From an uncultured Eubacteriales bacterium (GTDB lineage: Bacteria; Bacillota; Clostridia; Oscillospirales; Ruminococcaceae), in NCBI GenBank assembly GCA_900314975.1, contig OMXI01000009.1, positions 1 through 58,215 on the forward strand: a DNA stretch of 58,215 bases. Reading direction: 5' to 3'. A program made the translations under genes and the position numbers. Below, piece by piece: positions 1 to 58,215 of the stretch. How positions within the stretch are numbered: the first letter of the stretch is position 1; every line of letters starts with the position of its first letter. The notes beneath the pieces were generated by a model, which was not told the DNA's origin, did no database searches, and saw nothing but the letters and a program-made list of their open reading frames with translations.

Positions 1-59
1 TACTCTTATTCTATCATAGGAGGTTTTGTTTTTCTACTCATAGCTAAAGCTTTTTTGAA

Positions 60-86
60 CCCCCAGCATAGCTGGGGGTTTTCGTT
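60..86 (+). terminator. Rho-independent terminator of a gene left of the window
   Basis: An 8-bp stem CCCCCAGC (60-67) / GCTGGGGG (71-78) with a 3-nt loop is followed by TTTTCGTT. It reads as a plus-strand terminator, so a plus-strand gene probably ends at or before the left edge. In bases 1-59 I could not identify any coding sequence with confidence. Confidence 0.7.
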
Positions 87-90
87 GCAC

Positions 91-124
91 AACAAAAAAC
101 ACGCTGATTTTTACGTCAGCGTGT
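91..124 (-). terminator. Terminator of the ligA-gatCAB operon
   Basis: A 9-bp perfect stem ACACGCTGA (99-107) / TCAGCGTGT (116-124) is followed on the minus strand by a T-rich run (complement of 91-98). It lies 8 bp past the stop of the zinc-ribbon gene and so closes the leftward operon. Confidence 0.8.
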
Positions 125-131
125 TCTTTTA

Positions 132-638
132 TTATTTCATCAGATGAATATTGCCCAGAACAGGCAGTTCTTTTGCTTTGCCGTTAACAGCATTGACTAT
201 TCCGCATATCGAAAGGATAAGCCAAACAAGTCCGACCAGACCGCAAATTGATAAAGTTATCGGTCCAACAACAGGTATCTTTCCGACCGTTACACCGAGA
301 GCTGTCATTATAACGCCGTAAATAACCTCAAAGATGAAAAGCGTAAGACCCTGATTAGCGTGGAATCTTGCAAACTTCGACTGCGGAGCAGCAAATATCG
401 TGACAAAAACCAATATCCATATGTAAGCAAGAATAGCCATGACCTTGTTTTGCTCGACGTCGCTTGCGTCCATCTGACTTGAATAATCAGCTGTGTTATT
501 CAAGTTGTTGACAAAGTCATTGATAGCCTGTTGTGTGTTGCTCTGTGTGTTGTTTTTGTCGCCAAGCGACGCACCACACTTTGGACAATTCGGTGCATTA
601 TCAGGTACCTGCTCACCGCATACAGGACAAAATGCCAT
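132..638 (-). CDS. Zinc-ribbon membrane protein, DUF4870-like
   Basis: Protein of 168 aa. The N-terminus carries a zinc-ribbon with two CxxC knuckles (CPVC and CPKC within the first 25 residues), then a polar Asn/Gln-rich linker, then a hydrophobic half with about three membrane segments and a KFARFHANQG motif typical of DUF4870/TIC20-like small membrane proteins. The start at 638 is chosen because AGGAGG sits 8 nt upstream; the longer frame begins at a GTG inside that Shine-Dalgarno sequence. It follows gatB by about 30 bp and precedes the operon terminator, so it is probably the last gene of the ligA-gatCAB unit. The molecular function is unknown. Confidence 0.8.
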   Translation of the reverse strand: MAFCPVCGEQVPDNAPNCPKCGASLGDKNNTQSNTQQAINDFVNNLNNTADYSSQMDASDVEQNKVMAILAYIWILVFVTIFAAPQSKFARFHANQGLTLFIFEVIYGVIMTALGVTVGKIPVVGPITLSICGLVGLVWLILSICGIVNAVNGKAKELPVLGNIHLMK

Positions 639-668
639 TTCTAACACCTCCTTAAAATAATATCTATA

Positions 669-2102
669 CTATTCCATCAATGAAAGAATAATCTCTTTCA
701 TTTTAACAGGATTAGCTTTGTTATTTGAAAGTTTCATGCACTGCCCCACAAGGAAGCCCAGCGCATTTGTCTTTCCGTTTTTGTAATCCGACACGGACTT
801 TTCATTCTCGCTTAAAACTTGTTTTGCAATAGCTTCAAGGGCGTTTGTATCGGAAATCTGTGAAAGACCGAGTTCGCTTATTATTTCTTTTACAGATATC
901 TTTTTTTCAAGCAGAACTGCAAATACTGTCTTTGCCGCAGAATTTGATATCACATTTTCATCGACAGAATCAATCAGATCGTTCAGTACATCGACAGTAA
1001 GCTTTGTCTGTGAAAGCTCTTTTTGAGAGGCATTAAGATACTTTGCAAGCTCCCCCATTATCCAGCTGCAATACTTTTTAGGCGTATGCTTTTGAGTTTT
1101 TATACACTCGTCAAAGAACTGCGCAATGCTTTGGTTAAAGGCAATATATTCCGCCTCTTTAGAATCAATTCCATACTCGCTGATATACCTTATCATTTTA
1201 ACATTTGGCAGTTCGGGAATGGTTTGCGAAAACTTGCCAATATCCTGCTCACTTATGTAAGCACTTGGTATATCGGGTTCAGGAAAGTATCTGTAATCAT
1301 CAGCATTCTCTTTTGTACGCATTAAAAAGCTCTCGCCTTTGATATCGTCCCAGCGCAGTGTCTGCTGCTTGATAATCTCACCGTCTGAAAGCAGTTGCGT
1401 CTGTCTTTTGGTTTCGTATTCTATTGCACGGACAACTGCCGAAAAGCTGTTGATGTTTTTCATCTCGCAGCGCGTACCAAGCGGTTCCCCATGTTTATTA
1501 AGAGATACATTAACGTCGCTTCTTATAGAGCCCTCCTGCATTTTGCAGTCGCATATACCGAGATAACTCAAAATAGCTTTGAGCGCTTTCAGATAAGCAT
1601 ACGCTTCGCCCGAAGATTCAATATCGGGTTTTGAAACGATTTCAATAAGAGGAACGCCGCATCGGTTGAAATCAATGTATGTTTCGTCTGCACTCTCATC
1701 ACTGTGAACGAGCTTGCCAGCGTCCTCCTCTATATGTATCCTTTCAATGTGAACCGTTCTCACCTGTCCGTCATACCAGAACTCAACATACCCATTTTCA
1801 CAAAGCGGAACATAGGACTGTGAAATCTGATATGCTTTGGGTAGGTCGGGATAGAAATAGTTCTTTCTGTCAAGCCGTGAAACACTGTTAATAGTACAGT
1901 TAAGTGCAAGTCCCATCCTGACGGCGTATTCAACAACCGATTTGTTAAGAACTGGCAGTGCACCGGGAAGGCCGAGACAAACAGGGCAAACGTTACTGTT
2001 TGTACTGCTGCCGAATTCGTTTTTGCAGCCACAGTATATCTTGGTTTTTGTGTTCAGCTCCGCGTGAGTTTCAAGTCCTATGACCGTATGATACTGTGAC
2101 AT
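669..2102 (-). CDS. gatB: Asp-tRNA(Asn)/Glu-tRNA(Gln) amidotransferase subunit B
   Basis: GatB, 477 aa, binds the mischarged tRNA and, with GatA and GatC, converts Glu-tRNA(Gln) to Gln-tRNA(Gln) (and Asp-tRNA(Asn) to Asn-tRNA(Asn)) in the cytoplasm. The N-terminus has the family signature VIGLETHAEL. Zinc-type cysteines occur near residues 24-26 (YCGC) and 39-42 (CPVC), followed by the large kinase-like core with HIEEDAGK. The last 150 residues form the GatB/YqeY tail domain. Length is normal. The ATG at 2102 has GGAGG 8 nt upstream. It lies directly after gatA in the order gatC-gatA-gatB, typical of Firmicutes. Confidence 0.97.
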   Translation of the reverse strand: MSQYHTVIGLETHAELNTKTKIYCGCKNEFGSSTNSNVCPVCLGLPGALPVLNKSVVEYAVRMGLALNCTINSVSRLDRKNYFYPDLPKAYQISQSYVPLCENGYVEFWYDGQVRTVHIERIHIEEDAGKLVHSDESADETYIDFNRCGVPLIEIVSKPDIESSGEAYAYLKALKAILSYLGICDCKMQEGSIRSDVNVSLNKHGEPLGTRCEMKNINSFSAVVRAIEYETKRQTQLLSDGEIIKQQTLRWDDIKGESFLMRTKENADDYRYFPEPDIPSAYISEQDIGKFSQTIPELPNVKMIRYISEYGIDSKEAEYIAFNQSIAQFFDECIKTQKHTPKKYCSWIMGELAKYLNASQKELSQTKLTVDVLNDLIDSVDENVISNSAAKTVFAVLLEKKISVKEIISELGLSQISDTNALEAIAKQVLSENEKSVSDYKNGKTNALGFLVGQCMKLSNNKANPVKMKEIILSLME

Positions 2103-2117
2103 TTACCTATCCTCCGT

Positions 2118-3575
2118 TCATAGCCTTGGTTTTTGTATGCCATCAAAAGCATTCTCAAACGAAAATGCTGCGTTCAGCAAAGTTTGCTCGCAAAAGCTGT
2201 TTGCCATAAGCTGCAAACCAATAGGCAAACCGATTTTGTCAGCTCCGCAAGGAACACTTATCGCAGGTACACCTGCAAGATTTGCAAAAATGGTAAACAT
2301 ATCACTTTGATACATTTTTACAGGGTTATCAAGCTTGTCTCCAACTGAAAAGGCAGTTTCGGGCGAGGTCGGCATAGCTATAATATCGACCTTTTCAAAC
2401 AAACTGTTTAAACTGTCAGCAATCAGTTTTGCGGCACTGACAGCCTTTTTATAGTATGCATCGTAATAGCCTGCGCTCAGCACAAAAGTGCCGAGCATTA
2501 TCCGCCTTTTACATTCATCGCCAAATCCCTGTGAACGCGATTTGATGTACATATCATTGAGATCGGTACAGTTATCTGCACGGTAACCGTAGCGTACACC
2601 GTCAAAGCGCGCAAGGTTTGATGATGCTTCGGCTGAAGATATCACATAATATGCAGGCAGCGCAAACTTCGTATTTTCAATTGTTATATCCAAAATCTGC
2701 GCACCGAGGTCTTGAAAAACCTTTAAAGACTTTTTAAAGCCTGTAAACACATCAGGCTGTGAGATACTTTCAAACAATTCCCACGGGACGCCTATTTTTA
2801 AGCCCCTCACATCATCACACAGATTTGCAAAGCAGATGCCGTAATGCTTATCGGCTGATGTTGAGTCACGATTATCACAGCCTGCAATAACGTCAAAAAG
2901 CATTGCAGTATCTTTTACGCATTTGCATATAGGTCCCACCTGGTCAAATGAAGATGCAAAAGCCGTAAGACCGTAACGCGAAACAGCACCATAAGTAGAC
3001 TTAAAACCGACTGTACCGCAAAATGACGAAGGCTGCCTTATAGAGCCGCCTGTATCGGAACCAAGCGCGAACGGAATCATATCAGCGCTGACCGCAGCTG
3101 CGCACCCACCTGATGAGCCGCCTGCAACTCTTGATATATCATAGGGATTGCGGCAGGCACCGAAATACGAGGTCTGCGTTGAAGAACCCATTGCGAACTC
3201 ATCCATATTCATTTTGCCGATTATAACACTATCCGCGTTTTTTAGTCTTTCAACAACAGTCGCATCATACGGCGCAATGTAGTTTTCAAGCATCTTTGAG
3301 CCGCAGGTCATCCTTACATCCTTAACCGAGATGTTATCCTTTATGCCAATCGGGATACCTGCAAGAAGCGAAAGTGTCTCGCCTTTCAAGCGCTTGCGGT
3401 CTACCGTTTCAGCTTGCTTTAAAGCACTTTCTGCACAAAGAGTGATAAACGAATTTAGCTTATCATCAACAGTCTTTATTCTGTTAACGAACGACGAAAC
3501 CAAATCTACAGAACTGATTTGCTTTTTGTTCAGCATCTGCGAAAGCTCAAAAGCTTTAAATTCATATAGTTCCAT
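2118..3575 (-). CDS. gatA: Asp-tRNA(Asn)/Glu-tRNA(Gln) amidotransferase subunit A
   Basis: GatA, 485 aa, is the glutaminase subunit of the amidotransferase and supplies ammonia to GatB. It is an amidase-signature enzyme. The Ser-cisSer-Lys triad is visible: the lysine in GIPIGIKDN near residue 79, the serines in GGSSGG and in GSDTGGSIRQP about 25 residues later. Length is normal and no key residue is missing. Its ATG overlaps the gatC stop codon (TAATG), so the two are translationally coupled. Only 15 bp separate it from gatB. Confidence 0.97.
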   Translation of the reverse strand: MELYEFKAFELSQMLNKKQISSVDLVSSFVNRIKTVDDKLNSFITLCAESALKQAETVDRKRLKGETLSLLAGIPIGIKDNISVKDVRMTCGSKMLENYIAPYDATVVERLKNADSVIIGKMNMDEFAMGSSTQTSYFGACRNPYDISRVAGGSSGGCAAAVSADMIPFALGSDTGGSIRQPSSFCGTVGFKSTYGAVSRYGLTAFASSFDQVGPICKCVKDTAMLFDVIAGCDNRDSTSADKHYGICFANLCDDVRGLKIGVPWELFESISQPDVFTGFKKSLKVFQDLGAQILDITIENTKFALPAYYVISSAEASSNLARFDGVRYGYRADNCTDLNDMYIKSRSQGFGDECKRRIMLGTFVLSAGYYDAYYKKAVSAAKLIADSLNSLFEKVDIIAMPTSPETAFSVGDKLDNPVKMYQSDMFTIFANLAGVPAISVPCGADKIGLPIGLQLMANSFCEQTLLNAAFSFENAFDGIQKPRL

Positions 3576-3850
3576 TACTGCTGCTCCACAGTTTTAGGCA
3601 CACAAAAGCATCCGTTTTTAAAGCTTGGTGCGTTTTGAGATATACCCTTTTCGGTCATACCGCTTTGCTCAACAGTATCCTGTCTTAAGCGGGCAAAATC
3701 ATCAGTTTCATTTATTGGCTGCTCGCCCACCTCACGCAGAATGTCAGCCATTTTTACGATGTCGTTCATCTGAATTTCAAATTCACACTTTTTCCCGTCA
3801 GGGATAGTCAGCTTTGAAAGCTGCGCTGCTCTGTCAACGTCTATAGTCAT
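3575..3850 (-). CDS. gatC: Asp-tRNA(Asn)/Glu-tRNA(Gln) amidotransferase subunit C
   Basis: GatC, 91 aa, is the small scaffold that wraps around GatA and stabilises the GatCAB heterotrimer. The helical N-terminal half (DRAAQLSKLTIPD) and the extended C-terminal stretch rich in Asp and Arg before 'LRQD' match the family in length and layout. The start at 3850 lies 6 bp after the ligA stop, with a weak GAGTGATG ribosome site inside the end of ligA. Its stop overlaps the start of gatA. The placement of ligA directly upstream means DNA ligase and tRNA amidation share one transcript. Confidence 0.93.
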   Translation of the reverse strand: MTIDVDRAAQLSKLTIPDGKKCEFEIQMNDIVKMADILREVGEQPINETDDFARLRQDTVEQSGMTEKGISQNAPSFKNGCFCVPKTVEQQ

Positions 3851-3856
3851 ATTACA

Positions 3857-5857
<2,001 letters not shown>

Positions 5858-5882
5858 TTATTAAAACATTAAACCGATAAAT

Positions 5883-5911
5883 ATTATACCACAGGATTCA
5901 CAAAAATACAA
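5883..5911 (-). promoter_or_regulatory. Sigma-A type promoter of the ligA-gatCAB operon
   Basis: On the minus strand TTGTAT (5906-5911), a 17-bp spacer and TATAAT (5883-5888), about 50 bp upstream of the ligA start. Consensus -10 with ideal spacing. Confidence 0.8.
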
Positions 5912-5916
5912 GCATT

Positions 5917-6540
5917 TCATAGCGAAAAATACGAGTTTGGCACTTCCCCGACGATGACTTTTTCACCGATAAGATACTCATAGTCAACGCTGACATCTGT
6001 TGTTTTTATTGGTAAAACTGCACTCAGCTCGACTTTTATCTCAATATAGACTCGGTATTTTGACTGGTTTACACCACACGAAACAAACTCTGAATGCATT
6101 TGAGTCGAAACAGCACCAAGCTGATGAAGTCTTAAATCAAGGTCAAATCCCCTGCCATTGAGAAACGTTATACCTGACAGCGTTCCAATAGGGACTTTAA
6201 AGCCCTCGTCCTCATACTTTTTCAGCATATCAGTAACAGCAGCAGAGATAGTGCTATTTATCCTGTTGGTTTTGATATGGTCAAGCGACAAAGCCTGCAG
6301 CTTACCGCTGCTGTCGAATTTTTCCGATATAAGCTCATTTACATCAATGCTGTCAAGTGAATTTTCAACCGCCGTGTTGATTATCCGTGTTGCCAACAGT
6401 TTGCTTTCGTATCTGCTTATCTCGTCGATATGTATAGAAAGCTGATAGCAAAACACCGCAGCTGCAATAAATACAATAATCAAAACCGCAATCAAAGCAT
6501 ACGATAACTTACACTTTTTAGAACTCTTATAGACACTCAC
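5917..6540 (-). CDS. yunB: Sporulation protein YunB
   Basis: Protein of 207 aa with one N-terminal membrane anchor (about residues 12-34) and an extracytoplasmic domain. The C-terminal half carries the YunB pattern: VPIGTLSG, then NGRGFDLDLR, then SCGVNQSKY, ending in EKVIVGEVPNSYF. YunB is a mother-cell sporulation protein in Bacillus; its exact biochemical role is unknown. I choose the GTG at 6540: GGGAGG lies about 8 nt upstream, whereas the longest frame starts with TTG at 6570, inside a likely promoter -10 box. It diverges from the secreted basic protein at 6745. Confidence 0.85.
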   Translation of the reverse strand: MSVYKSSKKCKLSYALIAVLIIVFIAAAVFCYQLSIHIDEISRYESKLLATRIINTAVENSLDSIDVNELISEKFDSSGKLQALSLDHIKTNRINSTISAAVTDMLKKYEDEGFKVPIGTLSGITFLNGRGFDLDLRLHQLGAVSTQMHSEFVSCGVNQSKYRVYIEIKVELSAVLPIKTTDVSVDYEYLIGEKVIVGEVPNSYFSL

Positions 6541-6559
6541 TTGCTCCACCTCCCTGCTC

Positions 6560-6589
6560 ATTATACTCAATGCAAAACAAAAGTGTTAA
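6560..6589 (-). promoter_or_regulatory. Candidate promoter of yunB
   Basis: Minus strand TTAACA (6584-6589), 18-bp spacer, TATAAT (6560-6565). Transcription would begin near 6553, just before the GGGAGG of yunB, which supports the GTG start at 6540. Sporulation genes of this kind often use sigma-E, whose consensus I could not find here. Confidence 0.5.
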
Positions 6590-6744
6590 GATTTAAACTA
6601 ATTTTAAATAACGAATAATATAATGAGCATAAGCTCAAATAACAGAGCTTGAACAAGGACATATATGCTGAAAGAGGATGTGATGCGCAGCATCTTCGCA
6701 AAAGCAAAGTCCGAACAACTTTAAAAGAAAGGATAGTGATAGCA

Positions 6745-7455
6745 TTGAAATCATCAAAAAAGGCACTTGCTTGCATTTGTGCGCTGATAATGGCAACAAC
6801 CTCACTCGCAGCTTACAGTGTTAGTGCTGCTGATGAAAGCGAGCAAACTACTGTTTCGTCACAGGCAGACACAGCCGAATCCAAGGTAAAGACTGTAAAG
6901 GTTGGCAAAGTCACAGCAGTAAACGGCAGTCAGCTGACAGTTGCTATGGGTGATTTTTCAGCAAAGCAAAGCAATGCAGAAAAGTCCTCTGGAGACGAAG
7001 ACACCGAAACTGCTAAAAAAACAAGGCGTTCAAGGAAAAGCAAGTCCCAAAGCACAGATACTCAGACTGAATCAAAGCCTAGCAGTGAAGCTCAGCCCAA
7101 GAGCGAAGCAACCGACAGCAGCGATGTGCAGGCTTTTGGTGAAAAGACCGGACGCAAGCACGGAAGAAAAGGCGGCAAAAGAGGCGGTCGCCGTGGTGAG
7201 TTCGCGGAAAACGGAACTACTGAAACTATAACCATCACAAGTGATATAGTTGTCAAGAAAAAGGGCGAAACCATTTCCGTTTCCGACGTAAGCACCGACG
7301 ATATCATCAAGCTCAAATACGATGAGAACAATAAGCTCGTTGAGGTAAAGGTCTCATCAAAGCACAAGAAGAACAAATCAGCTGAAGAAAAGACAGCTGC
7401 CAACAGCACGACTGACAGCAGCAAGAAATATGCTGATGAGTCTTCAAATGCATAA
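6745..7455 (+). CDS. Secreted basic protein with a TRRSRK/RGG-rich middle
   Basis: About 236 aa, function not recognised. The N-terminus is a signal peptide (two lysine pairs, hydrophobic core ACICALIMATTSLAA, likely cleavage after SVSA). The mature part has a short beta-rich segment (KVGKVTAVNGSQLTVAMG), then a highly charged region with TRRSRKSKS and RKHGRKGGKRGGRRG, then a second segment (ETITITSDIVVKKKGETISVS ... DIIKLKYDENNKLVEV) and a Lys/Ser-rich tail. The paired segments resemble split DUF5666-like repeats of clostridial secreted proteins; this is inference. The start is uncertain: TTG at 6745 with AAAGGA 11 nt upstream is preferred, GTG at 6736 is possible. A terminator follows at 7492. 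Confidence 0.65.
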   Translation: MKSSKKALACICALIMATTSLAAYSVSAADESEQTTVSSQADTAESKVKTVKVGKVTAVNGSQLTVAMGDFSAKQSNAEKSSGDEDTETAKKTRRSRKSKSQSTDTQTESKPSSEAQPKSEATDSSDVQAFGEKTGRKHGRKGGKRGGRRGEFAENGTTETITITSDIVVKKKGETISVSDVSTDDIIKLKYDENNKLVEVKVSSKHKKNKSAEEKTAANSTTDSSKKYADESSNA

Positions 7456-7491
7456 TGCGAGAAAATGTTGAGCTAAAAATTCAAAGCACTG

Positions 7492-7526
7492 CCCCACCCG
7501 AACAAAAATCGAGTGGGGTATTTTTT
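7492..7526 (+). terminator. Terminator of the secreted basic protein gene
   Basis: Stem CCCCAC (7492-7497) / GTGGGG (7513-7518), with extra CG pairs inside, followed by TATTTTTT. The rest of 7456-7603 holds no gene or RNA that I can recognise. Confidence 0.8.
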
Positions 7527-7603
7527 ATCTATCTAATAAGCCTGTTTCTTTAAACTAAACCAACAACTTATCGCCTTGCTCACTTACAGATAGCTTTAGA
7601 ATA

Positions 7604-7643
7604 CAAAAAAAGACTGATGCCTGCACTACACAAGCATCAGCCT
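7604..7643 (-). terminator. Terminator of the lspA-transketolase operon
   Basis: Stem CTGATGC (7614-7620) / GCATCAG (7634-7640) followed on the minus strand by a run of seven T (complement of 7605-7611). It lies 17 bp past the transketolase C-subunit stop. Confidence 0.8.
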
Positions 7644-7659
7644 TTGCTTTTAAATAATA

Positions 7660-8607
7660 TTACTTTGATTTAACAGCCTCTGCTGCCTTGTTAACAATAT
7701 TTTCAGCGCACAGACCATACTGCTTGAGAAGCTCGGCAGCAGGTCCCGAATGACCGAATTCATCGTTTACACCTATCTTGACAACCTTTGTAGGATAGTT
7801 TTCGCAAAGAACATCACATACAGCCTCACCGAGACCGCCGATAACACTATGCTCCTCAACAGTAAGAACAAGGTTTGTTTTCTTTGCTGCCTCGATAATG
7901 ATATCCTTATCGATCGGCTTAATAGTGTGGATGTTGATAACAGTAGCCTCAATACCCTGCTGTGCAAGCGTCTTTGCAGCCTCGATAGCCTCGTAAACCA
8001 TAAGACCTGTTGCAACGATAGTAATATCATTACCGTCACGCAGCTTGATGCCCTTGCCTATCTCGAACTTGTAGGTAGCGGGGTCATTGAATACAGGAAC
8101 TGCCAGTCTGCCAAAACGCATATAAACAGGACCTTCATAGTTGATAGCAGCCTCAACAGCAGCCTTTGCCTCAACGTCGTCAGCTGGGATAATAACAGTC
8201 ATACCCGGGATAGTTCTCATAAGGGCGATATCCTCGTTACACTGGTGTGTAGCACCGTCCTCGCCTACAGAGATACCTGCGTGAGTCGCACCGATCTTAA
8301 CATTGAGGTGCGGATAACCAATAGAGTTTCTTACCTGCTCAAATGCTCTGCCTGCGGCGAACATAGCAAATGTCGAAACAAAAGGTATCTTGCCTGTTGC
8401 TGCCATACCTGCGGCAACGCCCATCATATTTGACTCTGCAATACCGCAGTCAAAAAATCTGTCGGGGAATTTCTTCTTGAATATACCTGTTTTTGTTGCA
8501 GCTGCAAGGTCAGCATCAAAAACATAAAGGTTTTCATATTTATCGCCAAGCTCTGCAAGAGCATTGCCGTAGCTTTCTCTTGTAGCAATCTTCTTTATAT
8601 CTGCCAT
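7660..8607 (-). CDS. Transketolase, C-terminal subunit (pyrimidine-binding and C domains)
   Basis: Protein of 315 aa that covers the second half of a transketolase: the pyrimidine-binding TPP domain (FDADLAAATKTGIF, RFFDCGIAESNMMGVAAGMA) and the C-terminal transketolase domain (TVEEHSVIGGLGEAV). It works with the preceding 279-aa subunit to move two-carbon ketol units between sugar phosphates in the non-oxidative pentose phosphate pathway. GGAGGG lies 8-9 nt before its ATG. Three bases separate the two subunits. Split transketolases of this kind are common in Clostridia and archaea, so this is not a broken gene. Confidence 0.93.
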   Translation of the reverse strand: MADIKKIATRESYGNALAELGDKYENLYVFDADLAAATKTGIFKKKFPDRFFDCGIAESNMMGVAAGMAATGKIPFVSTFAMFAAGRAFEQVRNSIGYPHLNVKIGATHAGISVGEDGATHQCNEDIALMRTIPGMTVIIPADDVEAKAAVEAAINYEGPVYMRFGRLAVPVFNDPATYKFEIGKGIKLRDGNDITIVATGLMVYEAIEAAKTLAQQGIEATVINIHTIKPIDKDIIIEAAKKTNLVLTVEEHSVIGGLGEAVCDVLCENYPTKVVKIGVNDEFGHSGPAAELLKQYGLCAENIVNKAAEAVKSK

Positions 8608-8610
8608 AGC

Positions 8611-9450
8611 TTAACCCTCCAGTTCCTTAAGTTGTGCAGTCAGCTCCGCTACTGCCTGATCGTACTGTTCCTTATTAGGTGCAGAGCCGTGCCAAGCAAC
8701 GTTATTCTCCATAAACGAAACGCCCTTGCCCTTAACGCTCTTGAGGATTATAACTACAGGCTGATTTGCAATGTTTTCAGCCTCGTTGAATGCCTTTTCA
8801 AGTGAATCGAAATCGTGAGCATCCGCGCTGATAGCGTGCCAGCCGAATGCCTCAAACTTATCAGCGATAGGATAAACGCTCATAACGTCCTCAACCTTGC
8901 CGTCGATCTGCAAGCCGTTGTTGTCGACAATAGCAACGAGATTATCAAGCTTATAGTGAGCAGCAAACATTGCAGCCTCCCAAACCTGACCCTCTTCGAT
9001 TTCGCCGTCGCCGAGAATTGTATAGACCTTATAGGTATCGTTTGTTATCTTGCCCGAAAGCGCCATACCGCAGGCAACGGAAATTCCCTGACCGAGCGAA
9101 CCCGAGGACATATCTACACCGGGGATAGTGATACAGGGATGACCCTGAAGCATTGCGCCGATGTGACGAAGGCTCTTAAGCTCGTCCTTTGAGAAGAATC
9201 CTTTCTCTGCAAGTGTGGAATAAAGTGCAGGTGCTGTATGACCCTTGGAAAGAACAAGTCTGTCTCTCTGCGGTTCATCTGGCTTGTCGGGATAAACGTT
9301 CATTCTTGCAAAATACAGATATGTCATAACATCTGCAATTGAAAGCGAGCCGCCCGGATGTCCCGATTTAGCATTGAAAACGCCCTCAATGATACCCAGA
9401 CGTATCTTGCAGGCGGTGATTTCAAGCTGTTTTTTAAGTACTGCGTCCAT
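8611..9450 (-). CDS. Transketolase, N-terminal subunit (pyrophosphate-binding domain)
   Basis: Protein of 279 aa matching the thiamine-diphosphate pyrophosphate-binding domain of transketolase. It has AKSGHPGGSLSIADVMTYLY, the SKGHTAPALY loop, and the TPP motif GDGEIEEGQVWEAA ... VDNNGLQIDG with its Mg2+-binding Asp and Asn. It pairs with the C-terminal subunit encoded 3 bp downstream. GGAGG lies 8 nt before the ATG. The gene follows a HAD phosphatase and is the fourth gene of the lspA transcript. Confidence 0.93.
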   Translation of the reverse strand: MDAVLKKQLEITACKIRLGIIEGVFNAKSGHPGGSLSIADVMTYLYFARMNVYPDKPDEPQRDRLVLSKGHTAPALYSTLAEKGFFSKDELKSLRHIGAMLQGHPCITIPGVDMSSGSLGQGISVACGMALSGKITNDTYKVYTILGDGEIEEGQVWEAAMFAAHYKLDNLVAIVDNNGLQIDGKVEDVMSVYPIADKFEAFGWHAISADAHDFDSLEKAFNEAENIANQPVVIILKSVKGKGVSFMENNVAWHGSAPNKEQYDQAVAELTAQLKELEG

Positions 9451-9464
9451 ACTGAAACCTCCAA

Positions 9465-10289
9465 TTATTTATATAAAGTTTTATTAAAGATATACTCAAT
9501 TACTGCCGCAACTGCGTCCTGTTCACATGACTGTTCAAGAATGATATCTGCTGCGGCTTTAACATCAGGTGCAGCATTGGACGGACAAAAGCCGATATCC
9601 GCCTGCTGTATCATTTCTATATCGTTGTTATAATCACCGACAGAAACGAATGTGAAATCTTGCATATTGCAGACCTCACGCATCATATTAAGCGCATAGC
9701 CTTTCGAGATGTTCTGCGGGAGGATTTCATAATACTCGGGTGCAGACCTTACAAAATCGACACCGTCAAAACCGTTTGACCTGACATATTCGATAAGCTT
9801 GTCCATATCCTGTGGCTCAACTGCAAAAAGCACCTTATACCAATCGTCAGGGATATCGTCTACACCGCACAAAACGGGGTTTTCAACCTTGCAAATCTTA
9901 ATATGCTTTTCTTCAAGCGGCGTAAGCTGCGGTACATAGACATTATCAAGTCTTAACACCTCACAGCCAACATAGTCATTATCTGCAAGTATCTGTTTAA
10001 CTATCTGCTTTGTTCCACGTGGAACATACACATCATATATCTGCTGCTTGCTGTTGATATCGTATATCATACCGCCGTTGCACATAATGATAGGACAGTT
10101 AACACTGACAGTATCAAAATACTGCTGCGATGCCTGCAAAGACCTGCCTGTTGCTATTGAAAACCTTCCGCCTGCCTGCATAAATCTATCGACTGCATCA
10201 AGCGTTTTCTTGCCCGGTATCTTGCTTGAAGGCAGGAATGTTCCGTCCATATCTGTTATAAGCAAGACTTTTTTTATATTTTCAAACAT
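9465..10289 (-). CDS. HAD superfamily (Cof-type, IIB) phosphatase
   Basis: Protein of 274 aa of the Cof/YbiV-type haloacid dehalogenase phosphatases. Motif I is TDMDGTFL with both catalytic aspartates, motif II is SIATGRS, and motif IV is SVGDYNNDIEMIQQA. The region between them is the C2B cap (about residues 85-200). Substrate unknown; such enzymes act on sugar phosphates, nucleotides or FMN, and the transketolase neighbours would fit a sugar phosphate (inference). The start at 10289 has TTGAGG 5 nt upstream, inside the end of the pseudouridine synthase gene. Confidence 0.88.
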   Translation of the reverse strand: MFENIKKVLLITDMDGTFLPSSKIPGKKTLDAVDRFMQAGGRFSIATGRSLQASQQYFDTVSVNCPIIMCNGGMIYDINSKQQIYDVYVPRGTKQIVKQILADNDYVGCEVLRLDNVYVPQLTPLEEKHIKICKVENPVLCGVDDIPDDWYKVLFAVEPQDMDKLIEYVRSNGFDGVDFVRSAPEYYEILPQNISKGYALNMMREVCNMQDFTFVSVGDYNNDIEMIQQADIGFCPSNAAPDVKAAADIILEQSCEQDAVAAVIEYIFNKTLYK

Positions 10290-10296
10290 TTTTTCC

Positions 10297-11211
10297 TCAA
10301 CACATTTTTTCGAGTTTATTGATCACGCTTTTAAAATAATAGGGCAGTTCGCTGTCAAATTCCATATACTCATCTGTTGTTGGGTGAACAAAGCCAATTT
10401 TCTTTGCGTGCAGGCACTGTCCGTCCAAGCCTTTGACTGCTTTGCCGTAGACATCATCACCATAGACCGCATGTCCGATGTATGCACAATGGACTCTTAT
10501 CTGGTGGGTTCTGCCCGTTTCAAGTCTGAACTTCACAAGAGAGCAATTTGAATATTCATTTATCACTTCATAATGCGTAACCGCATTTTTAGAGTTAAGT
10601 TCAGTGACGCACATTTTTTTTCGGTCATATTTGCTTCTTCCTATCGGTGCGTCAATAGTGCCGCTTTTCTCTTTAAATCTGCCCGTAACGACAGCCATAT
10701 ATTCTCTTGTAAAGCTGTGAGCCTTTATCTGCTCGGCGAGCTTATTGTGCGAATTATCGTTTTTTGCCACGATAAGCAAACCGCTTGTGTTCTTATCTAT
10801 CCTATGCACGATGCCCGGGCGGATAACGCCGTTTATAGACGACAGCCTGCCCTTGCAGTGAAAAAGCAAGGCATTGACAAGCGTACCAGTGTAATTGCCT
10901 GCCGCCGGGTGAACAACCATTCCTTTGGGTTTGTTCACAACAAGCAAATCGTCATCTTCGTAGACGATTTCCAGGGAAATATCCTCAGGCTCAACATCAA
11001 GCTCTACAGGCTTGGGAACAATAACAGTAAGCTCGTCATTTTCCTTGAGTTTATAATTCTTGCTGACCGTTTTACTGTTGCAAAGCACCATTTCATTGTC
11101 AATCAGCTTTTGAACGGCACTTCTTGAAAGTGTACTGTCGCTTTCGGCAAGGAACTTATCTACCCTTGTTCCGACATCCTCGGCTGTTGCTTTGAAAAAC
11201 AGCTCACTCAT
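10297..11211 (-). CDS. RluD-family RNA pseudouridine synthase
   Basis: Protein of 304 aa. An N-terminal S4 RNA-binding domain (about residues 13-72, RVDKFLAESDSTLSRSAVQKLI) precedes the RluA/RluD catalytic domain. The catalytic aspartate lies in HRIDKNTSGLLIVAKND near residue 138, and a GRTHQIRVH motif follows near residue 230. The family modifies uridines in 23S rRNA; this is the usual lspA-linked copy (YlyB in Bacillus), and the exact target is not evident. The ATG overlaps the lspA stop by 8 bp and has GGAG 7 nt upstream. Confidence 0.93.
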   Translation of the reverse strand: MSELFFKATAEDVGTRVDKFLAESDSTLSRSAVQKLIDNEMVLCNSKTVSKNYKLKENDELTVIVPKPVELDVEPEDISLEIVYEDDDLLVVNKPKGMVVHPAAGNYTGTLVNALLFHCKGRLSSINGVIRPGIVHRIDKNTSGLLIVAKNDNSHNKLAEQIKAHSFTREYMAVVTGRFKEKSGTIDAPIGRSKYDRKKMCVTELNSKNAVTHYEVINEYSNCSLVKFRLETGRTHQIRVHCAYIGHAVYGDDVYGKAVKGLDGQCLHAKKIGFVHPTTDEYMEFDSELPYYFKSVINKLEKMC

Positions 11212-11737
11212 CGCTGTTCTCCGTTGTTTCTTCGCTTACAGGCTCTGATTTTTCTTCTTCGGCAACCGATTTTTTATCGGGCTTATCCAGAAAAATAATA
11301 TAAACTGCAAACATCAAAGCGCCGACAACAACACATATATCAGCAAAATTGAACACGGGGAATTTTACGGGTTCAAACTTTATATAGTCAATTACCTCGT
11401 GCAGCCTTATTCGGTCAATCAGATTACCTATGCCGCCTGCTACAAGCATTGCAAGGGATACCAACTGAAACCTGCTCTTATCTTTTTGTCTGTACATATA
11501 GTACACACCAAAACCGCAAACGATAAGCGGAACACCGACAAGAAACCAGGTCTTGCCCTGCATGATACTCCATGCTGCGCCGCTGTTTCTGACGTGTTCA
11601 AGGCTGAAAAGCTTGAAATTACCGAACTTGATAACCTCAACAACTCCGCCTATATCTATGCAGGAATCAACTATTATTTTGATTAACTGGTCTGCGAATA
11701 TCAAAACAGCAATCAACACAAGAGAAAAAACAAACAT
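11204..11737 (-). CDS. lspA: Lipoprotein signal peptidase (signal peptidase II)
   Basis: LspA, 177 aa with the chosen start, is a membrane aspartyl protease that removes signal peptides from prolipoproteins. Four membrane segments are visible. Catalytic Asp residues lie in GGIGNLIDRIR (conserved NxxD block) and FNFADICV, and the N-terminal box reads FADQLIKIIV. The acidic Glu/Ser-rich C-terminal tail is not part of the core family. I chose the ATG at 11737, with AAAGGA 8 nt upstream; the longest frame (TTG at 11776) would start at the -10 box of the promoter at 11777-11805. The gene overlaps the pseudouridine synthase gene by 8 bp. Confidence 0.9.
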   Translation of the reverse strand: MFVFSLVLIAVLIFADQLIKIIVDSCIDIGGVVEVIKFGNFKLFSLEHVRNSGAAWSIMQGKTWFLVGVPLIVCGFGVYYMYRQKDKSRFQLVSLAMLVAGGIGNLIDRIRLHEVIDYIKFEPVKFPVFNFADICVVVGALMFAVYIIFLDKPDKKSVAEEEKSEPVSEETTENSDE

Positions 11738-11776
11738 TACACTCGTCCTTTGCCGATGCTTTAGCAACTTGCTCAA

Positions 11777-11805
11777 ATTTTACCAAGAAAAAGCTCTGTA
11801 TTCAA
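11777..11805 (-). promoter_or_regulatory. Promoter of the lspA operon, overlapping the divIVA terminator
   Basis: Minus strand TTGAAT (11800-11805), 17-bp spacer, TAAAAT (11777-11782), with an extended -10 TGG. The -35 box lies inside the downstream arm of the divIVA terminator hairpin. Confidence 0.65.
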
Positions 11806-11828
11806 ACCTATATGTTTGGTTACAGAGC
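11786..11828 (-). terminator. Terminator of the miaB-divIVA operon
   Basis: A long hairpin: GCTCTGTA (complement of 11821-11828) pairs with TACAGAGC (complement of 11793-11800), with an inner CCAAAC/GGTTTG stem, followed by TTTTTC on the minus strand. It is A-rich on the other side too and could work both ways. It lies 8 bp past the divIVA stop. Confidence 0.85.
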
Positions 11829-11836
11829 CTTTTTGA

Positions 11837-12634
11837 TCAATTATTCTTTCCAAACTGCAGATCGTTGAGCGTGCTCTTTGGAATAACCGGCTCAAACGAC
11901 CCAGTATTGAGTATCTTATCTACTCTTGCAGCTTCTGATTCAGCGGCTTCTGCGGCTGTATCAGCTACAGGAGCTGCAGGTGCAGGCTGCTCTTGGGCAG
12001 GCTGTGAAGCAGCGGGTTCAGCCTCTTCCTTTGGAACGTAGTTGCCGTTCTCGTCAAAAGATGCCTCATACTCGTCAAGCTCTTCCTCTGTCATTGTAGG
12101 AAGATCCATAACGAGCTGGATCTGCTCCTTATAAAGCTCGATAAGATTTGCTTTAAAATATGTAACATCAGCCTGAAGCTGCTTGTATCTTGCAAGTTCA
12201 TCCTCGTAAGCAGCTCTGATGGTATTTATCTTCTTTTCGGTGATAGCGGTATTATCTCTGATAAGCTGTGCGCACTTTTCCTTATGCTCGGTTACGATTC
12301 TCTCACACTCGGCAGCACTCTGCTCTGCAAGGCGCATCTGCTCGCTCTTTGCACCGTCTACCATTTCCTTTGACTGCTGCTTTGCATCGTTGATTATCTT
12401 ACGTGCTTCCTTCTGTGCATTTACAAGTGCATCAGTAATAGCGTCCTTATCAGCAAGCAATTCATTTACTTTTTCGACCAGCTTTTCGATTTTTGCATCT
12501 TTTTCCTGGTTTTCCTTTACAAGTGCAGCATAATCATCAGCCACATCATGCAGATAATCAGAAACCTCGTCAGTGCTGTAGCCGCTTTTCTGAACACTGA
12601 AGCCTTTGTTTCTGATATTGTTTGGATTAAACAT
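11837..12634 (-). CDS. divIVA: DivIVA-domain cell division/polarity protein
   Basis: Protein of 265 aa. The N-terminus carries the DivIVA membrane-binding module (MFNPNNIRNKGFSVQKSGYS followed by TDEVSDYLHDVADDY). A long coiled coil follows (about residues 30-175, heptads rich in Ala, Lys, Glu and Gln), then an acidic and Pro/Ala/Gln-rich tail (residues 190-245). DivIVA marks negatively curved membrane at the septum and poles. AGGAGG lies 9 nt before the ATG. It is the last gene of the sepF-ylmH-divIVA segment, a common Gram-positive order, and is followed by a strong terminator. Confidence 0.93.
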   Translation of the reverse strand: MFNPNNIRNKGFSVQKSGYSTDEVSDYLHDVADDYAALVKENQEKDAKIEKLVEKVNELLADKDAITDALVNAQKEARKIINDAKQQSKEMVDGAKSEQMRLAEQSAAECERIVTEHKEKCAQLIRDNTAITEKKINTIRAAYEDELARYKQLQADVTYFKANLIELYKEQIQLVMDLPTMTEEELDEYEASFDENGNYVPKEEAEPAASQPAQEQPAPAAPVADTAAEAAESEAARVDKILNTGSFEPVIPKSTLNDLQFGKNN

Positions 12635-12647
12635 AACAAGTACCCTC

Positions 12648-13430
12648 CTAAATGAATTTACACAATGTAATGCGTATCCTCTCTTTTTTTGATACGCCGT
12701 TTATTGATTTGAGCATAAACTTACCGCAGCCCTTGACAGAGAACACATCCGCTTCTTTCAAAAGCATATCGGCTTTATAGCTTATCATATGATTTACGCT
12801 TATACCAAGCTGTCTGATAAGCGCAGCCGCTTTTTCTCTTGAAATACGCAGTGCAAAGCTGATAACGCAATCAGCTCTTAAAGAAGCGACAGTACCGATC
12901 ATTTCAGACATCTGAACGCTTGGAACAACGCTGCTGTCAAAACCATACTGCGCCTTAACGCCTACCCTGCCGATTTTATTTATCTCATAGACGACCCTGT
13001 CAGAGACCTTATCTGTGACAAGCACATTTGTACTGCCCTCGCCGACGATTATATCGCCAACGCAATATCTTTCAATTTGCAGGCTCATAAGCGCGCCGAG
13101 GAAATCTCTGTGCGACAGCTTATCGGTCTTGCGATAAGTAAAGCATACAGACCTGACAGGAAACTCATTGTTATCGGCTGTTTCGTTTTGCGGAAAGAAA
13201 CCTATCATTTTTCTTTCTGCGCTTTCATATCCGCCCCAAAGAACATAGTTATCAAGCTTTTCTGATGCAAGCGCTTGTTTACAAAGCTCCTGCTGTCTGT
13301 CGTCAAGGAAAAACGTAAACCTGTTAACGTACTTTTCCTGCGCATTTTGTGCCATTTCTACGACGTGGCACAAAAGCAATCTGTCATCATCTGTAATATT
13401 ATTAAGAAAAGAAAACTTCTTTTCAGTCAT
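12648..13430 (-). CDS. ylmH: YlmH-family S4-domain RNA-binding protein
   Basis: Protein of 260 aa in the YlmH family: an N-terminal alpha/beta domain (about residues 1-170) with RKTDKLSHRDFLGALMSL and ERYCVGDII near the middle, then a C-terminal S4 domain (about 185-245, LRISREKAAALIRQLGISVN). YlmH homologues bind ribosomal RNA or 50S subunits and have been tied to rescue of stalled ribosomes; the gene commonly sits between sepF and divIVA. Only two bases separate the sepF stop from its ATG, and I see no good Shine-Dalgarno sequence, so translation is probably coupled to sepF. Confidence 0.9.
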   Translation of the reverse strand: MTEKKFSFLNNITDDDRLLLCHVVEMAQNAQEKYVNRFTFFLDDRQQELCKQALASEKLDNYVLWGGYESAERKMIGFFPQNETADNNEFPVRSVCFTYRKTDKLSHRDFLGALMSLQIERYCVGDIIVGEGSTNVLVTDKVSDRVVYEINKIGRVGVKAQYGFDSSVVPSVQMSEMIGTVASLRADCVISFALRISREKAAALIRQLGISVNHMISYKADMLLKEADVFSVKGCGKFMLKSINGVSKKERIRITLCKFI

Positions 13431-13432
13431 TA

Positions 13433-13888
13433 TCAGAAGTTATAGCCGTTCTTCTCAAGCTCCTGAGCAATATCTGCACCGCCGTAAGCTACGACCTCGG
13501 GAAGAATTGCAAAGGTCTTTGCAGCGATAAGCTTCATTGTACCTCTGTTAGCGTAAGAAACGCCTGAAAGAAAATCAACGATTCTTGTACCTACATCGTT
13601 GCTGACAGTTTCAAGGTTAAGGATAACGGTTTTCTGTGCATTTATTTCGTCACCGATAGACTTGACTTCCTGGAAAGTCTTTGGTCTTGCAAGAACAAGC
13701 TGCATAACTGCCGCAGGCTTTCTGTCATATGTCGGTGTCTGTACCGGTGCCTGATTATACTCAACACTATTATCTCTGAACATTTCTCTGTCCTCCTGAT
13801 CTTCATTATTTTCCGGATGTGCCTGATAGATTTCCGGTTCTTCATCTTCACCGATGAAGAAGTTTTTAAAACCTGAAACTATTCCCAT
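13433..13888 (-). CDS. sepF: Cell division protein SepF
   Basis: SepF, 151 aa, polymerises into rings that anchor FtsZ to the membrane and align the septum. The N-terminal amphipathic helix (MGIVSGFKNFFIG) would bind membrane. An acidic linker with Gln/Pro/Tyr follows (residues 15-60), and the C-terminal SepF core has VILNLETVSNDVGTRIVDFL and ILPEVVAYGG. I chose the ATG at 13888, with GGAGG 9 nt upstream, which overlaps the end of yggS; the longer frame would add 11 residues before the membrane helix. Confidence 0.93.
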   Translation of the reverse strand: MGIVSGFKNFFIGEDEEPEIYQAHPENNEDQEDREMFRDNSVEYNQAPVQTPTYDRKPAAVMQLVLARPKTFQEVKSIGDEINAQKTVILNLETVSNDVGTRIVDFLSGVSYANRGTMKLIAAKTFAILPEVVAYGGADIAQELEKNGYNF

Positions 13889-13892
13889 GGTT

Positions 13893-14612
13893 TTAACCTC
13901 CAAAATATTTTCTTGCTCCAAAGAGCTTTGTTCCTATTCTGACAAGATTTGAGCCGTGCTTTATCGCAAGCTCATAATCACCCGACATTCCCATTGAAAG
14001 AATGTCCATATTCACACCTTTGATGTTCATTTCGCCAATGCTCTGATAAAGCTCGTGCATTTTTTCAAACACATCTTCACCGCAGCCTATCGGCGGGATA
14101 GCCATAAGACCTTTAACGCTCACGTTTTCAAGTTGTGAAATACTTTTTACAAGCTCAACGCACTCGTTGAAAGCTACGCCGCTTTTGGTAGCTTCGTCGC
14201 CGACATTAACCTCGACAAGAACGTCCATAGTCTTATTGTTTTTGACAGCAAGTCTGTTTATCTCGCTTGCGAGCTTAAAGCTGTCAACAGACTGGATAAG
14301 CGAAACATCATTGATGATGTACTTAACTTTATTGGTTTGCAGATGACCTATGAAATGCACCTGTGCAGATTTATCATACAAATTTTTTTTCGAAATGAAC
14401 TCCTGCACTCTGTTTTCACCCAAAAGATTTATGCCCTGCTTTATTGCAAAGTTTATCTTTTCAGGCTCGACTGTCTTTGTAACAGCCATAATCTGTATAT
14501 TATCATCGGGTCTTGCATATTTAGCCTTTGCATTCTCTACATTATAGCATATTTCTTTATAATTTTCAAGGATATATTGAAAATTACCCGAACTATTTTC
14601 AAGAGGACTCAT
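13893..14612 (-). CDS. yggS: YggS/PLPBP-family pyridoxal-phosphate homeostasis protein
   Basis: Protein of 239 aa with the alanine-racemase-like TIM barrel of PLPBP (YggS, YlmE). K46 in IMAVTKTVEP is the PLP lysine. The family motifs LLGENRVQEF, HFIGHLQTNKVKYI and MGMSGDYELAIKHGSNLVRIG follow. These proteins bind PLP without known enzyme activity and tune vitamin B6 and amino-acid pools. The start overlaps the end of the HlyD-like gene by 14 bp, and the stop lies 4 bp before the sepF start, the usual ylmE-sepF linkage. Confidence 0.94.
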   Translation of the reverse strand: MSPLENSSGNFQYILENYKEICYNVENAKAKYARPDDNIQIMAVTKTVEPEKINFAIKQGINLLGENRVQEFISKKNLYDKSAQVHFIGHLQTNKVKYIINDVSLIQSVDSFKLASEINRLAVKNNKTMDVLVEVNVGDEATKSGVAFNECVELVKSISQLENVSVKGLMAIPPIGCGEDVFEKMHELYQSIGEMNIKGVNMDILSMGMSGDYELAIKHGSNLVRIGTKLFGARKYFGG

Positions 14613-15855
14613 CTTTCTTCTCTTCCCCTTTGCTGTTGGAACTTTCTTTATCGTCAGGAACGCTTGAAACGTCCTCTGCTCTTACATTTTCAAGCAATAT
14701 CTGGTCATACAAAAGCAGATAACGCTGGTCGTCGGTATTCTTTGAAAGTACAAAATCATCGCCCTCATAGATAACATCTATCTTCTTGAAAGTGATGTCC
14801 TTTCCAAGAATGACGTAAACGCCTTTTTGTTCGCCGTTAAAGCGTATTGCCTTTCTGGGAACTCTGATACCTGTAAACTCGTCAAAAACGATCATGCTCG
14901 ACGCTATACGCGTAGAAGCAAGCTCCTCATCAAGCTTATCGCAGCTCATAACGACAAGTATTTTGCCGTCATCGCAGTTCTTTACCGAGTCAACATACAC
15001 ATCGTAAGTGTTTTTTGATGCGCTCATCGCAAGCTTTAGATAAACGCCTTCGATAACACGCTTGTCCGCATCCATAACGCCGACTATCTTGCACGAGTAG
15101 CCGTCATATATTTTACCGACTGCGTTTGCAGGCTTCTGCGGTGTGGATTTTACAATATCGTTTATTTGCTGAACGGTTATCGAGTCTATCTTATCGATAG
15201 AAAGCTGGTTTTCATATCCGTCGGCAGATGAAACAAAATAACCTGTTTTTGTAGCCTTAATGGTATCCTTTACACCGGCTGATGACGCACTTTGCTTGTT
15301 GCGTTCACTTGTCAGAGCGGCAACTCTGCTGTTATAATCGCTCTCTGATTTGGTAACGACATCATAGATATTCATTGACATCAGAAGGTCGCTCTTATCC
15401 TCGCCAAGCTGAGTATAATCACCTTTGGCTATGCGGCTGAGCATCTGCTTGTATTCGCCGTCAATTCTGTTTTTAAGCACTTCGGGCTGAACAAAATTAG
15501 TTGTACCCGGATTCTGCGCTTTATCAAGCTTTGCGAGTTCCGCGTCAAGCTGCTGTGCTTTACGCTTAGCAAGGATCTGCTCCTCGCTGTCATAGACCTC
15601 TGCAACTGCATCGTCAGCCTTTACCTTGCTGCCGTCCTCATACAGATAGTCTATAACGCCGCTGCTGCTGTAATTGATAACAGTTTCGTTGCGCACAACA
15701 ACGCCGTCGAACGAGATGTTCTCGTTTATCGTTGACAAAACAGCTTCCTCGGTGTCGTGCTTTTCATTGATGAAATAGTACAGCTGACTGCCAAGCATTG
15801 TGACCATAAGAACGCCAAGAAGCGCCGCAATTATCTTTACGGTCAAAGAATTCAT
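14599..15855 (-). CDS. HlyD-like membrane fusion/adaptor protein
   Basis: Protein of 418 aa. One N-terminal transmembrane helix (about residues 7-29) is followed by an extracytoplasmic region that begins with a barrel-sandwich/lipoyl-like segment (GVIDYLYEDGSKVKADDAVAE preceded by NETVIN), then a coiled-coil stretch (about residues 90-185, KRKAQQLDAELAKLDKA), then beta-rich parts (KTGYFVSSADGYE) and an acidic Lys/Ser/Glu tail. The layout is that of HlyD/RND periplasmic adaptors, but no transporter is encoded nearby. AAAGGA lies upstream of the ATG. Its place before yggS-sepF suggests a role at the cell envelope or septum (inference). Confidence 0.7.
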   Translation of the reverse strand: MNSLTVKIIAALLGVLMVTMLGSQLYYFINEKHDTEEAVLSTINENISFDGVVVRNETVINYSSSGVIDYLYEDGSKVKADDAVAEVYDSEEQILAKRKAQQLDAELAKLDKAQNPGTTNFVQPEVLKNRIDGEYKQMLSRIAKGDYTQLGEDKSDLLMSMNIYDVVTKSESDYNSRVAALTSERNKQSASSAGVKDTIKATKTGYFVSSADGYENQLSIDKIDSITVQQINDIVKSTPQKPANAVGKIYDGYSCKIVGVMDADKRVIEGVYLKLAMSASKNTYDVYVDSVKNCDDGKILVVMSCDKLDEELASTRIASSMIVFDEFTGIRVPRKAIRFNGEQKGVYVILGKDITFKKIDVIYEGDDFVLSKNTDDQRYLLLYDQILLENVRAEDVSSVPDDKESSNSKGEEKKDESS

Positions 15856-15870
15856 TTTACCTGTCCTTTA

Positions 15871-16110
15871 TTACTCTGCGTTATTATCCTGTTCCTGAAT
15901 GCTGATAGGTCTTGAAGGAGAAATGGTAGAAATAGCGTGCTTATACACGATATTCTGCTTTCCCTCACAGTCAAGGATAACGATAAAGCTGTCAAAGCCC
16001 TTAACGATGCCCTTGAACTGATAACCGTTCATAAGGAATATAGTTACACAAACCTTTTCCTTTCTTGCCTGATTCAAGAATACGTCCTGCAGATTGATGT
16101 TTTTGGTCAT
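15871..16110 (-). CDS. hfq: RNA chaperone Hfq
   Basis: Hfq, 79 aa, forms a hexameric ring that binds small RNAs and mRNAs. The Sm1 motif is visible in [20 protein letters not shown] ... [18 protein letters not shown] and the Sm2 motif in [13 protein letters not shown]. The start at 16110 has AAAGGGG about 10 nt upstream; the longer frame adds ten residues with no family match. It follows miaA, the classical miaA-hfq linkage. Confidence 0.95.
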
Positions 16111-16165
16111 TTTAATGCACCCCTTTATTATATCTGTCACTTATTGGCAGTCCAAATATAACTGC

Positions 16166-17128
16166 TCAAAATATATTATAGCACATAATTTCCGTTTTGG
16201 CTACAATTTTTTCGATATTTTTTAGAATTTTTTCAAAACTGTCGAATTCGTCGATATTTACCCAGTTCACGCTGTTCAGTTTTCTGAACCAAGTCAGCTG
16301 TCTTTTCGCGTAATGACGCGTTTCCAGCTTGATTTTATCAACGCAATCATCAATTGAACATTTTCCCTCGAAGAACGGGACAAGCTCTTTAAAGCCTATT
16401 GCCTGAAATGCTGTTTTAAGTCCGCCGCTGTTATATACTTCCCTGCACTCCTCCACCAGACCGTTTTTCAGCATAATATCAACGCGTTTATTTATTCTGT
16501 CGTAAAGTATTTCCCTGTTTGCGCAGGTCAGACCTATAATGCAGGCATTATAGGGCGATTCTTCCCTGCGGCTGTTTATTTTGTGCTGTGAGAGCTTAAC
16601 GCCTGTAAGCTCAAAGACCTCAAGAGCTCTTATGACTCTGGGAAGATTGTTCTCATGCACAGTTTCAGCGGTTTCGGGGTCGATTTGTACAAGTCTTTCC
16701 CACAGAGCGTGATTGCCGAGTTCTTTAGCCTCGCAAGCGAGTCTGCTGCGAATGGCTTCATCGCTGCCCGTATCATCAAACTTTACATTTTCAACAAGAG
16801 AGGAAATATAAAGCCCTGTACCGCCGCAGACAATGGGGATTTTATTCCTCGCGCGGATATCTTCAATCGCCTCTGCCGCCTTTAAAACATAATCAGCCAC
16901 GCTGAAAGGCATTTCAGGCTCAAGAAAATCGATAAGATGATGCGGTATCCCCTGCATTTCGGTCTTATCGGGCTTCGCTGTTGCAATACTCAAGCCTTTA
17001 TATATCTGCATAGAATCCGCAGAAACTACCTCACCGTTGTATTTTTTTGCAAGCTCTACGGCAACAGCCGTTTTACCCGAGGCAGTCGGACCGCAAACAA
17101 CTATAAGAGGAATCTTGTTCACTGCCAC
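16166..17128 (-). CDS. miaA: tRNA dimethylallyltransferase
   Basis: MiaA, about 320 aa, transfers a dimethylallyl group to N6 of adenosine 37 in tRNAs that read UNN codons. The P-loop is VVCGPTASGKTAV. Family motifs follow: VVSADSMQIYKGL, GIPHHLIDF, IVCGGTGLYISSL and HYAKRQLTWFRK near the C-terminus. Three in-frame GTG codons (17134, 17128, 17122) lie close together; 17128 fits best, with AAGGG 5 nt upstream. Its product is the substrate of MiaB, encoded upstream in the same operon. Confidence 0.95.
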   Translation of the reverse strand: MAVNKIPLIVVCGPTASGKTAVAVELAKKYNGEVVSADSMQIYKGLSIATAKPDKTEMQGIPHHLIDFLEPEMPFSVADYVLKAAEAIEDIRARNKIPIVCGGTGLYISSLVENVKFDDTGSDEAIRSRLACEAKELGNHALWERLVQIDPETAETVHENNLPRVIRALEVFELTGVKLSQHKINSRREESPYNACIIGLTCANREILYDRINKRVDIMLKNGLVEECREVYNSGGLKTAFQAIGFKELVPFFEGKCSIDDCVDKIKLETRHYAKRQLTWFRKLNSVNWVNIDEFDSFEKILKNIEKIVAKTEIMCYNIF

Positions 17129-17143
17129 AGCCACCCTTTCAAA

Positions 17144-19171
17144 TTATACTATACGTCTGAACTGTTTTTCAATATCGCGCTTTGAAAGCTTAATCAAAAC
17201 CGGTCTGCCATGAGGGCAATACCTTATATCGTCATTATCATAGACCTTATCAAGAAGAGCCTGAAGCTCAACTATGCTTGTTTTATCGTGCGCCTTTATT
17301 GCAGCCTTGCAGGCAAGCGAATGATACAAATCATCAAAAAGTTCTATCTGCGGGTCAAGCTTGTTGGCAATAAAGTTTTTAGCAAGGTCGCTGATAACTT
17401 CACTCGGATTTTCGTCACCAAGTATTATAGGAACGCCTTTTACCGCTACAGTCGGTGCAACATCGGGTTCTATTTCAAAACCAAGCTCTCTTATTCTTTC
17501 AACATTCTGTGACAGCGCATCGTACTCGTCATACGAAAGCACCACCATAACAGGCTCAAGCAGCATCTGTGGCTCAAGCTGGTTTTTATCATCCTTTATT
17601 CTTTCAAAGATATATCTTTCATGCGCTGCGTGTTTATCCATAAGTATCATCTCGTCGCCGCACTGCGCAACAACAAAGGTTCTGAAAAGCTCTCCCACCA
17701 CAACAGGCTTTGGCTTTTCAGCAGTGTCATCAACAATAACAGAGGTTTCCTGCTTTTTCTCAAAGCTGTTATCGGCGATGTATTTAAACGTCTTTTCACC
17801 ATCATCTTCATCAGGCAAAGGTATTTCGCTTACATACTTGTTGATATCCTCAACAGTGAGCTTTTCGGGCTGTCTGACAGGTTCCTGCCTTACTGAATGA
17901 ACATCGGCAGCAGGCGCATATTCAGGCTGCGAAGCTGCCTGCTGATGTACAGGTTCATTTACAGGTACTGAAGGATAGCTGTGAACGGCAGACTGTGATG
18001 AATAAGTGGGCTGCTGCGGTGAATAAACAGGCTGCTGCACAGTATTGTGCGGCTGTACCTGTGTATGTTGTGCGTTATCCTGCGTTGCAAAACGAAGCTG
18101 GACACCGTTATCTACGGGAACGTTATACAGCTCTTTATCGGTAAAATTACGCTTGTTTTCAAATTTTATCTCGTTTGGTTTATCGTTTTTCAAAAGTGCA
18201 TCCTTAACAGCAAAATACACTGCCTCGTGCATAAGGCTCTCGTTTGAAAAACGAACCTGTATCTTTGTCGGGTGAACATTGACATCTACTGTATTAGGTG
18301 CAATGTCAATATAAAGCACGCACGCGGGGAACTTACCCACCATTATCTGATTGCGGTAGGCATCTTCAAGCGCGCACGAGCACGCGAGCGATTTAATATA
18401 TCTGCTGTTGACAAAGAAATTCTGGAATTTACGGTTAGGCTTTGATTCAAGAGGTCTGACGGTATATCCGCTGATATGAATGCCTTTCCAGGTATAATCA
18501 ACGGGAACGAGCGACTGTGCAAACTCCCTGCCGAAAACCGAATAAATCGCAGTATAGGTTTTGCCGTCGCCTGCTGAAAGCAGTTCGACCTTATTATCCC
18601 TGATAAACTTAAACGAAATCTCCGGATGCGAAAGAGTGAGCTTGGTTACGATTTCCGCAACATAGTTACCCTCGGTGGTATCCTTCTTGAGAAATTTAAG
18701 TCTCGCGGGGACATTGTAAAACAGATCCCTTACAACAAAAGTCGTTCCGTCGGGGCAGCCGCTTTGCTCGTTCAGCTTTTCAACTCCGCCCTCGATTATA
18801 TAATTTGTACCGTAATCGTCATTGACCCTCTTGGTCAGCACGTTGACCTTTGCAACTGCGCAAACGGAAGCAAGCGCTTCACCACGGAATCCCAAAGTCA
18901 ATATATTTTCAAGATCGTTCTTATCGGAAATTTTGCTTGTTGCGTGACGTAAAAAAGCGGTCGGCAAATCTTCAGCGGATATTCCCTTTCCGTTATCTGT
19001 GACACGAAGATATGTTCTGCCTCCGTTTTTTATCTCGACAGTAATAACATTTGCGCCTGCGTCAACAGCATTTTCAAGCAATTCCTTGACTACCGCCGAG
19101 GGTCTGTCTATGACCTCTCCTGCGGCGATAAGCTCGGAGACCTCCTTGCTCAGAACTTTGATCTCAGACAT
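17144..19171 (-). CDS. mutL: DNA mismatch repair protein MutL
   Basis: MutL, 675 aa, couples mismatch recognition by MutS to strand incision. The N-terminal GHKL ATPase has IAAGEVIDRP, ELLENAVDAGA, DNGKGI and GFRGEAL. A Gln/Pro/Ser-rich linker fills about residues 335-440. The C-terminal domain keeps the endonuclease motif as DKHAAHERYIFE (family DQHAxxExxxxE, with Lys at the second position), followed by ACKAAIKAHD and CPHGRP. It should therefore be a nicking-type MutL, as expected where MutH is absent. AAAGGA precedes the ATG; 19 bp separate it from mutS. Confidence 0.96.
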   Translation of the reverse strand: MSEIKVLSKEVSELIAAGEVIDRPSAVVKELLENAVDAGANVITVEIKNGGRTYLRVTDNGKGISAEDLPTAFLRHATSKISDKNDLENILTLGFRGEALASVCAVAKVNVLTKRVNDDYGTNYIIEGGVEKLNEQSGCPDGTTFVVRDLFYNVPARLKFLKKDTTEGNYVAEIVTKLTLSHPEISFKFIRDNKVELLSAGDGKTYTAIYSVFGREFAQSLVPVDYTWKGIHISGYTVRPLESKPNRKFQNFFVNSRYIKSLACSCALEDAYRNQIMVGKFPACVLYIDIAPNTVDVNVHPTKIQVRFSNESLMHEAVYFAVKDALLKNDKPNEIKFENKRNFTDKELYNVPVDNGVQLRFATQDNAQHTQVQPHNTVQQPVYSPQQPTYSSQSAVHSYPSVPVNEPVHQQAASQPEYAPAADVHSVRQEPVRQPEKLTVEDINKYVSEIPLPDEDDGEKTFKYIADNSFEKKQETSVIVDDTAEKPKPVVVGELFRTFVVAQCGDEMILMDKHAAHERYIFERIKDDKNQLEPQMLLEPVMVVLSYDEYDALSQNVERIRELGFEIEPDVAPTVAVKGVPIILGDENPSEVISDLAKNFIANKLDPQIELFDDLYHSLACKAAIKAHDKTSIVELQALLDKVYDNDDIRYCPHGRPVLIKLSKRDIEKQFRRIV

Positions 19172-19190
19172 TTTCTTTCCTTTCTAAGTC

Positions 19191-21806
19191 TTACAGATAA
19201 GTAGTAAGCTCTTTGATAAAGCTCCTAAGCTCATCATCAGACAGCTCATCAATATTGGTTTTTCTCAATCTGTCGATAACAATTGTATCGTTTATTTTTT
19301 CAAAAGACACCTGCTCGGCATCTGCCTTCTGCACAGCAAGCTTTGCCTTTTTATTTTCTTCTTCAAGCTCCGCAAGGAGCGATTTTGCACGGTTTATTAT
19401 TTTATCTGGTATACCTGCAAGCTTTGCTACCTCTATGCCGTAGCTTTCATCAACTCCGCCCGGAACTATTTTACGCAAAAACCTTATTGTATCGCCTTGT
19501 CGTTTGCATGCAACAGAGAAATTTCTCACTCCCACAAGCTCGTTTTCAAGGCTGATAAGCTCATGATAATGGGTAGCAAACAAGGTTTTACAGCCAAGTG
19601 AACGTGATGTAGAGATATACTCCGATACAGCCTTTGCGATAGAAATACCGTCAAAGGTAGATGTACCGCGTCCGACCTCGTCAAGAATAACCAGGCTGTT
19701 TTTGGTTGCGTGCTTAACGATATCGGCGACCTCCGCCATTTCGACCATAAAGGTCGACTGCCCTGCCGTAAGGTCATCAGATGCGCCAATTCTGGTGAAT
19801 ATCTGATCAACTACAGAGATTTTTGCATAGTCAGCAGGCACAAAGCTTCCTATCTGCGCCATAAGGGTTATAAGCGCTACCTGGCGCATATAGGTCGATT
19901 TACCCGACATATTCGGACCTGTGATAACAGCCATACGGTTGCTTGTTAGGTCAAGATATGTATTATTCGGCACAAACACCTCGTCCTTTTGCATAAGCTC
20001 AACAACAGGGTGCCTGCCGTTTTTGATGTCAATTACACCGTCGATTGCGATCTCGGGCTTTGTATAGTTGTTGTTTATCGCAACACTTGCGAAAGAACAA
20101 AGCACGTCTATCTCGGCAACTGCCGATGCAGTTTCCTGAACAAGACGAAGCTGTGTAGCAACAAAGTCCCTTATCTCGTTGAAAATCTCCTGTTCAAGCG
20201 TGATTATCTTATCGCTTGCACCAAGTATCGTATTCTCGGCGACTTTGAGTTCCTCGGTAATAAAGCGTTCGCAGTTGGCAAGCGTCTGCTTTCTGATATA
20301 AGTCTGCGGTACAAGGTCATAGAATGACTTTGTTACCTCGATATAGTATCCGAAAACTCGGTTATATCCTATTTTGAGGTTCTTGATGCCCGTTTTTTCC
20401 TTTTCTCTCTCGCAGATATCGTCTATGATATCCTTGCCGCCTGAGCGAATATTGCGCAGACCGTCCAGCTGTTCGTTAAAGCCGTCCTTGATGACACCGC
20501 CGTCCTTGACATTTATAGGCGGTTCATCAACGACAGCATTTTCTATAAGATTTGAAATTGCTTCAAGTGTTGATATCCTGCTGTTGCAGTCGCTTATCAG
20601 CTTTGCATCAAACTCTTTGAGCATATCCTTTAGAATTGGGAGTTTCAGTGCGGTCAGAGACAAGGATTTAAGATCTCTCGGTGAAGCGGTCTTGTACATT
20701 ACCCTTGTCATAAGCCTTTCAAGATCATAAACACCGTTGAGGACTTCTTTTATCTCTCCGAGCATCACAGGGTTTTCAACAAACTGCTCGACCGCATTGA
20801 GCCTGTTAAGTATCTTTGCAGGGTTAATAAGAGGCTGTTCAAGCCAGGCTTTAAGCATACGCTTGCCCATTGAGGTTTTTGTTGAGTCGATTACCCACAG
20901 CAGTGAACCTTTTTTCTCTTTATTGCGAAGAGTTTCGGTAAGCTCAAGGTTGCGCCTTGCTGTAAAGCCGATAGTCATTACAGGGTCAACATCGTGCCTG
21001 GTTATCTTTGAAAATCTTCCGACAAGTGCCTTCTGGGTTTCGTGAATATAGGCAAACAGTCCGCAGACTGCCTTTGCACTGACTTTTTCGGGGTCGATAC
21101 CTATTTCGGAAAGGCTGTTTACGCTGAACTGTTTTAACACGTCCTCGGTGTGATACTTGACCGAGAATTCCATTTCTTCAAGCAGCTGTACAGAGGCTTT
21201 GAGCTTTTCGCGTATAAACTTTGAAAGCTCTTTGTTTGAGAGAAAAGCATCATTGATAAGGATCTCCGACGGTTCAAACCTGGACAGCTCGTTTATCGCT
21301 TCATTGGTCATCTGCTTTCCCGAGAACTCAAACAAATGCACCTCGCCTGTGGAGATGTCGGCAAAGCACAAGGCATTCTGCTTATCCTGCGAATAGAACG
21401 AGCAGATGTAGTTATTTGATGTTTCATCAAGCATACTGCTCTCGATAAGTGTACCCGGGGTAACAACCCTTATTACCTCGCGAGGAACGATACCTTTGCA
21501 CTGCGCAGGGTCCATTGTCTGCTCGCAAATTGCAACCATAAAGCCTTTATCGATCAGCTTTTTGATATAAAGGTCGCAGGCATGGTGAGGAACGCCGCAC
21601 ATTGGCGCGCGCTCTTTAAGCCCACAGTCTCTGCCGGTAAGAGTGAGTTCAAGCTCCCTCGACGCAGTTATAGCGTCATCAAAAAACATTTCGTAAAAGT
21701 CTCCGAGCCTGTAAAACAGGATATGGTTCTTATACTTCTTCTTGACCTCAAAATACTGCTGCATCATAGGCGAAAGCTTTGATACATCAACATCTTTAAA
21801 CAGCAA
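19191..21806 (-). CDS. mutS: DNA mismatch repair protein MutS
   Basis: MutS, 871 aa, recognises base mismatches and small loops. The N-terminal mismatch-binding domain has the Phe-X-Glu signature as LGDFYEMFFDDA (F37-Y-E). The ABC-type ATPase has Walker A GPNMSGKSTYMRQ, the signature region ASDDLTAGQSTFMVEM and Walker B LVILDEVGRGTSTFDG. Length is usual. The start is a TTG with GGAG 9 nt upstream. It belongs to the miaB-ylbF-mutS-mutL-miaA-hfq transcript, so mismatch repair and A37 tRNA modification are co-expressed. Confidence 0.97.
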   Translation of the reverse strand: MLFKDVDVSKLSPMMQQYFEVKKKYKNHILFYRLGDFYEMFFDDAITASRELELTLTGRDCGLKERAPMCGVPHHACDLYIKKLIDKGFMVAICEQTMDPAQCKGIVPREVIRVVTPGTLIESSMLDETSNNYICSFYSQDKQNALCFADISTGEVHLFEFSGKQMTNEAINELSRFEPSEILINDAFLSNKELSKFIREKLKASVQLLEEMEFSVKYHTEDVLKQFSVNSLSEIGIDPEKVSAKAVCGLFAYIHETQKALVGRFSKITRHDVDPVMTIGFTARRNLELTETLRNKEKKGSLLWVIDSTKTSMGKRMLKAWLEQPLINPAKILNRLNAVEQFVENPVMLGEIKEVLNGVYDLERLMTRVMYKTASPRDLKSLSLTALKLPILKDMLKEFDAKLISDCNSRISTLEAISNLIENAVVDEPPINVKDGGVIKDGFNEQLDGLRNIRSGGKDIIDDICEREKEKTGIKNLKIGYNRVFGYYIEVTKSFYDLVPQTYIRKQTLANCERFITEELKVAENTILGASDKIITLEQEIFNEIRDFVATQLRLVQETASAVAEIDVLCSFASVAINNNYTKPEIAIDGVIDIKNGRHPVVELMQKDEVFVPNNTYLDLTSNRMAVITGPNMSGKSTYMRQVALITLMAQIGSFVPADYAKISVVDQIFTRIGASDDLTAGQSTFMVEMAEVADIVKHATKNSLVILDEVGRGTSTFDGISIAKAVSEYISTSRSLGCKTLFATHYHELISLENELVGVRNFSVACKRQGDTIRFLRKIVPGGVDESYGIEVAKLAGIPDKIINRAKSLLAELEEENKKAKLAVQKADAEQVSFEKINDTIVIDRLRKTNIDELSDDELRSFIKELTTYL

Positions 21807-21846
21807 CTTGTCTCACTCCGTTTCAGTCAGTTATAGTTTTTTGTTA

Positions 21847-22257
21847 TCAGTGGCATCCGCCGCAGGTGCTGCAGCTTCCGCCGCAGGAATGAGGCGGCTG
21901 CTCGGGGCAGGTAGCGGGGTCTTCTCCGTTTGCTGCCATTGAAACGATGAAATTGATGGAATCAAGCAGCTTGTCAAGGTCTGCTTTAGCCTCGTTGAAC
22001 TCAACCATCTTTGGCATTGCCATTATTTCATCATACATCTCTCTGATTTCTTTATCAAGCTCGGTGAGCTTATCAGCATTCTTGTCAGGCTCTTTCATTT
22101 CCTTGCTCAGCTCTGCTCTTTTAAGGTTGAAGTCACCGATAGCCTTCTGGATCTCGGAATCAGTATCGTTTACCTCACAAGCCTTCATAAACCTCGTGTA
22201 TCTTTCGTCCTGCTGGAGAGCCTTTGCAAGTTCTCTTGTCTGTTCGATAATAGTCAT
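21847..22257 (-). CDS. YlbF/YmcA-family protein with a cysteine-rich tail
   Basis: Protein of 136 aa. The first 105 residues are the helical YlbF/YmcA (DUF964) domain: TRELAKALQQDERYTRFMKA, then a charged coiled-coil region, then MVEFNEAKADLDKLLDSIN. The last 20 residues hold five cysteines (C117, C125, C129, C132, C135) and a final histidine. In Bacillus the YlbF-YmcA-YaaT complex carries iron-sulfur clusters and directs RNase Y processing and development, so the tail may bind metal or a cluster (inference). The ATG has AGGAG 8 nt upstream. It sits between miaB and mutS. Confidence 0.85.
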   Translation of the reverse strand: MTIIEQTRELAKALQQDERYTRFMKACEVNDTDSEIQKAIGDFNLKRAELSKEMKEPDKNADKLTELDKEIREMYDEIMAMPKMVEFNEAKADLDKLLDSINFIVSMAANGEDPATCPEQPPHSCGGSCSTCGGCH

Positions 22258-22278
22258 TTTAATACTCCTAACTAATTT

Positions 22279-23670
22279 TTATTTATCTTCAACAAGTTCG
22301 CCTGCCAAAGCCCAGTTCATAGCTTTGGTAATGCGCACCTGTACGAATTCACCGATGTATTTTTTGTCTCCTTCAAGCTCAACGATAACGCCTGCATCGT
22401 TTTTGCCCGTCAGATACCCCTCGCCTGTTCTTCCCTCGCCCTCGACAAGTACCTCGACAGTTTTGCCGATATAGCGTGAAAACCACTGCGACGTTATTTC
22501 TCTTTGCTCAAGCAGCAGCTCGCGCAGCCAAAGACCTTTTTGTTTATCGCTTATATTGTCCTCAAACTCTGCCGCCTTTGTGCCGCTTCTTCGAGAATAG
22601 ACAAACGAATAGATGTTGTCGTATTTTACCTGCTTGACAAGCTCCTTTGTTTCGCAAAACTCCTCGTAAGTCTCTCCGGGGAACCCGACTATAAGGTCGG
22701 TGGAAAAAGAAAACTCGGGGCATTTCTCTCTTGCGTAGTTTATTATGTCCAGATACTGCACTTTAGTATAATGCCTGTTCATTGCTTTGAGTATTCTGTC
22801 GCAGCCCGATTGCACAGGCAGATGCAGGCACTTACAGATTTTTTCGCTTTCAAGTATCGTATCGATAAGCTCTCTGCTTGCATCTTTAGGGTGGCTGGAC
22901 ATAAATCGTATCCGAAACTTGCCTTGTATTTTGTCGATCTCTCTCAAAAGCTCGGCAAACCCGTAGCTGTACGAATTGACATTCTGTCCAAGCAGAGTTA
23001 TCTCTTTATAGCCTTCGCTGATAAGCTGTCTGACCTCTTCAACGACTGCCTGCGGCTTTCTGCTTCTTTCACGTCCTCTTACATACGGAACGATACAGTA
23101 TGTACAGAAGTTGTTGCAGCCATACATTATAGGAACAAATGCGCGCAGCTTATCATCTCTTATCTGCTTGAAATCTTCACTTATCTCAAAGGAGCTCTCG
23201 GAGATATTGAGCACTCTCTTTTTATTTGCGATGACATCCCAGAGCATCTGATAAAACTCGTTATACGCAAATGTGCCAAAGACTAAATCTACCTGTCTGT
23301 AGGTGGATTTTATTTTATCGGCAATATGCTTTTGCTGTGCCATACAGCCGCACACACCGATTATAGTTTCGGGATTTTGCTCTTTAAAATGCTTCAAATC
23401 GCCCAGCGTTCCGAACACTTTATCTTCAGCATTTTCTCTGACGGCGCAGGTATTGAATATTATAAGCTGAGCTTGCGTCTGTTCATTGGTGAAGCCAAAG
23501 CCAATATCTGCAAGCTGACCTTTCAGCTTTTCACCGTCACTGACATTCTGCTGGCAGCCGAATGAATGTACATAAGCAAGCGGTGCTTGTCCATTTTGTG
23601 AAAAATATTGAGCGCAAAAGCCAATAAGCTTTGCTTTTGAATATTCCTTTTCCTGTAAGCTGTCAGGCAT
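22279..23670 (-). CDS. miaB: tRNA-2-methylthio-N6-dimethylallyladenosine synthase (radical SAM)
   Basis: MiaB, 463 aa, adds a methylthio group to i6A37 in tRNA. The N-terminal MTTase domain has the three cluster cysteines (HSFGCQQN, FNTCAVRE, GVCGCMAQ). The radical SAM motif is YGCNNFCTYCIVPYVRG, and a C-terminal TRAM domain begins near IGKTVEVLVEG. The ATG at 23670 is chosen because GAGAGGA lies 6 nt upstream; the ATG two codons earlier abuts it. It is the first gene of the operon and has a perfect consensus promoter at 23719-23747. Confidence 0.97.
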   Translation of the reverse strand: MPDSLQEKEYSKAKLIGFCAQYFSQNGQAPLAYVHSFGCQQNVSDGEKLKGQLADIGFGFTNEQTQAQLIIFNTCAVRENAEDKVFGTLGDLKHFKEQNPETIIGVCGCMAQQKHIADKIKSTYRQVDLVFGTFAYNEFYQMLWDVIANKKRVLNISESSFEISEDFKQIRDDKLRAFVPIMYGCNNFCTYCIVPYVRGRERSRKPQAVVEEVRQLISEGYKEITLLGQNVNSYSYGFAELLREIDKIQGKFRIRFMSSHPKDASRELIDTILESEKICKCLHLPVQSGCDRILKAMNRHYTKVQYLDIINYAREKCPEFSFSTDLIVGFPGETYEEFCETKELVKQVKYDNIYSFVYSRRSGTKAAEFEDNISDKQKGLWLRELLLEQREITSQWFSRYIGKTVEVLVEGEGRTGEGYLTGKNDAGVIVELEGDKKYIGEFVQVRITKAMNWALAGELVEDK

Positions 23671-23718
23671 TTGCATTCCTCTCTTCAGGTATATTTTCAG
23701 ACATAATCATACCATTTT

Positions 23719-23747
23719 ATTATATATCTTTTCGCACGTTTTGTCAA
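23719..23747 (-). promoter_or_regulatory. Consensus sigma-A promoter of the miaB-divIVA operon
   Basis: Minus strand TTGACA (23742-23747), 17-bp spacer, TATAAT (23719-23724): a perfect match in both boxes. The start of transcription would be near 23712, about 40 nt before miaB. Confidence 0.9.
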
Positions 23748-23760
23748 CCACAAAAAGCAC

Positions 23761-23795
23761 TAAAAAAGCGCCGCAGCAACAACTGCAGCGCTTTT
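23761..23795 (-). terminator. Terminator of the cysteine-rich protein gene
   Basis: Stem AAAGCGC-GCAG / CTGC-GCGCTTT, arms at about 23785-23795 and 23764-23775 with a TTGTTG loop and one mismatch, followed by TTTTTTA on the minus strand. It ends 12 bp past the stop and 14 bp before the miaB -35 box. Confidence 0.8.
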
Positions 23796-23806
23796 GCGCA
23801 CTTATT

Positions 23807-24601
23807 TTATTCAGCAGATTCTGTATTATCGGAATCCTCTGTTTCAAGTCCTCTTGGGAAGAATTCATCTGTCGGGAAAGATATCCTTTCAAATACCTCG
23901 CACGGAGAATCCGTATTGCTCGAACACTCCTTGAGAGGAATGCAGTAGTCATACATAGGAACAAGCACAGGTACAGGTCTTTCAAGCTTGATCACCGAGA
24001 ACTGCCCCAGTGTCACTCTTACCTGGCGGTTTGCCGGGTCAAACGGCGGTTCTTCCTGGCAGCCCTGCGCATCATTGCAGTCAAACCCGCAAGGCGGTAC
24101 AGGCTGACACGGCGTGCAGATAAACTTTGTTCCGAGCACGATAGGATCAACAACACTGACTGATGCGATAGGCAAAGTCGAGCAGCAGCTGCAGCCATTT
24201 ATAGCAGGTGCGTTTGTTTCATCCGAACGGAATGTTTTTGTATTGCCCTCGCTGCCGAACAGTATGACTTTCTTATTGAATCTTGCAGAGCCGATGGCAT
24301 CTGTTACTGCTCCGCCCTCGTCACAGGGGGTAATCTCCATTTCAAGCCTGAATGTGTAAGTTATGTCCACCGAGTAAAAACCCTTGTTGAAAGGCACGGC
24401 ATCAACAGTAAACGCTGCATCGATGACCTCTGCACTGGGTATTTTCACATGGCTGGCGCTGTTGAGCAGTGTCTGCGTCTGCGCATCAACATTTACAAGA
24501 AGATCTTCCAGACAGTCCTGTGATGAACAAGAATCAAACACGCGCATAGCCTCTACGCACACAGCATCATTGAACGAGTTGTTTTTTGCTAAATCACTCA
24601 T
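23807..24601 (-). CDS. Conserved cysteine-rich clostridial protein, function unknown
   Basis: Protein of 264 aa with no signal peptide or membrane segment. It begins with a block VCVEAMRVFDSCSSQDCLEDL, followed by predicted beta-rich stretches (FTVDAVPFNKGFYSVDITYT, FNKKVILFGSEGNTKTF). Cysteines come in clusters: GCSCC near residue 137, then CTPC, PPCGFDC and QGC at about 163-182, then single cysteines and an acidic tail. I recall similar proteins annotated only as hypothetical in spore-forming Clostridia; a spore-coat or exosporium role is a guess from cysteine content. The ATG has AGGAGG 8 nt upstream. It forms its own transcription unit. Confidence 0.7.
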   Translation of the reverse strand: MSDLAKNNSFNDAVCVEAMRVFDSCSSQDCLEDLLVNVDAQTQTLLNSASHVKIPSAEVIDAAFTVDAVPFNKGFYSVDITYTFRLEMEITPCDEGGAVTDAIGSARFNKKVILFGSEGNTKTFRSDETNAPAINGCSCCSTLPIASVSVVDPIVLGTKFICTPCQPVPPCGFDCNDAQGCQEEPPFDPANRQVRVTLGQFSVIKLERPVPVLVPMYDYCIPLKECSSNTDSPCEVFERISFPTDEFFPRGLETEDSDNTESAE

Positions 24602-24697
24602 AGTTAAGCCTCCTGACTGAATATATGTTTAGAAGCATTTTTTTACTTCCCTACATCTTATTCATTTGGCTGTATCCGTGTGCATATTTTTGCTCAA

Positions 24698-24731
24698 AAA
24701 AAATAAGAGCGGCTTGTTTTTCCGCTCTTAT
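24698..24731 (-). terminator. Terminator of the histidine operon
   Basis: A 10-bp perfect stem ATAAGAGCGG (24703-24712) / CCGCTCTTAT (24722-24731) with a 9-nt loop, followed by eight T on the minus strand. It starts 8 bp past the hisE stop. The remaining intergenic bases 24602-24697 form the AT-rich upstream region of the cysteine-rich gene; I found no convincing promoter there. Confidence 0.9.
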
Positions 24732-24738
24732 CGGGTAA

Positions 24739-25077
24739 TTACGTATTCTTATCGGTCGTATGAAACTTTTTAAGATTGCCTATTTTTTCGTTTCTTTCTT
24801 CAAGGACCTTTTCTATCTCTGTCCAGTCAAGACCCTGATTTGCACAAAGAACCATAATATGATACAAAAGGTCATTTATTTCATTCTTCAGTTCCTCGTT
24901 ATCACCGTTTTTGGCAGCGATAATGGTTTCTGCGGCTTCCTCGCCGACCTTCTTGCAGATCTTATCCACACCCTGCTGATAAAGATAGCAGGTATACGAT
25001 TTTTCGGGTGCATTACCGTTATCGTTGTCTATTTTTCTTTGCTTGAGCACCTCAAATATCTCCTGATAAACATTCAT
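24739..25077 (-). CDS. hisE: Phosphoribosyl-ATP pyrophosphatase
   Basis: HisE, 112 aa, hydrolyses phosphoribosyl-ATP to phosphoribosyl-AMP, step 2 of histidine synthesis. The MazG-like all-alpha fold is recognisable by SYTCYLYQQGVDKICKKVGE, the metal-binding EEAAETIIAAKN and NEINDLLYHIMVL. GAGG lies about 8 nt before the ATG. It starts one base after the hisI stop and is the last gene of the operon. In many bacteria hisI and hisE are fused; here they are separate. Confidence 0.96.
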   Translation of the reverse strand: MNVYQEIFEVLKQRKIDNDNGNAPEKSYTCYLYQQGVDKICKKVGEEAAETIIAAKNGDNEELKNEINDLLYHIMVLCANQGLDWTEIEKVLEERNEKIGNLKKFHTTDKNT

Positions 25078-25078
25078 T

Positions 25079-25432
25079 TTACTTTTCCTCCTCGTTATAC
25101 ATCTCGTTGAAAAAGCAGCTGTAAGAGCCTGTATGGCAGGCTGCCCCTGTCTGCTTGATGTTTACAAGCAATGTATCGTCATCGCAGTCAGAATAGATGC
25201 TGACAACCTTTTGAAGATGACCGCTTGTAGCTCCTTTATTCCAAAGCTCCTGTCTTGAACGGCTCCAGAACCATGTATATCCAGTTTCAAGAGTCTTTTT
25301 CAAGCTTTCCTTATTCATATAAGCTAGCATAAGCACCGTCTTTGTATCAGCCTCAAAGCAAATTGCAGGGATAAGCTCGCTCTTTTTGAAGTACTTATCA
25401 AGCTCGTTGATGTCGATTTTGATTTTGCCCAT
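25079..25432 (-). CDS. hisI: Phosphoribosyl-AMP cyclohydrolase
   Basis: HisI, 117 aa, opens the adenine ring of phosphoribosyl-AMP, step 3 of histidine synthesis. Family motifs are [31 protein letters not shown], the metal-binding DCDDDTLL and the zinc-type [20 protein letters not shown] lies upstream of its ATG. It follows a GNAT acetyltransferase gene and precedes hisE by one base. Confidence 0.96.
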
Positions 25433-25442
25433 AATTACTCCT

Positions 25443-25844
25443 TTACGTCCAAAGACTTGTTATGCACATCGGCAGTGACTTGTCCTCTATCTTGAACCCA
25501 CACTGCTCGTAAAAATGTGTTTCATTCTTATATGCTACAAGTACGATTCGCAAATAGTCCTTATACTTTTGTTTTGTCATATCCACAAGCGTTCTTCCAA
25601 TAGTTTGCCCGTGATATTCGGGGTCTACAAGAAGATAATGAACATATGCGGTCATAATGCCGTCATCGAGCGTGCATATCATACCCACCAGCTTATCGCC
25701 GTCCCACGCTGAATAGACTGTTTCAAAGTTCTTCATCGCAGTAACGAGCTTATCAGGGAAATGTCCCGACGACCACTCTACTGACAAAAACAGCCTTTCA
25801 AGCTGCTGACTTGTAAAATCGTGTATATCCTTATATTCTATCAT
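25443..25844 (-). CDS. GNAT-family N-acetyltransferase
   Basis: Protein of 133 aa with the GNAT fold. Strand 4 is [21 protein letters not shown], where the acetyl-CoA loop (Q/R-x-x-G-x-G/A) reads GQTIGR; the last strands hold FYEQCGFK. The substrate cannot be told; the family includes small-molecule and protein acetyltransferases. It sits between cdd and hisI in the histidine operon, spaced 4-10 bp from both, so it is co-transcribed. GGTGA precedes the ATG. Confidence 0.85.
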
Positions 25845-25848
25845 AGTA

Positions 25849-26244
25849 TCACCCTATCCACCAATGCGGAGTAAGCTCGCCCATTGTGACTATCTCACAG
25901 GTCTTGTAATCGAGCATTATCTCTATATCCTTGTAACTATCGGGCATAAGCTGAACCATAAGCTCGCGGCAGGCACCGCAGGGTGCGCCCTTGCCCTCGT
26001 TTGGCGGTATGCAAAGCACCTTGTCTATTTCATACTCGCCGTTTGTTATCATATTGAATATTGCATTTCTCTCGGCACATATACCGAGAGTTGAACAGGT
26101 ATCGATACACACTCCCGTGTATATCTTTCCCGAATTGCTCAAAACAGCAGCACTCACGCCACCTGCAACAACATAATCCGATATTTTCTTTTCACCGATG
26201 ACCGACTTTGCAGCCTCGTACATCTTGTCCCATATCTTGTCCAT
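25849..26244 (-). CDS. Cytidine deaminase family protein
   Basis: Protein of about 131 aa of the cytidine/blasticidin-S deaminase group. The catalytic zinc site is complete: CAERNAIF supplies the first cysteine ligand and the general-acid glutamate, and PCGACREL supplies the two other cysteines. Substrate-loop residues occur in VAGGVSAAVLSNSGKIYTG. I chose the ATG at 26244, with GGTGA 5 nt upstream; the longer frame would start at a GTG inside the preceding gene. It could salvage cytidine or deaminate another small molecule. It is embedded in the histidine operon between the STAS-like gene and the GNAT gene. Confidence 0.85.
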   Translation of the reverse strand: MDKIWDKMYEAAKSVIGEKKISDYVVAGGVSAAVLSNSGKIYTGVCIDTCSTLGICAERNAIFNMITNGEYEIDKVLCIPPNEGKGAPCGACRELMVQLMPDSYKDIEIMLDYKTCEIVTMGELTPHWWIG

Positions 26245-26245
26245 G

Positions 26246-26620
26246 TCAGTCACCGACCTTTTCGGGACTATCGACTTTCTTCACCGCAAAATATTTCATA
26301 AACTCGGCAGTCCACATATCCATTTCATCGCCGATAGTGTCCTCGTTTACCTGTGTCATGATAAACCATACCGTTTTGCAGCCTGTCTTTGCAATTTCAG
26401 GCAGAAGGAACGAAAATCCCCACTCGACATCTTCTTTTTCGTCCTCAAAACCTTTGCGTGCATCAATGACAAAGTCGAAGTTATGCTCTCTTAATAGCTC
26501 AAGAGCAGCAGTTGCTGGCTTTCGGTAATTATCATATTTCGCTTCTTTTTTCCAAGTAAGCAGGACTTTATTTTTCTCTTTCCAAAGCTGAACATCGGCA
26601 TACTCTGATGTAAAATACAT
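26246..26620 (-). CDS. SpoIIAA/STAS-like small protein
   Basis: Protein of 124 aa, soluble, not firmly recognised. The order of segments (VLLTWKKEAKYDNYRKPA, then LELLREHNFDFVIDARKG, then DVEWGFSFLLPEIAKTGCK, then VWFIMTQ) resembles the STAS-like alpha/beta fold of small SpoIIAA-like proteins found singly in gut bacteria. I could not assign a binding partner, and no anti-sigma factor gene is near. AAGGGGAG lies upstream of the ATG. It lies 21 bp after hisF and one base before cdd, within the histidine operon. Confidence 0.6.
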   Translation of the reverse strand: MYFTSEYADVQLWKEKNKVLLTWKKEAKYDNYRKPATAALELLREHNFDFVIDARKGFEDEKEDVEWGFSFLLPEIAKTGCKTVWFIMTQVNEDTIGDEMDMWTAEFMKYFAVKKVDSPEKVGD

Positions 26621-26641
26621 ACTGTTCTCCCCTTTATATTT

Positions 26642-27397
26642 TTATCTTACAATTATTCCTTTACTGCGGCAGTCATCTTTGACCTGTCCGACAGTTAGCT
26701 CTTTGAAATGGAACAGGCTTGCAGCAAGTGCTGCAGAGCAATCCGTTTGTATAAATGCATCCGCAAAATCGCCGAGCTTTCCTGCACCGCCCGATGCGAT
26801 AACAGGTATCTTCACCGCATCGACAACAGCCTTAAGCATTGGTATATCAAAGCCGCCGCGGACACCGTCGGTGTCGATAGAATTGAGGCAAATCTCGCCT
26901 GCACCGAGCTGTTCGCACTTTTTCACCCAGTCGATAAGGTCTATGTGCATATCAATTCTTCCGCCATTGATATATACTGTCCATTTATTTGGACTTATCG
27001 CTTTAGCATCTACGCCGACACATATACATTGGCTGCCGAAGATATCAGCTCCGTCTTTTATCAGCTGCGGATTCTTGACCGCTTGTGAGTTTACGGATAT
27101 TTTGTCAGCGCCCGCTCGAAGTGTATCGCGGATATCGTCCGCTGTAGCGATACCGCCGCCGACTGTCAGCGGTACAAAGACCTTTTTTGCCGTTTCTCTG
27201 ACGACATCGAGAATAACTCCTCTGCCCTCGTGAGATGCGGTAATATCGTAAAAAACTATTTCGTCAGCACCTTGCAGATTGTATTCATACGCGCACTGCA
27301 CAGGGTCGCCGACCTCTTTTATACCCTCAAAATTTACTCCCTTGACAACTTTGCCGTCGCGCACATCAAGGCAGGGTATTATTCTTTTAGCAAGCAT
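26642..27397 (-). CDS. hisF: Imidazole glycerol phosphate synthase, cyclase subunit
   Basis: HisF, 251 aa, joins ammonia from HisH to PRFAR to form imidazole glycerol phosphate and AICAR. It is a half-barrel-repeat TIM barrel: [18 protein letters not shown] contains the first catalytic Asp (D11), [12 protein letters not shown] and [10 protein letters not shown] follow, and the second Asp lies in [12 protein letters not shown] (about D130). The pattern VVKGVNF and the barrel ending in ASLFHFKE distinguish it from HisA. GGAGG precedes the ATG. It follows hisH by 12 bp. Confidence 0.96.
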
Positions 27398-27409
27398 TTT
27401 TTGTGCCTC

Positions 27410-28012
27410 CTAACGCATTTTCGCAAAGTTTTCAAGAATCTTCAAGCCAGTCTTTCCGCTCTTTTCGGGGTGGAACTGACAGCCAAATACATACTTTCCG
27501 TCGCCGACAAGAGCAGGAACTTTGTGTCCGTATTCGCAATAAGCAAAAAGATTCTCGTCCTCACAGAAAGCCTTATAGCTGTGCACAAAATAAACGTACT
27601 CGTTATCGCCAAGTCCGTCAAGCAGACTGCTTTCACGGTTATACTCAAGCTTGTTCCAGCCCATATGCGGTATAACCAGTTCAGGCTCAACCATTTTATC
27701 GACATAGCCTTTTACAAGTGCCAAGCCGGCACATTCCTCAAACTCAAAGCTCTTTTCAAAAAGCAGCTGCATACCAAGGCATATGCCAAGGAACGGCTTT
27801 TGCTTTGCCTGCTGCTTGATTGTATCAACGAGTCCGCTTTCACCGAGCTTTTTCATAGCAGCAGGGAAAGCGCCTACACCAGGAAGTATGATTGAATCTG
27901 CATTTTCCAGATCTTCTTTGCGGCTTGTTAAAATGCTGTCGCACCCAAGATAATCAAGTGCGTTTTTTACAGAAAAAATATTACCTGCGCCATAATCAAC
28001 TATAGCTATCAT
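27410..28012 (-). CDS. hisH: Imidazole glycerol phosphate synthase, glutaminase subunit
   Basis: HisH, 200 aa, a class I glutamine amidotransferase that feeds ammonia to HisF. The triad is visible: the nucleophile in [15 protein letters not shown] (about C80), and His and Glu in CQFHPEKSG near residue 183. The oxyanion strand is PGVGAFP. Its ATG overlaps the hisB stop (TAATG) and AAAGGAG lies upstream. Length is normal. Confidence 0.96.
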
Positions 28013-28590
28013 TACAAAACTCCTTTAGTTGAAAGCACTGTACCGCCGTTATAGGCAAGCGCCTGCTTTAATGCGTGTGCAACAGCTTTGAAGATCGCTT
28101 CGCAAATGTGGTGGTCATTCTTGCCATACTCCTGTCTGATGTGCAGGGTTATGCCTGCATTGAACGCGAACGCTCTGAAAAACTCCTCTGCAAGACAGGT
28201 ATCGAACTCACCAATTCTGTCATCAGAAAAATTTGCATCAAAAACCAGGAATGCTCTGCCGCTGATATCGAGCGAGCAGAAGGCAAGAGCCTCGTCCATA
28301 GGAACGTAAGCCGAGCCGTAGCGTGCAATACCTGCTTTATCGCCGAGAGCTTCGGCAAAAGCCTTTCCAAGACAGATGCCTATGTCCTCAACGCTGTGGT
28401 GACCGTCGACATAAAGGTCACCCTTGCATTTTATATTCATATCTACTCCGCTGTGAACTGCAAGAGCTGTGAGCATATGGTCAAAAAAGCCTATGCCCGA
28501 ATCAACAGATACTTCGCCTTTTCCGTCAAGGTTGACCGAAAGCTCAATATCGGTTTCTTTTGTTTTTCTCGCTATATTTGCTGTTCGCAT
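28012..28590 (-). CDS. hisB: Imidazoleglycerol-phosphate dehydratase
   Basis: HisB, 192 aa, the monofunctional dehydratase without the phosphatase domain of enterics. The manganese-binding motifs FFDHMLTALAVHSG, DGHHSVEDIGICLG and KNDHHICEAIFKAVAHAL are complete. No histidinol-phosphatase is encoded in this operon, so that step must be done by a gene elsewhere. AGAGG precedes the ATG. It follows hisD by 24 bp. Confidence 0.97.
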   Translation of the reverse strand: MRTANIARKTKETDIELSVNLDGKGEVSVDSGIGFFDHMLTALAVHSGVDMNIKCKGDLYVDGHHSVEDIGICLGKAFAEALGDKAGIARYGSAYVPMDEALAFCSLDISGRAFLVFDANFSDDRIGEFDTCLAEEFFRAFAFNAGITLHIRQEYGKNDHHICEAIFKAVAHALKQALAYNGGTVLSTKGVL

Positions 28591-28614
28591 AAAAACACCT
28601 CTGTCTTTATTATT

Positions 28615-29904
28615 TCAGAATCTCACCTTGATAGAATTTGCGTGAGCGGTAAGACCTTCTTTTTCCGCAACGTAGATTATATCGTCCTTGCCCTTTTCCA
28701 AAGCCTCGCGAGTGTAGTAAATAAAGCTTGAACGCTTTTCAAAGCTTGTAACGGAAAGCGGTGAGAAGAATCTTGCTGTACCGCTCGTTGGGAGAACGTG
28801 GTTAGGACCTGCGTAGTAGTCGCCGAGTGGTTCGGGCGCATACTGTCCGAGGAATATCGAACCGGCATTATCAAGCCTGCCGACATACTCCATTGGGTTT
28901 TCAAACAGGACCTCAAGGTGTTCGGGTGAAAATCTGTTTGCCATATCGCAGGCTTCATCTTTAGTATTGCAGATAATTATTGCGCCATAGTTTTCAAGAG
29001 AGTACTTTATGATATCCTTTCTTTCGAGTGTCTGCATCTGCTTTTCGACCTCAGCAACGGTCTGCTCTGCTATCTTCTCACTTGTTGTTACAAGAATTGC
29101 AGATGCAAGCTTATCATGCTCTGCCTGTGACATAAGGTCGGCTGCGATGTAGCTCGGATTTGCATTTTCATCCGCCATTACAAGTATCTCACTCGGACCT
29201 GCAAACATATCGATATCAACAGTACCGTAAAGCAGCTTTTTAGCGGTTGCAACATAGATATTTCCGGGACCTACTATCTTATCGACCTTTGGCATTTCCT
29301 CTGTTCCGTAGGCAAGTGCTGCGATAGCCTGCGCACCGCCTGCCAGGAACACTCTGTCAACACCGCAAAGTGCAGCAGCAACAAGTATATCCTTATTCGG
29401 TGTACCGTCTTTAAGCGGCGGTGTGACCATTGTTATTTCCTTAACACCCGCAATTTTAGCAGGAATCGCGTTCATAAGCACGCTTGAAGGATAGGCAGCC
29501 GTGCCGCCAGGAACATACAGTCCTACCTTTTCAAGTCCCCTTACCTTCTGACCGAGAACGCAGCCGTCGGGAGTGCAGTTGACAAAGCTCTGCGCTTTCT
29601 GTCTCTGGTGAAAATCGGTTATATTCTCGATGCAGTTGAGCAGCGAATCAACAAGCTGCGGGTCTGCTTCGGTTAGTGCATCGTTGATAACATCTCTGGG
29701 TACCTCGTAATACTGTGGCAGCTTGCCGTCGAACTTCAGGGTGTATTCCTTAACGGCTTTATCACCGTTTGCCTTAACGTTATCAAGTATCTCGCTTACA
29801 ACGGCAGTTATCTCCTTATTAGTCTCACCGTTGCGCTTTTCAAGCTGCTTGAAAAACTCGACCTCGTCTTTTCCGTTTACATAGATTTTTCTTATAAGTG
29901 ACAT
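28615..29904 (-). CDS. hisD: Histidinol dehydrogenase
   Basis: HisD, 429 aa, oxidises histidinol to histidine with two NAD+. Family landmarks are YVPGGTAAYPSSVLMNAIPA, the zinc and cofactor region AGGAQAIAALAYGTE and GPGNIYVATAKK, the catalytic block MSQAEHDKLASAILVT, and FSPEHLEV with GPNHVLPTSGTARFFSPL near the C-terminus. GGAGG lies 8 nt before the ATG. It follows a small membrane protein gene in the operon. Confidence 0.97.
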   Translation of the reverse strand: MSLIRKIYVNGKDEVEFFKQLEKRNGETNKEITAVVSEILDNVKANGDKAVKEYTLKFDGKLPQYYEVPRDVINDALTEADPQLVDSLLNCIENITDFHQRQKAQSFVNCTPDGCVLGQKVRGLEKVGLYVPGGTAAYPSSVLMNAIPAKIAGVKEITMVTPPLKDGTPNKDILVAAALCGVDRVFLAGGAQAIAALAYGTEEMPKVDKIVGPGNIYVATAKKLLYGTVDIDMFAGPSEILVMADENANPSYIAADLMSQAEHDKLASAILVTTSEKIAEQTVAEVEKQMQTLERKDIIKYSLENYGAIIICNTKDEACDMANRFSPEHLEVLFENPMEYVGRLDNAGSIFLGQYAPEPLGDYYAGPNHVLPTSGTARFFSPLSVTSFEKRSSFIYYTREALEKGKDDIIYVAEKEGLTAHANSIKVRF

Positions 29905-29922
29905 TATTACTTTCCTCCGATT

Positions 29923-30363
29923 CTAAATGAACTGCGGATCATTATCCTGATTAAAAAGAAGGGTAACAGCACAGTTGACATTGATACCGCGCGCCTGCGC
30001 TTCAGCGATAGTCACTTTGACATCGCAGCTTATTATCCTGTCTCTCAAGGTTGGAAAATACTGATTGTAGTACATGACCTTGAACCACACGAACTGCTGA
30101 TTTTGTTTCTTGACACTATGTACATATCCTGCGACAGCTGCGGCATTGGGTATGCCATTGACAGCCTGCATAGGAGTGTTCATCAGATAATTTTTGACAT
30201 CTGCACCGAGCGAAGCGACTATCTGTTCGTCATTTGAATTCTGCTTTTTGCTCAAATACATTATAACACCGACAATTGCACCGACTACACAGCCTATCAT
30301 ACAGCCTCTGAAAGCACTGTCAGCAATAGAATCAAACAAATCATTTCTGATCACATCAAACAT
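29923..30363 (-). CDS. Small single-pass membrane protein of unknown function
   Basis: Protein of 146 aa with no family that I recognise. The N-terminal 18 residues are charged, a Gly-rich hydrophobic helix follows (about residues 19-38, GCMIGCVVGAIVGVIMYL), then SKKQN and a soluble domain with a predicted beta-rich C-terminus (FVWFKVMYYNQYFPTLRDRI, CDVKVTIAEA, CAVTLLF). AAAAGGGGAG lies upstream of the ATG, and the spacing to hisG and hisD is 14 and 18 bp, so it is a genuine operon member. Nothing in the sequence links it to histidine chemistry. Confidence 0.7.
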   Translation of the reverse strand: MFDVIRNDLFDSIADSAFRGCMIGCVVGAIVGVIMYLSKKQNSNDEQIVASLGADVKNYLMNTPMQAVNGIPNAAAVAGYVHSVKKQNQQFVWFKVMYYNQYFPTLRDRIISCDVKVTIAEAQARGINVNCAVTLLFNQDNDPQFI

Positions 30364-30377
30364 TTTATTCTCCCCTT

Positions 30378-31013
30378 TTATTTATCAAGATTTTTCTCTA
30401 CAAGCTCTACAAAGCTCTCAATCTCTTTTTGACGAAGTTTCATACTGACCATATTCACAATAAGTCTTGCAGAGATAGGACATACATCCTCAATGACCTC
30501 AAGACCGTTTTCCTTAAGTGTTGTACCAGTCTCGACAATATCAACTATACCGTCGGCAAGCTCAAGCAAAGGCGCAAGTTCGACAGAACCCTCAATCTTG
30601 ACGATATCAACGTCCATGCCCTTGCTTTCAAAGAACTTTCTTGTAATATTAGGATATTTGGTTGCTATCGTCTTAACATTGTAGCCTGCATAAAAATCAT
30701 AGCCTTTTTTTGTAGCAAGTGCAAATTTGCATCTGCCGAAACCGAGGTCAACAAGCTCAAAGCACTTACCCTGCATTTCCATAATCGTATCCTTACCGAC
30801 AACACCCATATCGCAAACACCGTGTTCAACATAGGTTATAACGTCGTTTGCCTTTGCAAGAACGACCTCAAGATTTCCGTCGGGAACGGAGAGGATAAGC
30901 TTTCTGCCCTTTTCTCTTATAGATGTACAGTCGTAACCGAATCTTTCAAGCAGCCCGACTGTATCTTTTTCCAATCTGCCCTTTGTAAGAGCAATTCGCA
31001 GTGGTTTATTCAT
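30378..31013 (-). CDS. hisG: ATP phosphoribosyltransferase, short form
   Basis: HisG, 211 aa, condenses ATP with PRPP, the first step of histidine synthesis. It has LRIALTKGRLEKDTVGLLE, the DMGVVGKDTI block and the PRPP loop IVDIVETGTTLKENGLEV. The length shows the short form, which lacks the C-terminal regulatory domain and needs HisZ for activity and histidine feedback; hisZ lies directly upstream. I chose the ATG at 31013, with GGAGG 8 nt upstream; the longer frame starts at TTG within the Shine-Dalgarno sequence. Confidence 0.96.
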   Translation of the reverse strand: MNKPLRIALTKGRLEKDTVGLLERFGYDCTSIREKGRKLILSVPDGNLEVVLAKANDVITYVEHGVCDMGVVGKDTIMEMQGKCFELVDLGFGRCKFALATKKGYDFYAGYNVKTIATKYPNITRKFFESKGMDVDIVKIEGSVELAPLLELADGIVDIVETGTTLKENGLEVIEDVCPISARLIVNMVSMKLRQKEIESFVELVEKNLDK

Positions 31014-31034
31014 AATATGTACCTCCAATTACTC

Positions 31035-32234
31035 TCACAAGGTTATTTCTTTTATTTCATCGTTGATAGCGACAATTTTTGTTATGCCGTTCTCTTTTGC
31101 ATACGCTGCAGTTTCATCGTATGTATCAAAGAGAGAATTCTCAACCTTAAAGCCCTGTTTTACAAGGTCGTGCGCATAAGCAACAGCCTCTACCTCGTAA
31201 TCTTTTTCACCAAATACAATGACCTCTGCCTTTTTTCCGCTGCTATTGGTGCCTTGCAGCATCATATGCTTGGCAGCGCTGTCAACATTGACCCCGAAGC
31301 CTACTGCATTGCACTCACGTCCAAACTCACCGACAAGGTTATCGTATCTGCCGCCTTTAAGCACAGCCTCTCCGATATTTGAGAGATAGCCCTTGAAAAC
31401 TATTCCCGTATAGTAATCGATATGGCTCACGATACCCAGGTCAAGCGAGATTTTCCCTTCATATCCCAGTGCGGAAAGCCTTGTATAGACCTCGCGCAGA
31501 TTTTCAAGGATTTGTTTAATCTTATCGTTTGTGTAAATCGCAGCTGCTTTATCAAGAACATCAACACCGCCAAAGAGTCTGGGAAGCTGGCGCAGAGCAT
31601 TTGAAACGCAATTGTTTCCAACCTCATCGAGCAAATCGTTAAGCACAGGATAATTCTTTGAATAGATAAGTGATCTTATCTCTTCTTTGGTGCTGTCATC
31701 AGCATCAAGCTTTTCCATAAGCTCTTTAAAATAGCCGATATGTCCGATCTCAAGTCTGAAATTATCTTTATCAAAGCCTGTAAGAGCTTCAAGTGCGGTA
31801 CTCAAGACCTCAAAATCAGCTTTCTTTCGGTTTTCTCCGCCAAGCAGCTCGATACCTGCCTGTACGACCTCGTCGGAGCGTCCCTTTAAAAGTGCATTAT
31901 TCTCGTAAACGCTCTGATTATAAAAAAGTCTCAAAGGAAACTTTGCATCTTTAAGGCGGGATGCTGCAAGTCTTGCGATAGGTATTGTTGAATCAGGACG
32001 CATAACGATAATTCTGCCCTTTGAGTCAACAAGCTTGTACATATTCTCCTGTCTGAAATGTCGTGTACTTGTACTGAACAGGTCATAGAATTCAATACCC
32101 GGAGTAACTACTTCACTGTATCCCAGACCTGTAAAGAGCGTATTTAGTTTTTGTTCTGCCTCACGCCTTGCAAGGCATTCATCAAACAGCAGATCCCTTG
32201 TGCCCTCAGGCGTTATAAGGTCGTTTCTTTTCAT
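31035..32234 (-). CDS. hisZ: ATP phosphoribosyltransferase regulatory subunit
   Basis: HisZ, 399 aa, a catalytically inert paralogue of histidyl-tRNA synthetase that forms a hetero-octamer with short HisG and confers feedback control. The class II synthetase core is visible (ITPEGTRDLL, YKLVDSKGRIIVMRPDSTIPIAR, GGRYDNLVGEFG). It ends in a short alpha/beta domain. I chose the ATG at 32234, because the upstream GTG is only 2 nt from AAAGGA. It is the first gene of the histidine operon, behind a promoter at 32302-32330. Confidence 0.93.
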   Translation of the reverse strand: MKRNDLITPEGTRDLLFDECLARREAEQKLNTLFTGLGYSEVVTPGIEFYDLFSTSTRHFRQENMYKLVDSKGRIIVMRPDSTIPIARLAASRLKDAKFPLRLFYNQSVYENNALLKGRSDEVVQAGIELLGGENRKKADFEVLSTALEALTGFDKDNFRLEIGHIGYFKELMEKLDADDSTKEEIRSLIYSKNYPVLNDLLDEVGNNCVSNALRQLPRLFGGVDVLDKAAAIYTNDKIKQILENLREVYTRLSALGYEGKISLDLGIVSHIDYYTGIVFKGYLSNIGEAVLKGGRYDNLVGEFGRECNAVGFGVNVDSAAKHMMLQGTNSSGKKAEVIVFGEKDYEVEAVAYAHDLVKQGFKVENSLFDTYDETAAYAKENGITKIVAINDEIKEITL

Positions 32235-32260
32235 TCGTTTCACGTTCCTTTGCTTTATCG

Positions 32261-32285
32261 TAGTAAAGTGGTAACATAGTAGTAT
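32261..32285 (-). promoter_or_regulatory. Candidate operator in the histidine operon leader
   Basis: Between the promoter and hisZ, the element TAGTA occurs at 32261-32265 and again at 32277-32281, 16 bp apart, around an AAAGTGGTAAC core with partial dyad symmetry (GTxA...TxAC). It would lie just downstream of the transcription start. TrpR-family HisR/YerC regulators have been proposed for histidine genes in Firmicutes; whether this is their site is inference. Confidence 0.3.
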
Positions 32286-32301
32286 GATATTAACTTAAAT
32301 T

Positions 32302-32330
32302 ATTTTAACACACAATCAAGCCTCTGTCAA
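32302..32330 (-). promoter_or_regulatory. Sigma-A promoter of the histidine operon
   Basis: Minus strand TTGACA (32325-32330), 17-bp spacer, TAAAAT (32302-32307). The leader to hisZ is only about 60 nt, too short for a T-box. The -35 box lies within an inverted repeat (32314-32358). Confidence 0.88.
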
Positions 32331-32358
32331 GTATTTTGCACAAAAACAGAGGCTGATT
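32314..32358. repeat. Inverted repeat spanning the his -35 box and the polC 3' flank
   Basis: Arms AATCAAGCCTCTGT (32314-32327) and ACAGAGGCTGATT (32346-32358) are complementary over 13 bp with one bulged base. On the plus strand the hairpin ends in ATTTTTG; on the minus strand, the direction of polC, no T-run follows. It may be a weak polC terminator, an mRNA 3' stabiliser or a DNA site acting on the his promoter. Confidence 0.6.
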
Positions 32359-32382
32359 TTTGTAAACTATTTATTAATCGCT

Positions 32383-35300
32383 TTAGAAAAGAGTTAGCTG
32401 GTTCTGCTTTGGCAGGTCACCAAAAGCGCCGTTTCTGTCCAGAGCCTCGACAACAGACTTAGGAACTCCGCTTTGGATCTGGAACTCCTCAACCGAGATA
32501 AATCCCTTATCCTGCGCCTTTTCATAGATAAGATTTGCCGCATTTTCACCTACGCCGTTAAGTGAACAGAACGGAAGTCTGATTTTTCCGTCCTCTATCT
32601 GATAGATGAAGGCATGTGATTTATAAATATCAACGGGCAGAAATTCATATCCTCTTGACAGCATTTCGTTTGCGATAAGAAGCATATCGCGGACATCTTC
32701 GTCCTTCTTGGTTTTTTCAGCCTTTGGTTTAGCCTCGATTTCCTGTATTTTAGAACGGACAAGGTACATTCCCTTCATAACAGTCTCGGCATCAAAATCT
32801 TCACCGCGCACTGTAAACAGAGTTGCATAAAAGCAGAGCGGGTCGTGTACTTTGAACCAGCAAAGTCTTATCGCCGCGATAACATATGCCGCCGCGTGAG
32901 CTTTCGGGAACATATACTTTATCTTCAGACAGCTATCTATGTACCACTCGGGGACATCATGCGCGCGCATTTCGTTTTTCATATCCTCTGTCAGCAGTTT
33001 CGGCGCATTACCCTTACGGGTTATCTCCATTATCTTGAACGAAAGGCTCTTGTCAACGCCGTGATAGATAAGGTACGTCATAATGCTGTCACGTGTACCG
33101 ATAACATTTGAAATATCGCATATACCTGCTTCGATAAGGTCTTTTGCGTTGCCAAGCCAAACGTCTGTACCGTGAGAAAGTCCTGATATCTGCAAGAGGT
33201 CGGAAAAATTCTTCGGCTTTGCATCAAGAAGCATCTGACATACAAATTTTGTACCCATTTCGGGTATACCGAGTGTTCCTGTTCTGCAGAAGATATCATC
33301 TGGTGTAACACCCAGAACCTCGGGTGACGTGAACAGCTTATATACGTCAGGGTCGGACATAGGAACCTTGGTTATATCCTTACCGCTGAACTGTTCAAGG
33401 TATTTATACATAGTCGGAACATCGTGTCCAAGCTCGTCGAGCTTAAGAATGGTATCGTGCAGAGAATGGAAGTCAAAGTGCGTGGTAACCATATCGGAAT
33501 CAACTTTTTCTGCAGGGTGCTGGACAGGTGTGAAATCGTATACCTCGTAGTCGCTCGGAATAACGACCATTCCGCCCGGGTGCTGTGAGGTGGTGCGCTT
33601 GATTCCGCAGCAGCCTATCTTCAAGCGCTCTATCTCTGCCTTTGGCAAAGTCTTTCCGCGCTCGTCAAGATACTTCATAACATAGCCGTATGCGGTATTC
33701 TCCTGAACGCCGCTGATAGTACCTGCTTTGAAAACGTGATCTTCACCGAAAAGCTGCTCGGTATACTTATGTGCCTTTGCCTGATAATCGCCCGAAAAGT
33801 TAAGGTCAATATCAGGCGCTTTGTCGCCGTGGAAACCGAGGAAGGTCTCAAACGGAATATCGTGACCGTCTCTTGAAAGCTCTTCACCGCAGTTTGGACA
33901 GTTCTTTGGCGGAAGATCAAAGCCAGAGCCGACCGAGCCGTCTGTTATAAACTCACTGTATCTGCATTTGGGACACACGTAATGCGGCTCAAGCGGATTG
34001 ACCTCTGAAATACCCGACATTGAGGCAACGAAAGAAGAACCGACCGAACCACGCGAGCCGACCTGGTAGCCGTTCTCGTTTGAGTTAGCAACAAGCTTTT
34101 GCGAGATCATATAAAGTACTGCAAAACCGTGTTTTATAATAGAGTCAAGCTCTCTTTCAAGTCTGTCAAAAACGATTGGCGGGATATGCCCCTTGTAGAA
34201 CTCGCTGATGTGTTCAAGCTGTCCGTCACCAAGCTCGCTCTCCGGTGGGACGATAATTTCATCGGGGTCACAGTCTCCGTAAATGCTCAGGCATCTTCTC
34301 CAGCAAATGACCTGAAGCTCGTAGACGGCACCCTCGATAAACGGCGTATATGTGCCGTTGGGGAATGCTTTAAGGTCGGGGTCGACCATATCGGCTACCC
34401 TGTTTGGATTGGTTACAACGACCTCAAAAGCCTTATCCTCGCCAAGATAAGAGAACTCGTCAAGCATTTGCTGTGTAGTTTTGAAATACAGCGGCGCCTG
34501 CTGGTCAGCATCGGCAAAACCCTGTCCAGCCATTATAATCGCTCTGAACTGGGCATCGGACTTGTCCATAAAATGAACGTCACCTGTTGCACATACAGGT
34601 ATTCCTAACTCTTCGCCGAGTTTGCATACAGCTCTGTTGAAATCTCTTAAATCCTCGTAAGAGCCAACATCACCCTTGCGAAGCATAAACTCGTTATTGC
34701 CTATCGGCTGTATCTCAAGGTAGTCATAAAACGAAGCTATCTGTTTGATTTTCTCCCACGGGTCTTTATTTACGATTGCTCTGAACACCTCGCCCTGCTC
34801 GCAGGCAGAGCCGACGATCAAGCCCTCACGCAGCTTTACAAGCTCAGATTTAGGAATAAGAGGACGCTTTTTATAGTATTTAAGGTTTGAATATGAAATC
34901 AGCTTATAAAGATTTTTAAGTCCTGTATTATTGCGCACAAGGATAATCTGGTGGTAACGCTTGAGATTTCTTACATCTTCGGGGTTTTCGTTTGCAAGCA
35001 GACTGTTGAGCATATCAACGCTTAAAACTATCAGCGGATACTGTTTGATAAGCACTGTACAGAAATGTATGAACATTTCCGCTGCAAGCTGTGCGCCCTC
35101 AAGACCTTTAGCGGCGATTTCAGACATCTGCTTATGTGAAAGAACAGTTTCAATCTTCAGGTTATTCAGACCGTCAAGCATAAGTCTGCACATTTCGGAA
35201 AGCTTGACATAAGAGTAATCAAAAGAGATATTACAGCTTTTCAGCAGCGAGTCAAGCAGTGTTTTTGAGTTTGTGCCGTCGTAGAAAACAAGCACCGCGC

Positions 35301-36786
35301 CGCTTGTGCAGAACTGGGCAAATTTATTTGCACTGGAAACAGCATCGTCCGCAGCATCACATTCAAAGCTATCGCTGACCTGCATATCCTTGATTTTGAC
35401 AGCAGTTATTCGGGATATCGTTTTGCTGCCGTTTTCATTATCGGCGGTATCGAAATGAACGGCTATAAACTCTTCATCAAGCTCACGCTTGTCCCAGCCA
35501 ACAAAAACCGATGCTTCGTTATTGACCTCGTAGTCCTCAACTCCGTAAATAATCTTGAAATCTCCGCCGCCTTTTCGTATCTTATTGCACGCATTACCTG
35601 CATCGGTATATGCCTGTACAACGCCGTGGTCTGTAATGGCGACAGCCTTATGACCCCAATCAAACGCACGCTGAACGAGCTTGCCTGCGGGAGTCATTGC
35701 ATCAAGCTGTGACATATTGGTATGCAGATGAAGCTCGACACGCTTATGCTCGCAGGTGTCCTTTGACGGTTCCCTTTTAACAAGCATTATAGAATCAGGC
35801 GAAAGATTGAAGGTGTGGTCGTAATCATTCTCCTCCATCTTACCCGAAACTATTACGGTCTTGCCTTTTTTCATCTGTTCAAGGATAGCTTCAAGAACAG
35901 CCTTTGTAAGCGGATTGCTCCTGTATGCTTTCACAGCACCTTTCATCTGGATAGAAACAGACGATGTGTAATCGGTAATAAATATGGTCGCGATAAGCAT
36001 ACCGTTTTTGGTTTCTCTTGTTTCAACACTAAAGACGTCGCCCCAGACTGTAACATCACCGACAAAATCGGGCGCTATATCCTTCATCTCGGTGACCTTT
36101 GTCTGCGGGTCTATCGGCGAGCCTTTAAGCACGGGAGCATTATCGCAAAGCAGATGCAGTCTTGTAAAATCAACAGTGCAGGTGCGGAACTCAACATTCT
36201 CCCCCGTTGACTTATCCTCTTTTTTAAATACATTTTCAGGCTTGCCGCTCGGTGACTGCGGTATGGGAAGATTCGCGAGAAATTCCATTTGTTCGCGCTC
36301 GTACGCTTCCCTGTCAGTTTCAAGCACACCGTCAAAGGTTATATTGACCTTGCGTGAGAACATTTCCTCAACAAGTGCAGAGAGCTTTTTAGCCGCACCG
36401 TTCTTTTTAAGCAAATCGTATCCGCCGTGCTTGAGCAAAATCTTGACATTATCCTCGTCTATCTCCGCCTGCGCACCGTTAAAGAATCCGTTTACGAGCG
36501 GAAATCTGTCTTTGAAAAAGCGGAATATCTCGGTGAAGTATTCTGCTGAAAGCATATCGGGCGTATATTTGCACTTGATCTCAAAAATCTGCGCACCGAG
36601 TGCTTTTTTCATAAAAGCACAAAACTGCTCGATTTCATCGTACTTGACATATCTTTCAAAAGCAGCAACAATGCAAAGGTCAGAGTTATCTCTGCCTGTT
36701 ATGATTTTCAGTATTTTTCCGCCTGCAAGTGCCGCAGGCATTTCAACTTCAAACTGCGAAAACAGTTCTTCAAATGTGTTGTTCAT
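32383..36786 (-). CDS. polC: DNA polymerase III, PolC type, with degenerate exonuclease domain
   Basis: PolC, 1467 aa, is the leading replicative polymerase of low-GC Gram-positives. Domains: N-terminal region (1-200), OB fold (about 235-340), PHP domain split in two (ELHLHTNMSQLDAMT at 351, then ATGDVHFMDKSD near 733), an embedded exonuclease region (about 438-570), then the polymerase with its aspartates in PDIDLNFSG (D992, D994), a zinc finger (CPKC ... CPNC) and the GSRGSVGSS block. The C-terminus QNQLTLF is a sliding-clamp binding motif. The exonuclease motifs are lost: DxE reads D446-T-A448, the second motif (HNASFD in Bacillus) reads YDGTNS, and the third (HRAIYD) has no His or Asp. 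AAAGGA precedes the ATG. It ends the der-polC gene row. Confidence 0.96.
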   Translation of the reverse strand: MNNTFEELFSQFEVEMPAALAGGKILKIITGRDNSDLCIVAAFERYVKYDEIEQFCAFMKKALGAQIFEIKCKYTPDMLSAEYFTEIFRFFKDRFPLVNGFFNGAQAEIDEDNVKILLKHGGYDLLKKNGAAKKLSALVEEMFSRKVNITFDGVLETDREAYEREQMEFLANLPIPQSPSGKPENVFKKEDKSTGENVEFRTCTVDFTRLHLLCDNAPVLKGSPIDPQTKVTEMKDIAPDFVGDVTVWGDVFSVETRETKNGMLIATIFITDYTSSVSIQMKGAVKAYRSNPLTKAVLEAILEQMKKGKTVIVSGKMEENDYDHTFNLSPDSIMLVKREPSKDTCEHKRVELHLHTNMSQLDAMTPAGKLVQRAFDWGHKAVAITDHGVVQAYTDAGNACNKIRKGGGDFKIIYGVEDYEVNNEASVFVGWDKRELDEEFIAVHFDTADNENGSKTISRITAVKIKDMQVSDSFECDAADDAVSSANKFAQFCTSGAVLVFYDGTNSKTLLDSLLKSCNISFDYSYVKLSEMCRLMLDGLNNLKIETVLSHKQMSEIAAKGLEGAQLAAEMFIHFCTVLIKQYPLIVLSVDMLNSLLANENPEDVRNLKRYHQIILVRNNTGLKNLYKLISYSNLKYYKKRPLIPKSELVKLREGLIVGSACEQGEVFRAIVNKDPWEKIKQIASFYDYLEIQPIGNNEFMLRKGDVGSYEDLRDFNRAVCKLGEELGIPVCATGDVHFMDKSDAQFRAIIMAGQGFADADQQAPLYFKTTQQMLDEFSYLGEDKAFEVVVTNPNRVADMVDPDLKAFPNGTYTPFIEGAVYELQVICWRRCLSIYGDCDPDEIIVPPESELGDGQLEHISEFYKGHIPPIVFDRLERELDSIIKHGFAVLYMISQKLVANSNENGYQVGSRGSVGSSFVASMSGISEVNPLEPHYVCPKCRYSEFITDGSVGSGFDLPPKNCPNCGEELSRDGHDIPFETFLGFHGDKAPDIDLNFSGDYQAKAHKYTEQLFGEDHVFKAGTISGVQENTAYGYVMKYLDERGKTLPKAEIERLKIGCCGIKRTTSQHPGGMVVIPSDYEVYDFTPVQHPAEKVDSDMVTTHFDFHSLHDTILKLDELGHDVPTMYKYLEQFSGKDITKVPMSDPDVYKLFTSPEVLGVTPDDIFCRTGTLGIPEMGTKFVCQMLLDAKPKNFSDLLQISGLSHGTDVWLGNAKDLIEAGICDISNVIGTRDSIMTYLIYHGVDKSLSFKIMEITRKGNAPKLLTEDMKNEMRAHDVPEWYIDSCLKIKYMFPKAHAAAYVIAAIRLCWFKVHDPLCFYATLFTVRGEDFDAETVMKGMYLVRSKIQEIEAKPKAEKTKKDEDVRDMLLIANEMLSRGYEFLPVDIYKSHAFIYQIEDGKIRLPFCSLNGVGENAANLIYEKAQDKGFISVEEFQIQSGVPKSVVEALDRNGAFGDLPKQNQLTLF

Positions 36787-36796
36787 CTTATATCCT

Positions 36797-37834
36797 TTAA
36801 AACTTGTCTATTTCATTCATCAATGCCTGCAAAGCCTCTTGTTCAGAAAGCTTGCAAAGCTTTTTTCCGTTCTTGAACAATACCACGCATCCGTCACCGC
36901 CTGCTATACCGACATCAGCCTCTCCTGCCTCGCCAATGCCGTTAACAACACAGCCCATAACTGCAACGGTTATGTTCTTATCTATATCTTTAGTCATTTC
37001 CTCGACTTTTTTGGCAAGACCAATAAGGTCTATCCTCGTTCTGCCGCAGGTTGGACAGGAAACTATCTTGACGCCGCTGCCCTTTCCTACTGCTTTGAGA
37101 ATATCCTTTGCTGCATAGATTTCTTTTACGGGATCATCTGTAAGTGAAACCCTTATCGTTTCGCCTATGCCATCAACAAGCAGTGAGCCAATGCCTACGG
37201 CAGACTTTATAAGCCCCATTCTCTCCGTTCCTGCCTCGGTAACGCCGAGATGAAGCGGATAGTCACACTTTTGTGCAAGCAGCCTGTAACCCTTTATCAT
37301 TGTCTCAACATCGGATGACTTGATAGAGATAACAATGTTTTCAAAGCCGCAGTCCTCAAGGATCTTAACGTGTCCGAGCGCACTTTCCACAAGCGCTTCA
37401 CTGCAGGGAGAGCCGTACTTTGCAAGTATCTCCTTTTCAAGAGAGCCGCCGTTGACACCTATCCTGATAGGCAGACCGCGCTTTGTACAAACATCAACAA
37501 CAGCCTTGACTCTGTCGATACTGCCTATGTTTCCCGGATTGATGCGTATTGCATCAACGCCAGCCTCGGCAGCGGCGATAGCAAGCTTATAATCAAAGTG
37601 TATATCCGCAACAAGCGGCATATTTACCTTTTCTTTTATTGCAGGGATAAGCTTTACTGCGTTCATATCGGGTATCGCGGCTCTGATTATCTCGCACCCG
37701 GCATTTTCAAGCTCAAGTGCCTGATTGACAGAGCCTTGTATATCTGTCGAAGGCACGCTTATCATTGATTGAATATAGATTTTATTTCCGTCGAGCGTAA
37801 GACCGCCGACTTTTACAGGTCTGCATTTTCTCAT
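36797..37834 (-). CDS. ispG: 4-hydroxy-3-methylbut-2-enyl diphosphate synthase
   Basis: IspG (GcpE), 345 aa, makes HMBPP in the sixth step of the MEP isoprenoid pathway. It has the TIM-barrel part (IYIQSMISVPSTDIQGSVNQ near 19, ADIHFDYKLAI, RINPGNIG) and the C-terminal iron-sulfur part with cysteines C260, C263 and C295 (SCPTCGRTRIDL and GCVVNGIGEA). All three cluster ligands are present. GGAG lies about 9 nt before the ATG. It follows rseP by 18 bp and precedes polC by 10 bp. Confidence 0.97.
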   Translation of the reverse strand: MRKCRPVKVGGLTLDGNKIYIQSMISVPSTDIQGSVNQALELENAGCEIIRAAIPDMNAVKLIPAIKEKVNMPLVADIHFDYKLAIAAAEAGVDAIRINPGNIGSIDRVKAVVDVCTKRGLPIRIGVNGGSLEKEILAKYGSPCSEALVESALGHVKILEDCGFENIVISIKSSDVETMIKGYRLLAQKCDYPLHLGVTEAGTERMGLIKSAVGIGSLLVDGIGETIRVSLTDDPVKEIYAAKDILKAVGKGSGVKIVSCPTCGRTRIDLIGLAKKVEEMTKDIDKNITVAVMGCVVNGIGEAGEADVGIAGGDGCVVLFKNGKKLCKLSEQEALQALMNEIDKF

Positions 37835-37852
37835 TTTAATACTCCGTTTTTA

Positions 37853-38905
37853 TCAGAATAGTTTCAAAACATCACTGACCGTTATTATCGCCATCAACGC
37901 CAGAAGAACGATCAAGCCTATAAAATGCACCATACCCTCGTGTTCAGGTTTAACAGGTTTTCCTCTGATCGCCTCTATGATAAGAAAAACAAGCCGTCCT
38001 CCGTCAAGTGCCGGCAGCGGAAGGAGATTGAAGATACCGATATTTATAGTGATAAATGCGCATATCGACAGCATTGTATGGATTAGGCTTGACCAGTCGA
38101 TTTTGCCTGTTTCCTTGTCCGTTTCCGAATCCACAACATCACCGATAGTATCAACAATACCTACAGGTCCGCTCAATTCCCTGAGCGAATATTTGCCAAG
38201 AACAAGGTCTTTAAGTGAGATAAAGATAAGCCTTGCATCTGAAACACCTTGTTTCAGCGTTTGTGAAAGCACCGTTCCTACGCCGAGTTCTACAGGCTTG
38301 ACTTTGAAATCAATGTGCATTGTCTTATCCTGCGTTTTGAATTTGACATCTTTGAGTTTCTTCAGCTTGCCGTCACGTTCCACTACGATATCAAAAACGC
38401 CGTCTTTATCATTCTTAAACTGGAACGACATATCCATTGTTGTAAAAATACGCATACCGTTTATTTTTACAATTCTGTCTCCGAGCTCAAGACCTGTTTC
38501 GTGCGAAGATGCGTCCTCCTCGAAATATGAAATTGTTGTTGATGCATATGGACCGCTTGTCGCTGTATTGATAAGCAGCAGGATAAATCCAAGGATAAGA
38601 TTCATCACAACGCCTGCAACAACTATGATTATTCTGCGCCAGACAGCCTTTTTGCAGAATGCTCCCTCTTCGTCACTGCCGCCGTCCTCGCCCTCCATAG
38701 CGCAGTAGCCGCCAAAAGGTATGATTCTCAGCGCAAAGAGCGTATCTTTCTTTTTTCTTTTGAAAAGAGCGGGACCCATTCCGATAGAGAATTCATTTAC
38801 CTTGACTTTGTTGCGCCTTGCAGCGAAAAAATGTCCAAATTCATGTGCAACAATAATGAACTCAAACATGAATATGGCAAAAATGATTGAACCAACAGTT
38901 CGCAT
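37853..38905 (-). CDS. rseP: Site-2 membrane metalloprotease RseP
   Basis: RIP metalloprotease of 350 aa. The zinc motif HEFGH (H21, E22, H25) lies in the first membrane helix and the third ligand in LLPALDGGRLVFLI near residue 300. A PDZ domain sits between (about residues 125-200, LELGDRIVKINGM). It cleaves transmembrane anti-sigma factors and signal-peptide remnants within the membrane. The gene lies in the order uppS-cdsA-dxr-rseP, as in many bacteria. An AAGGGG sequence lies 12 nt before the ATG, slightly far. Confidence 0.95.
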   Translation of the reverse strand: MRTVGSIIFAIFMFEFIIVAHEFGHFFAARRNKVKVNEFSIGMGPALFKRKKKDTLFALRIIPFGGYCAMEGEDGGSDEEGAFCKKAVWRRIIIVVAGVVMNLILGFILLLINTATSGPYASTTISYFEEDASSHETGLELGDRIVKINGMRIFTTMDMSFQFKNDKDGVFDIVVERDGKLKKLKDVKFKTQDKTMHIDFKVKPVELGVGTVLSQTLKQGVSDARLIFISLKDLVLGKYSLRELSGPVGIVDTIGDVVDSETDKETGKIDWSSLIHTMLSICAFITINIGIFNLLPLPALDGGRLVFLIIEAIRGKPVKPEHEGMVHFIGLIVLLALMAIITVSDVLKLF

Positions 38906-38908
38906 AGA

Positions 38909-40060
38909 CTAATTAACCCCTTTTTCTATCTGTTCACGGACATACTCTCTTGCTGCTTTATCAGCATCAAGAACGTCCTGTACACAAGTAATATCAGTCT
39001 CTTTTATATTCTCAAGAGCCTTTGTTACAAGCTCTCCTATTTTCAAAAACTTAATTTTCCCGTCAAGAAAAGCCGCTACAGCCGCCTCGTTGGCACCGTT
39101 AACAATTGCAGGCTTTGTTCCGCCTATCGTTATTGCCTTGATACAGGCAGTCAGGCAGTCAAAGGTATCGTAATCGGGCTTGTCAAAAGAGAGTGTGCCG
39201 TAATCTGTAAGCGACAGATGCTTTGTCGGACAGTCAAGCCTGTCGGGATAAAGCAAAGCATACTGTATCGGTATTTTCATATCGGGTACGCCCATCTGTG
39301 CTATGACCGAATTATCCATAAACTCAACAGCCGAATGAACAACACTCTGTCTTTGAACGACTATCTCGATTTGTTCGGGTTTGAGATCAAAGAGCCAAAT
39401 GGCTTCAATAAACTCAAGTCCTTTGTTCATAAGTGTTGCAGAGTCTATTGTTATTTTTCTGCCCATTGACCAGTTTGGGTGAGCAAGAGCCTGTTCTACA
39501 CCGACATCTTCAAGCTCTTTCTTGGTCTTTTTATAGAACGGTCCACCAGATGCAGTGAGGATAATACCCTTAAGCTGCTGCTTTTTATTGCCCTGCAGGC
39601 ATTGGAATATCGCAGAATGCTCGCTGTCAACGGGATAGATATTCACGCCCTTTTCTTTAGCACTGTTAATAACGAGTTTTCCGCCTGCAACAAGCGTTTC
39701 CTTGTTTGCAAGCGCGATATCCGTACCGTGCTCGATAGCTGTGAGCGTAGGCACAAGTCCTACCATTCCGACCACGCTGTTGAGCATTATATCAACGCCG
39801 TCCATTGACGCTATCTGCTTTAGTCCGTCCATTCCCGTAAGCACTGTAACATCGCTGTCAACGAGCTTTTCAAGCTCACTGCGTTTTTGTTCACAATATA
39901 TGCAGACAGTTTTGACATTATGCTGCTTTGCCTGCTGTGCAAGAAGCTGAACGTTTGAATTTGCAGCAAGTGCGGCTATTTCAATGCCGTGCTTGTCACA
40001 TATCTCGATAGCCTGTGTTCCGATAGAACCCGTTGAACCGAGTATAGTAATTCTTTTCAT
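38909..40060 (-). CDS. dxr: 1-deoxy-D-xylulose 5-phosphate reductoisomerase
   Basis: Dxr, 383 aa, converts DXP to MEP with NADPH, the first committed step of the MEP pathway. Its Rossmann start is ITILGSTGSIGTQAIEI. The metal and substrate motifs are YPVDSEHSAIFQCL, LTASGGPF, HPNWSMGRKITIDSATLMNKG and VNGANEAAVAAFL. Length is normal. AAAGGA lies before the ATG. It shares the operon with ispG and uppS, so precursor supply and undecaprenyl chain growth are co-expressed. Confidence 0.97.
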   Translation of the reverse strand: MKRITILGSTGSIGTQAIEICDKHGIEIAALAANSNVQLLAQQAKQHNVKTVCIYCEQKRSELEKLVDSDVTVLTGMDGLKQIASMDGVDIMLNSVVGMVGLVPTLTAIEHGTDIALANKETLVAGGKLVINSAKEKGVNIYPVDSEHSAIFQCLQGNKKQQLKGIILTASGGPFYKKTKKELEDVGVEQALAHPNWSMGRKITIDSATLMNKGLEFIEAIWLFDLKPEQIEIVVQRQSVVHSAVEFMDNSVIAQMGVPDMKIPIQYALLYPDRLDCPTKHLSLTDYGTLSFDKPDYDTFDCLTACIKAITIGGTKPAIVNGANEAAVAAFLDGKIKFLKIGELVTKALENIKETDITCVQDVLDADKAAREYVREQIEKGVN

Positions 40061-40126
40061 ATCTGTGTCCTTTAAATACTCAAAGGGGTAAGCTACAAGC
40101 CTGCCCCTAATAAGTGTGATTATTTA

Positions 40127-40954
40127 TCAAGCGAATATCAAGCCCTGTGTGTAAAGGTAATACATAAACGGTGCAACAAGCAAAACGCTGTCGAATCTGT
40201 CCATTACACCGCCATGTCCGGGCATTATATTTCCGTAGTCTTTTATACCTGTCTGTCTTTTGATGATAGATGCGGTAAGGTCGCCTATAAGACCGATGAC
40301 TGCGCACACCATACCTGCTACAACTATCCACACAAAATGTACAGGTCTGCCGTTAGTAACGTATCTGTAGAAAAGCGAAACAATCAGCATTATTATTCCG
40401 TTAGCCGCAATACCGCCGATAAGTCCCTCGACTGTTTTTTTCGGGCTTATTTCAGGGCAAAGCGGTGTTTTACCAAGAAACGTTCCTGCAAAGTATGCAC
40501 CGCTGTCTGCGAGCCATGCCGCGCACAATGTGATAAGAAGCAGGAATACGCCGCCATCAACTCTTGCCATATTTGTCAGTGTTGAGAAGCAGTAGTTGAA
40601 CAGCGATGTAACGCCGACCATTACGAAGAAATCATTATAAGTAAACTCTTTATGGTCAATAAGATACAGCACACAAACAGCGATAACGAAAAGCAGGTAA
40701 TACAGGTTTGAATTAAAAAACCACATTTTGTTATGGGCATGTATTGCAGGCATTATCGCATCGATCGCGACAAAGCAATAACATGCGATCGCAACCTTCT
40801 GGTGTTTAGCATAGCCTGTTGCCTTGAACACTTCCCAAATCGCCATACAGATTATAAATCCGATAGCAAGGTTAAAAACGAATGTATTGTGCAGTATCAG
40901 AATTATAACTGCAATAACAATCGCAACTGCTGCTGATTTAATACGAGTGCCCAT
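40127..40954 (-). CDS. cdsA: Phosphatidate cytidylyltransferase
   Basis: CdsA, 275 aa, makes CDP-diacylglycerol from phosphatidic acid and CTP. Seven to eight membrane helices are visible. The signature near the C-terminus is present: KRQTGIKDYGNIMPGHGG followed by VMDRFDS, with its metal-binding aspartates. LADSGAYFAGTFLG and ISPKKTVEG are also typical. GGAGG precedes the ATG inside the end of uppS. The 66-bp gap to dxr contains a short GGGG/CCCC hairpin on the message. Confidence 0.95.
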   Translation of the reverse strand: MGTRIKSAAVAIVIAVIILILHNTFVFNLAIGFIICMAIWEVFKATGYAKHQKVAIACYCFVAIDAIMPAIHAHNKMWFFNSNLYYLLFVIAVCVLYLIDHKEFTYNDFFVMVGVTSLFNYCFSTLTNMARVDGGVFLLLITLCAAWLADSGAYFAGTFLGKTPLCPEISPKKTVEGLIGGIAANGIIMLIVSLFYRYVTNGRPVHFVWIVVAGMVCAVIGLIGDLTASIIKRQTGIKDYGNIMPGHGGVMDRFDSVLLVAPFMYYLYTQGLIFA

Positions 40955-40957
40955 TAT

Positions 40958-41695
40958 TTAAACTCCTCCGAATCGTCTGTTTCTGTCGCTGTAAGCAAGT
41001 ATAGCCTTATCAAACTCGTCATTGTTGAAATCAGGCCAAAGGATATCCGAATAATAAAACTCCGCATACGCGCATTGCCATATCATAAAGTTGGAAAGCC
41101 TCTGCTCGCCGCTGGGTCTTATGACCAGATCAACAGGCGGAACGTCCGGCGTATAGAGATTTTGCTCTATCATATCCATTGTTATGTCATCAGGCTCGAG
41201 CTTTCCCTCTTTGACCTGCTGTGCAAGAGTTCTGCAGCTATGACATATTTCGTCTCTGCCGCCGTAATTGATAGCAAGCAAAAGCGTCATTATATCAAAG
41301 TCCTTTGATTTTTGCTCCGAGTCAAGCATTTTTTTCTGCAGCGACTCGCTCAGCTTTGTGCGGTCGCCGATAAAGCGTATGCGCACATGCTCTTTAAGGA
41401 ACTCATCAAGCTCGTCAAGGTACTTTTCAAATAAATTCATCAGCGCATCGACTTCATCTTTGGGGCGTTTCCAGTTCTCTGTAGAAAAAGCGTAGAACGT
41501 GATATACTTGACACCGACTTCCTTTGCGTGTCTTGTGATAGCTCGGAAATTCTGCGCTCCCTGTCTGTGACCGACTTTTCTTGGCAAGCCGCGCTTTTTA
41601 GCCCACCTGCCGTTGCCGTCCATTATAACTCCGACGTGAATAGGTATCTTTGCGTTTTCAAGAGTGGTCTTTGCACTGCGGTTAAATAATGCCAT
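40958..41695 (-). CDS. uppS: Isoprenyl transferase (undecaprenyl diphosphate synthase)
   Basis: UppS, 245 aa, cis-prenyltransferase that makes the C55 lipid carrier for peptidoglycan and teichoic acids. The catalytic Asp is D26 in VIMDGNGRWAKKRGL, followed by HRQGAQNFR, TFYAFSTENWKRP and, near the C-terminus, VIRPSGEQRLSNFMIWQCAY with the pyrophosphate-binding arginines. GAGG precedes the ATG. It starts the uppS-cdsA-dxr-rseP-ispG segment. Confidence 0.96.
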   Translation of the reverse strand: MALFNRSAKTTLENAKIPIHVGVIMDGNGRWAKKRGLPRKVGHRQGAQNFRAITRHAKEVGVKYITFYAFSTENWKRPKDEVDALMNLFEKYLDELDEFLKEHVRIRFIGDRTKLSESLQKKMLDSEQKSKDFDIMTLLLAINYGGRDEICHSCRTLAQQVKEGKLEPDDITMDMIEQNLYTPDVPPVDLVIRPSGEQRLSNFMIWQCAYAEFYYSDILWPDFNNDEFDKAILAYSDRNRRFGGV

Positions 41696-41720
41696 AGCTC
41701 AAACCTCGTCTGATAGTGAT

Positions 41721-42275
41721 TTAGATAGAAAGAATCTCTTTTTCCTTTTCCGCAACGTGTTCATCAACTTCCTTGCAGAATTTATCTGTCATCTTCTGGA
41801 TAGCCTCTTCGCCGTCCTTCTGCTCGTCCTCAGTTATCTGGCTGTTTTTCTTCATAGCCTTGATTTTTTCCATAGCGTCACGTCTGATCGAACGGATAGC
41901 AACTTTAGTTTCCTCTCCGCCCTTCTTAACGTCCTTGACTATCTCCTTACGTCTGTCCTCTGTAAGCTGCGGGAAGGTAAGGCGGATAACCTGTCCGTCG
42001 TTCTGCGGATTGATGCCGATATCTGATGCCTGTATTGCCTTTTCAATAGCTTTGAGGGTTGACTTGTCCCAAGGAGTGATAACAAGTACTCTTGCCTCGG
42101 CAACTGAAACAGCAGCCATCTGATTAACAGGTGTAGGTGCGCCGTAATAGTCGACCTTTACCTTGTCAAGTACATTCGGGTTAGCTCTGCCGGCTCTGAT
42201 AGCGGCAAAATCAGAAAGCATAACATTGATGGATTTTTCCATTTTAGATTTTGCTTTTTCTTTAAGTTCTTTCAT
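41721..42275 (-). CDS. frr: Ribosome recycling factor
   Basis: RRF, 184 aa, separates post-termination ribosomes together with EF-G. The three-helix body is recognised by RAGRANPNVLDKVKVDYYG, TPVNQMAAVSVAEARVLVI and RLTFPQLTEDRRKEIVK. Length is normal. AAAGGAG precedes the ATG. The pyrH-frr pair is conserved widely; rpsB and tsf, often upstream, are not here. Confidence 0.97.
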   Translation of the reverse strand: MKELKEKAKSKMEKSINVMLSDFAAIRAGRANPNVLDKVKVDYYGAPTPVNQMAAVSVAEARVLVITPWDKSTLKAIEKAIQASDIGINPQNDGQVIRLTFPQLTEDRRKEIVKDVKKGGEETKVAIRSIRRDAMEKIKAMKKNSQITEDEQKDGEEAIQKMTDKFCKEVDEHVAEKEKEILSI

Positions 42276-42294
42276 AACGTTAACTCCTTTACGT

Positions 42295-42999
42295 TTATTT
42301 TACTATCGTACCTATTTTCTTGCCCATGCAGGCATCGTAGATATTGTCGGGTCTGCCAAGGTCAAACACAAGGATAGGAACATTGTTATCCTGACACATG
42401 GCTGCTGCTGTGGAATCCATTACCTTCAAGCCTTTTGAAAGTATATCGTTGAATGTAAGCTCGTCAAACTTAACAGCATCGGGATATTTATGCGGGTCTT
42501 TATCGTAAACGCCGTCGACCATAGTAGCCTTAAAGAAGATATCTGCCTCTATTTCTGCTGCTCTCAAAGCTGCAGCTGTATCGGTCGAGAAGAACGGGTT
42601 GCCTGTACCGCCGCCGAAAATGCACACTCTGCCTTTTTCAAAGTGTCTCATTGTTCTGTTTCTGATATACGGTTCAGCGACCTGCGGCATGGAGATAGAT
42701 GTCTGCACTCTTACCTCAAGTCCGCAGTTTTCAAGTCCGTCAGCAACGGCAAGTGCGTTCATTATAGTTGCAAGCATACCAATATGGTCAGCTCTTGTTC
42801 TGTCCATAGCGCCGCTTGAACGTCCTCTCCAATAGTTTCCTCCGCCGACAACAATGCCGACCTGCACACCTGCGTCAACGCATTTTTTAATGCTCTTTCC
42901 GAAGGTGTTGATGACATCAAAGTCAAGTCCCATTTTTTTGTCGCCTGCGAGAGCCTCGCCGCTTAATTTGAGAAGTATCCTTTTGTAAACAGGTTCCAT
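42295..42999 (-). CDS. pyrH: UMP kinase
   Basis: PyrH, 234 aa, phosphorylates UMP to UDP using ATP and belongs to the amino-acid kinase family. Motifs are [47 protein letters not shown] and [20 protein letters not shown]. Length is normal. AAGGAG precedes the ATG. It comes before frr by 19 bp and follows yjbQ by about 50 bp. Confidence 0.97.
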
Positions 43000-43029
43000 A
43001 ACAGCAACTCCTTATAACTTTTATTTTTT

Positions 43030-43041
43030 CGGGTCACCCCG
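43030..43041 (-). other. Short GNRA-type hairpin between yjbQ and pyrH
   Basis: On the message CGGG-GTGA-CCCG folds into a 4-bp stem with a GUGA tetraloop, followed by an A-rich stretch. It is not a terminator because no T-run follows. It may be an intercistronic stability or processing element. Confidence 0.35.
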
Positions 43042-43051
43042 TTTGATATAC

Positions 43052-43450
43052 TTATCCTCTTATTATCTTGACATAGACCGTTCTTTCTCTGGGTCCGTCG
43101 CATTCAACGAAATATATGCCCTGCCAAGTACCCAAAAGCAATCTGTTATCATTTATGATAACTGTTTCAGAACAGCCTATGCAGGTAGATTTCATATGCG
43201 CGTGGGAGTTCCCTTCTGCGTGCTTGAACTGCGGTCTGTCGGGAAAAGTCTTGGCAAGCGCATATGTGAGGTCATCAACTACATCAGGGTCGGCATTTTC
43301 ATTTATTGTTATGCCTGCGGTGGTGTGAGGGCAGAAAACAACTGCGATTCCCTCATTGACTCCCGACTCGATAACTGCCTGTCTGACATAGCTTGTTATA
43401 TTGTAAAATGCACTCGGTTCTTTTGTTCTGATGTGTATCGCCTTTAACAT
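43052..43450 (-). CDS. YjbQ-family (UPF0047) protein
   Basis: Protein of 132 aa of the YjbQ family, a small beta-barrel protein that forms trimers. Family residues are in VVFCPHTTAGITINENADPDV, HAEGNSHAHMKS and LGTWQGIYFVECDGPRERTV. Members have weak thiamine-phosphate synthase activity in enteric bacteria, but the physiological role is unclear. GGAGG lies 8 nt before the ATG. It lies between gpsA and pyrH. Confidence 0.9.
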   Translation of the reverse strand: MLKAIHIRTKEPSAFYNITSYVRQAVIESGVNEGIAVVFCPHTTAGITINENADPDVVDDLTYALAKTFPDRPQFKHAEGNSHAHMKSTCIGCSETVIINDNRLLLGTWQGIYFVECDGPRERTVYVKIIRG

Positions 43451-43462
43451 TGTGTTTCCTCC

Positions 43463-44470
43463 TTATCTGTTAAGGAAATCAGCCTCCGTCTCTGTGGTCG
43501 AAGGGCGGTTCATAAGGTGCGAAAGCGCCTTGCTTGCAGGTCTGCCGTCAAACAGTATGCCGTAAAGCTCCTGTGTGATAGGCATTTCCACCATCAGTTT
43601 TTTAGCAAGCGCGTAAGCATTCTTCGTGCAGACGTACCCCTCAACAGTTCCGACCTGCTTTACAGCCTCCTCGGGCGAAACGCCCTTGCCAATAAGTATG
43701 CCCGCGCGTCTGTTACGGCTGTGCATACTGCAGCAGGTAACGATAAGGTCGCCGATACCGCTCAAGCCCGCAAAGGTCTCCTCCTGCGCACCCATAGCAA
43801 TACCAAGTCTGCGTATTTCGCTTATACCTCTTGTCATAAGTGCAGCCTTTGTGTTATCACCAAATCCCAAACCATCGCAGACACCTGCGGCAAGTGCAAT
43901 AACATTTTTAAGCGAACCGCCTATTTCAGCACCCATTACGTCATCACAAAGGTAAACTCTGAAACAGGTAGTGGTAAATGTCTTTTGAATGAACTTTGCA
44001 GCCTCGTAATTCTCACAGGCGGTTATTACGGTAGTAGGTATACCCCTGCCGACCTCTTCTGCGTGAGACGGACCCGTCAGCACCGCTACGGTGTTTTCGG
44101 GGAAACACTCCTTGGCTACCTGGCTCATCGTCTTGAAGGAATCAGCCTCTAAGCCCTTTGAGGTGTTGAGAATAACGCTCTCCTTGCTGATATACTCCGC
44201 TGCCTGCTCGCAAACGCTGCGCAGGAAAGACGAAGGGATACCGAGTACCACTATATCTGCGTCTTTCACACTCGATATATCGGTAGTAAGATTTATATTC
44301 TCGTTTATCTTTACACCGGGGAGTTTTGCTGCGTTCTCCCCTGTTTTCCTTATTTCTTCAATCTCTTCTTCAAATGCGGACCAAACAGTCACACTATGAC
44401 CGTTATTGTCGCAGTTTATAGCAAGCGCAAGTCCGAATGCGCCCGAACCTAATACAGTGATACGAGCCAA
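43463..44470 (-). CDS. gpsA: NAD(P)H-dependent glycerol-3-phosphate dehydrogenase
   Basis: GpsA, 335 aa, reduces dihydroxyacetone phosphate to sn-glycerol 3-phosphate for phospholipid synthesis. The Rossmann loop is VLGSGAFGLALAIN (most relatives have Trp-Gly at F-G). GPSHAEEVGRG, EIGGSLKNVIALAAG and AALMTRGISEIRRLG are family motifs, and the catalytic lysine lies in SLKN. The start is a TTG with AAAGGAG 9 nt upstream. It sits next to plsY, which uses its product. Confidence 0.96.
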   Translation of the reverse strand: MARITVLGSGAFGLALAINCDNNGHSVTVWSAFEEEIEEIRKTGENAAKLPGVKINENINLTTDISSVKDADIVVLGIPSSFLRSVCEQAAEYISKESVILNTSKGLEADSFKTMSQVAKECFPENTVAVLTGPSHAEEVGRGIPTTVITACENYEAAKFIQKTFTTTCFRVYLCDDVMGAEIGGSLKNVIALAAGVCDGLGFGDNTKAALMTRGISEIRRLGIAMGAQEETFAGLSGIGDLIVTCCSMHSRNRRAGILIGKGVSPEEAVKQVGTVEGYVCTKNAYALAKKLMVEMPITQELYGILFDGRPASKALSHLMNRPSTTETEADFLNR

Positions 44471-44485
44471 TCAAGAACTCTCCTT

Positions 44486-45160
44486 TCAGTTATCACTCTG
44501 TTTTTCTTTTTTCTTGCTGCAGAATTTATTCTCTGTGCCGTTCATAAGCCTTTGGATGTTTGGCTTGTGCATATAGACGATAACGGCACCTATCATAGCG
44601 GCAACTATTGTATCGGGAATCGCTCCCTCGGGGTATTTGATTATAAACATCTGCACAATAAGTGTGAATATCGGGTAGGATATTGCAGCAGCTATAGAGC
44701 CAACGGAAACATACTTTGTAATTACAACAAGCAGTATGAATGTTCCAACCGAAAGAGCACAGGTCAACGGGTCGATGGTCAGGAGCGTTGTGGCTGCAAG
44801 CAGCACGCCCTTTCCGCCGTGAAAGCCGTAAAACACCGGGAAAATATGTCCCAGCATTACAATGAAGCCTGCAAGATAGCCTATGAATTTATCGTCGCCG
44901 AAGAACGTTACGCCCATAGCATTTGTAACTACCAGGCGGCATATCACTACTGCCACAACGCCTTTTATAAGGTCAAAGATAAGCGTTGCAAGCGCAGGAC
45001 CTTTGCCGAACACTCTCAAAACGTTCGTCAGACCTGCATTGTTGCTGCCATAATCACGGATATCCTTATGTTTCCATATTTTGCACACAAGAATAGCTGA
45101 ATTAAGGCTGCCGAAAAGGTATGAAAAAACAACAGTAAAAGCTATTGCCAGATAACTCAC
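44486..45160 (-). CDS. plsY: Acyl-phosphate glycerol-3-phosphate acyltransferase
   Basis: PlsY, 224 aa, acylates glycerol 3-phosphate from acyl phosphate to start phospholipid synthesis. Five membrane helices are visible. The conserved loops are FGSLNSAI, DYGSNNAGLTNVLRVFG and GHIFPVFYGFHGGKGV. The start is a GTG with AGGAGG upstream. PlsX, the acyl-phosphate maker, is not in this window. The der-plsY-gpsA order is widespread in Firmicutes. Confidence 0.95.
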   Translation of the reverse strand: MSYLAIAFTVVFSYLFGSLNSAILVCKIWKHKDIRDYGSNNAGLTNVLRVFGKGPALATLIFDLIKGVVAVVICRLVVTNAMGVTFFGDDKFIGYLAGFIVMLGHIFPVFYGFHGGKGVLLAATTLLTIDPLTCALSVGTFILLVVITKYVSVGSIAAAISYPIFTLIVQMFIIKYPEGAIPDTIVAAMIGAVIVYMHKPNIQRLMNGTENKFCSKKKEKQSDN

Positions 45161-45202
45161 TAAACTTCCTCCTAAAGAGCGTACACGCGACCTTTTTATA
45201 CT

Positions 45203-46534
45203 CTACTTCACATCGTTTCTGTCGCGCTCGCGGATCTTGAAAACAATAGGTGTTCCGTCAAGGGAGAACACTTCCCTTATCTGATTTTCCAGATATCTCT
45301 GATACGAAAAATGGAACAAATCTGCCCTGTTTACGAAATATACAAACGTAGGCGGCTTTGTAGAAGCCTGTGTCATATAATAAATCTTCAAGCGTCTGCC
45401 CTTATCAGACGGCGGCTGAACTCTTGAAGTGGCATAAGAAAGCACCTCGTTAAGTCTGCCTGTCGGTATCCTGACCGCATTCTGCTCGGCTACATATTTA
45501 ATCTTGTCAAACAGCGTATCCATACGCTGACCTGTTTTAGCTGAAATGAACACATACGGAACATAGCTCATAAAAGAAAAGTCATTGTCAAGGTCTTTTA
45601 TAAACTCGTTCATCGTATTGGTCTCTTTTTCGACAGCGTCCCACTTATTGACAGCGACAACGCAAGCTTTGCCCTTTTCGTGAGCATAGCCCGCAACCTT
45701 TGAATCCTGCTCGGTAAAGCCGACAGTTGCATCAATTACAATAACCGCAACATCTGCTCTGTCAACAGCCATATATGCGCGCAGAACCGAGAATTTTTCA
45801 ATACTGTCAAGTACTTTTGATTTACGCCTGATACCAGCTGTATCTATAAAAATGAACTTTCCGTTTTCGTTCTCAACGACAGAATCGGTAGCATCACGGG
45901 TAGTACCTGCGATATTGGAAACGATGACTCTGTCCTCACCGCAGATTCTATTGATGATTGAGGATTTTCCGACGTTTGGCTTACCGATAACAGCGACCTT
46001 GATAACATCGTCGTCTTCATCGTCTGTTTTCTCTTCGGGCAGATATTTAAGCACCTCATCGAGCATATCACCTGTACCGTGACCGTGAACTGACGACACA
46101 GCAAACGGTTCGCCAAGACCGAGATTATAGAACTCATAAAACTCGGCAGGCGGTTCGCCAAGCGAATCACACTTATTTACGCAAAGCACAACAGGTTTTC
46201 CTGATTTGAGGAGCATATGTGCGACCTCCTGGTCGCTTGCTGTCACGCCTGACTTCATATCTGTTACGAATATAATTGCATCGGCGCTTGCGATAGCTAC
46301 CTCTGCCTGTCTTCTCATCTGCTCAAGAATAACATCATTTGAGTCAGGCTCTATACCTCCTGTATCGACAAGCATAAACTCATGCGAAAGCCATTCGCAT
46401 TTGCCGTAAATTCTGTCTCTTGTCACACCGGGAGTGTCTTCAACTATAGAAAGCCTTTGTCCTATCAGCTTATTAAAAAGAGTGGATTTACCAACATTTG
46501 GTCTGCCCACGATAGCCACAACAGGCAATGCCAT
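45203..46534 (-). CDS. der: Ribosome biogenesis GTPase Der
   Basis: Der (EngA), 443 aa, acts in assembly of the 50S subunit. Two tandem G domains are seen: IVGRPNVGKSTLFN with DTGGIE, and VIGKPNVGKSSIINR with DTAGIRRK, then the C-terminal KH-like domain. Both have NKCD/NKWD guanine motifs. The true start is the ATG at 46534 with GGAG 8 nt upstream; the reading frame stays open for 126 more codons upstream but these are not coding (they overlap rpmF and the promoter). Its promoter is at 46580-46608, separate from rpmF. Confidence 0.97.
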   Translation of the reverse strand: MALPVVAIVGRPNVGKSTLFNKLIGQRLSIVEDTPGVTRDRIYGKCEWLSHEFMLVDTGGIEPDSNDVILEQMRRQAEVAIASADAIIFVTDMKSGVTASDQEVAHMLLKSGKPVVLCVNKCDSLGEPPAEFYEFYNLGLGEPFAVSSVHGHGTGDMLDEVLKYLPEEKTDDEDDDVIKVAVIGKPNVGKSSIINRICGEDRVIVSNIAGTTRDATDSVVENENGKFIFIDTAGIRRKSKVLDSIEKFSVLRAYMAVDRADVAVIVIDATVGFTEQDSKVAGYAHEKGKACVVAVNKWDAVEKETNTMNEFIKDLDNDFSFMSYVPYVFISAKTGQRMDTLFDKIKYVAEQNAVRIPTGRLNEVLSYATSRVQPPSDKGRRLKIYYMTQASTKPPTFVYFVNRADLFHFSYQRYLENQIREVFSLDGTPIVFKIRERDRNDVK

Positions 46535-46579
46535 TTTATCAACTCCATTATTTCTTATTTCCACACATACCCAATGTAT

Positions 46580-46608
46580 AGTATAGCATAGATTATATGA
46601 AAAATCAA
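46580..46608 (-). promoter_or_regulatory. Promoter of the der-polC gene row
   Basis: Minus strand TTGATT (46603-46608), 17-bp spacer, TATACT (46580-46585), about 45 bp upstream of der and directly after the rpmF terminator. Confidence 0.75.
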
Positions 46609-46620
46609 CAACAAAGCTAT

Positions 46621-46660
46621 AAAAAAATAAAAAGCAGAGGAAGAAAAAATCAACCTCTGC
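46621..46660 (-). terminator. Terminator of yceD-rpmF
   Basis: Stem GCAGAGG (46634-46640) / CCTCTGC (46654-46660), 13-nt loop, followed on the minus strand by TTTTTATTTTTTT. Confidence 0.88.
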
Positions 46661-46700
46661 CTTTAATACATTTTCTTTTTTTCGGTCACCAAAAAGCAGC

Positions 46701-46883
46701 TTAAGCTTCCTTCTTGATAACTTCAACACCCTTATAATATCCGCAGTTCTTGCAGACTCTGTGTGGTGAAGTAAGCTCACCGCAGTTAGAGCACTTGCAA
46801 AGCGCTGGTGCTTCAAGCTTCCAAACAGCTGAACGTCTCTTATCACGTCTTGCTTTGGATACTTTTCTCTTTGGTACTGCCAT
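46701..46883 (-). CDS. rpmF: 50S ribosomal protein L32
   Basis: L32, 60 aa, a zinc-ribbon protein of the large ribosomal subunit. It begins MAVPKRKVSKARRDKRRS and has two CxxC pairs (CSNC, CKNC), so it is the zinc-binding C+ form. GGAGG lies 8 nt before the ATG. It follows yceD by 34 bp, the conserved yceD-rpmF pair, and a strong terminator follows. Confidence 0.98.
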   Translation of the reverse strand: MAVPKRKVSKARRDKRRSAVWKLEAPALCKCSNCGELTSPHRVCKNCGYYKGVEVIKKEA

Positions 46884-46917
46884 TTTGGCACCTCCTCTTC
46901 GGCATCACGCAAAGGAC

Positions 46918-47364
46918 TTATTTGTTACAGCCACACTCGCCTTCATTAAGGTTATGTCCGCAAGTGTAACAAAGTCCCTTACAATCATCTTTACATAATA
47001 TTTTAGTTGGTAGCTGCAGCAATAAATCAGATACAGCAAGCTCGTTCATATCGAGTATATTGTTCTCACATACCACATACTCGTCATCATCGCTGTTAGC
47101 GCTGGCAACAACTATGTGTTCAAACTTGAAACAATACTCTCTGACAAACTGTGTCAGGCATCTGTCACACTCAAGGTCAAGCTCTGCCCTGCTTTCGTAT
47201 GTCAGCTTGACAACTCCGGCACGGTTGCAAATCTTACCCTTTACTGTAACAGGCGATGCGAACGAATATGCACGAACACTTTCCAGCTCGTCCAGGCCGA
47301 TGGAATAGTCGATATCAACGCATTCTCCCACGATATCGAACAGCTGTCTCAACTGTATATTCAT
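46918..47364 (-). CDS. yceD: YceD family protein (DUF177)
   Basis: Protein of 148 aa of the YceD/DUF177 family, linked to 23S rRNA accumulation in plants and bacteria and almost always encoded before rpmF. The middle holds LECDRCLTQF, and the C-terminus holds CKDDCKGLCYTCGHNLNEGE with CGCNK after it, a cysteine pattern typical for the family. I use the ATG at 47364 with GAGGTG upstream; the longer frame starts at a TTG just upstream of it. A perfect promoter precedes it. Confidence 0.92.
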   Translation of the reverse strand: MNIQLRQLFDIVGECVDIDYSIGLDELESVRAYSFASPVTVKGKICNRAGVVKLTYESRAELDLECDRCLTQFVREYCFKFEHIVVASANSDDDEYVVCENNILDMNELAVSDLLLQLPTKILCKDDCKGLCYTCGHNLNEGECGCNK

Positions 47365-47390
47365 ACCACACCTCAAACATCACAAAGAGT

Positions 47391-47419
47391 ATTATATACC
47401 GAATTTTGTGATTTGTCAA
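47391..47419 (-). promoter_or_regulatory. Consensus promoter of yceD-rpmF
   Basis: Minus strand TTGACA (47414-47419), 17-bp spacer, TATAAT (47391-47396): a full consensus match in both hexamers. The leader to yceD is about 20 nt. Confidence 0.92.
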
Positions 47420-47459
47420 TACTTTTTTTTAATTTTCTGCCGAAGGCACCTGATTTATA

Positions 47460-47864
47460 TTACTTGATGTATGCTCTAACCTTTGCAGGCAGGTCGTCAA
47501 CATCAGCAGATACTGTAAATACGATATTTACATCCTTGCACAGAATTGCAACCTTTTCAAGCATTGCGCCAAGAGCTTCATAATCTCTTCCGCCTATCTT
47601 GAGGATACCGTCAACGAAAACTTCCTGTATATCATAGTTTCCGGCAAGAAGTCCTGCAACAAAGCCATAAAAAGCGTCATAGCTGTTTACGCCGTATTCC
47701 TCTGCATCAGCAAGTCTCACATTGTGAGGAAGGTCATAGGTGAGCTGCATGCCTCTTTCGATGCAGACAACATTACCTGTAGCGCTTTCTGCTGCCTTCT
47801 TGATAGCTTCAACGAGGATTTTGGTCTTGCCTGTTCCCTTTTTTCCTGGAATCAAATTAATCAT
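47460..47864 (-). CDS. Small P-loop protein of unknown function
   Basis: Protein of 134 aa with a Walker A motif at the very N-terminus (PGKKGTGKTK, residues 6-15) and a possible Walker B (EVFVDGIL, near residue 82). The rest is alpha/beta, ending in VFTVSADVDDLPAKVRAYIK. It has no other domain, so it is smaller than usual AAA+ or kinase proteins. I recall similar short P-loop proteins in Clostridia without function. GGAG lies 8-9 nt before the ATG. It follows pgi by 62 bp, on a leader that carries a GAGTG-GAAA-CACTC hairpin. Confidence 0.75.
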   Translation of the reverse strand: MINLIPGKKGTGKTKILVEAIKKAAESATGNVVCIERGMQLTYDLPHNVRLADAEEYGVNSYDAFYGFVAGLLAGNYDIQEVFVDGILKIGGRDYEALGAMLEKVAILCKDVNIVFTVSADVDDLPAKVRAYIK

Positions 47865-47901
47865 AATAAACTCTCCGTTCTGCTAAAAAGCTTTATTTTA
47901 A

Positions 47902-47915
47902 GAGTGTTTCCACTC
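47902..47915 (-). other. Short GAAA-tetraloop hairpin between pgi and the P-loop gene
   Basis: On the message GAGTG (47915-47911), GAAA loop, CACTC (47906-47902), followed by TTAAAATAAAG. No T-run follows directly, so it is probably not a terminator. It may protect the pgi message end. Confidence 0.35.
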
Positions 47916-47926
47916 ATTATCCCAAA

Positions 47927-49264
47927 TTATTCGGCGCACAGCTTTGCTTCAAGAGCAGCCTTTGCGTCTTCATATCCCGGTTTTCCGAGAAGAGCGAACA
48001 TATTCTTCTTATAGCTCTCAACACCGGGCTGATTGAATGGGTTTACGCCGAGCATATAACCCGAAACAGCAACTGCCTTCTCAAAGAAATAGATAAGCTC
48101 ACCGAGGTTTTCTTCATCAGCTGTGTCCATTTCAATTATCATATTAGGAACGCCGCCCTCTGTATGTGCAAGAATCGTTCCCTGGAATGCCTTTTTGTTG
48201 ACAACAGACATATTCTGATTTGTGAGGAAGTTAAGACCGTCAAGGTTAGCTTCGTCATCTTCAAGCCACAGATCCGACTTTGGCTTAACAATATCCACAA
48301 CAGTTTCAAACATTATCTTTGAGCCGTCCTGGATATACTGACCAAGAGAATGCAAATCTGTAGAGAAAGTAGCGGATGCAGGGAAAATACCCTTATTGTC
48401 CTTGCCCTCGCTCTCACCGAACAGCTGCTTGAACCACTCGCCCATCATTGTGAACGACGGGTCATAAGAAACGAGCATTTCAACGGACTTGCCTTTTCTT
48501 GCAAGAATATTTCTGATCGCAGCATACTTGTAGCAATCGTTGTTGTCGTCGTTGGCATAAGCGTTCTGGGCTTTTCTTGCGCCCTCCATAAGCTTATCTA
48601 TATCGCAGCCTGCAGCAGCGATCGGGAGAAGTCCCACAGCTGTGAGTACCGAGAATCTTCCGCCGACATCATCGGGAACAACAAATGTTTCGTAGCCCTC
48701 GGTGTCGGAAAGTTCTTTAAGAGTACCCTTTGCCTTATCGGTGGTAGCAAATATTCTCTCCTTTGCTCCGTCCTTGCCGTATTTCTTTTCGAGCATCTGC
48801 TTGAAAATTCTGAAAGCAAGTGCAGGCTCGGTAGTTGTACCGGACTTTGAAATAACATTAACGCAGATATCCTTACCCTCGCAGATCTTTATAACATCAT
48901 TGAGGTATGTAGGATTTATGCTGTTACCTACAAAATAGATATCAGGGGTATCCTTTGCAAGATTATTGTACAGAGGCGACTTTAGGAACTCGATAGCCGC
49001 TCTTGCACCGAGATAAGAACCGCCGATACCGATAACTATCAGTACATCGCAGGTTTTCTTGATTTTCTCGGCAGCTGCCTTTATTCGTGCAAATTCCTCC
49101 TTATCGTAATCGGTAGGAAGAGTTACCCAGCCCAAAAAATCGCTGCCAAGACCGTTTCTTGATTCAAGGTTCTTGTGAGCAGCTGTGACCAGCGGAGCGA
49201 TGCCCTTGTACTCGTCCTCTCCGATAAAATTCTTAAGATATTTTGTTTGCAGTTTTATAGACAA
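47927..49264 (-). CDS. pgi: Glucose-6-phosphate isomerase
   Basis: Pgi, 445 aa, interconverts glucose 6-phosphate and fructose 6-phosphate in glycolysis. The short Firmicutes length is normal. Sugar-phosphate loops are [16 protein letters not shown] and [16 protein letters not shown], with catalytic residues in [17 protein letters not shown] and in [16 protein letters not shown]. The start is a TTG with AAAGGA 10 nt upstream, and there is a good promoter at 49298-49326. It lies near glgA, so hexose phosphate supply and glycogen synthesis are neighbours. Confidence 0.97.
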
Positions 49265-49297
49265 TGCAGTCAGATCCTTTCACTTTCAACTAATCAA

Positions 49298-49326
49298 ATT
49301 ATACATTATTTTTTTCTACATTTCAA
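49298..49326 (-). promoter_or_regulatory. Promoter of pgi
   Basis: Minus strand TTGAAA (49321-49326), 17-bp spacer, TATAAT (49298-49303), about 35 bp before the TTG start of pgi. Confidence 0.85.
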
Positions 49327-49374
49327 GGGCTTTATAAATTTTAACAATCTTTGTGCATTTTAACGAAAAACTCT

Positions 49375-50577
49375 TTACAATTTAATCAGATTATACAACA
49401 GTTTTTTCACACCGCAAAGCCAATTCATTTTCTTTATTTTCTGTTTTGCGACGATACACACCGTACATACGGGCTTTTTTTCGTATTCAAGAGTGTACTG
49501 CGCGCACACTTTTCCCTTTTCTACTGGTGCTGTAAGCTTTTTCTCCTTCTCCCAGGAGGCTTTCAGCTGTTTAGAAGTACCGCGTTTTATAATAACAAGC
49601 GGCTCGCCTTGGACCTCCAGCTCACATTCAAGAGCCTCCCCGCCTGTTACGGAGATGTTTTCAAGAAGCTCCTCGGGAACCTGCGGACGATACAGCTGGA
49701 AGCTTTCAGCGCCGCATTTCAGCAGCTTTTTTACATCTGCATCGCGCTTATCGTTGTCTGCACAGCCAAGAACAACAGCACAAAGCTGAAGCTTGCTTTT
49801 TTCGGCAGTTACACAGCCGCAGCTGCCGCTTTCTTTTGACGAGCATGCTTTCACACCCGAAAGCCCGCTGTAGTTACGGACAAGTCTGTTGGAATTGACA
49901 AGTTCTGCCTTACCGCTGCGGACATTCACCATCCAAGTTTTAAAATACGGTACCAGAAAATCATATTTACTAAGCGCTTTGCAAAGCCGTGATAAATCCT
50001 TTACATTGGTTGTATTGGCTTTATCCACACCAGTACAGTCTTTGAAAACAGTATTTTGCATACCGAGTGCTTTTGCCTTTTCATTCATTTTAGCAGTGAA
50101 CTTTTTCTCGCTTGCACAAAGGTTTTCGGCGACTGTTACCGCTGCATCGTTGGCATTGCCGACGGTTATTGCCTTTATCAGCTCGTCGACGCTGATTTTT
50201 TCGCCTTTATCGAGCCATATCTGCGGGTCGCCCTGCTCGTTAGCTCTATCGGTAGCTGTAAACAGGTCATCGGTTTTGACCTTCCCCACCTGTATATCCT
50301 CCGCAAGCAGCAGCAGAGTCATCAGTTTATTCAGGTGAGATGTATAAAACTGTTTTTGTGCATCTTTTTCAAACAGCACGGTATCTGTCTGCATCTCTAC
50401 AAGAATATAACTCGGTGCGGTCACAGAATCAAGCTGCTGTGCAACGGTCAGAGGTTCTGCGGCAGCTTGCAAGCTTTCATCGGTTTTACCCGAAGCGAAT
50501 ACAGATAACGCGGTATGCACAAGCATAAGTACACAAGCGCACGCGCAGACAGTAAGTTTTAAAATATGTTTAATCAT
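49375..50577 (-). CDS. DacF-like D,D-carboxypeptidase homologue lacking its active-site motifs
   Basis: Protein of 400 aa. A signal peptide (residues 1-28, ending LSVFASG) is followed by a peptidase S11 (DacF/PBP5-like) domain: PSYILVEMQTDTVLFEKDA, KLMTLLLLAEDI, KALGMQNTVFKDCTG and TNVKDLSRLCKAL all align with active relatives. A beta-rich PBP5 C-terminal domain and a basic C-terminal tail follow. The three penicillin-binding motifs are not intact: SxxK reads H81-L-N-K84 with Ser one place too early (S80), SxN reads N141-A-N143, and KTG reads K243-A-C245. It is probably a non-catalytic wall protein (inference). GGAGG lies upstream in a hairpin arm. Confidence 0.85.
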   Translation of the reverse strand: MIKHILKLTVCACACVLMLVHTALSVFASGKTDESLQAAAEPLTVAQQLDSVTAPSYILVEMQTDTVLFEKDAQKQFYTSHLNKLMTLLLLAEDIQVGKVKTDDLFTATDRANEQGDPQIWLDKGEKISVDELIKAITVGNANDAAVTVAENLCASEKKFTAKMNEKAKALGMQNTVFKDCTGVDKANTTNVKDLSRLCKALSKYDFLVPYFKTWMVNVRSGKAELVNSNRLVRNYSGLSGVKACSSKESGSCGCVTAEKSKLQLCAVVLGCADNDKRDADVKKLLKCGAESFQLYRPQVPEELLENISVTGGEALECELEVQGEPLVIIKRGTSKQLKASWEKEKKLTAPVEKGKVCAQYTLEYEKKPVCTVCIVAKQKIKKMNWLCGVKKLLYNLIKL

Positions 50578-50581
50578 AAGG

Positions 50582-50625
50582 ACAGCCTCCGTTTCTAAAC
50601 AATCATATGTTCATTCGGAGGCTGT
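50582..50625 (-). repeat. Perfect inverted repeat that includes the DacF-like gene's ribosome site
   Basis: Arms of 10 bp, ACAGCCTCCG (50582-50591 on the plus strand) and CGGAGGCTGT (50616-50625), separated by 24 bp. On the message the second arm contains the GGAGG Shine-Dalgarno sequence of the DacF-like gene and ends 5 nt before the ATG. No T-run follows, so it is not a normal terminator after glgA. Confidence 0.8.
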
Positions 50626-50644
50626 TATGTTTATATTGTGGATA

Positions 50645-52090
50645 TCAGTAGCCTATGAGCCAGTCATACATCTCCTGATACTTTCTGGCAGATGCCTGCC
50701 ACGAGAAATCTCTGGTCATGCCCGATTTGATTATGCCGTTCCAATCATCGCGTCTGTCGTCAAAGATATACTTGGCAAACATAACGGTATTATACATCTC
50801 GTGAGCATTGTAATTTGCAAACGAGAAGCCTGTGCCTGTATGCTCAAACTGGTTGTACGGCTCAATGGTATCCTTGAGACCGCCTGTTTCACGAACGATA
50901 GGAACTGTACCGTACCGCAGTGACATCAGCTGTGAAAGTCCGCACGGCTCAAACAGCGATGGCATAAGGAACGCATCGACTGATGCATATATCCTATGAC
51001 TCAATGCGTTGCTGTAATAGATGTTTGCAGACACCTGACCGGGATATCTGCCCGCAAACCAGCGGAACATATCCTCGTACTTGCCGTCGCCTGTACCAAG
51101 AACAGCAAACTGGATTCCCTGCTGGCACATTCTTTCCATCATATATGCGATAAGGTCAAAGCCCTTCTGGTCGGTCAGACGGCTGACGATACCGAGCAGG
51201 AATCTGTCATCATTGACCTCAAGTCCAAGCTCTGCCTGCAAAGCGCGCTTATTGTGTATCTTCTTTTCGGCAACGTTCTTAACACTGTATTTGACGTTTA
51301 TGAAGCCGTCTTTGCTTGGGTCATATTCGTTGTAGTCGATACCGTTGACGATACCGCGAAGGTCGTGCTGCCTTGCTCTCATCAGCCCGTCAAGTCCCTC
51401 GCCGTAGAACGCTGTCTTTATTTCCTCGGCATATGTGTTGCTGACGGTCGTAACTGCATCTGCATACACAAGACCGCCTTTGAGCATATTGCCGTCAACG
51501 CCTGTTCTCAATTTGTCGATAGAGAAATAATAATCGGAAAGTCCCGAAAGCCACTTGATCCTGTCAACATTGTCGTTGCCCTGGAATTTGAGGTTGTGGA
51601 TAGTCATAACCGACTTGATGCCGCGGAAAAACTCACCGCCCTGGAAACTGTCATGCAGGAACACAGGGATAAGTCCCGTCTGCCAGTCATGGCAGTGTAT
51701 AACATCGGGTCTGAAATCAAGAAGCGGAAGCGCAGACAGCACCGCCTTATCAAAGAAGATAAACTTCTCAATATCCCAATGATGCTCAAGATACGGCTTG
51801 TCACCGCTGAAATAATACTCGTTGTCAAGGAAATAGAACAGTACGCCGTCATATTCCATTTTAAGAACGCCGACATATCTGCTCTGTCCGTCATAGTCCA
51901 TATAAAAATGGGTAACGTATTCAAGCTGATCTTTCCACTTTCCGTCCATGCACATATACTTTGGCAGGAAGACTCTGCAATCGTAATACTGCTTGTCAAA
52001 GCATTTAGGCAGTGAGCCTACAACGTCGGCAAGACCGCCTGTTTTGATAAAGGGTACACACTCGGATGAAACAAACAATAGGTTCTTCAT
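50645..52090 (-). CDS. glgA: Glycogen synthase (ADP-glucose)
   Basis: GlgA, 481 aa, a GT5 glycosyltransferase that extends alpha-1,4-glucan from ADP-glucose. The N-terminal KTGGLADV loop (KxGGL) starts near residue 17, GIVNGIDYNEYDPSKD lies in the middle, and the GT-B C-domain has VSRLTDQKGFDLI and MPSLFEPCGLSQLMSLRYGT with the catalytic Glu. AAAGGA precedes the ATG, and a strong promoter is upstream. glgC and other glg genes are not in the window. Confidence 0.96.
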   Translation of the reverse strand: MKNLLFVSSECVPFIKTGGLADVVGSLPKCFDKQYYDCRVFLPKYMCMDGKWKDQLEYVTHFYMDYDGQSRYVGVLKMEYDGVLFYFLDNEYYFSGDKPYLEHHWDIEKFIFFDKAVLSALPLLDFRPDVIHCHDWQTGLIPVFLHDSFQGGEFFRGIKSVMTIHNLKFQGNDNVDRIKWLSGLSDYYFSIDKLRTGVDGNMLKGGLVYADAVTTVSNTYAEEIKTAFYGEGLDGLMRARQHDLRGIVNGIDYNEYDPSKDGFINVKYSVKNVAEKKIHNKRALQAELGLEVNDDRFLLGIVSRLTDQKGFDLIAYMMERMCQQGIQFAVLGTGDGKYEDMFRWFAGRYPGQVSANIYYSNALSHRIYASVDAFLMPSLFEPCGLSQLMSLRYGTVPIVRETGGLKDTIEPYNQFEHTGTGFSFANYNAHEMYNTVMFAKYIFDDRRDDWNGIIKSGMTRDFSWQASARKYQEMYDWLIGY

Positions 52091-52148
52091 AGTTTATGTC
52101 CTTTCAAATATATTTTATTACAATATATTACTCTCTTATGATTTATAT

Positions 52149-52177
52149 ATTATATCACTTTAATACAAAAACGTCAA
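52149..52177 (-). promoter_or_regulatory. Promoter of glgA
   Basis: Minus strand TTGACG (52172-52177), 17-bp spacer, TATAAT (52149-52154). The leader to glgA is about 50 nt and AT-rich, with AATATATT repeated twice. Confidence 0.88.
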
Positions 52178-52210
52178 CACATTTTTCTCAAAATTTATGT
52201 GAAATATGCA

Positions 52211-52241
52211 AAAAAGCTGTAAAGCTTTCTGCTTTACAGCT
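52211..52241 (-). terminator. Terminator of dpaAB
   Basis: An 11-bp perfect stem AGCTGTAAAGC (52215-52225) / GCTTTACAGCT (52231-52241) with a 5-nt loop, followed by TTTTTTG on the minus strand. It lies 7 bp past the dpaB stop. Confidence 0.92.
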
Positions 52242-52247
52242 CTGTTA

Positions 52248-52826
52248 TCATAATATCAGCGGTTGGATCTGCTTGCCCACGAGCGCCTGCTCAACAGTCT
52301 GCGGTATAAGTTCAAAGTCAGCAACTATCGAATTAGGCTTTTTCTCGAAGTTATCCTGCTTATACGGCACGAAGTAGTAATTGCGGTAGTTTTGCAGTAT
52401 GCCGATATTTTTGGCGCATCCTGCAAGTGCATCGTTGGTGGAGATCGCTACCACAACGGGCAGACCGTTTCGCAGGTGGCTTTTGACCGCCATTGTAACG
52501 GGTGTATCGGTTATGCCGAGTGCAAGTTTGGCAAGTGTATTTGCAGTGCAGGGCGCTACGACCATAACATCGCACATCTTTTCAGGTCCTATCGGCTCTG
52601 CATCAACAATTGTTTTTATGACGGGTCTGCCTGCTATTGTTTCAAGCGTTTCAATGTTTTGCTGTGAGGAACCGAAACGCGTGGACAGTCCGGCAGAATT
52701 ATATGACATAACAGGGAAAAGCTGTGCGCCCAGTTCGGTAAGCCTTCTTGCCGCTTTGAAGCTTTTATCAAAAGTGCAGAAAGAACCGCAAAGGCAGTAG
52801 CCTATCCTAATGCCTTGTAAAGACAT
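52248..52826 (-). CDS. dpaB: Dipicolinate synthase subunit B
   Basis: DpaB (SpoVFB), 192 aa, a flavoprotein-like subunit of dipicolinate synthase, which makes dipicolinic acid for the spore core. Family landmarks are the N-terminal IGYCLCGSFCTFDKSF, VMVVAPCTANTLAKLALGITD, and TNDALAGCAKNIGILQNYRN followed by the YYFVPYKQDNF motif. AAAGGAG lies 8-9 nt before the ATG. The start lies inside the end of dpaA (20-bp overlap), so the two are translated together in the mother cell. Confidence 0.95.
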   Translation of the reverse strand: MSLQGIRIGYCLCGSFCTFDKSFKAARRLTELGAQLFPVMSYNSAGLSTRFGSSQQNIETLETIAGRPVIKTIVDAEPIGPEKMCDVMVVAPCTANTLAKLALGITDTPVTMAVKSHLRNGLPVVVAISTNDALAGCAKNIGILQNYRNYYFVPYKQDNFEKKPNSIVADFELIPQTVEQALVGKQIQPLIL

Positions 52827-53685
52827 CTGTTTCTCTCCTTTCAGTATATATGTTCTTTATCGCCTCCGCTATCAGTTTTCCGCTTGTTATCGGAGCTGTT
52901 TTCCCCGGCAGTGCAAGCGCGTGAACGGCTTTGACGTTCAGCTCCTTTGCGGCTTCAAAATCTGTTCCGCCAGGTTTTGAGGCAAGGTCAATAACTATAC
53001 TGTCCTTTGATACATTGTGAAGTATTTGACGTGTTAAAACAAGTGAAGGAACGGTATTGATGATTATATCAAAATCTGCAATACGGGTTTGCAGTTCGCT
53101 GATTCCAAATGTCGAGCATCCGTCATTGCGTGCCTGTGCAAGCTGTGCGGTATTTCTTGCGGCAGCATAAACCTGTGAACCGACTGCGCTAAACAGCTTT
53201 GCGCAGGCTTTTGCTACCCTGCCGTAACCTATAATGACGGTTTTTGAGCCGCTTACTGTGATCGCAAGCTCCTGCAATGCTATCTGCAGTGCGCCCTCTG
53301 CTGTGGGTACGCAGTTTCTTATAACAAGTTCCTCGCGCGTGAAATAATCCTTTACGTCGTGACCGAGAGAAGAAAAGTATTCCACCACACAAACACTGAG
53401 TCTGCCGCCCACGACAAGAGAATTCTTGTTAAGATAAGGCGAAAAGGCCTTGCTCGATACACTGTTTCCAAAAGCCGTTTTAATGTCAAGTGTTTCACTT
53501 GACATTATAGGCAGGACGAGCAAATCCGCCTTTTGCGGCATATCGTCAAGGTTTTTGAGTGAGACGGTTTCATCCGAGTATTCACCGAGTCCGTAGGTGT
53601 ACACTTTTCCAAGACTGCAAAGCTCCTGTCCAGTGTAAATATATCTTGTATCGCCGCCTGCGCAAAGTATAACAGGTCTGTTCAT
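52807..53685 (-). CDS. dpaA: Dipicolinate synthase subunit A
   Basis: DpaA (SpoVFA), 292 aa, an NAD(P)-dependent subunit that oxidises dihydroxytetrahydrodipicolinate-type intermediates to dipicolinate. Its N-terminal ILCAGGDTRYIYTGQEL and Rossmann loop TVIIGYGRVAKACAKLF (near residue 149) fit the family, as does IVIDLASKPGGTDFEAA with ALPGKTAPITSG near the C-terminus. GGAG precedes the ATG. It shows that the organism makes spores with dipicolinic acid. A sigma-K-like promoter candidate lies at 53756-53784. Confidence 0.95.
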   Translation of the reverse strand: MNRPVILCAGGDTRYIYTGQELCSLGKVYTYGLGEYSDETVSLKNLDDMPQKADLLVLPIMSSETLDIKTAFGNSVSSKAFSPYLNKNSLVVGGRLSVCVVEYFSSLGHDVKDYFTREELVIRNCVPTAEGALQIALQELAITVSGSKTVIIGYGRVAKACAKLFSAVGSQVYAAARNTAQLAQARNDGCSTFGISELQTRIADFDIIINTVPSLVLTRQILHNVSKDSIVIDLASKPGGTDFEAAKELNVKAVHALALPGKTAPITSGKLIAEAIKNIYTERRETDVFTRH

Positions 53686-53755
53686 TTCAAGCGCTCCGTT
53701 TCGTTCAAACTGATAAGATAAATATCAACAGCCGCTTTAAAAGCTGTCTTACTGA

Positions 53756-53784
53756 AAGTATATGCTGATATCTCAATATTGGTG
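53756..53784 (-). promoter_or_regulatory. Candidate sigma-K promoter of dpaAB
   Basis: Minus strand CACC (53781-53784), 16-bp spacer, CATATACTT (53756-53764), close to the sigma-K pattern (AC, 16-17 bp, CATAnnnTA). The spoVF operon of Bacillus is sigma-K-dependent. The match is short, and the leader would be about 65 nt. The rest of 53686-53878 is AT-rich with no recognisable gene. Confidence 0.35.
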
Positions 53785-53878
53785 ATGACAGGCAGAAAGC
53801 TTTATAAAAATATTTAGTATGTAGAAAATTCAGTATAAAATTTGTTCATAATAACGAAAAGTTTTTTATAAAAACCTA

Positions 53879-53907
53879 TTGTAAAGATGTTCAAAATAGT
53901 ATATAAT
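53879..53907 (+). promoter_or_regulatory. Promoter of the EF-G-like gene
   Basis: TTGTAA (53879-53884), 17-bp spacer, TATAAT (53902-53907). The leader of about 80 nt contains a stem-loop at 53916-53951. Confidence 0.75.
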
Positions 53908-53915
53908 TATCATAT

Positions 53916-53951
53916 GTGGTCAAGTATTTTTGTACATTTAGTACAGACCGC
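53916..53951 (+). other. Stem-loop in the leader of the EF-G-like gene
   Basis: GTGGTC (53916-53921) pairs with GACCGC (53946-53951, one G-U pair), and inside TGTAC (53931-53935) pairs with GTACA (53941-53945) around ATTTA. A 9-nt bulge lies on the left side. Its role is unknown; it may be regulatory. Confidence 0.4.
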
Positions 53952-53992
53952 AAATTTCAAGCTCAAAAAAGCAATGATTGGAGAGATTCAAA

Positions 53993-56074
53993 TTGAAAAA
54001 CTACGACAACACCAAGATTAAAAATATTGCCATTGCAGGTCATGCAGGTTCAGGTAAGACATCGCTTACAGAGGCATTGTTATATAAGAGCGGAACGACT
54101 GACAGACTGGGTAAGGTTGCAGACGGCAACACCGTTTCAGACTTCAGCCCTGATGAAATAGCGAGAAAAACTTCTGTTTACACCTCACTTTCTACAATGG
54201 AGACGGGCGAGTTCAAGGTAAATATGCTTGATACTCCGGGTTTGTTTGACTATGAAGGCGAAATGATAGAAGGTATTTACGCCAGCGGCTGCGTGCTTAT
54301 CACGGTATCGGCCAAATCAGGCGTAAAGGTAGGCACACACAAGGCTTATGACTGTGCCAAAAAGTACAACAAGCCTACAATGTTCGTTGTTACAAAGCTT
54401 GATGATGACAATGCAAACTTCAATAACGTTTTGACACAGCTCAAGGCTGAATTCGGTCCTACTGTCTGCCCTGTTGTTGTACCTGTTATTGCAGACAGAA
54501 AAATCGTTTCTTATGTGAACCTTATCGAGATGCAGGCTTACAAGTATGTAAACGGCAAGGCAGAGCCTACAGATATGCCTACATCAGAAGTCGCTGCTAA
54601 TATGGAATACCGAATTGACGGTCTTGTTGAGGCTGTTTCAGAGGCTGTTGCGGAGACTGATGAGGCACTGTTTGAAAAGTTTTTCTCGGGCGAGGCTTTC
54701 ACGCAGAAAGAGCTTACTGACGGTATCCACAAGGGAATGAACAGCGGCGCTATCACACCTGTTGTGTGCGTTTCAAGCACAGAGCTTGCAGGCATTGATA
54801 TGCTGCTTAAAGAAATTGACCTGCTGCTGCCTCCTCCGTCTGAAAAGGACGCTATGGTCGGCGAGGACGCAAACGGCGAGCTTGTTGAGGTTGAAAGCAA
54901 CGAAAATGACCCGCTGTCTGCATTCGTGTTTAAGACAGTTGCAGACCCGTTCGTTGGAAAGATGTCGTTTATTAAGGTTTTCTCAGGCAAGATCGCACCG
55001 AACAAGGCTGTTGTTAACGCTACAACGGGCGCTGCTGACAAGATAGGCAAGCTGGTTACGCTGCTGGGCAAAAAGCAGACAGATATTACAGAGGCTAACT
55101 GCGGCGACATTGTTGTTGCGCTGAAAATGAATGTAAACACCAATGATACTATATGCGATGCTGCAAGAGTTGTTAAGTTCCCTGCTATCGAGTTCCCAAA
55201 AGGCAGCTACAAGATGGCTGTAAAGGCAAAGGCACAGGGTGACGAGAGCAAGATTTCCGCGGCGATAGCAAGAATACTCGAAGAGGACAAGACCGTTTCC
55301 TACGAGCAGGACCCCGATACTCTCGAGCAGATAATCTCAACACTCGGCGGTGTACATCTTGACTCGGTGATCTGCAAGCTGCGCAACAGCTTTGGCGTTG
55401 AGGTAGATGTATCTGTTCCAAAGATCGCATACAGAGAGACTATCAGAAAGAAAGTCAAGGTACAGGGTCGTCACAAGAAGCAGTCGGGCGGTCACGGTCA
55501 GTACGGTGATGTTTGGATCGAGTTTGAGCCTTGCGTATCTGACGAGCTTATCTTTGAAGAAAAGGTATTCGGCGGCGCTGTTCCGAAGAACTTCTTCCCT
55601 GCTGTTGAAAAGGGATTGCAGGAGAGCATCAAGAAGGGCGTTCTCGCGGGCTTCCCTGTTGTGGGACTCAAGGCTATACTCGTTGACGGTTCGTATCACC
55701 CTGTTGACAGCTCGGAAATGGCATTCAAGATGGCTGCAAGCATAGCTTACAAGGAAGGTATGAGACTTGCTGACCCGATACTGCTTGAACCTATCGGTGC
55801 GCTCAACGTGCTCGTTCCCGACGACAACACGGGCGACATTATGGGCGAGCTGAACAAGAGACGCGGCAGAGTGCTTGGAATGAATCCGTCAGACAAGGCT
55901 GGACTTACAGAGGTAGTTGCTGAAGTTCCAATGGCTGAAATGGCTGACTTTACGATGTATCTGCGCCAGACTACACAAGGCAGAGGCTCTTACACATTCG
56001 AGAAGGTGCGCTACGAGCAGCTTCCTGCAAACCTCGTTGCAGACGTTATTGCAAAGAATGCAATGAGCGAATAA
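53993..56074 (+). CDS. Elongation factor G-like GTPase (FusA2/EF-G2 type)
   Basis: About 693 aa with the five EF-G domains. G1 is GHAGSGKTS (canonical EF-G has AHIDAGKTT), the G3 box is DTPGLFDYEG, and G4 is TKLDDD instead of NKxD. Switch I lacks the RGITI motif. Domain II (LSAFVFKTVADPFVGKMSF), domain III, domain IV (HGQYGDVWIEFEP, VLAGFPVVGLKAILVDG) and domain V follow. It is a paralogue, not the str-operon EF-G; it may act in recycling or another ribosomal step. I chose TTG at 53993, since the first TTG (53978) overlaps the GGAGAG ribosome site. A terminator follows at 56091. Confidence 0.88.
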   Translation: MKNYDNTKIKNIAIAGHAGSGKTSLTEALLYKSGTTDRLGKVADGNTVSDFSPDEIARKTSVYTSLSTMETGEFKVNMLDTPGLFDYEGEMIEGIYASGCVLITVSAKSGVKVGTHKAYDCAKKYNKPTMFVVTKLDDDNANFNNVLTQLKAEFGPTVCPVVVPVIADRKIVSYVNLIEMQAYKYVNGKAEPTDMPTSEVAANMEYRIDGLVEAVSEAVAETDEALFEKFFSGEAFTQKELTDGIHKGMNSGAITPVVCVSSTELAGIDMLLKEIDLLLPPPSEKDAMVGEDANGELVEVESNENDPLSAFVFKTVADPFVGKMSFIKVFSGKIAPNKAVVNATTGAADKIGKLVTLLGKKQTDITEANCGDIVVALKMNVNTNDTICDAARVVKFPAIEFPKGSYKMAVKAKAQGDESKISAAIARILEEDKTVSYEQDPDTLEQIISTLGGVHLDSVICKLRNSFGVEVDVSVPKIAYRETIRKKVKVQGRHKKQSGGHGQYGDVWIEFEPCVSDELIFEEKVFGGAVPKNFFPAVEKGLQESIKKGVLAGFPVVGLKAILVDGSYHPVDSSEMAFKMAASIAYKEGMRLADPILLEPIGALNVLVPDDNTGDIMGELNKRRGRVLGMNPSDKAGLTEVVAEVPMAEMADFTMYLRQTTQGRGSYTFEKVRYEQLPANLVADVIAKNAMSE

Positions 56075-56090
56075 TTACTTGATATGCAAA

Positions 56091-56120
56091 GACCCGAAGA
56101 CTGCTTCGGGTCTTGTTTTT
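56091..56120 (+). terminator. Terminator of the EF-G-like gene
   Basis: Stem GACCCGAAG (56091-56099) / CTTCGGGTC (56104-56112) with a 4-nt loop, then TTGTTTTT. Confidence 0.9.
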
Positions 56121-56266
56121 ATGCATTATTGTAAAAAAAGGTGCTTGTACTTGCTGATCATTTGTTTTGTGAAAGTAAAAACATGTAACAAATATTTACT
56201 ATTTCACAAATAAACCGCGCCGTTTTTGTATAAAAGAGAGATTGTACATATAGAGAATTCGTTTTG

Positions 56267-56295
56267 TTGACCGCGCAATAAGAATTTGGTATAAT
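56267..56295 (+). promoter_or_regulatory. Promoter of the LRR/CWB2 surface protein
   Basis: TTGACC (56267-56272), 17-bp spacer, TATAAT (56290-56295), about 36 bp before the ATG. The stretch 56121-56266 is AT-rich and holds nothing else that I can recognise. Confidence 0.85.
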
Positions 56296-56331
56296 TGTAC
56301 TGTAAATAAACTCTCAACGGAGGTCGAGGAT

Positions 56332-58104
56332 ATGAAAAAGAAACGATTGTTAAGTATGGCTATGGCGCTGTGCCTTGTGCTTGGCTCGGCGGCGGCGCTG
56401 CCGAAAAATGCGTTTGTAGACAGCACAAATATCACAGCAAGTGCAGCCAACACAGCGACATCTGGCAAATGTGGTGAGAACGTAAGCTGGTCGCTGAAAG
56501 ACGGTGTTCTGACTATCAGCGGAAGCGGGAAAATGACTGACTATCATTATGATGACAGTCCTTTCTATAATAGAGAAGACATTAAGTCTGTTGAAATAAA
56601 GTCAGGTGTTACAAGTATTGGCAATTGGGCGTTTACTGACTGTAGAGGTCTTACAAAAATAACGATTCCAAGCAGCGTTACAAGCATTGGCAATGATGCT
56701 TTTGGAGGCTGTACAATCCTTACAAGCGTAAAAATTCCAAGCAGCGTTACAAGCATTGGAACTGAAGCGTTTGTTTACTGCTCAAGTCTTAAAAGCATAA
56801 CTATTCCAAGCAGTATTAAAAGCATTGGCGATTGGACATTTGAACAATGTACGAGCCTTACAAGTGTAACTATCCAAAAAGGTGTTACAAGCATTGGCTA
56901 CGAAGCATTTAAAAACTGCACAAGCCTTACAAGTGTAACTATCCCAAACAGCGTTACAAGCATTGGCGATTTGGCATTTGGTGATTGCCTGATGCTTTCA
57001 AGCGTAACTATACCCAAAAGCGTTACAAGCATTGGCGAATATGCAATTGGCTTTGATTCAGAGGGAATGCAGACCGGAGGAGGTTTCACGATATACGGTG
57101 TTAAAGGAACTGCCGCTGAAAAATACGCCAAGGACTACTATTTAAAGTTTGAATCTATTCCCAAAACCACCCGCCTCGCAGGCAAGGGCAGATTTGAAAC
57201 AGCAGTCGAGATATCAAAGGCTGGCTTCCCAAGCGGCTCAAAGACCGTGGTGCTTGCCTACGGCTTGAACTACGCCGACGCGCTGGCTGGCGTATCACTT
57301 GCAAAGGCAAAGAACGCACCTATACTGCTTACCGCACAGTCATATCTCCCAAGCGAGACACTTGCAGAGATAAAGAGGCTCAAAGCGACTGATGTTATCA
57401 TTCTCGGCGGCACGGGCGCAGTCGGCACAGAGGTAGAAAAGGCACTGACCGATAACAAACTGAATATTGAACGTATTGCGGGTAAGTCACGGTTTGAAAC
57501 CGCTACCAAGATTGCACAGAAAATGCAGACCCTTGGCGGAAACAAAGCCCCCGAAGATGTATTTTTCGTATACTATAACGACTTTGCCGACGCACTTTCA
57601 GTCAGCACTGTTGCCGCAATAAAAGACGCTCCGGTAATCTACCTTATGACCGACGGCGAGCTTGACAGTGCAACATCAGCTTATCTTGCTTCCGTCAAGG
57701 GCAAGGTAAAGAATGCGTACGTCATCGGCGGTACAGGTGTTATCAGCGATGCTATGATGAAAAAGGCGGGAGACGCACTCGGCGTTAAACCGACGAGAGT
57801 TTTTGGCAAGAACAGATTTGAGACCTGTGTTGCGGTAAACAACAATTTCAAGAGCGTGCTGAACGGCGATACTATCTGCATTGCAACGGGACTTGATTTC
57901 CCTGACGCACTTGCAGGAGGAGTTTTCGCAGCAAAGAATAAAGCACCTCTGCTGCTTATCAACGGCAAGGCGGCAACACTCACTTTGAGTGATACACAAC
58001 AGTCTTACCTCACGACCAAAGCCCCGAAGAAGCTTTATGTTTTCGGCGGCACAGGAGTTGTCCCCGACAGCCACATTCAGACTGTTGCAGCAGCAAGCGT
58101 TTAG
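56332..58104 (+). CDS. BspA-like leucine-rich repeat protein with CWB2 wall-binding repeats
   Basis: Protein of 590 aa, exported. A signal peptide (residues 1-25 or so) is followed by a small capping region (CGENVSWSLKDGVLTISGSG). Seven 23-residue leucine-rich repeats of the BspA/LRR_5 type (about residues 87-247, consensus ITIPSSVTSIGxxAFxxCTSLTS) come next. Then come three cell-wall-binding type 2 repeats, each starting (R)xxGKxRFET (about residues 281, 381 and 489). CWB2 repeats bind wall polymers non-covalently in Clostridia, and BspA-like repeats often bind host or matrix proteins, so this is a surface adhesin-like protein (inference). GGAGG precedes the ATG at the usual distance. Confidence 0.92.
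   Translation: MKKKRLLSMAMALCLVLGSAAALPKNAFVDSTNITASAANTATSGKCGENVSWSLKDGVLTISGSGKMTDYHYDDSPFYNREDIKSVEIKSGVTSIGNWAFTDCRGLTKITIPSSVTSIGNDAFGGCTILTSVKIPSSVTSIGTEAFVYCSSLKSITIPSSIKSIGDWTFEQCTSLTSVTIQKGVTSIGYEAFKNCTSLTSVTIPNSVTSIGDLAFGDCLMLSSVTIPKSVTSIGEYAIGFDSEGMQTGGGFTIYGVKGTAAEKYAKDYYLKFESIPKTTRLAGKGRFETAVEISKAGFPSGSKTVVLAYGLNYADALAGVSLAKAKNAPILLTAQSYLPSETLAEIKRLKATDVIILGGTGAVGTEVEKALTDNKLNIERIAGKSRFETATKIAQKMQTLGGNKAPEDVFFVYYNDFADALSVSTVAAIKDAPVIYLMTDGELDSATSAYLASVKGKVKNAYVIGGTGVISDAMMKKAGDALGVKPTRVFGKNRFETCVAVNNNFKSVLNGDTICIATGLDFPDALAGGVFAAKNKAPLLLINGKAATLTLSDTQQSYLTTKAPKKLYVFGGTGVVPDSHIQTVAAASV
56590..57070 (+). repeat. Tandem 69-bp DNA repeats coding for the LRR units
   Basis: Seven consecutive 69-bp units encode 23-residue leucine-rich repeats. 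The phrase GTTACAAGCATTGGC or close variants recurs in most units, so the array is similar at the DNA level and could expand or contract by recombination. Confidence 0.8.
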
Positions 58105-58148
58105 TTTACACATTACAAAGGGGCTGTTGCAGCCCTAGAGCAAAAAAG

Positions 58149-58191
58149 AGAGCTTCGCACTCCAAAAAGGTAGTGCAAAGCTCTTCTTTTT
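58149..58191 (+). terminator. Terminator of the LRR/CWB2 gene
   Basis: Stem arms 58149-58161 (AGAGCTTCGCACT) and 58172-58184 (AGTGCAAAGCTCT) pair at 12 of 13 positions, followed by TCTTTTTG. A weaker hairpin GGGCTG/CAGCCC lies before it at 58121-58134. Confidence 0.88.
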
Positions 58192-58215
58192 GTGGTATAA
58201 TATAATTGCAAAAAA

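What the first reader, a model, noticed from the sequence alone, without database searches (positions are those of the whole stretch)
35077..35475. PolC with an apparently dead proofreading exonuclease
The 3'-5' exonuclease embedded in the PHP domain has lost all recognisable DEDD motifs. The DxE motif (FDxETTG in Bacillus PolC) reads F-D-T-A, confirmed in the DNA at 35443-35451. The second motif (HNASFD) reads YDGTNS, so the catalytic Asp aligns with Ser. The third (HRAIYD) has no His or Asp. The segment is also shorter than in Bacillus by an estimated 25-50 residues. Flanking PHP, polymerase and clamp motifs are intact and the frame is open, so this is domain decay inside an essential gene, not a sequencing error. 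Either proofreading is done by a separate DnaQ-like protein, or mismatch repair (mutSL, also in this window) carries a larger load. I cannot tell whether this has been described.
Basis: partly seen in the sequence, partly recalled or inferred. Interest (0 to 1): 0.8.

Follow-up and report, generated by a model that had tools for sequence, protein, structure and literature searches.

The report
DNA copier with a dead proofreader
In one branch of the gut bacterium Ruminococcus the main DNA-copying enzyme still carries its built-in proofreading domain, but that domain has lost its cutting site while still being preserved by selection, so the cell must proofread another way or do without.

Summary
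Confirmed. The DnaQ-type (DEDDh) exonuclease inside PolC (window 32383-36786, minus strand) has lost all five catalytic residues. The same state occurs in seven genomes forming one clade of Ruminococcus; 38 of 38 intact PolCs in the comparison keep D-E-D-H-D. The remnant is homologous over 186 of 188 columns, keeps 171-176 aa after one shared deletion, and is under relaxed but clear purifying selection (dN/dS 0.13-0.32 in five pairs, against about 0.05 for intact exo). It is a retained pseudo-exonuclease rather than free decay.

The stand-alone DnaQ-like gene is missing in 2 of 7 clade genomes and truncated in this one. MutS is present, which proves nothing. Most likely rescue: the PHP nuclease site, complete in 40 of 40 exo-dead or exo-less PolCs where it could be read. 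That is untested and not discriminating, since intact PolCs have it too.

Exo-less PolC in Clostridia was reported in 2013. A retained dead domain, found here in a second family too, I did not find described.

The parts
32383..36786 (-). polC, replicative DNA polymerase III alpha subunit, PolC type, 1467 aa
34969..35496 (-). Exo insert (residues 431-606, bounds approximate): catalytically dead remnant of the DEDDh exonuclease domain
35455..35457 (-). codon 444, His in place of the first catalytic Asp
35449..35451 (-). codon 446, Asp in place of the catalytic Glu
35266..35268 (-). codon 507, Ser in place of the HNxxFD catalytic Asp
35110..35112 (-). codon 559, Ala at the catalytic His position (alignment uncertain by one or two columns here)
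35095..35097 (-). codon 564, Gly in place of the last catalytic Asp
35497..35742 (-). N-terminal part of the PHP domain (bounds approximate), ligands H353 H355 D362 H387 E417 intact
34537..34968 (-). C-terminal part of the PHP domain (bounds approximate), ligands H612 C662 D736 H738 intact
32917..34215 (-). polymerase core (bounds approximate), catalytic D992 and D994 intact
32386..32403 (-). C-terminal NQLTLF, clamp-binding motif (motif name recalled, not from a call)
   Evidence: read
19191..21806 (-). mutS, 871 aa
17144..19171 (-). mutL, 675 aa

Best explanation
In the ancestor of one Ruminococcus clade the DEDDh exonuclease of PolC lost its active site once, with a deletion of about 22 aa that removes the conserved LTxIT segment. 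The lineage tolerated this because Clostridia carry a second nuclease site, PHP, with a complete metal-binding signature in both PolC and DnaE1; PHP (helped by mismatch repair) now does what proofreading there is. The dead domain persists as a folded, non-catalytic insert because it interrupts PHP and must still fold, or because it makes contacts in the replisome. Shown: loss of the catalytic residues, single origin, retained homology, purifying selection, intact PHP ligands, no stand-alone DnaQ conserved in the clade. Inferred: that PHP is an active proofreader, that the remnant is folded, and that it has a structural role.
For: Catalytic set lost in 7 of 7, kept in 38 of 38. One clade, SH-aLRT 100. 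Remnant homologous over 186 of 188 columns, E 8e-41. dN/dS (NG86) 0.133, 0.163, 0.225 in the three clade pairs with the least saturated dS, bootstrap pN/pS intervals all under 0.58; 0.29 and 0.32 in two further, more saturated pairs. PHP HHDHEHCDH in every dead or exo-less PolC where the site could be read: 7 dead and 7 gone, 19 gone, 7 of family f38. DnaE1 PHP site intact in the 20 rows that I read by eye, 7 of them from the dead clade. Complete exo loss recurs in other Clostridia with PHP ligands intact. 17 of the 25 genomes seen to have an exo-less PolC and searched have no RNase_T match at E 0.1 or better: 12 of 19 and 5 of 6. Two of the 7 dead-clade genomes have none either.
Against: The PHP signature is equally intact in intact PolCs (56 of 56 rows that cover it), so it does not discriminate. 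The G. kaustophilus PolC PHP, with 8 of 9 ligands, showed no exonuclease activity (PMC3666897, passages). The stand-alone DnaQ homologue is commoner in the dead clade (5 of 7) than in intact congeners (3 of 20, plus fragments in 2), which favours the rival. In other clades the whole domain was deleted, so it is not needed for the fold of PolC in general. No structure could be predicted.
Confidence: 0.6

Rival explanations
1. A separate DnaQ-like exonuclease (about 178 aa; gene in contig C42 of this genome, locus L001) proofreads in trans, so the built-in domain became redundant.
For: Full-length relatives in 5 of 7 dead-clade genomes against 3 of 20 intact congeners, with fragments in two more intact ones; catalytic motifs present in the copies shown; in this genome it is the only RNase_T match.
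Against: Absent from G021 and G022 (each 90% complete, sister lineages), which have no RNase_T match at E 0.1. Present in some intact species and in G008, whose PolC was not found. The copy in this genome ends about 20 residues early. Second copies in G006 and G017 look truncated or altered at the end. The proteins are 158-190 residues, little more than the nuclease core.
Confidence: 0.15
2. No replacement exists: the clade replicates with little or no proofreading and leans on MutS/MutL, i.e. a lineage-wide mild mutator.
For: mutS and mutL are in the window; MutS in 42 of 42 genomes searched. B. subtilis expressing a proofreading-deficient polC allele is used as a conditional hypermutator (PMC11890065, passages).
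Against: No longer branches in the clade: PolC mean 0.317 (n=7) against 0.384 (n=16, range 0.152-0.507) in the sister group; ispG+rseP 0.309 (n=7) against 0.284 (n=14). These are protein branch lengths and only a weak measure of mutation rate; the second is slightly higher in the clade.
Confidence: 0.15
3. The domain kept or regained catalysis with residues outside the DEDDh positions.
For: Purifying selection on the remnant; three Cys invariant in the clade, residues 493, 533, 576.
Against: Only one acidic residue of the aligned remnant is invariant in the 7 rows (E11 of the alignment, before motif I), which is too few for a two-metal site. Cys493 and Cys576 are also common in intact rows, 31 of 34 and 12 of 38.
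Confidence: 0.03
4. Sequencing or assembly artefact.
For: Several of the genomes are metagenome assemblies (record titles).
Against: Seven separate genomes, open frames, one clade, same deletion.
Confidence: 0.01

Closest known systems
PolC variants that lack the Exo insertion (Timinskas et al., PMC3919608; passages)
   Same: PolC without a DnaQ-type exonuclease, in Clostridia, paired with DnaE1, PHP ligands conserved
   Different: There the insert is absent; here it is present, homologous and under selection, but catalytically dead
PolA2/APEX and many Pol I with an inactivated 3'-5' exonuclease (described in PMC12926913; passages)
   Same: A polymerase that keeps a dead DnaQ-like domain
   Different: Family A, DEDDy; here the family C replicase, DEDDh. 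[quoted passage not shown]
E. coli DnaE with dead PHP (PMC3666897; passages)
   Same: A nuclease domain of the replicase that lost catalysis but stayed as a structural element
   Different: Mirror image: there PHP is dead and epsilon active; here the DnaQ-type domain is dead and PHP apparently intact
Canonical PolC exonuclease (solved: 2p1j, 9qpc)
   Same: Same family by sequence: the only solved structure that the dead-clade profile matches significantly is 2p1j, E 3e-5
   Different: The catalytic set is missing here

Membership tests
PolC-type DNA polymerase III alpha | NCBIfam equivalog over cut-off | tested here: met
   TIGR01405 1297.8 bits, cut-off 1043.45; NF001688 1437.8, cut-off 873
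PolC-type DNA polymerase III alpha | catalytic Asp pair of the polymerase | tested here: met
   D992, D994
DEDDh (DnaQ/RNase_T) exonuclease, active | five residues D, E, D, H, D | tested here: not met
   H, D, S, A, G in the window; none of 7 clade rows keeps more than one
DEDDh (DnaQ/RNase_T) domain, by descent | full-length homology to intact PolC exo | tested here: met
   186 of 188 columns, P 100, E 8e-41
Exo-lacking PolC (Timinskas 2013) | no Exo insertion in PHP | tested here: not met
   176-residue insert retained; true lacking forms found elsewhere
PHP with active-type signature | HHDHEH[C/H]DH (signature from PMC12926913, passage) | tested here: met
   HHDHEHCDH
PHP proofreading exonuclease | measured 3'-5' exonuclease activity | not testable with these tools
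   needs protein

The most novel reading that the evidence does not exclude
The dead exonuclease of PolC has been turned into a non-catalytic module of the replisome, independently in two lineages. In the second lineage (f38/g150) it has gained a conserved acidic insert of roughly 60-100 residues and, in the one pair that could be measured, evolves at dN/dS 0.08, not far from the polymerase itself (0.05). In such cells the PHP site would be the main proofreader of the replicase, and in those without any RNase_T protein the only one.
Probability: 0.3. Interest if true: 0.75.

Novelty: new variant of a known kind. Interest (0 to 1): 0.55.

Why it matters
It gives natural strains in which the textbook proofreader of the Gram-positive replicase is switched off but still in place, beside close relatives where its residues are intact and others where it is deleted. 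That makes two open questions testable: whether PHP really proofreads in living Firmicutes, and what a dead nuclease domain does in a replisome. It is also a counter-example to the published generalisation that in Pol III alpha subunits PHP, not DnaQ, is what gets inactivated.

Tried and rejected

Pfam scan of the seven remnants: only 1 of 7 still gives a weak RNase_T match, E 0.00086, so single-sequence domain tools would mostly miss the domain.

Mutator signal from branch lengths: none, but the test is weak. Synonymous sites are near saturation between species.

Direct profile comparison of the f38 insert with the Ruminococcus exo: only 30-38 columns, probability 13-30%. It becomes clear only through the intact relative G601 (probability 98.9, 210 columns; BLASTP E 1e-16 to 5e-8 in 7 of 7). 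The BLAST E-values there are for a set of seven sequences.

dN/dS: YN00 and ML failed or gave absurd dS for some saturated pairs. I quote NG86: three clade pairs, five intact pairs and one f38 pair; two further clade pairs (window/L033 0.29, L032/L033 0.32). Two other f38 pairs were saturated.

Papers: searches; searches returned no paper. I saw passages of seven papers and no whole paper. None of these passages reports a retained dead exo domain in a cellular PolC. The library holds only open-licence papers.

Rows dropped: two short PolC rows before the alignment (L027, L059); five partial rows before the tree (L025, L047, L028, L031, L057).
Full report
WHAT IS THERE. The window lies in a 2.92 Mb genome, G000, 98.5% complete. 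The search tool places it in a genus (g1) whose PolC loci coincide with records named Ruminococcus, R. bicirculans among them. The gene at 32383-36786 (minus) encodes PolC, 1467 aa. PHP, polymerase, fingers and helix-hairpin-helix domains are recognised; RNase_T is not.

THE EXO DOMAIN. I aligned the window PolC with relatives from named records and from unnamed congeners: 46 distinct rows, two short rows dropped. Two congeners, G008 and G027, gave no PolC match, only DnaE. Seven rows (window, L032/G020, L033/G028, L034/G022, L006/G006, L007/G017, L008/G021) have lost the FDxETTG, HNxxFD and HHRxxDD motifs. L056 lacks the insert. The other 38 have all five catalytic residues. In the seven, the five positions read HDSAG, HDAAG, DDAAK, DGN-G, SSIGG, SSMKG and SKC-E, in the order just given. 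The alignment around the third motif is uncertain by a column or two, but no His followed five residues later by Asp occurs there in any of the seven (read).

A SINGLE EVENT. A tree of PHP plus polymerase columns, with the exo columns left out, puts the seven in one clade with SH-aLRT 100; 52 rows, quick method, five partial rows dropped. Its place as sister of the R. bicirculans group is weak (support 80). All seven share a deletion between motif I and motif II: insert 171-176 aa against 192-198.

RELAXED BUT NOT FREE. At polymerase identities of 84-93%, exo identity within the clade is 29-68%; intact pairs in the bins from 84 to 92% show 67-84%, those from 92 to 96% show 76-92%. One clade pair, window/L032 with 68%, lies at the lower edge of the intact range; the pair L006/L007 (polymerase 96.7%) has 75% against 91-98% in its bin. 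dN/dS (NG86) of the remnant is 0.133, 0.163 and 0.225 in three clade pairs and 0.29 and 0.32 in two more saturated ones. Intact exo gives 0.048-0.064 in five pairs and the polymerase 0.014-0.054 in the same eight pairs. Bootstrap pN/pS intervals of the remnant span 0.19-0.57, below 1. Of 38 columns that are 95% or more conserved in intact rows, 4 are kept in at least 6 of 7 dead rows (A, F, F, N), none of them catalytic. Profile comparison with intact exo covers 186 of 188 columns. By sequence the domain is still a DnaQ-type homologue without its active site. The fold itself was not modelled.

WHO PROOFREADS? (a) PHP: nine ligands read HHDHEHCDH in the window and in all 56 rows that cover them (one partial row does not). 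By eye, the DnaE1 PHP site is intact in 20 of 20 rows, seven from the clade. In G. kaustophilus PolC, which has Asn at position 8, PHP showed no exonuclease activity (PMC3666897, passages); here position 8 is Asp. [quoted passage not shown] Losing one of three may therefore be survivable. (b) A stand-alone DnaQ: five of seven clade genomes have one or more full-length relatives; so do three of 20 intact congeners, two more having fragments; G021 and G022 have none. The copy in G000 ends about 20 residues before its relatives. (c) Mismatch repair: mutS and mutL are in the window; MutS was found in 42 of 42 genomes, a set of 41 chosen as dead or exo-less and one intact, so no contrast. (d) Rates: mean root-to-tip distance is 0.317 (n=7) against 0.384 (n=16) for PolC and 0.309 (n=7) against 0.284 (n=14) for ispG+rseP. 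No lasting mutator signature, by a weak test.

WIDER SURVEY. Family: 248 genomes of 90% or more completeness; PolC core found in 242 at 1e-100; intact-exo profile matched at 1e-15 in 234. I inspected 16 outliers. Six have no PolC match at 1e-20. Four are cut by contig ends (G079, G085, G162, G266); the part of G085 that is present has motifs II and III intact. Six (G081, G153, G201, G237, G119, G129) have PolC with the insert cleanly missing: 60-66 residues where the window has 236. On the tree the exo-less rows, L056 included, need three changes, at least two by starred branches. Class: 392 genomes of 95% or more completeness; 338 match at 1e-10, 54 do not, of which only 20 were listed. I inspected those 20 plus the 10 weakest matches other than the window's genome. 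Three lack a PolC match at 1e-60. Nineteen, in six families, have lost the insert, with PHP HHDHEHCDH in 19 of 19. Eight, all in family f38, keep a long insert. The other 34 non-matching genomes were not listed and not seen. These counts describe outliers that I picked, not frequencies.

A SECOND RETAINED DEAD DOMAIN. In f38, G601 (genus g291) has an intact-type exo in PolC. Six g150 genomes and one g287 genome, whose PHP and insert I read in full, have an insert homologous to it (BLASTP E 1e-16 to 5e-8, 7 of 7; profile probability 98.9). Read from the alignment, both catalytic Asp of motifs I and II and the motif III His are gone in 7 of 7; the motif I Glu survives in G592 and G630; motif III of G592 aligns poorly. 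PHP is complete in 7 of 7. The eighth, G316, I saw only in part. In the six g150 rows the insert has grown to 289-323 aa, against 227 in G601 and 217 in G592, with a shared acidic segment. In the one pair with usable dS its dN/dS is 0.084 against 0.047 for the polymerase. All 16 f38 genomes searched have RNase_T matches outside PolC, so there the trans-DnaQ rival is stronger.

NO DnaQ AT ALL. Of 25 genomes seen to have an exo-less PolC and searched (19, 6), 17 have no RNase_T match at E 0.1 or better. G266, of the same genus as four of them but with the exo region not assembled, has none either. Two more have only weak matches: G390 (E 0.0099, under the cut-off) and G271 (E 0.049, over the cut-off with its neighbours in the frame). 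In the 17, PHP is the only candidate proofreader that I know of.

KNOWN OR NEW? Timinskas et al. (PMC3919608, passages) reported that 6% of PolCs lack the Exo insertion, with one exception in Clostridia and Negativicutes. [quoted passage not shown] The retained dead domain is a counter-example. I found no paper describing one. I rate it a new variant of a known kind.

Noticed in passing
L001:1486-1962 (G000 contig C42): Stand-alone DnaQ-like gene whose C-terminal end is cut short just before an AT-rich repeat-like stretch; a 17-base piece of that stretch has no match in the window with up to 2 mismatches.
   Followed up: partly
L212-L219 (family f38): In genus g150 the dead exo of PolC carries a shared acidic insert (around EGES, DID.SLW, LRDENI) of unknown role.
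   Followed up: partly
G076, G149 (genus g49), G033, G049, G186, G235; G301, G325, G486: Nine genomes with no PolC match at 1e-20 (six) or 1e-60 (three); two are only 0.7-0.8 Mb. Possibly PolC-less, incomplete or strongly diverged.
   Followed up: no
L135 (G129, genus g18): PolC without exo, also short at the N-terminus (open frame 1150 aa, match starts at query residue 202), while another g18 genome, G045, has a strong intact-exo match.
   Followed up: no
window residues 493, 533, 576 of PolC: Three Cys invariant in the seven dead exo domains; Cys533 is Ser in 33 of 38 intact rows.
   Followed up: no
L182 (G630), L185 (G374): polC frames interrupted by one stop codon in the matched stretch; assembly error or real not settled.
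   Followed up: no
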